A stretch of 20,631 nucleotides of DNA, from positions 1 through 20,631 of the IMG/VR virus record IMGVR_UViG_3300026367_000024. One strand, written 5' to 3'. The notes beneath the pieces were generated by a model. That model had not been told where the DNA came from. It did no database searches and saw only the letters and a program-made list of their open reading frames with translations. Both the position numbers and the translations under genes were made by a program. The stretch is from a virus. Every line of letters begins with the position of its first letter. Position 1 is the first letter of the stretch. Positions 1 to 20,631 of the stretch are shown piece after piece.

Positions 1-170
1 AAGGTTGACGTTAGGTTGAGTCGTAAGGTCAACCTGCCCACCTACGGTTGTAAACCACTTCAATGCTGCAAAGCTAAGTTTAAAATTCCTAACCAAGGGT
101 GTGTGGGGTTTAGAGGAGTAAGTCCAGTTTCCACCCAACTTAATCCCCGTCCTTCTGGACGGGTAGTTAG
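1..170 (+). ncRNA. Structured segment resembling the 3' end of a TnpB guide (omega) RNA
   Basis: Three nested structures are visible. An 8-bp inverted repeat AGGTTGAC/GTCAACCT pairs 2-9 with 28-35. GGGTG at 97-101 can pair with CACCC at 132-136. A perfect 7-bp GC-rich hairpin CCCGTCC-TTCT-GGACGGG lies at 146-163. An AATCCCC-type lead-in followed by a GC-rich hairpin, after a GAGGAG stretch (113-118), resembles from memory the right end and omega-RNA scaffold of IS200/IS605 TnpB elements. There is no T-run after the hairpin, so it is not an ordinary terminator on either strand. The tnpB gene, if present, would lie on the + strand before the window. Other possibilities are a phage regulatory RNA or a recombination site. 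The family call is inference. Confidence 0.33.
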
Positions 171-214
171 TGGCTACTTTATGAAACGGAAAATCAAAGG
201 TCTGCGCTGACATG

Positions 215-3200
215 TTATAGGTCCCCCATACTGACTCGTTTAATTAATTGTTTGGTGGCCCCGTTACGCATCACGTCATCATTGATAACAGCCAGTATAT
301 CACTCTTACCCATGGCCTGAGGCCTAGAGGTTTCATTGACAACGTAGACGTTGACTTCTTTTTTACTGTCATCCATCCCACGAGCCCCAAGGTTAACTGA
401 CCCCATACTTTGCTGCAGGGAGTTTGTGTTGGGGTCAAGAGAGTTAAGTCCCCTCACAGTATCAACACCAAGTGCTTGAACTGCAGCTCTACGCAGAACA
501 AACTCTCCCTTAGCAACATGGGCTAGGCTAGAGTCTCTTTGGGTTCTACCTGCGGTGATTAGTCCTCCGGTGGCATAACGCCCAGCGATTTGTAGCCCAC
601 CCTGATAGACACGCATTCCCCCCCCGTCAGGCCCAATAGTTGGCGAGCCAGCCCCATCAGCAGTCCCCCCAGCAAGACCAAACCCCGCACTTAGGATGTA
701 AGACATAAGTTGGTTAGCCGCCACTCGAGCCGCCATACTTGCTAAATCACCTAAGAAGCCCAGTAAAAAGTTCCTAGCGGCATCACTTGCGCTAGTTGAT
801 CCGTCTACAAAGCTTGCAAAAGCTGATCCGAAAGAGTCACCCATGGTCTTGGCGCTTTCAGTTAGGCTTGAGAACAATTCTCCCAATCCATCATAACCCT
901 CGTAGTAAGCTTCTAACTCACCCAGAGAAAAGTTAAGCCCGTTAGCCACACCTTGACCTAGGTTGCCTGAAGCGTTAGGGCTAGTCGGCCCGACCTGTGA
1001 TCCTGAGGCAGTTTGATACCCAGTCCCATTCACGGCTGCAGCAGCCCTAAGTTGGTCGTCTGACATGAAACCACTTCGTTCCCGTCTAAGTTGTATCTGC
1101 TCAACGTTGTTATCGAAAGTGTTATTCGCTTTCTCGACACCCAACTCATCAATCCTAAGGTTCAGGTCAATGATCTTTTGGGTTACGTCCAGTTGTTCCT
1201 TAGTGAGTTTGTCTAAGTCAGTTTTCACGTCACTGTTGCTACGCCCATCAAGGGACGTGAGCTCTTGCTTAAGTAACGCTTGGAGTTTGGCTTGCTTAGC
1301 AAACTGGGACTCTAAGTTCTTAATCTCTTGTTGTGTTTTGGCAATCTGGTTGTCAGAAATTTTAGACTGAGTATTCCCCAAGTTCATCAAGGGGGTTAAC
1401 CGCCTAGAGTTCACGATCCCAGCGTCTCCAGTGAAGCGTGATTCTACCTTCACCTTTTGCTTGAGACGAAGGTCTTCAAGGTCATAGGAAATCAACTCGC
1501 TTTGGGCTAGGCTAAAAGCGTTGTCGATTTCCAACATACGCTCCTTCATAAACATCCTAAGGGCCTTAGCCAACTCTTTGTCAGTAATCTTTGAGTCTTT
1601 GGTAAGTCCTTCAAAATCCCCTGCTAACAGTCGGTCATAAATACCAATGTACTCGCCTTGTTGGGCACCCACTCGGGTATTAGCCCTCTGCTCATTCGCT
1701 AGAGCGTACCCACTCTCAGCAGTTATCAGGGTTTCGGACCCCTTATCACTGGAGAAAAGAGTTTGCCCAAGCGTTAAGGTGTACTTCTGAGCAATGATAG
1801 TGGCAATTTCTTCCGTCAGCTTGACAACCTTCTCAGCATTTAGGGTGTCCCCACGTTCGGCTTCCAAGTCCTTTTGTTTAGTTGCTAACTGTTTTAGTTG
1901 AGCCTCAGTCTCAGCATCGAGCACAACCTTAGCTTTAGGTTTAACCGTGTCTAAAAGAGCTTTGATACCAGCATCTAGGGCATTTAGTTGAGGCTCAAGA
2001 TACGTGTTGGAAAGCCCAACCCCCTCTGTGGATTTAAGTTTAATATCCCTAGCGCTAAGGGCTAACTCAAACTCAGCTTTCATCTTCTCCCGGTAAAGAT
2101 CGGCCTCTTTTTGGAACTCTAAAAGCTGGTCGTAAATAACCTTTGAGGTTTCAGGATCAGACGTATTGGCACTGGCCTGTGCAAGCCCCTGCAGTTTAGC
2201 CGTTTGCTCATTATTCCGTTGGATAAGGTCACTGGTGAACTGAGTCTCCAGTATGGTATTGGTCTCCAAACGTTTCTGTTCTAAACTCGGTCCACCATTG
2301 GGCCCCGGGAGATTGTTCCGTACATCCAACGCAGAAATTTGTCCTTGTTGGGTGACAACTATGAGTTCGTCCAGTTTCTTTAACGCACCAGCAAGGAGTT
2401 CTTTTTGGTCTTCATTAACACTCGCACTATCGGCTATACGCTTGAACTCAGAATATAGTTGACGGTAGGATGCTTCTGCAGATTTATAGGCTCCTTCCGC
2501 GCTAGGGGACTTAATATCAATGGCGGTAACTTGAGCTTGGAGGTCTTGGAATTTTTTAGAGTTCCCCCCAGAGCCAATACTGTTTAAGAACTCAAAGTCT
2601 TGGGTGTTAAGACTACTTGAGTATTGCCCTGTTTGATAAGTTTGGTATTTCTGAGTCCCAGCAACAAATTTATCCACGTAGGAGTCGTTACGTCCGAAAC
2701 CCTGCTTTGTCCGAGCCTTGGCCAAGTCTTCAGTTTGGGCCACGAGTTTAGGGGACAGTCGTAATATCTCAGCGTTAGTTAACCCTCTGAACTTTTTAAG
2801 CCCAGCAACTAAGTCCTCAAAAGACGTTGTGCTTTCGTTTAGGTAAAACCCAAATTCTTTAAACTCACTGTTGATGGCGCGGATCTGTTTTTTAAGTTCC
2901 TCCGAACCAGCCTCCCCAGACAAAACTGGTTGGCGCTCGAAGATCTTAATGAACGTCGCAGAGAGTTTTTTATTCAAATCCTCTTGCCTACTTCGGGCAG
3001 AGAACGTTTCACTCAACGCTCCTTGAGCAGCATCAGCCCCAGCGGTCTCAAACTTATTTTTAAAGAAGCTGTAACCTAAGGTAGCCACAGCCCCCACTAA
3101 GATAGCTGCCCAGCCTCCAGCAGAAGCTACTACAGCTATAACTCCACGAACTAACCCCGATGTACCCATACGGGCTAGAAACCCGCCTGAGGCCCCTCCA

Positions 3201-4987
3201 AGAGCACTCCCGCCAGCACTAGTTACTGCCGCCCCAGTAGCTAAGGCTTTGGCCCTAGCTATGATCCCTGAGTCAGTGGAGAATACCTTTCTCAGACTGT
3301 TTAAGTTGCGGAAAAGTCTAACCCCTAAATACGTACTCAGTAAGGTCCCGAGAATGGGTAACCCCACGCCCAACTCTTTAATTTTAGAAATTAAGTCTCC
3401 TACTACCGATAGGGTAGCGGTCAGCAATTTTAGTGTGGGTTCAAAGGCTTCATACGCAACTGATTTAGCAATGGAGCCGAACTTGGCCCATTGGTTTGAC
3501 AAGGCTTCCATTTGGACTGCGTTAGCTTTAGTTGCTGCGCCACCAATCTCCATTTTCTTGGCAATGTCGTTAGCCACATCAATGTTGTTCACGAAGGCTG
3601 AAAACGCTGCCCCGGCTCTTACTTCCATGGTTCTCATGGCGTCAGTAACCGTAAAGCCTCCGTTGGCTAAGTTGGTCATTACACCAATGAGGCCGTGGGT
3701 TTTAAGGTCGATTTGGTCTAACCCAATACCAAGATTAGCAAGGGTAGACGTCAAACCTTCACTGGGTTTTTGTAACGCAATTAGGATCTGTCGTAAACCA
3801 GTACCCAGCGTGGAGCCGCTTCGGATACCAGAGTTAGCCATGGCTGCTAGTGTAGCCACAGTCTCTTCAAAGCTGACGTTTGATTGAGCAGCGATGTTAC
3901 CCGCGTACTGCAGACCAAGGCTCAACTTGTCCAAGTTAAGTTTTGAACTGTTGATGGCAACAGTCATCTTGTCCGTAACATCCGGGAGCTGGTTCGCTGA
4001 CTTGTTATAAACCCCTAAGGTACTTGTTGCCAAGTCCACAGCATTTTTAAGGTCCGTACCCACAGCCGTGGCGAACAGGGTGATGGACTCTAAAGAGGTC
4101 GCAATCTGGTCTTTACCAAAACCTGCCTGTGCCATAGTAGTCGCGGCTGCAGCTACTTCTACTGCAGTGAATTTAGTAGCCTCAGACACAGAGATAATGC
4201 TCTTAGTGAGCCCGGCCATTTCTGTATTGGTTAAAGCCGCAATGGATTGGAGCTGCTTTAAGGACTTATCTAATTCAACAATAAAGTTCCCGGTACTGTA
4301 ACCCGCCCCGACAGCTCCACCGATCAAAGCGTAGTTTCTAACGAGCGTCGCTTGGTTACGAAGCAGTGAGGCTCCTTGGTCTTGGTTACGGGCAAGCATA
4401 GCCTTTTCACGATTGACCGCAGTCTTTTGTTGGAAACTTTTAGCGGAGGCTACATCGGCAACTGGGCTCCCTGAGGATTTATTGGCGGTGTTGTTGGTCA
4501 GCGCTGCTTGTCGGGCTTTACCCTTATCGACTACCGCTGCTCTGTCCTCTGCCTTAGCCTGTTTCTCCTTAGCCCTTGCAAAGGCATTTATCTTAGTCGT
4601 ACCAGTAGCCAACCCATCGTTTAAGTTTTTAAGCGCTTGGGCAGCAGCCGCAGCCTTAGGGCCACCGATTTTTGCAATCTGGTTAACTACCCCAGATAGC
4701 TCAGTTTGAAACGCTTTAGTAATGGTGCCGAGTTGCTTTTGCTCATCCTTAAGGAGTCTCTGGGTGCGAACATTCGCTAACCCGTAGGCTGTCCCGTCAA
4801 CGCCCTTATTGGTCGTGTAGGAGGTACCTTTAGGGCCCGTGATGCCAGCCATGTTCTTTTCTATGGCAGCCGTGACCCTTTGCAGCTCTCGGTATTTTTT
4901 AAGTATAGCTTCAGCGTCACTTTTAATCTTCGAGTCCATGCGTAAACTGAGCAGGACCGTTTCAATATCCGAGGCGTTGGTACTCAT
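215..4987 (-). CDS. Tail tape-measure protein (TP901 type)
   Basis: This 1590-aa protein sets tail length and is packed in the tail tube until DNA ejection. The N-terminal ~200 residues are Ala/Lys/Gln-rich and probably helical. Residues ~210-470 carry the TP901-family tape-measure core, recognisable by a TTMAQAGFGKDQI segment and by the STLGVYNKS and AMANSGIRSGSTLGTGLRQIL stretches. A hydrophobic segment near residues 615-645 (IAVVASAGGWAAILVGAV) could cross a membrane during DNA delivery. The middle is Gln/Glu/Lys-rich and coiled-coil-like. Near residue 1475-1505 lies the GGLITAGRTQ...HVAKGEFVLRR segment common in tape-measure C-termini. The ATG at 4987 is preferred to the TTG two codons upstream because GGAA lies 8-9 nt before the ATG. 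That ribosome site overlaps the stop codon of the chaperone frame, so translation is probably coupled. At about 0.15 nm per residue, a tail near 240 nm is expected. Confidence 0.95.
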   Translation of the reverse strand: MSTNASDIETVLLSLRMDSKIKSDAEAILKKYRELQRVTAAIEKNMAGITGPKGTSYTTNKGVDGTAYGLANVRTQRLLKDEQKQLGTITKAFQTELSGVVNQIAKIGGPKAAAAAQALKNLNDGLATGTTKINAFARAKEKQAKAEDRAAVVDKGKARQAALTNNTANKSSGSPVADVASAKSFQQKTAVNREKAMLARNQDQGASLLRNQATLVRNYALIGGAVGAGYSTGNFIVELDKSLKQLQSIAALTNTEMAGLTKSIISVSEATKFTAVEVAAAATTMAQAGFGKDQIATSLESITLFATAVGTDLKNAVDLATSTLGVYNKSANQLPDVTDKMTVAINSSKLNLDKLSLGLQYAGNIAAQSNVSFEETVATLAAMANSGIRSGSTLGTGLRQILIALQKPSEGLTSTLANLGIGLDQIDLKTHGLIGVMTNLANGGFTVTDAMRTMEVRAGAAFSAFVNNIDVANDIAKKMEIGGAATKANAVQMEALSNQWAKFGSIAKSVAYEAFEPTLKLLTATLSVVGDLISKIKELGVGLPILGTLLSTYLGVRLFRNLNSLRKVFSTDSGIIARAKALATGAAVTSAGGSALGGASGGFLARMGTSGLVRGVIAVVASAGGWAAILVGAVATLGYSFFKNKFETAGADAAQGALSETFSARSRQEDLNKKLSATFIKIFERQPVLSGEAGSEELKKQIRAINSEFKEFGFYLNESTTSFEDLVAGLKKFRGLTNAEILRLSPKLVAQTEDLAKARTKQGFGRNDSYVDKFVAGTQKYQTYQTGQYSSSLNTQDFEFLNSIGSGGNSKKFQDLQAQVTAIDIKSPSAEGAYKSAEASYRQLYSEFKRIADSASVNEDQKELLAGALKKLDELIVVTQQGQISALDVRNNLPGPNGGPSLEQKRLETNTILETQFTSDLIQRNNEQTAKLQGLAQASANTSDPETSKVIYDQLLEFQKEADLYREKMKAEFELALSARDIKLKSTEGVGLSNTYLEPQLNALDAGIKALLDTVKPKAKVVLDAETEAQLKQLATKQKDLEAERGDTLNAEKVVKLTEEIATIIAQKYTLTLGQTLFSSDKGSETLITAESGYALANEQRANTRVGAQQGEYIGIYDRLLAGDFEGLTKDSKITDKELAKALRMFMKERMLEIDNAFSLAQSELISYDLEDLRLKQKVKVESRFTGDAGIVNSRRLTPLMNLGNTQSKISDNQIAKTQQEIKNLESQFAKQAKLQALLKQELTSLDGRSNSDVKTDLDKLTKEQLDVTQKIIDLNLRIDELGVEKANNTFDNNVEQIQLRRERSGFMSDDQLRAAAAVNGTGYQTASGSQVGPTSPNASGNLGQGVANGLNFSLGELEAYYEGYDGLGELFSSLTESAKTMGDSFGSAFASFVDGSTSASDAARNFLLGFLGDLASMAARVAANQLMSYILSAGFGLAGGTADGAGSPTIGPDGGGMRVYQGGLQIAGRYATGGLITAGRTQRDSSLAHVAKGEFVLRRAAVQALGVDTVRGLNSLDPNTNSLQQSMGSVNLGARGMDDSKKEVNVYVVNETSRPQAMGKSDILAVINDDVMRNGATKQLIKRVSMGDL

Positions 4988-5000
4988 CGTCAATTTCCTT
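4985..5000 (-). promoter_or_regulatory. Start-site motif, tape-measure copy
   Basis: On the minus strand this reads AAGGAAATTGACGATG, combining a Shine-Dalgarno, the conserved TTGACG and the ATG. The AA/GG end overlaps the TAA (4999-5001) of the upstream chaperone frame. Confidence 0.7.
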
Positions 5001-5361
5001 AATTGTTAGCGAACACTGAATTAAACATGCTCACGGCTTCATTGTAGTTCTGAGGTTCTTGGGTCTTTTCAGGCTCTCCCCCGAATGCCATAGAGACGAC
5101 TTTTGCAAGATTCTCTAAGCCTTGTTCTAGGACCGCACACTCAAAACCAACGTTTACTTTTAGTACCACCTGAATATCACGATGGGAGTGAGACCAAAAG
5201 AAAATATCCAACCGACTCGGAGGGATCTTTGTAGCCATGAAGAGTTTTTCTTCAAGGTCTAGTTTTACGTACCAGCCACGGAAGACTCCGAAATCGTCTG
5301 AATTTTTTCCATCATCCTTATTCGACCCTGATTTCTCCGCATCAGAGCTTGTATAAAAAAA
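4999..5361 (-). CDS. Tail assembly chaperone, frameshifted T part (gpT-like)
   Basis: This is the -1 reading frame of the tail chaperone pair, the counterpart of the T part of lambda gpG-T. It is open from just after a TGA at 5362-5364 to the TAA at 4999-5001, and overlaps the upstream G-like gene by about 97 nt. An ATG exists at 5238 (MATKIPPSRLDIFFWSHS), but no convincing ribosome site precedes it. The frame upstream of this ATG reads NSDDFGVFRGWYVKLDLEEK and is open into the G gene. Expression by -1 frameshift is therefore the best explanation, giving a fusion of about 219 aa (5657 to 4999). Position between tail tube and tape measure fits the chaperone that escorts the tape measure during tail assembly. 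No sequence motif for T is recognised; the assignment rests on position, frame and slippery sites. Confidence 0.75.
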   Translation of the reverse strand, partial: FFYTSSDAEKSGSNKDDGKNSDDFGVFRGWYVKLDLEEKLFMATKIPPSRLDIFFWSHSHRDIQVVLKVNVGFECAVLEQGLENLAKVVSMAFGGEPEKTQEPQNYNEAVSMFNSVFANN

Positions 5362-5657
5362 TCAATTATATGACTCTGGGCCCACTCAAGTATTTCCCAA
5401 ACAGCATCAATCTCTAGCATGTCTACGGTGATAAGGGAGGGTATTACTGGCCGACCTTTTTCGTCTCGGTCACAGACAAGCTCATTTAGAATGGCGAGTT
5501 GCAGATCAGGGTTAGAGTAAAGCAATTCGAGTTGTTCTATCTCTTGGAAGTAGCCACTGAGAATGTTCAGCAAGCCAAAGCTCATAAAGATTTCTTTACT
5601 CTTATCTTGGGCAGTGATGGTGAAATGGGTAACAGGCTTTTCTTTTTCTTGTGTCAT
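5265..5657 (-). CDS. Tail assembly chaperone, gpG-like
   Basis: This 130-aa protein lies between the tail tube and tape-measure genes, the place of lambda gpG, whose -1 frameshift product G-T binds the tape measure and recruits tube subunits. It reads MTQEKEKPVTHFTITAQDKS at the N-terminus and is otherwise helical, with LSGYFQEIEQLELLYSNPDL and VWEILEWAQSHIIDFFIQAL stretches. The start is the ATG at 5657 inside the GGAAATTGACGATG motif. Two slippery sites occur in its 3' part, a U7 run at 5355-5361 and an A6 run at 5303-5308. Both open into the -1 frame that continues to 4999. It is separated from the tail-tube gene by an intrinsic terminator, which should keep its level below that of the tube protein. 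Confidence 0.8.
   Translation of the reverse strand: MTQEKEKPVTHFTITAQDKSKEIFMSFGLLNILSGYFQEIEQLELLYSNPDLQLAILNELVCDRDEKGRPVIPSLITVDMLEIDAVWEILEWAQSHIIDFFIQALMRRNQGRIRMMEKIQTISESSVAGT
5303..5308 (-). promoter_or_regulatory. Second candidate -1 slippery run (A6)
   Basis: The mRNA reads GG AAAAAA UU, with zero-frame codons GAA AAA AUU. Slippage of the Lys tRNA on AAA by -1 leads into AAU and the open T frame. It is 12 codons before the zero-frame stop, a typical distance, but it is not a perfect X_XXY_YYZ heptamer. Confidence 0.4.
5355..5361 (-). promoter_or_regulatory. Candidate -1 slippery heptamer U_UUU_UUU
   Basis: Zero-frame codons are GAU UUU UUU AUA, so the run is in the correct phase for tandem -1 slippage (X_XXY_YYZ with all U). 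The -1 frame is closed by UGA immediately upstream (5362-5364) and open from here to 4999, so the overlap begins exactly at this run. Confidence 0.55.
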
Positions 5658-5668
5658 CGTCAATTTCC
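5655..5668 (-). promoter_or_regulatory. Start-site motif, gpG-like copy
   Basis: It reads GGAAATTGACGATG on the minus strand, identical over 14 nt to the tape-measure and capsid copies. Confidence 0.7.
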
Positions 5669-5693
5669 AGTTTGTAGTTTTGTGTTTTAATCC

Positions 5694-5719
5694 AAAAAAA
5701 GCTCCCGGGGGAGCTTTTT
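5694..5719 (-). terminator. Intrinsic terminator after the tail-tube gene
   Basis: GCTCC (5701-5705) pairs with GGAGC (5710-5714) around a CGGG loop. The stem is extended by A/T pairing of the flanks: seven A at 5694-5700 and five T at 5715-5719. Read leftward it ends in seven U, so it should end or attenuate the transcript after the tail-tube stop at 5739. It may work in both directions. It probably lowers chaperone and tape-measure expression relative to the tube protein. Confidence 0.85.
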
Positions 5720-5738
5720 AAGGGTACCGCTCGTAGTC

Positions 5739-6551
5739 TTAGACTAACGCTGATTTCACAGTATCAAGCAAGAGTTTTGCTGAGTGACCAGAGAAATCCG
5801 CATAAAAGTCTTCGCCAGCGAATAGTTTTAATGGGGTGAACTCGAAAGGAATGTTGTTAAAGTTATCGGTTGAAAACGATAAGTTCAAACCAGACGTGAT
5901 ACGGATTTTTGGATACAACAATGTTACCCAAGTACCATCCGCTAACTGGCCGCTAACCTTACAGGCTAAGTCAGTATCACCTTCAGTAGATCCAATTTCA
6001 AGTACGTTAACCGCTGAGATAACCGTCCCAATAGCTAAGCTGCCTGTGAAGCTTGGGTCTAATTGAATATCAATATCCCCTGTAGATTGACCAGTAGCAT
6101 CTACAACTTTAGCCAACAAGATGTTGTTGTTGCTGGGTTGGCGCACCATAACAAAACCACCATTAACTATGGTCTGAAGTGTAGCGGGTACGGTAGCTAC
6201 TAGTGTGAAAGCCCCAGCAGTACCAGTAGATACAGCGGTCAATACCCATGGATCACCGGTAGTTGGTACAAGGCTAGCACCGGATAAACCAAGAGCGTAG
6301 CTCATATTCTTCGCGGTGTACTCGTACATTTCAAATGTTGCGCGAGTTGTTGAACCAGTAGTCATCGTGAAGATGATTTCATTAGTTCGTCCACCTGTTA
6401 AGTCAGTACGGGATTTACTGGCTTCACTGGTGAAGTTTTTAACTAGGCCTACACTGTGTGTGTCGGGGTTTAAATCATACAATTCTGCACGGGGGCCAAT
6501 CATTACTGTGGCTACGCCTAGCATAAATTTATTACTTTTAGCTTCACTCAT
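5739..6551 (-). CDS. Major tail tube protein
   Basis: This 270-aa protein is assigned as the tube subunit that polymerises around the tape measure. It is rich in beta-strand, Thr, Gly and Ser, without Cys clusters or membrane segments apart from ordinary hydrophobic strands. The N-terminus MSEAKSNKFMLGVATVMIGP, followed by a VKNFTSEASKSRTDLTGGRTNEIIF segment, resembles tail tube proteins of siphoviruses with TTTT-type beta-barrels. Its position (tail terminator before, chaperones after) and its own downstream terminator fit a highly expressed structural protein. The ATG at 6551 lies in a GGAATTGACGATG motif; the in-frame TTG two codons earlier is not needed. An alternative would be another tail-tube-associated protein, but no other tube candidate exists here. 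Confidence 0.82.
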   Translation of the reverse strand: MSEAKSNKFMLGVATVMIGPRAELYDLNPDTHSVGLVKNFTSEASKSRTDLTGGRTNEIIFTMTTGSTTRATFEMYEYTAKNMSYALGLSGASLVPTTGDPWVLTAVSTGTAGAFTLVATVPATLQTIVNGGFVMVRQPSNNNILLAKVVDATGQSTGDIDIQLDPSFTGSLAIGTVISAVNVLEIGSTEGDTDLACKVSGQLADGTWVTLLYPKIRITSGLNLSFSTDNFNNIPFEFTPLKLFAGEDFYADFSGHSAKLLLDTVKSALV

Positions 6552-6561
6552 CGTCAATTCC
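6549..6561 (-). promoter_or_regulatory. Start-site motif, tail-tube copy
   Basis: It reads GGAATTGACGATG on the minus strand, one A shorter between GGA and TTGACG than the capsid copy. Confidence 0.7.
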
Positions 6562-6586
6562 TCATTAATAGGTTACAATAGATACC

Positions 6587-6615
6587 TTGTAGATATCCGT
6601 AACAGTGTGCATAAA
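6587..6615 (+). promoter_or_regulatory. Possible rightward promoter for the small embedded gene
   Basis: TTGTAG (6587-6592) and CATAAA (6610-6615) are separated by 17 nt. Transcription would start close to the ATG at 6622, giving a nearly leaderless mRNA. This fits the absence of a Shine-Dalgarno. The match is weak. Confidence 0.25.
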
Positions 6616-6621
6616 TCAAAA

Positions 6622-6936
6622 ATGAAATTACATCCTATCCTAATGCGTAGCCCAGAAGCTCTTGTGGAGCTTGCGGATCGTGCCCAACACTTGGGGAATA
6701 CAACCTCAGAGAGGTTAACGACCCTTGTCAGACATTTTTTCAATACTGGGTGTAAGGTCCCTGACTTATCAGGATTCCCTTACGATAGCCCCAGTAAAGC
6801 TTTTACCCTTAGATTTACCCGAGAAGACCTAAAGTTATTAAAGGGCTTCTCTCAATCCAAGTTATATACCAGACAACAGGCAGTACATGTAGCTGTTTTT
6901 AGTTCTCTACTCGATATGGGGCTCACCCAGAAATAA
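6622..6936 (+). CDS. Putative tandem ribbon-helix-helix-like small protein, opposite to the operon
   Basis: This 104-aa protein is the only rightward gene inside the leftward morphogenesis operon. Two similar units are visible. Residues ~5-43 (ILMRSPEALVELADRAQHLG...LVRHFFNTG) and ~61-100 (FTLRFTREDLKLLKGFSQSK...FSSLLDMG) both show a short strand followed by two helices, with E12/E68, L14/L70, L17/L73 and T27/T83 in register. This pattern resembles ribbon-helix-helix DNA-binding proteins, fused in tandem. It suggests a DNA- or RNA-binding regulator, but no function is proven. The open frame extends further upstream antisense to the tail-tube gene. I chose the first ATG outside that gene, though GTG 6607 or ATG 6643 are possible. 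It ends 14 nt inside the tail-terminator gene, tail to tail. Confidence 0.6.
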   Translation: MKLHPILMRSPEALVELADRAQHLGNTTSERLTTLVRHFFNTGCKVPDLSGFPYDSPSKAFTLRFTREDLKLLKGFSQSKLYTRQQAVHVAVFSSLLDMGLTQK

Positions 6937-7384
6937 CTGAGAACTGAATACCGATAGATTGGTAGGTCCGGGCGGTTGACGTATTATCAACAGGTAGTAA
7001 TTGAGTTTGCCCATGAACGAGTAAGTACCCCAGTTTTTCACCCGTTTGGTTATCCACAAATCCAATCTCATTAGCCAGCGGTTGGCACAAGTCAAACAAG
7101 TAGTTGATGTAGGCCGTTATCCGCTCATTATTAATATCCGATTGCGTACCACAGGTTAAAACGACTGACCCAGCCGAGAGGATGGTGCTATCGGAGGGGG
7201 AGTTCATTGACAACCCCTCAAAGCCAACCAGATCCCCGTCAGGGGGGAAGGTACTTTGCTCAGCATGGGCATCGAAGTTTATCGGGGTCACTTTGGCCCC
7301 AAACTGTGTACTCAATTCCTGCGCCAAGGTGCTTACGAAAAGCATCACCCCAGTGTAAGTGTTCAGGTAGATATTAGGGGTCAT
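6923..7384 (-). CDS. Putative tail terminator / tail completion protein
   Basis: This 153-aa protein starts with MTPNIYLNTYTGVMLFVSTL and ends QSIGIQFSVISG. A mixed alpha/beta pattern, with a final hydrophobic strand of alternating residues (YQSIGIQFSVI), resembles the gpU-like tail terminator fold that caps the tail tube and joins it to the head. The family call rests mainly on size and on its place between the neck protein and the tail-tube gene. Its ATG overlaps the TGA of the upstream gene as ATGA, so it is probably translationally coupled. Only a weak AAAGG precedes it. Its 3' end overlaps the opposite-strand small gene by 14 nt. Confidence 0.5.
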   Translation of the reverse strand: MTPNIYLNTYTGVMLFVSTLAQELSTQFGAKVTPINFDAHAEQSTFPPDGDLVGFEGLSMNSPSDSTILSAGSVVLTCGTQSDINNERITAYINYLFDLCQPLANEIGFVDNQTGEKLGYLLVHGQTQLLPVDNTSTARTYQSIGIQFSVISG

Positions 7385-8388
7385 CGCTTTTTACCTTTGT
7401 GTTTATTAAGCACGCGGCTTAATCTTAAATTCAAACTGTCAGGGGTACCCAAACCAACCCCAAATAATTGTTCTACAAAGAAGGGGTTTAGTAAGTGGTG
7501 CCCATGTTTCTTATTGCCTAAAAGTTTTAGCGCGTTACGCTCTTTTGGGTCCCCTAGGGCTCCCAAAGATTGCAGCCCTTCAGCTAGGGGGTCACCTTTT
7601 GACTGAGCTTTAAGGGCTTGCTTGTTTAGCTTACTCAGGAGTGAAAAACTTAACCCCGCTTGGAGTCTCCCCTCAAAGGCGGCTTGGTATACTGAGATTG
7701 TACCCCGACGCCCTTCATTAGAAACTGAGAAACGCCCACCATCAGTTTTGAAGGTATTTGAACCCGGTAAAACCTTCACAGGCCCATAGTTCAACTTGTC
7801 CTTAATCTCTTGGGTCACTATTTTTGCGTAACTAACTTGTTTACCTTGCAAGTTAGTTAACTTACCTGTGGTTAGACTCTGAACATATCCGGGGGGTAGG
7901 TTTAGTTTCAAAGCCTTTGGCGCAGTAGTTACCCCACCAAAAAGATTAAATAGACGAGTCCCTAGTTGAGAGCTTTGACTCCCTAAAGAAACGATACGTC
8001 GGTTTAGTTCCCCCTTGTGCCTAAATAGGTTAGGGGGGTACTTGCTATTCTTTGAGAAACCCCTAACCCGGCTAGTCCGTACTTCACCGTTCTTGAATCG
8101 ATACCGAGCTTTTTTGGTTACCCAATCAGGGGTCAATTTTCGGTTAAACTCATACCCATAAGTCTGAGCGGTACCTTCCCAAGCAATGGAGTCGTTTTCA
8201 GGGGATATTCTTGAGACCATCTTGGCGAGGTTAGACAGGAGTTCTTGAAAAAACTTCTTAGCCTCAGACTCATACTCACGGCTAATTTTAGTCATGGTGG
8301 CTTTGGTTACACTGTTAGTAACCCCTTGGATTTTCTTGGCTAGAACCTCCAATAAGTCAACTTGGCTAGAGTATACCGGTTGCCCCAT
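7381..8388 (-). CDS. Putative neck / tail-completion structural protein
   Basis: This 335-aa basic protein starts with MGQPVYSSQVDLLEVLAKKI. Its N-terminal ~75 residues look helical. The central and C-terminal parts are rich in Lys, Arg, Gly and Leu, ending KHKGKKR. I recognise no family motif. Its position after the head-tail connectors and before the tail terminator corresponds to the HK97 gp10-like or lambda gpZ-like tail-completion slot, so a neck role is inferred. It is longer than typical gp10-like proteins. The ATG at 8388 overlaps the preceding stop as TAATG, implying coupled translation. A GTG at 8397 three codons earlier is an alternative start. Confidence 0.42.
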   Translation of the reverse strand: MGQPVYSSQVDLLEVLAKKIQGVTNSVTKATMTKISREYESEAKKFFQELLSNLAKMVSRISPENDSIAWEGTAQTYGYEFNRKLTPDWVTKKARYRFKNGEVRTSRVRGFSKNSKYPPNLFRHKGELNRRIVSLGSQSSQLGTRLFNLFGGVTTAPKALKLNLPPGYVQSLTTGKLTNLQGKQVSYAKIVTQEIKDKLNYGPVKVLPGSNTFKTDGGRFSVSNEGRRGTISVYQAAFEGRLQAGLSFSLLSKLNKQALKAQSKGDPLAEGLQSLGALGDPKERNALKLLGNKKHGHHLLNPFFVEQLFGVGLGTPDSLNLRLSRVLNKHKGKKR

Positions 8389-8876
8389 TACATGCACTCA
8401 GCAACGTAGATACCAGAAACTTTTTTCACCGACTTAACTGTTACGGCATCAATAAGATCATTGATAGAAACTTCTTGGCCAAGATAAATAGTTACGCGGC
8501 CATTCAAGTGTTTGGCTTCGCGCAAATCAGACTCTATCTCAGTCACAATCGGTACGTTAGCAATCGTTGTTTTGGCGAACGTGTTACCCGGCATTTGAGT
8601 GATCGGGTTTATAACTCGTATGTTACGAGTAACGGTTACCGTGTTATTGATGGCTAGGCCTAAAAGAATTCTATACCCGGGAATGGTGTGGTGATTAACC
8701 AACAACATCTTAGGGATATTTCGTTCGGTGAGGATATCCCCACCTTTAGCTTTATATTTATCAGGCACATGGACTAGCTGCCTTGTTGGGTCTAGCTGAC
8801 CCATCATAGGTTGGGGCTGAGTAATAGTTGCTTTAACTATCCGGTTACCAATTTTGTATGTCGATAAGGGTGACAT
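8388..8876 (-). CDS. Unrecognised structural protein, candidate head-closure (stopper)
   Basis: This 162-aa protein starts MSPLSTYKIGNRIVKATITQ and is predicted mostly beta (alternating hydrophobic stretches NNTVTVTRNIRVINP, RVTIYLGQEVSI). No motif allows a family call. Its place between the adaptor-like protein and the neck protein suggests a head-closure or stopper role, which is positional inference only. A good ribosome site, GGGAG, lies 6 nt before the ATG. It starts 2 nt after the upstream gene's TAG and shares its own stop with the next start. Confidence 0.4.
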   Translation of the reverse strand: MSPLSTYKIGNRIVKATITQPQPMMGQLDPTRQLVHVPDKYKAKGGDILTERNIPKMLLVNHHTIPGYRILLGLAINNTVTVTRNIRVINPITQMPGNTFAKTTIANVPIVTEIESDLREAKHLNGRVTIYLGQEVSINDLIDAVTVKSVKKVSGIYVAECM

Positions 8877-8878
8877 TA

Positions 8879-9571
8879 CTAACTCCCAGTAAATGGATCG
8901 GTTCTATCCGCGAAGGTAACGAGGTCGAGTTGCACGCCAGTTTCCTCACCTAAGAACTCAGCTTTCAACGCTCCGTAACTGGCTTCTAGGTTCTCTTTGA
9001 GGGCCTTGAAATCAATGGAGGACAATCGGGAATAGGTGTGGTCATCAATCTGACGCTTTTGGAGGACCTTTAACCCTAAAGATTTAAGCTGGGTCAACGC
9101 CTCTCGGTACGCAATCAGTTGGCTAGTTTTCATTACTGCCTCGTCATCGGCAAACAAGTCAACAATGGGGATTTCCGCTCTGACGTCCAAGTAACTTCTA
9201 AACAAATCCATACTCTCGTCCGGGACTTCCATTTCATTAACGCCCAGCAGATCTCGCACATCTTGTAGGGACGTAAATATAGGGAGGCTAGCTTCGGTAC
9301 GGATCTTCAATTGGCTAGTGAGGGTGTCCCCATTAGCAGTGAATGAAATAGTTGTAGAGTAAAAGGTTACAGGCTTACCCACAGCCAGTGGGAAAGCCTC
9401 AGGGGGGATAATTATGTCTCCCCCTGAGTAAGATATAACCGTAGAGATAGTGGCCCCGTATACATCGGTAGCGTTAACGGTGAGGTCTGAACCTTGATCT
9501 GGGGTATAGGTATACCCCCGAATTTCTAACTCACTGAGTATTAATGGGGTACCACTAACTAGACGGATCAT
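8879..9571 (-). CDS. Putative head-tail connector (adaptor) protein
   Basis: This 230-aa protein has two halves. Residues 1 to ~95 are beta-rich (LELEIRGYTYTPDQGSDLTV and similar strands) and resemble an Ig-like or carbohydrate-binding-like domain by pattern only. Residues ~100-230 are mostly helical, opening with LQDVRDLLGV, which resembles the start of gp6/gp15-type head-tail adaptors that dock under the portal. Gene order after the capsid gene supports the role. The ribosome site AAGG lies 7 nt before the ATG. The fusion of a beta domain to an adaptor-like domain is less usual. Confidence in the exact role is modest. Confidence 0.45.
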   Translation of the reverse strand: MIRLVSGTPLILSELEIRGYTYTPDQGSDLTVNATDVYGATISTVISYSGGDIIIPPEAFPLAVGKPVTFYSTTISFTANGDTLTSQLKIRTEASLPIFTSLQDVRDLLGVNEMEVPDESMDLFRSYLDVRAEIPIVDLFADDEAVMKTSQLIAYREALTQLKSLGLKVLQKRQIDDHTYSRLSSIDFKALKENLEASYGALKAEFLGEETGVQLDLVTFADRTDPFTGS

Positions 9572-9580
9572 TTAGATACC

Positions 9581-9979
9581 TTATTTCTTAGCTTTTGAGG
9601 CTGCTTGAGGAGTTACTTCTTTAGGTGCTTGCGCTTGGTTAGCTGGAGCTTCCTGAGTTTTCGCTTCCTGAGTTGCAGTTTCATTCGTACCCTCGTCAGA
9701 CTTCATATCTAAAGCAGCTTCAGAAGTGAAGCTCAAACGGTAGTTTTCGATAGCGGCATCAAAGTCGTTATCATGGTCGATTAAGAACTGCTTAAAATCT
9801 TGGTCGCTTGCTTCGTCACAGAAATTCCCGGCTAAAACTTTTAGCTGGCCATTGCTACAACGCTCGTGGATGAAGTGAGTTGCGGTGACAACTGACGGGC
9901 GATTCCACTGAATTTCTTGGTCGTTAGTTGGGTCAACCAACATGAACGCTCCGGTGGTTACTACGATTTGTTTGGACAT
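9581..9979 (-). CDS. Small acidic protein after the capsid gene, gpFI-like by position
   Basis: This 132-aa protein has a compact N-terminal part, residues ~1-60, with FMLVDPTNDQEIQWNRPSVV followed by a GQLKVL stretch. The C-terminal ~40 residues are a low-complexity tail rich in Ala, Glu, Gln, Thr and Lys, ending KAKK. Lambda gpFI, which helps dock terminase on the prohead, sits at the same place after the capsid gene and has a similar size and small beta domain. Similarity beyond that is not established. It has a good GGAG ribosome site 9-10 nt before the ATG. The terminator at 10001-10026 lies between it and the capsid gene. Confidence 0.4.
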   Translation of the reverse strand: MSKQIVVTTGAFMLVDPTNDQEIQWNRPSVVTATHFIHERCSNGQLKVLAGNFCDEASDQDFKQFLIDHDNDFDAAIENYRLSFTSEAALDMKSDEGTNETATQEAKTQEAPANQAQAPKEVTPQAASKAKK

Positions 9980-10000
9980 TGTTAAAGCTCCGTGTGCTGT

Positions 10001-10026
10001 AAAAAAGCCCCCCCAAGAGGGGAGGC
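10001..10026 (-). terminator. Intrinsic terminator after the major capsid gene
   Basis: GCC(C)CCCC pairs with GGGG(A)GGC around an AAGA loop (one C-A mismatch inside the stem), followed leftward by six U from the A run at 10001-10006. It lies 10 nt after the capsid stop and just before the next gene, so it should act as an attenuator that raises capsid output relative to connectors. Confidence 0.8.
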
Positions 10027-10035
10027 CAATTAGGT

Positions 10036-11238
10036 TTACGCTGTAACGTCTAGCAAGGTACGAGTATCCCCGTACACTAAACGGTAACCAGTCACTTCGG
10101 TTTTCACGTAGGTGATTGATTGGTTACGGATAGCGATCTCTGATTCAGAGATTGCGCCATTCGCTTCAACCAATTCTTCCATCGTGTCGCCTAGGCTGTA
10201 ACACATAAGCTTACCGGCTGGCATGCCACTTGAAAGTTCAAACTTAACGCCTTTCATTACTGGAAGAGTCAAGCTAACTGTTGGTGCGCCTTGGCCTTGC
10301 AAGTGCTCCATAACTGACTGGTTGCCAGTAACAGGAGTGAACATCAAGAACAACTCAACATACATATCGAAGTTACCAACGATAGTGTCTACTGGGTAGC
10401 CGCCTTGAGCACGTTTCACTAAGAAGCGCATTAACGCCTGATAGTTATCTTTCAACGTTTTACCGCCTGATAAATCAGCAGAAAAGGTAGTAAGATTCGC
10501 AGCATCAGCCGCAGCGTGCACACCATCACCGTTGATCAACATTGCTGTTGCAACTTTCACTTTACCGATCTCTAAGTTACGAGCGATACGGGCAGCGTAT
10601 GGAGTTAACACATCCAAACTTGCTCTGCGTTCGAACTCATAAGAAGTACGAATGGCTGAGCCGTGTTTGTAGAACTTGACCGAGCGGTCAGAGCTCTTCA
10701 ATGTTTGAATTGGGATGTTTGCCAATTCAGCGATAGGTGAGCCACCACTAGGGTTGTTGTCATCAAAGATCGCTTCAGTAATTAACTCGTTACCAGAAAT
10801 GGTACGAGATTGGGCGATAAGACCACGGGTACTTTCCAACTGGTCTTGGCGCGAACTCCACTGAAGCATATCGTCGATAACTTCTGGGAATAAGGCACGA
10901 GTACCGGGACGAGCACTGAACGTGTCAGCAGCCGCTTGTAGAGTGATACCATTTCTGAAATCATTCTTGATGGGTAGGTTCAAGCTGGCCAAAGCCACTT
11001 GGTAACCACTCATTAACTCACCGTTAGGTAAAGCATAAGGGTTACGGCCATTAGCATCGTTTGCAGCGCGTACATCGATGGCTAAGGTTAAGTAATTACG
11101 TACATCTAAACCAAACTTGTTGGCTTCGCGGCATAGGCGTAAACCTGCAGCAGAAGACACATCTGGGTTAGTGTCGTTTAACCCAGCCAAAATTTGGTCT
11201 GGTGCGCCACGTTTAATCTCTAGTAGTAAAGCATTCAT
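10036..11238 (-). CDS. Major capsid protein (HK97 fold)
   Basis: This 400-aa protein forms the icosahedral shell. Residues ~150-400 show typical HK97-fold features: a long segment before YEFERRASLDVLTPYAARIA (spine-like helix), NLEIGKVKVATAMLINGDGV, an IVGNFDMYVEL stretch and a C-terminal beta domain ending YRLVYGDTRTLLDVTA. The N-terminal ~100 residues, rich in Ala, Asn and Leu, may be a scaffold-like delta region cut during maturation, or an extra N-arm; this is not certain. The ATG at 11238 is in a perfect GGAAATTGACGATG motif. It follows the putative decoration gene by 38 nt and is followed by an intrinsic terminator, as expected for a gene with very high output. Confidence 0.88.
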   Translation of the reverse strand: MNALLLEIKRGAPDQILAGLNDTNPDVSSAAGLRLCREANKFGLDVRNYLTLAIDVRAANDANGRNPYALPNGELMSGYQVALASLNLPIKNDFRNGITLQAAADTFSARPGTRALFPEVIDDMLQWSSRQDQLESTRGLIAQSRTISGNELITEAIFDDNNPSGGSPIAELANIPIQTLKSSDRSVKFYKHGSAIRTSYEFERRASLDVLTPYAARIARNLEIGKVKVATAMLINGDGVHAAADAANLTTFSADLSGGKTLKDNYQALMRFLVKRAQGGYPVDTIVGNFDMYVELFLMFTPVTGNQSVMEHLQGQGAPTVSLTLPVMKGVKFELSSGMPAGKLMCYSLGDTMEELVEANGAISESEIAIRNQSITYVKTEVTGYRLVYGDTRTLLDVTA

Positions 11239-11249
11239 CGTCAATTTCC
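11236..11249 (-). promoter_or_regulatory. Start-site motif, capsid copy
   Basis: It reads GGAAATTGACGATG on the minus strand, preceded by AA as in the tape-measure copy. Confidence 0.7.
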
Positions 11250-11276
11250 TTCGATTAGTCGGGTTGCAGGGTCTTG

Positions 11277-11672
11277 TTATTTCAACAAGACTTCACAAGT
11301 TAGGGCCACAGTATCTACTGAGGTTACGATGGTGTGTAAACCCAAAGTACCAGTAGCTACGGCTACACCGCCAGCCGCATTACACATAACATGTGCACCG
11401 GGAGTCGGGGCAGTGCCAGTGTATGGAAAGGTGTAACAGCCATGCCAAGAAACGGCACCGACTTTAATACCTTCAGCAACACGGTCTTCATAAGACTCTA
11501 AGTAGCCTAAGATTTCCGCACCAGCGACCTTAGTTTCAACTGTGAAGTTAGCTGCAGCGTTTACGCTTACAGTTTTACCCACATCATCGTATCCAGTAAT
11601 AGATGAGCCTAGCTGCCAAGTAGCTGCAGAGCTTTCGTTTCTAATACCATTTTGGGTTAAAGTTCCAAACAT
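11277..11672 (-). CDS. Putative head decoration / capsid cement protein
   Basis: This 131-aa protein starts MFGTLTQNGIRNESSAATWQ and is rich in Gly, Ala, Thr and Val, with many short strands (a VGAVSWHGCYTFPYTG stretch, then HVMCNAAGGVAVATG). Size and position between the protease/scaffold gene and the capsid gene match capsid-stabilising decoration proteins (lambda gpD position) and cement proteins of other siphoviruses. Two Cys residues are present but no metal site is evident. The start is the ATG at 11672 with GGAG 6 nt upstream. The GGAGTTGATCATG sequence is a degenerate version of the start-site motif. In-frame TTG or ATG codons up to 11684 are less likely starts. Confidence 0.58.
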   Translation of the reverse strand: MFGTLTQNGIRNESSAATWQLGSSITGYDDVGKTVSVNAAANFTVETKVAGAEILGYLESYEDRVAEGIKVGAVSWHGCYTFPYTGTAPTPGAHVMCNAAGGVAVATGTLGLHTIVTSVDTVALTCEVLLK

Positions 11673-11687
11673 GATCAACTCCAATTC

Positions 11688-12137
11688 TTATAAGTTAACG
11701 TAGGCTAGGTTAGCGCTGAAAGAATGCTTCACAGATTCTTTACCTTGGCTTTCCGAGTCTAAGGAGATACCACCACGAGGGATGGCGGCTAGTTTTACTT
11801 GAGCTGTGTTAAGAGACTCGATCATTTCTGGTACCGAAGCACCGTCTTTGAACGTTAACCCTGCAGCAACGCAAGCGTGTTTGTATTGGGCAGACAGGAA
11901 GGTAACGCCAACCTGAGCAGCTTCTAACTCTTGCTTAGTAGCGGCAAGATTAGTTTCCAATTCTTCGGGGTTTTTAGCCGCTAATGCTGCTTCTAACTCC
12001 ACGTTTTTGGCGGTTGCCGCAGTCAGAGAGTCGTTAGCGGTAGATAGTTGAGCTGTTAAATTCTCAACTGTCACCGATGTGCGACCCGCCTCCTTCGACA
12101 GCTCAGCCACTTGTGCGGTCAATGCTGTTAAATCCAT
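11688..12137 (-). CDS. Nested scaffold protein from internal start
   Basis: An in-frame ATG at 12137 (protease M244, MDLTALTAQVAELSKEAGRT) is preceded by TAAGGA 8 nt upstream, a good ribosome site. It would give a 149-aa scaffold of mostly coiled coil, equal to the C-terminal part of the protease protein. This arrangement is known in lambda (C and Nu3) and other phages, where free scaffold outnumbers protease-scaffold. A Pro-rich linker just before the start marks the domain edge. The nested product itself is inferred. Confidence 0.62.
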   Translation of the reverse strand: MDLTALTAQVAELSKEAGRTSVTVENLTAQLSTANDSLTAATAKNVELEAALAAKNPEELETNLAATKQELEAAQVGVTFLSAQYKHACVAAGLTFKDGASVPEMIESLNTAQVKLAAIPRGGISLDSESQGKESVKHSFSANLAYVNL

Positions 12138-12866
12138 CTTAGTATCCTTAGGTGAGGGTGGTGGTGAAGGTTGATTAACAGCTCCAGCTTGGAGGTACAT
12201 TAACTCTGGAACAGAGTCAGACCCCGAAGCAGCCGCTAACCGGGTAAAGTTTTCTTTGCTAATTCTTCGCTGAGAAGAGCCCAGTATTTTAGGGTTCTTA
12301 GACGCGCCTTTGTTGACAAGGGACAACTCATCCCATGAAGCCAAACCAGTGAGGCGTAAGTGGACACCGTTAAGCCCAAGTTCGTGACCGTTGTCACACT
12401 CTCGGTAGTAAAAAGCCATTTCGTTACCCGGTTCTGCGTAGTTATAACCACACTCAGAACACAAGGCATGCGAGGGTAGGGCTCCGATAGAGACTTCATC
12501 AGTAATTCCTAAGTCAATGTCTTCAGCAAACTCAGAGGCTTCTTTCACATAGAACATAGCGTTCAAGGTTACTTCGCCATCGGGGTCGGTAAACTTTTGG
12601 GCTTGGAAGACTTTCCCGATGGGTAAGAACCCGCCTTGGTGCATAATCTGGAGGGGGACCGATTGTGCCCCCAAATAATCAACCATCTGGGTAAGGTACC
12701 CTTCAGATATCCGCGCATTGTTATAGGCGCTATATCGTTGGTTGATTGGGCGTGTAGAGACAACAGCAGCCTCGTAGACAGCTATTTTAGAATAGTCTAT
12801 GTCATCACCCACTTGGGCTTTAATAGCTGCTTTAATACTCTCGGTAAGACTTACTTTCTTAGCCAT
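11688..12866 (-). CDS. Prohead protease fused to scaffold, with zinc-site insertion
   Basis: This 392-aa protein combines a prohead maturation protease (residues ~1-200) with a scaffold (~244-392). H76 in QIMHQGGFLPIGKV and S126 in EVSIGAL match the His and Ser positions of HK97-type (S78) proteases, and DELSLVNKGA (179-188) matches the conserved strand near the protease end. Directly after the catalytic-Ser region there is a CxxC...C...H set (C136, C139, C157, H161) that looks like a metal site. A Pro/Ser linker (~231-240) leads into an Ala/Glu/Leu/Thr-rich coiled-coil region typical of scaffold (delta-like). An internal start at M244 likely makes scaffold alone. The ATG is in a GGAATTGACGATG motif; the gene starts 17 nt after the portal stop. 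The protease should cut the scaffold inside the prohead. The protease family is reasonably sure; the zinc role is inferred. Confidence 0.83.
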   Translation of the reverse strand: MAKKVSLTESIKAAIKAQVGDDIDYSKIAVYEAAVVSTRPINQRYSAYNNARISEGYLTQMVDYLGAQSVPLQIMHQGGFLPIGKVFQAQKFTDPDGEVTLNAMFYVKEASEFAEDIDLGITDEVSIGALPSHALCSECGYNYAEPGNEMAFYYRECDNGHELGLNGVHLRLTGLASWDELSLVNKGASKNPKILGSSQRRISKENFTRLAAASGSDSVPELMYLQAGAVNQPSPPPSPKDTKMDLTALTAQVAELSKEAGRTSVTVENLTAQLSTANDSLTAATAKNVELEAALAAKNPEELETNLAATKQELEAAQVGVTFLSAQYKHACVAAGLTFKDGASVPEMIESLNTAQVKLAAIPRGGISLDSESQGKESVKHSFSANLAYVNL

Positions 12867-12876
12867 CGTCAATTCC
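12864..12876 (-). promoter_or_regulatory. Start-site motif, protease copy
   Basis: It reads GGAATTGACGATG on the minus strand, ending at the ATG of the protease-scaffold gene. Confidence 0.7.
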
Positions 12877-12882
12877 TAATTG

Positions 12883-14349
12883 TTACCCTTTATTGGGTTT
12901 GTTCGCGTTAGACTTCGAGGCCTTATCAGAGGCCTTACTCACTGACCGACCAAGGGGGTCACTGTTGGGGGATATTTGACCTGCGTCAACCCCCATGCCC
13001 TTGTCTAACATAAACTTCGAACCTGATAACTCGGCTACGGAGTCTGGGCGTAAGCGCCCGTGTACCTGAAGATGATACTCATCATCAGTAATCAAACCGT
13101 CACTTAAGTCAGTTCGTAATCTTTGGGCCCGTAAAGTCTTATTGGGTTCTAGTTCCAAATCAGACCTAAGTTCAACCTCAGGGAATCTTACGATAACCCG
13201 AGACTCTGACCCTTGTAATCTTAAAGCCATTGTGAAAGCTGCGCTGAGTAAATCCCCAATAGGTTCATTAACACTGCCAGCATTCATGGCGAAAAGTTGG
13301 GCTTCCACTGTTGCCGTGTTGACCCCAGCTTCACCGCGACCCAAGACCGTTGCCATGGTTCTAAGACCTGCTTGGTTCTGGGCGTTCAATACGTTAATGA
13401 CGGGGCTTATATCCACACCCAAACCGGGGCTTTTCTCGTTCAGCATTGATATCTCGGCAGAGTCCCAGTGTACTACTGGTTGGTCTGGACGGATGGCTGA
13501 GAACTGGCCTCGAATTGTCGTTAACGCAGTGTTCAAATAAGCTTTAAGTTTTGCTGGGTTAGCCCGAGTCTCTGCAGGAGCATTCTTAGTAACGACCTCT
13601 TCCAAAACTTTAATCGATATTCTTGGCATCCCAGTAAGTTGCATGATCCTGTACAGGTCATTGATAACTTGCTGTCTTGCTGCCATGGTATTGATTGCTG
13701 CGATAAACGCACTCGTACCATACGCATCAAGCGGAGACTTTCGGTACCATTCAACAAAGATTGTTGGAAGGTCCAGTTTAATTGAGTCCCCATTAGAGTT
13801 GTTCTGCCACGGGATCATTTGCCCGGGTTCTTTCTCTTGCCATTCAATTGTGGCTAAATCGATAACACGAAGTTCTCTGGGTAGCAACAACTCATCAAAA
13901 ACAGCTTCAACCGCTACACCGCCTCGAACAAGGGCCATATACCGTAGTTGTTCAGCAACCGTCCGTAAGGACTTGCGGGATTGGAACCCTTTGCTGTAAT
14001 CCCTACGCACAGTCATGTATTCGATTATCTCGTTAACTATCTTGTACCCGTCACGGTCGATTACCCCATCAGGGTCCACAACCGTTATCGTAGGGTTAAC
14101 GTTGGCTACGGTTAAATAAGCATGTAAAGCACTACTGGCATCTGGGTCTGATTTTACCAACTGAGCAATAAGCTCTTGGGAGGTGGAGGTAACTCGAGTG
14201 CTGAGTAGGTCTGTTAAATGCTCTTGGTAATTTGGGGTAGAGAGTGTTTCGGTATTAGCCTGAGAATCGTAGGTAGCCGTTTCAGCCGAACCTTTGGGTT
14301 TGGTTCTTGTCGGTAACAATATTTTCAGTTTGCTGAGTATAGTAGGCAT
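12883..14349 (-). CDS. Portal protein
   Basis: This 488-aa protein is assigned as the dodecameric portal at the capsid vertex through which terminase pumps DNA. Supporting segments are SDPDASSALHAYLTVANVNP near the N-terminus, the AEQLRYMALVRGGVAVEAVF stretch, and LDAYGTSAFIAAINTMAARQ, followed by a long helical stem region. The C-terminal part has the DLELEPNKTLRAQRLRTDLS and ITDDEYHLQVHGRLRPDSV segments common in portals. The C-terminus is Ser/Lys/Asn-rich. Length is usual for this family. It starts at the ATG of a GGAATTGACGATG motif that also contains the terminase TGA stop (14352-14354). The two genes are thus nearly overlapping and probably translationally linked. Confidence 0.85.
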   Translation of the reverse strand: MPTILSKLKILLPTRTKPKGSAETATYDSQANTETLSTPNYQEHLTDLLSTRVTSTSQELIAQLVKSDPDASSALHAYLTVANVNPTITVVDPDGVIDRDGYKIVNEIIEYMTVRRDYSKGFQSRKSLRTVAEQLRYMALVRGGVAVEAVFDELLLPRELRVIDLATIEWQEKEPGQMIPWQNNSNGDSIKLDLPTIFVEWYRKSPLDAYGTSAFIAAINTMAARQQVINDLYRIMQLTGMPRISIKVLEEVVTKNAPAETRANPAKLKAYLNTALTTIRGQFSAIRPDQPVVHWDSAEISMLNEKSPGLGVDISPVINVLNAQNQAGLRTMATVLGRGEAGVNTATVEAQLFAMNAGSVNEPIGDLLSAAFTMALRLQGSESRVIVRFPEVELRSDLELEPNKTLRAQRLRTDLSDGLITDDEYHLQVHGRLRPDSVAELSGSKFMLDKGMGVDAGQISPNSDPLGRSVSKASDKASKSNANKPNKG

Positions 14350-14359
14350 CGTCAATTCC
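14347..14359 (-). promoter_or_regulatory. Start-site motif, portal copy
   Basis: It reads GGAATTGACGATG on the minus strand. The TGA in its middle is the stop codon of the terminase gene, so stop, ribosome site and start are combined. Confidence 0.7.
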
Positions 14360-17321
14360 GGCTGTGTCGTCTGATTTGCTTATCTTTTTGAGGGGTCTCC
14401 GAGTGGAAACCGATAAGGTCATTAGGCGCGAACATGTTGAAATCTTGGGACAACGCAATCATCCCTAGTTGTACATGTTCAAAATCTTTAGAACCTTCTA
14501 ACACACCGTTATAGACCATACCAGAGGCCATAAATGCGAGGGCATGAAAAAAGTGGTCGTTGTTATTTAACTTAACCCACTTAGCTGCGCCCTCATGTTC
14601 CTCTTCTCGGACCATGTCCGTAAGGTGCAGGACAACATTTGCTTTTTCCATCCCATATCCAGACAAGCTCCATGTCCCTTTGCGGATACCACCGAACACA
14701 TAGTCCAGCATCATTGTTCGTGATACTTGGATGTGGCTGATATTACCTAGGGCGTCTTTCTGTGGGGCTATTTCTCGGTTGTTACCATACTCAACAGGGA
14801 CAATTGCCCCGTTGCTTTTATCCCTAACATCATTAGATAACGGAGTGTAGGGGTATCTATCGAGGGCCCCTTGGATGTTGTAGCTTTCACTCAACCTAGC
14901 AATGGTGCCAAGCAGCTCGTCTTCTCTGCAGCTTGTCATTAGGATGACCGATACCTCAGCAATAGACGATCCCACACCAATAACGATGTGACAGGTCAAG
15001 CCCATATCGATACCAATCCAGTGTTTGTCATTCTTATCAGGCGTCGGGGGGACTTCGGTTCGCATACACCGGGTCACTTGCTCTTCAGATAACTTAATAT
15101 TCTCAGATGTATGGACGTCGCCCAGAACAGTATTCTTAAACCCCTTGATATTATCCCGGGCCTTGTATTTGAATAACGAAGACAGGATGTAGGAGGGAAG
15201 GAGGCGGTTAGTACTAAACGGCCTGACTCGGTACCCTCTCGAGTGAAGCCTACTTGGGAACCGAGGTACCCACTCTCGACGGGAGGTATCGCCAAGGTCA
15301 ATAGGTTTACGGCACTTCTCACAGCACACATACGTGGTGGAGAGGTCGATAACTCCATCATCCAACAGTTTACCGTCGATCATGCTGTAGTCTTCGTAGA
15401 CCTCAGGTAATCCGGGGATAACCACATGCTTGGGGGTAAAGTGGGGGATGTTATGATGGTTGCAGCCAGTGCACTTAAACATGTACTCCATCTGGTCACT
15501 TGACGCATAGGAACGGTGAATACCCACACCCTCATAGGTTGGGGTACTGAATTGCTGGCGTATCCGTAAATCAGAACCCTGCAAACGAGAATCAAACAAC
15601 GCCAACATATCTTTAGGCGTCAAATCCACTTCATCGTTAAACACAATGTCAGCATCGATAGAGGTTGCATCGCCCTCGCTGGCCCCGGTGATGTACATGA
15701 AGTTGGTGCCGATCTTTATCAAGCCCATACTCTGACGCTCAGGGGACGCGAACGCTTTATCAAACTGCACGATAGGCAGGATACGCGCCTGAGAAATACG
15801 CTTAAACATCTTCTCGTTTGGCATCGTGTAGATGAGTGAGATACCATCCATTCTCGATAGAATAGTCAATGACTTACGTATTTGAATCTCAGTATTGTGG
15901 GTGGGGATCATACCTTTGCCACAAAGGTAAAGGTGGGACTCAGAATCAACCGTAATACAACGGGTAGGGACTGACCCCACTTTTTCAACCTTCACCACTC
16001 GTCTTCTCAAAGACTCAGTTGGTCTGCCCTCAGATAAGAGGGGTTGCCTTTCAAGCTTACGAAGTAATCTGAAGACCGGGAGGTTGGTGTAAGCCACAAA
16101 AGAGACTTCTGCAACAGGTTTTTTACCTTGGATAACATGCCCACTCTTCAAGACCCCCCCGCTGGGCGGCCTCCAACGAACTCTAGGTTTTAACCCCAAA
16201 CTGGCGACAAGCTCTTGCACTTGAGCAACTAGCTTTTCACTGGTGTTGTAAAAAGAACACCGCCCTTTTTTGGTAATGCTGCCGTCTGTGTCCATTAACC
16301 CTTGTAACAGGTTAAGTCTTTGAGACACCGAAGCTCGCAAATACTGATTAGGGATATGTTTTTCTTTTCCAATTACGCCCAAGGAGGTGAGCCGGGAGTA
16401 GAGGGTGTCATAGGGAACGGATTCTTCCCTGAATTCTTTGCCAAGGTTTTGGTCTCGGCACTTTTTGCACGTTCCCCAAGGCGCTAGGGTTCCCTCTGTA
16501 GACTTACTGTGCCCTCGAGGGCATAGGTCTGTATCTCGGGGAAGAGTGACGTTGTATTGGAGGGTATTATCTCTCTTGGCTACCAATCGATAGACGTAAC
16601 CAGAGGATTTTATCTGAGTTTCAAAAGCGTCAGCGTCCGACTTAGACACGGTAAACGTGCTGGAATGGGTGTGTCCGTCCCCAAGCCAGTACCCTAAAAC
16701 ATACGGGTCTACCTCAAGGTCTTGAATGGGTGTGTGTAAGGGTTGGGTGTTAGGAATGGCGAAAAGGTTGCGCCCCTTATCATGGTAAATATCTGCCAAC
16801 ACGGAGGTTTTTAAAACCCCTTTTCTAGCATACCCTTTGGCGGGTGTGCCTGTTTTACCATACAACCCGGCCTCACCAAACGCTTTATGGGCTTCAAAAT
16901 ACCACCGATGGTTGGCATCGGAGGTAATGGTTTCCCCCGTATCAAAGGTCAGGGTATAACAATCGTGACCCCGATAGACAGGGGAGATGTAGGTCACGTT
17001 GCAAGGTTTCCCTTGCTCATCAAAGACCACATCCCCCACTTTAAGGTCTCCCATACTCTTCCACCCCAGCAAAGTGGGGATAGGTGTATCCAAGGCTAGG
17101 GCCAGACCAACCTGTGAGGGCTTCATGCAACACAGGTTATCGTGCATATCGTTGGCAATAGCTTCTTGAAATGGGTACCTGTCGAAGGAGAAATTTTTCT
17201 TATTTAGCGACGTGTTCTGACACATCCACTGCCCATGAGTCATGGTGCTGGTGTCGCGGTTGTAGCGTTTTGTTATGGATTTGGCAAATGACAAGCCATA
17301 CGGATTACTCGCGTGAATCAT
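14352..17321 (-). CDS. terL: Large terminase subunit (GpA-like) interrupted by an intein
   Basis: This encodes a 989-aa precursor; splicing out residues 74-476 gives a 586-aa terminase, a normal length for the GpA-like family. The joined extein would read MKPSQVGL-TEIQIRKSL, an intact terminase P-loop. Walker B is DIVFNDEVD (D563, E564). Zinc-type Cys pairs occur at C617/C620 and C666-C670. The nuclease (RNase H-like) acidic residues are probably D772 in WIGIDMG, D821 in GALDRYP and D922 in NDHFFHAL. It drives ATP-dependent packaging and cuts concatemers together with a small subunit and the portal. The ATG at 17321 lacks a Shine-Dalgarno and is preceded by the divergent 25-bp repeat arm instead. 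The stop lies inside the portal start motif. Confidence 0.93.
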   Translation of the reverse strand: MIHASNPYGLSFAKSITKRYNRDTSTMTHGQWMCQNTSLNKKNFSFDRYPFQEAIANDMHDNLCCMKPSQVGLALALDTPIPTLLGWKSMGDLKVGDVVFDEQGKPCNVTYISPVYRGHDCYTLTFDTGETITSDANHRWYFEAHKAFGEAGLYGKTGTPAKGYARKGVLKTSVLADIYHDKGRNLFAIPNTQPLHTPIQDLEVDPYVLGYWLGDGHTHSSTFTVSKSDADAFETQIKSSGYVYRLVAKRDNTLQYNVTLPRDTDLCPRGHSKSTEGTLAPWGTCKKCRDQNLGKEFREESVPYDTLYSRLTSLGVIGKEKHIPNQYLRASVSQRLNLLQGLMDTDGSITKKGRCSFYNTSEKLVAQVQELVASLGLKPRVRWRPPSGGVLKSGHVIQGKKPVAEVSFVAYTNLPVFRLLRKLERQPLLSEGRPTESLRRRVVKVEKVGSVPTRCITVDSESHLYLCGKGMIPTHNTEIQIRKSLTILSRMDGISLIYTMPNEKMFKRISQARILPIVQFDKAFASPERQSMGLIKIGTNFMYITGASEGDATSIDADIVFNDEVDLTPKDMLALFDSRLQGSDLRIRQQFSTPTYEGVGIHRSYASSDQMEYMFKCTGCNHHNIPHFTPKHVVIPGLPEVYEDYSMIDGKLLDDGVIDLSTTYVCCEKCRKPIDLGDTSRREWVPRFPSRLHSRGYRVRPFSTNRLLPSYILSSLFKYKARDNIKGFKNTVLGDVHTSENIKLSEEQVTRCMRTEVPPTPDKNDKHWIGIDMGLTCHIVIGVGSSIAEVSVILMTSCREDELLGTIARLSESYNIQGALDRYPYTPLSNDVRDKSNGAIVPVEYGNNREIAPQKDALGNISHIQVSRTMMLDYVFGGIRKGTWSLSGYGMEKANVVLHLTDMVREEEHEGAAKWVKLNNNDHFFHALAFMASGMVYNGVLEGSKDFEHVQLGMIALSQDFNMFAPNDLIGFHSETPQKDKQIRRHSRN
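15894..17102 (-). mobile_element. Class 3-type intein with LAGLIDADG homing endonuclease in terL
   Basis: The intein spans precursor residues 74-476 (403 aa). It starts ALALDTPIPTLLGWKSM and ends MIPTHN before Thr477. The first residue is Ala, not Cys or Ser. W140 two residues after the block B His138, C455 in block F (TRCITVDSESHLYL) and T474 in block G match the W/C/T triplet of class 3 inteins, in which the block F Cys makes the first attack. The inserted endonuclease has LAGLIDADG motifs VLGYWLGDG (208-216, D215) and LQGLMDTDG (339-347, D346). Between them sits a CxxxH...CxxC zinc-type element (C267, H271, C285, C288). All residues look intact, so splicing and homing may both be active. 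It lies exactly in the P-loop. Confidence 0.88.
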
Positions 17322-17325
17322 ATAC

Positions 17326-17350
17326 TATCGTCAATTTCAATTTGTGGCGC
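17326..17350 (-). repeat. 25-bp inverted-repeat arm, terL side
   Basis: The + strand reads TATCGTCAATTTCAA then TTTGTGGCGC. It matches the reverse complement of 17431-17455 at 23 of 25 positions. The core ATTGACGATA equals the start-site motif core. The terL ATG lies 5 nt beyond its inner-most conserved base pair side. Confidence 0.8.
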
Positions 17351-17388
17351 GACCATACCTGACATTTTACTTTTTATGAATACTAAAC

Positions 17389-17417
17389 TTGAAGATTTAG
17401 GTGTGGGGAGCTTTTAT
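17389..17417 (+). promoter_or_regulatory. Possible rightward promoter
   Basis: TTGAAG (17389-17394) and TTTTAT (17412-17417) are 17 nt apart. Transcription would start near 17424, leaving the downstream repeat arm in the leader of the rightward mRNA. TATCAT at 17422-17427 is an alternative -10. Confidence 0.35.
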
Positions 17418-17430
17418 CGGGTATCATGTG

Positions 17431-17455
17431 GCACCACAATTTGAAATTGACGATA
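17431..17455 (+). repeat. 25-bp inverted-repeat arm, rightward-operon side
   Basis: It reads GCACCACAAT then TTGAAATTGACGATA and ends 2 nt before the ATG at 17458. It is the mirror partner of 17326-17350. The CACAA...TTGAA extension is absent from the other motif copies, so the conserved unit here is larger than the ribosome-site motif. Confidence 0.8.
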
Positions 17456-17457
17456 TT

Positions 17458-17946
17458 ATGAGTAGCCCAAAACCCTATTACCCAGAGCTAACCCCAGACG
17501 TAAAGAAGTTTCTCACCCTCGTGCCCAAGCTCATGCAGACACACGCTGATTATCTGACCCACCCTGAGTGCCCGTATGAAGAAGAGGTCGTGTTACTGCA
17601 GCGATTATTTGCCCCACAGAACCAAGAACTCAACCCCAAAAATATCGAGTTCTACCTAAACAAAGATATTGATATCGCAGAAGAGTCCCAAGCCCTGTAC
17701 TGGGAGATTAAGACGGTCAAAGCCAACATGGGCACCGACGAAACCTCCGAAAAAGTAGCCGTATTCCGCTTGATGACCACCTTGCTTGAGAAGATCCTGA
17801 CCCTAAAAGAAAAAGCCGAGGGGTTAGAGCACTTTGAGCAGTTCAAAACAATGATCATTAACACCTTAGACAGGTACTTAGACTCCCAACAGAAGTCAGA
17901 TTTCTGCCAGCAGATGGATGACATGTTTGGGCCCACGAAGGAGTAA
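17458..17946 (+). CDS. Small phage protein, candidate small terminase subunit
   Basis: This 162-aa acidic protein starts MSSPKPYYPELTPDVKKFLT. It has an N-terminal segment with PECPYEEEVVLLQRLFAP and a long helical C-terminal half (YWEIKTVKANMG, then FRLMTTLLEKILTLKEKAEG). A helical oligomerisation region with Leu/Glu/Lys spacing of this kind occurs in some small terminase subunits and packaging-associated proteins. The assignment is weak and also rests on lying next to, though divergent from, terL. No helix-turn-helix is obvious. The start at ATG 17458 directly follows the 25-bp repeat; the frame is open back to 17401 but that part contains the repeat. Its 3' end contains the AAGGAG ribosome site of the next gene. 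It could equally be an early replication accessory protein. Confidence 0.6.
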   Translation: MSSPKPYYPELTPDVKKFLTLVPKLMQTHADYLTHPECPYEEEVVLLQRLFAPQNQELNPKNIEFYLNKDIDIAEESQALYWEIKTVKANMGTDETSEKVAVFRLMTTLLEKILTLKEKAEGLEHFEQFKTMIINTLDRYLDSQQKSDFCQQMDDMFGPTKE

Positions 17947-17949
17947 CCG

Positions 17950-20631
17950 ATGTTAGACCTACTCATCCCGCAACTGATAAAGTACATTCCTGTTGGCCGG
18001 GTATACAAGCTGAGCCTGACCAGCGCCATGAAACCCACGCGCTCCATGGAAAAGCTTCTCAAGGATATCCCGGGGAAGACCTATTTCTGTTTATCGCTCA
18101 AGAGCTCAAAGTTCGGGGGCGTGCTGATCACTGACCAAACCCTCGCCCTCAACAATGGGGTAGTGCCGCCTATTGGCGCGTTAAAGCTCAATACGTTGGA
18201 CGGGGACCTGTACCTGTTCAAGCAGGAAACCTTTATCAGCCCAGGGGTGAAGAAAGGTGAAGACTACGAGTTACGGGACCCAGACTCAGGGGATATTTTC
18301 GGCTACTTCATCTTATCGGATACACCCTTGGTCATCCCCGAGCAAGAGGAGTACGTGCAGGTATCGAAACTGGCTGACCCAGATATACTCCCACCCGCTT
18401 GGAGAGTGCTCGGTTACACAAGTGAAGTTGTAACCAGCCATACAAGAATAAACAATGACTACCAAGTAAAAGCCAAGATGGACCACCTGATTGGGGGGGT
18501 AGCCTATAGCGCCTATTTGGACACAACCCCGCTGACTGATTACCTAGACGAAATCAAATCCCTGTACACCCAGCAGCAAGAAAAGGACTTACCACTTAGC
18601 ACGTACTATGACGCCTTGGGAGCCGCGCTATTTAGCACCCACAGAAAAACAGGATGGTTGTTGCCACCGAAGTTTGACCCAACAGGCATACTCAAACTAC
18701 CGATCCCAAGCCAGATTACATTTGATGAAATGAAAGCACTGGCGTTCGAGGGACTATCCGAGAATATCAACAACGCAGGAAAACGGATGGAGTTGGTACT
18801 CGAGTGGATAACACTGATAGCCAAGTCAGCCGTAGTCAAACCTGTGGAAGTCGTATTGCTAGTCAAGTTTTTGGCAACGCAGTCCCACTTGGGGTTGCAC
18901 CAGAACGAAATGAAAAGACAGATTAGCCAGCAGCGAGTGCAACACTTTGTTGGGCAGTTCGGAGATGCCTCGACCGAGATCCTCACCCAGAGACTCGAAG
19001 CGCAAAAAGGCTACAAATGCCCCGACCAGAAAAACATGTGGTGGTGGGACGGAGTGAAGTACATCAGAGTATCAGACCAAGTCATCAGGCAGACGGGGAA
19101 AGACTACTCGAACTTCGTGCTCGGCTGCTTACAGGCCATGTTAACCCCTCGAGGATTTACAGCCCGACTCAACTCAATGCAACTCGAAGCCGTAAAAAGC
19201 TACTTCGTAGAACCTTTGTGCACCATACCCGAGGACCAGCAGCCGTTCGGGGCAGTCAACTTACTTGACGGAGTCCTAAAAATTGACGGGCAGGTCACGG
19301 CCCCGAATAAATCGTATGGGTTCAACTACACCTTACCGCTGACCAAAGCTGACTTAGTCAACGCACAACCCCCAGCCGAGTTTTTGGCCATGCTAGAAAA
19401 CTATTGGGGCCACAGAGAAGACTGCCATACCTTGGTAGATGGGCTGCAGGAGGCTTTTGCCGCGACCCTCTTTCAAGTTGCCACCCGGTATCAAAAAGCA
19501 TTCATGCTTTACGGGGTAGCCAACTCTGGGAAGACGCAGGTATTAAATATCCTAAGAGGGCTGCTACCCGGGTACAAAACCGTGAGCGTCGATCCTAGTT
19601 TATGGGCGGCAAGACGAAACGCAGGGAAATTCCCAGACGCGATGTTGAACGTGTGCCCGGAGCTGGCCGAAGATTCCTCCATCAGAAGCGAAACCTTCAA
19701 ACAAGTTATCGATGGGTCGAACCTAACTCACGCCTCAATAGGGGGAGCCCCCATCAGATCGCTAGCCGCCCATTGGTTTGCCAGCAATCACCTCCCGCGG
19801 TCAAGTGATAACTCGATGGGATTTGCAAGACGCTGGTTCATTTTCCCCTTTGAAAAAGCCATCCACAGCAAAGCAACCCTAAAACAAAGCGCCTCAAACC
19901 CCCTAGTTAGCGCCTCAAACAGCCCTATACCAAATAGTGCCTGTGAAAACACGGCAGAAATAGTCGATATTGGGGCCAAAATACTCAATAAAGAGCGCAA
20001 ATCACTGTTGATATGGGCGATTTCAGGCGGTATTAGGCTAGATAAAGCCCAAAGTTACTCATTACCATCAGATAACGCCAAAAACATGCTTAAAATCCAT
20101 AACTTTAACAATACCTTGAGCCGTTACTTATGCGAGAGCAATCGTGTTGAATGTGTGTGGGACAGTCAAACTTACAGTCAGTTGATGGTATTGAGCAAAG
20201 AAGCGCTAATAGAATCCTTGAAAAGCGCCCCCTATCTTATGATGACGGACTTGATCCGAGACGATGAGGCGTGGATAAAATCCAAAGGACTGGGCATTCG
20301 GGTCCTCAACTCCTTATCAGGAGTAGAAGCCAACCAGTGCATCGAAGATCAGGGCGAGGCCCTACACATAATAAACGCCGGGGCAGAGCAGGGGGTGGTC
20401 GTTTTCGGGGTGAGGTTCTCCACGAAAAAATCTTTGGGGAAGGGGGTGGGGGTGGTAGAGGGGAAGGGGACGGTCGGGGGGACGGTCGGGGGGAAAGGGA
20501 CGGGGAAGGGGGTGGCCAAGAAGGTTCGCCCAACTTCTAAACCCCTCCCTTGGGAAGAGGGGGGCAGGGGCATCCCGGCTGGAACAGGAAAAGTCGGGTA
20601 CGTGGACAAGTGTAGTGGCAGAGGACGTGCG
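17950..20631 (+). CDS. SF3 helicase of phage replication (P4/D5-like), 3' end outside window
   Basis: This frame is open for all 894 codons from ATG 17950 to the window end, so the protein is partial. The SF3 core is clear. Walker A is GVANSGKT (522-529). A Walker B-like E571 lies in LNVCPELAED, motif C (sensor) is FASNHLPR with N613, and an Arg pair R627-R628 lies in GFARRWFIFPF. A D5/P4-like segment with MWWWDGVKY (363-371) precedes it. The first ~300 residues show no archaeo-eukaryotic primase motif that I can identify, so a priming role is not claimed. It likely unwinds phage DNA at replication. The ribosome site AAGGAG lies 6 nt before the ATG, inside the previous gene, and the gap is 3 nt. 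Oddities are a Ser/Ala/Asn-rich insert after the sensor (residues ~645-665) and a Gly/Lys/Val-rich low-complexity tail (~815-860). Confidence 0.88.
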   Translation, partial: MLDLLIPQLIKYIPVGRVYKLSLTSAMKPTRSMEKLLKDIPGKTYFCLSLKSSKFGGVLITDQTLALNNGVVPPIGALKLNTLDGDLYLFKQETFISPGVKKGEDYELRDPDSGDIFGYFILSDTPLVIPEQEEYVQVSKLADPDILPPAWRVLGYTSEVVTSHTRINNDYQVKAKMDHLIGGVAYSAYLDTTPLTDYLDEIKSLYTQQQEKDLPLSTYYDALGAALFSTHRKTGWLLPPKFDPTGILKLPIPSQITFDEMKALAFEGLSENINNAGKRMELVLEWITLIAKSAVVKPVEVVLLVKFLATQSHLGLHQNEMKRQISQQRVQHFVGQFGDASTEILTQRLEAQKGYKCPDQKNMWWWDGVKYIRVSDQVIRQTGKDYSNFVLGCLQAMLTPRGFTARLNSMQLEAVKSYFVEPLCTIPEDQQPFGAVNLLDGVLKIDGQVTAPNKSYGFNYTLPLTKADLVNAQPPAEFLAMLENYWGHREDCHTLVDGLQEAFAATLFQVATRYQKAFMLYGVANSGKTQVLNILRGLLPGYKTVSVDPSLWAARRNAGKFPDAMLNVCPELAEDSSIRSETFKQVIDGSNLTHASIGGAPIRSLAAHWFASNHLPRSSDNSMGFARRWFIFPFEKAIHSKATLKQSASNPLVSASNSPIPNSACENTAEIVDIGAKILNKERKSLLIWAISGGIRLDKAQSYSLPSDNAKNMLKIHNFNNTLSRYLCESNRVECVWDSQTYSQLMVLSKEALIESLKSAPYLMMTDLIRDDEAWIKSKGLGIRVLNSLSGVEANQCIEDQGEALHIINAGAEQGVVVFGVRFSTKKSLGKGVGVVEGKGTVGGTVGGKGTGKGVAKKVRPTSKPLPWEEGGRGIPAGTGKVGYVDKCSGRGRA
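19891..19920 (+). repeat. Direct 12-bp repeat in the helicase insert
   Basis: AGCGCCTCAAAC occurs at 19891-19902 and 19909-19920, in frame, giving two SASN peptides. It lies in the low-complexity insert (SASNPLVSASNSPIPNSA) after the SF3 sensor motif. Confidence 0.75.
20389..20518 (+). repeat. G-rich low-complexity tract with tandem 12-bp repeat
   Basis: The coding strand carries many G-runs of three to six. Included is GGGGACGGTCGG in two tandem copies around 20467-20490. At least four closely spaced G-runs at 20439-20470 could form a G-quadruplex in DNA or mRNA. Translation stays open and gives a Gly/Lys/Val/Thr-rich stretch. Confidence 0.7.
20542..20562 (+). repeat. Small inverted repeat in helicase coding sequence
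   Basis: CCCCTC (20542-20547) pairs with GAGGGG (20557-20562) around a 9-nt loop that is itself partly palindromic (CCTTGGG). It follows the G-rich tract and resembles bacterial interspersed GC-rich palindromes. Confidence 0.45.

Follow-up and report, generated by a model that had tools for sequence, protein, structure and literature searches.

The complete IMG/VR virus record of 20,631 bases, referred to here as the window, carries on its minus strand a terL gene (14352..17321) whose frame is open throughout and which encodes a precursor of 989 amino acids. The product is a gpA-type terminase large subunit (TerL) which is interrupted by an in-frame intein. TerL was identified through its match to PHROG 675 (phrog_675, E=3e-92; C-extein stretch 477-941) and through the GpA ATPase domain, which was detected on the C-extein with E=5e-10 (PF05876, GpA_ATPase) and on the intein-free TerL relatives with E=2e-13 to 1e-18. 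The N-extein (residues 1-73; 17103..17321) ends in the first part of the Walker A motif, K67-P-S-Q-V-G-L73 (17103-17123), and is followed by an intein of 403 residues (precursor residues 74-476; 15894..17102) and by the C-extein (residues 477-989; 14352..15893, stop codon included), which holds the remaining ATPase and the nuclease and is about 52% identical to the intein-free TerL of Pseudoalteromonas phage KB12-38; all these features lie on the minus strand. A second IMG/VR contig is identical to the window across the 8059 bases compared, and the virus was thus sampled as one genotype, from two contigs which are identical where compared.

The two splice junctions were fixed with the help of homologues having an empty site, because these read straight across the point of insertion. 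The intein-free TerLs of phage KB12-38, Achromobacter phage JWF and Xylophilus phage Lumi (39-53% identity to the TerL of the window) are uninterrupted there, and 12 intein-free IMG/VR contigs, some of which are near-copies of one another, have an unbroken SQ[VI]G[LM] followed by TE or SE. In the intein-free relatives KPSQVGL^TEIQIRK is continuous, and the insert therefore falls between the Walker A loop and the Thr/Ser belonging to it, at motif positions 7 and 8 (K-P-S-Q-V-G-L^T-E). We take KPSQVGLTE to be the counterpart of the Walker A motif of lambda gpA; a lambda-like relative (L079) reads KSARVGY^TK. The limits of 15894-17102 which had been proposed for the intein in an earlier note on this DNA proved to be exact, and the residues named there are all in place, these being in precursor numbering A74, W140, C455, T474, H475-N476 and T477 (A1, W67, C382, T401, H402, N403 and T+1 of the intein). 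A chance motif or a wrong reading frame is ruled out by the empty-site homologues.

The residues of the splicing domain were compared among 51 aligned viral sequences and among 85 related viral loci. Position 1 (17100..17102) is Ala and has no Ser, Cys or Thr nucleophile; it is Ala in 47/51 of the aligned relatives, with three gaps and one Ser. The WCT triplet is complete and consists of Trp67 (block B:12; 16902..16904), Cys382 (block F:4; 15957..15959), which is the predicted initiating nucleophile, and Thr401 (block G:5; 15900..15902), all in columns shared with the solved structures 6bs8 and 6rix. These three residues are invariant in the 51 sequences, and so are His65 of block B (16908..16910), comparable to the catalytic triad His65 of MchDnaB1 (PMC7664689), and His402-Asn403 (15894..15899), the penultimate His and terminal Asn for C-terminal cleavage. 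The H-x-W of block B, the block F Cys and the terminal THN are kept in 85/85 loci, where the counts of T, H and N (not those of W and C) are partly selected because the loci were gathered by the patterns T-[PV]-I-x-T-x-x-G-W or G-x-x-M-x-x-T-H-N, which include them. The residue at +1 is Thr477 (15891..15893), which would serve both as the second branch nucleophile and as the Walker A Thr of mature TerL, and this position is Ser or Thr in the intein-free TerLs.

The best sequence matches in the PDB are 6rix, 6bs8 and 6riy, all of them class 3 DnaB inteins from mycobacteria (M. chimaera and M. smegmatis), with E-values of 3e-23 to 6e-24 which, together with the conservation of W, C, T, H and N in the 85 loci, argue against chance resemblance. 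A tree of class 1, 2 and 3 inteins, as proposed in the earlier note, was built from the splicing domains by maximum likelihood; in it the window and 17 viral relatives group with MsmDnaB1 and MchDnaB1 (support 100/99), and KlbA (class 2) and seven class 1 inteins remain outside. The grouping with KlbA which the note had named as refuting its claim was thus looked for and did not appear. Other than Sce VMA and Npu DnaE, the class 1 and 2 sequences of this tree were checked against the PDB in all but their first and last residues; branch support within the class 3 group is low, and the positions of individual class 1 rows are unsure owing to long branches, which leaves the class 3 split unaffected. 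The AlphaFold model of the intein has a pLDDT of 95.2 and a pTM of 0.92, and its splicing part superposes on 6riy, 6rix and 6bs8 over 127-130 residues at 1.4-1.8 A with 40-43% identity (6riy: 130 residues, 1.5 A, 40%; 6bs8: 127 residues, 1.4 A), while the nearest natural class 1 structure, gp41-1, has 24% identity at 1.7 A. The HINT fold is thus present with class 3 structures as the closest, a fold which by itself does not distinguish the classes.

The intein of the window thus belongs to class 3 by its signature, by the tree, by its modelled fold and by the solved structures closest to it, as had been claimed earlier; the definition of the class was drawn from later papers, including PMC5222942 and PMC7664689. 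Ala is also the first residue of KlbA, and by a class 2 (KlbA-type) reading the +1 residue would attack the N-terminal junction directly, which we consider hardly credible here since the intein has the full WCT set which KlbA lacks, KlbA stands outside the class 3 group (100/99) and the closest structures are of class 3. The class 2 reading was rejected on the WCT set and the tree.

Between the splicing blocks lies a LAGLIDADG homing endonuclease domain with approximate limits 16008..16865 on the minus strand (PF14528, E=1e-9). It has two LAGLIDADG motifs with their Asp, LGYWLGDG (16674..16697) and LLQGLMDTDG (16281..16310), as well as Lys248 of block D (16359..16361; 50/51 sequences), and the model of the whole intein resembles PI-SceI with Z 28.6 over 348 residues. 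By these features the endonuclease is apparently intact. A zinc-knuckle-like module, CPRGH-x(13)-CKKC (16458..16523), is situated within the endonuclease, and a similar motif is found in 34/85 related inteins. Many class 3 terminase inteins have this CxRGH-x(n)-CxxC module between their two LAGLIDADG motifs, and others lack it; the module had no match in Pfam, even at E 10, and it is possibly a swappable add-on for DNA binding.

The intein is absent from most relatives of the TerL of the window. In the extein tree the four intein-bearing TerLs, that of the window and those of loci L033, L034 and L037, are each placed among empty relatives (support of 98/95 around the window) and need 4 changes, the maximum possible, a count which is inexact as the other intein-bearing placements are moderately supported. 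The inteins of the window, L033 and L034 are mutually nearest in the splicing-domain tree, and between L033 and the window the inteins are 55% identical as against 40% for the exteins. These results are most simply read as repeated homing into one site, and we regard the intein as a probable homing element because its endonuclease is apparently intact and its distribution is patchy at one site. The LAGLIDADG domain would cut terL alleles which lack the intein, at the codons of the P-loop, and repair would then copy the intein in.

It is accordingly very probable that the TerL of this tailed phage carries, within its gpA-type Walker A motif (KPSQVGL^TE), a class 3 intein which is full-length and mobile. 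Splicing by the class 3 pathway is predicted from homology with high confidence, and the steps proposed here follow published accounts (PMC5222942, PMC7664689). Cys382, aided by His65, Trp67 and Thr401, would attack the Leu73-Ala1 bond to give a first branched thioester, and the N-extein would pass to Thr+1 to form a second branch. Thereafter Asn403, aided by His402, would cyclise and release the intein, and an O-N shift would re-form the peptide bond so that KPSQVGLTE is rebuilt. The unspliced TerL should lack a working P-loop because the insertion splits Walker A, and from this split we infer, in line with what the earlier note had held, that the packaging ATPase depends on splicing; activity of the endonuclease is likewise inferred.

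A degenerate intein which no longer splices and leaves a dead terminase has a published parallel in the Arthrobacter Arth_1007 intein, described in the title of PMC3196547 as a class 3-related pseudogene. Such decay is very improbable for the window, where the frame of 989 residues is open, the splicing residues and both LAGLIDADG Asp are intact, the AlphaFold model is confident and terL is the sole large-terminase gene found.

It had also been suggested that splicing acts as a timing switch for packaging. A regulatory intein of this kind would splice conditionally, for example under redox control, and would thereby time the start of packaging: oxidation would join Cys48 to Cys382 and block splicing, and the packaging ATPase would be held back until reducing conditions return inside the cell. 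The insertion site in the P-loop suits such a role, and the intein has both Cys48 (16959..16961, minus strand; Cys in 49/51 relatives) and the F:4 Cys, whose counterparts form the Cys48-Cys118 disulfide in M. smegmatis DnaBi1 (PMC6195587). All tested changes of Cys48 in DnaBi1 abolished splicing (PMC6195587), and the conservation of this residue is therefore no evidence of a switch, because DnaBi1 needs Cys48 for splicing itself. Moreover, most relatives of the TerL lack the intein, and the five mycobacteriophage TerL inteins tested, including the class 3 TerL1-c and TerL1-e, are stated in PMC5050341 to have "spliced quickly". Both a regulatory role in general and the Cys48-Cys382 form of it are thus unlikely in our estimate, and nothing in the sequence argues for the timing switch; if true, a redox switch would make phage DNA packaging dependent on the redox state of the host.

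Repeated elements were also observed around gene starts elsewhere in the window. The element GGAA(A)TTGACGATG leads into the start of six minus-strand genes (4993, 5663, 6557, 11244, 12872 and 14355) and takes in their ATG, with 6 copies of TTGACGATG observed in the window against 0.16 expected, and two further copies occur in L020/L022. It resembles a ribosome-binding or regulatory element which these genes share, and because it runs into the ATG, the TTG starts listed for the six ORFs are probably false, the true start being the ATG which follows six bases later. An inverted repeat of 32 nt (88%; 17322-17353 and 17428-17459) with the common core GAAATTGACGAT lies directly before both divergent genes, terL and a plus-strand gene whose start is probably the ATG near 17459 and not the GTG at 17401. 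Another short repeated element, GGACAGGTT, was found 12 times in 13.7 kb of phage KB12-38 (L013), a relative of the phage of the window.

A scan of IMG/VR with the alignment of the intein relatives gave at least 577 related loci, so the rarity which the earlier note had ascribed to class 3 inteins is not borne out, and for viruses it is ruled out by IMG/VR alone. The nearest related loci lie mostly in terminase P-loops and most contexts are P-loop-like; among the C-exteins of 74 near loci, 39 matched GpA_ATPase, 22 TerL_nuclease, 21 TerL_ATPase, 6 Terminase_6N and 2 a P22-type portal, in a sample which, being picked for its resemblance to the window, is no fair census. Several PHROG terminase profiles match inside the intein of the window; public phage sets hence already contain intein-bearing terminases of this sort, and the present one is not a first. 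Some related loci vary in position 1 or in host protein. A related intein in L089 (861-2057) has Cys at position 1 along with a complete WCT set and, judging from these residues, could splice by either route; in L005 (533-1561) and L107 (2501-3508) class 3-type inteins were found with Pro at position 1, and their host proteins appear to be P22-type portals, not terminases.

The locus is a further case of a full-length class 3 intein, here with well-defined limits and in a gpA-type Walker A motif, and the exteins of its empty-site relatives are about 50% identical. By the wider survey, such inteins are common, not rare, in the P-loops of several families of phage terminases, and their abundance in phage terminases fits the published idea of phages as a reservoir of the class. 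Related inteins found repeatedly at one site can serve in homing studies and as a source of new class 3 splicing tools.

Among viral relatives, L033 (3300028800_000354), L034 (3300037882_004208) and L037 (3300014957_000016) share with the window the insertion point (SQ[VI]G[LM]^TE) and the host family, with intein identities of 55%, 49% and 40%; the L037 intein differs from Ala1 of the window in having Ser at position 1, and those of L034 and L037 lack the CxxGH-CxxC module. The DnaB inteins of M. smegmatis (DnaBi1) and M. chimaera (DnaB1; 6bs8, 6rix, 6riy) resemble that of the window in Ala1, the WCT set, sequence (40-43% identity) and structure (1.4-1.8 A), in their P-loop insertion and in using a P-loop hydroxyl residue as +1, as shown for DnaBi1, whereas they are mini-inteins without an endonuclease, reside in a bacterial helicase and have Ser at +1. 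The two-domain architecture is common to the window intein and PI-SceI (the Sce VMA intein), which is of class 1 with Cys1 and not of class 3 with Ala1. The WCT-type inteins of Vibrio phage 489E54-1 (OX241561) and Stenotrophomonas phage SOVA965 (PP079418) lie in the TerL P-loop (GK^T / GK^S), but in terminases of the TerL_ATPase family (PF03354) in place of GpA. The accessible part of Kelley et al. (2016; PMC5050341) describes the mycobacteriophage inteins TerL1-a to TerL1-e, which are inserted in the TerL ATPase as in the window, site a lying between Lys and Thr of the P-loop; there c, d and e are given as class 3, a label which the P-loop sites a and b do not receive, the hosts are of the Terminase_1 type as against the gpA type of the window, and the intein-bearing terminase families exclude the gpA family. 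Phage TerL and, with DnaB, the P-loop are thus both published locations of class 3 inteins, and the window is a further example.
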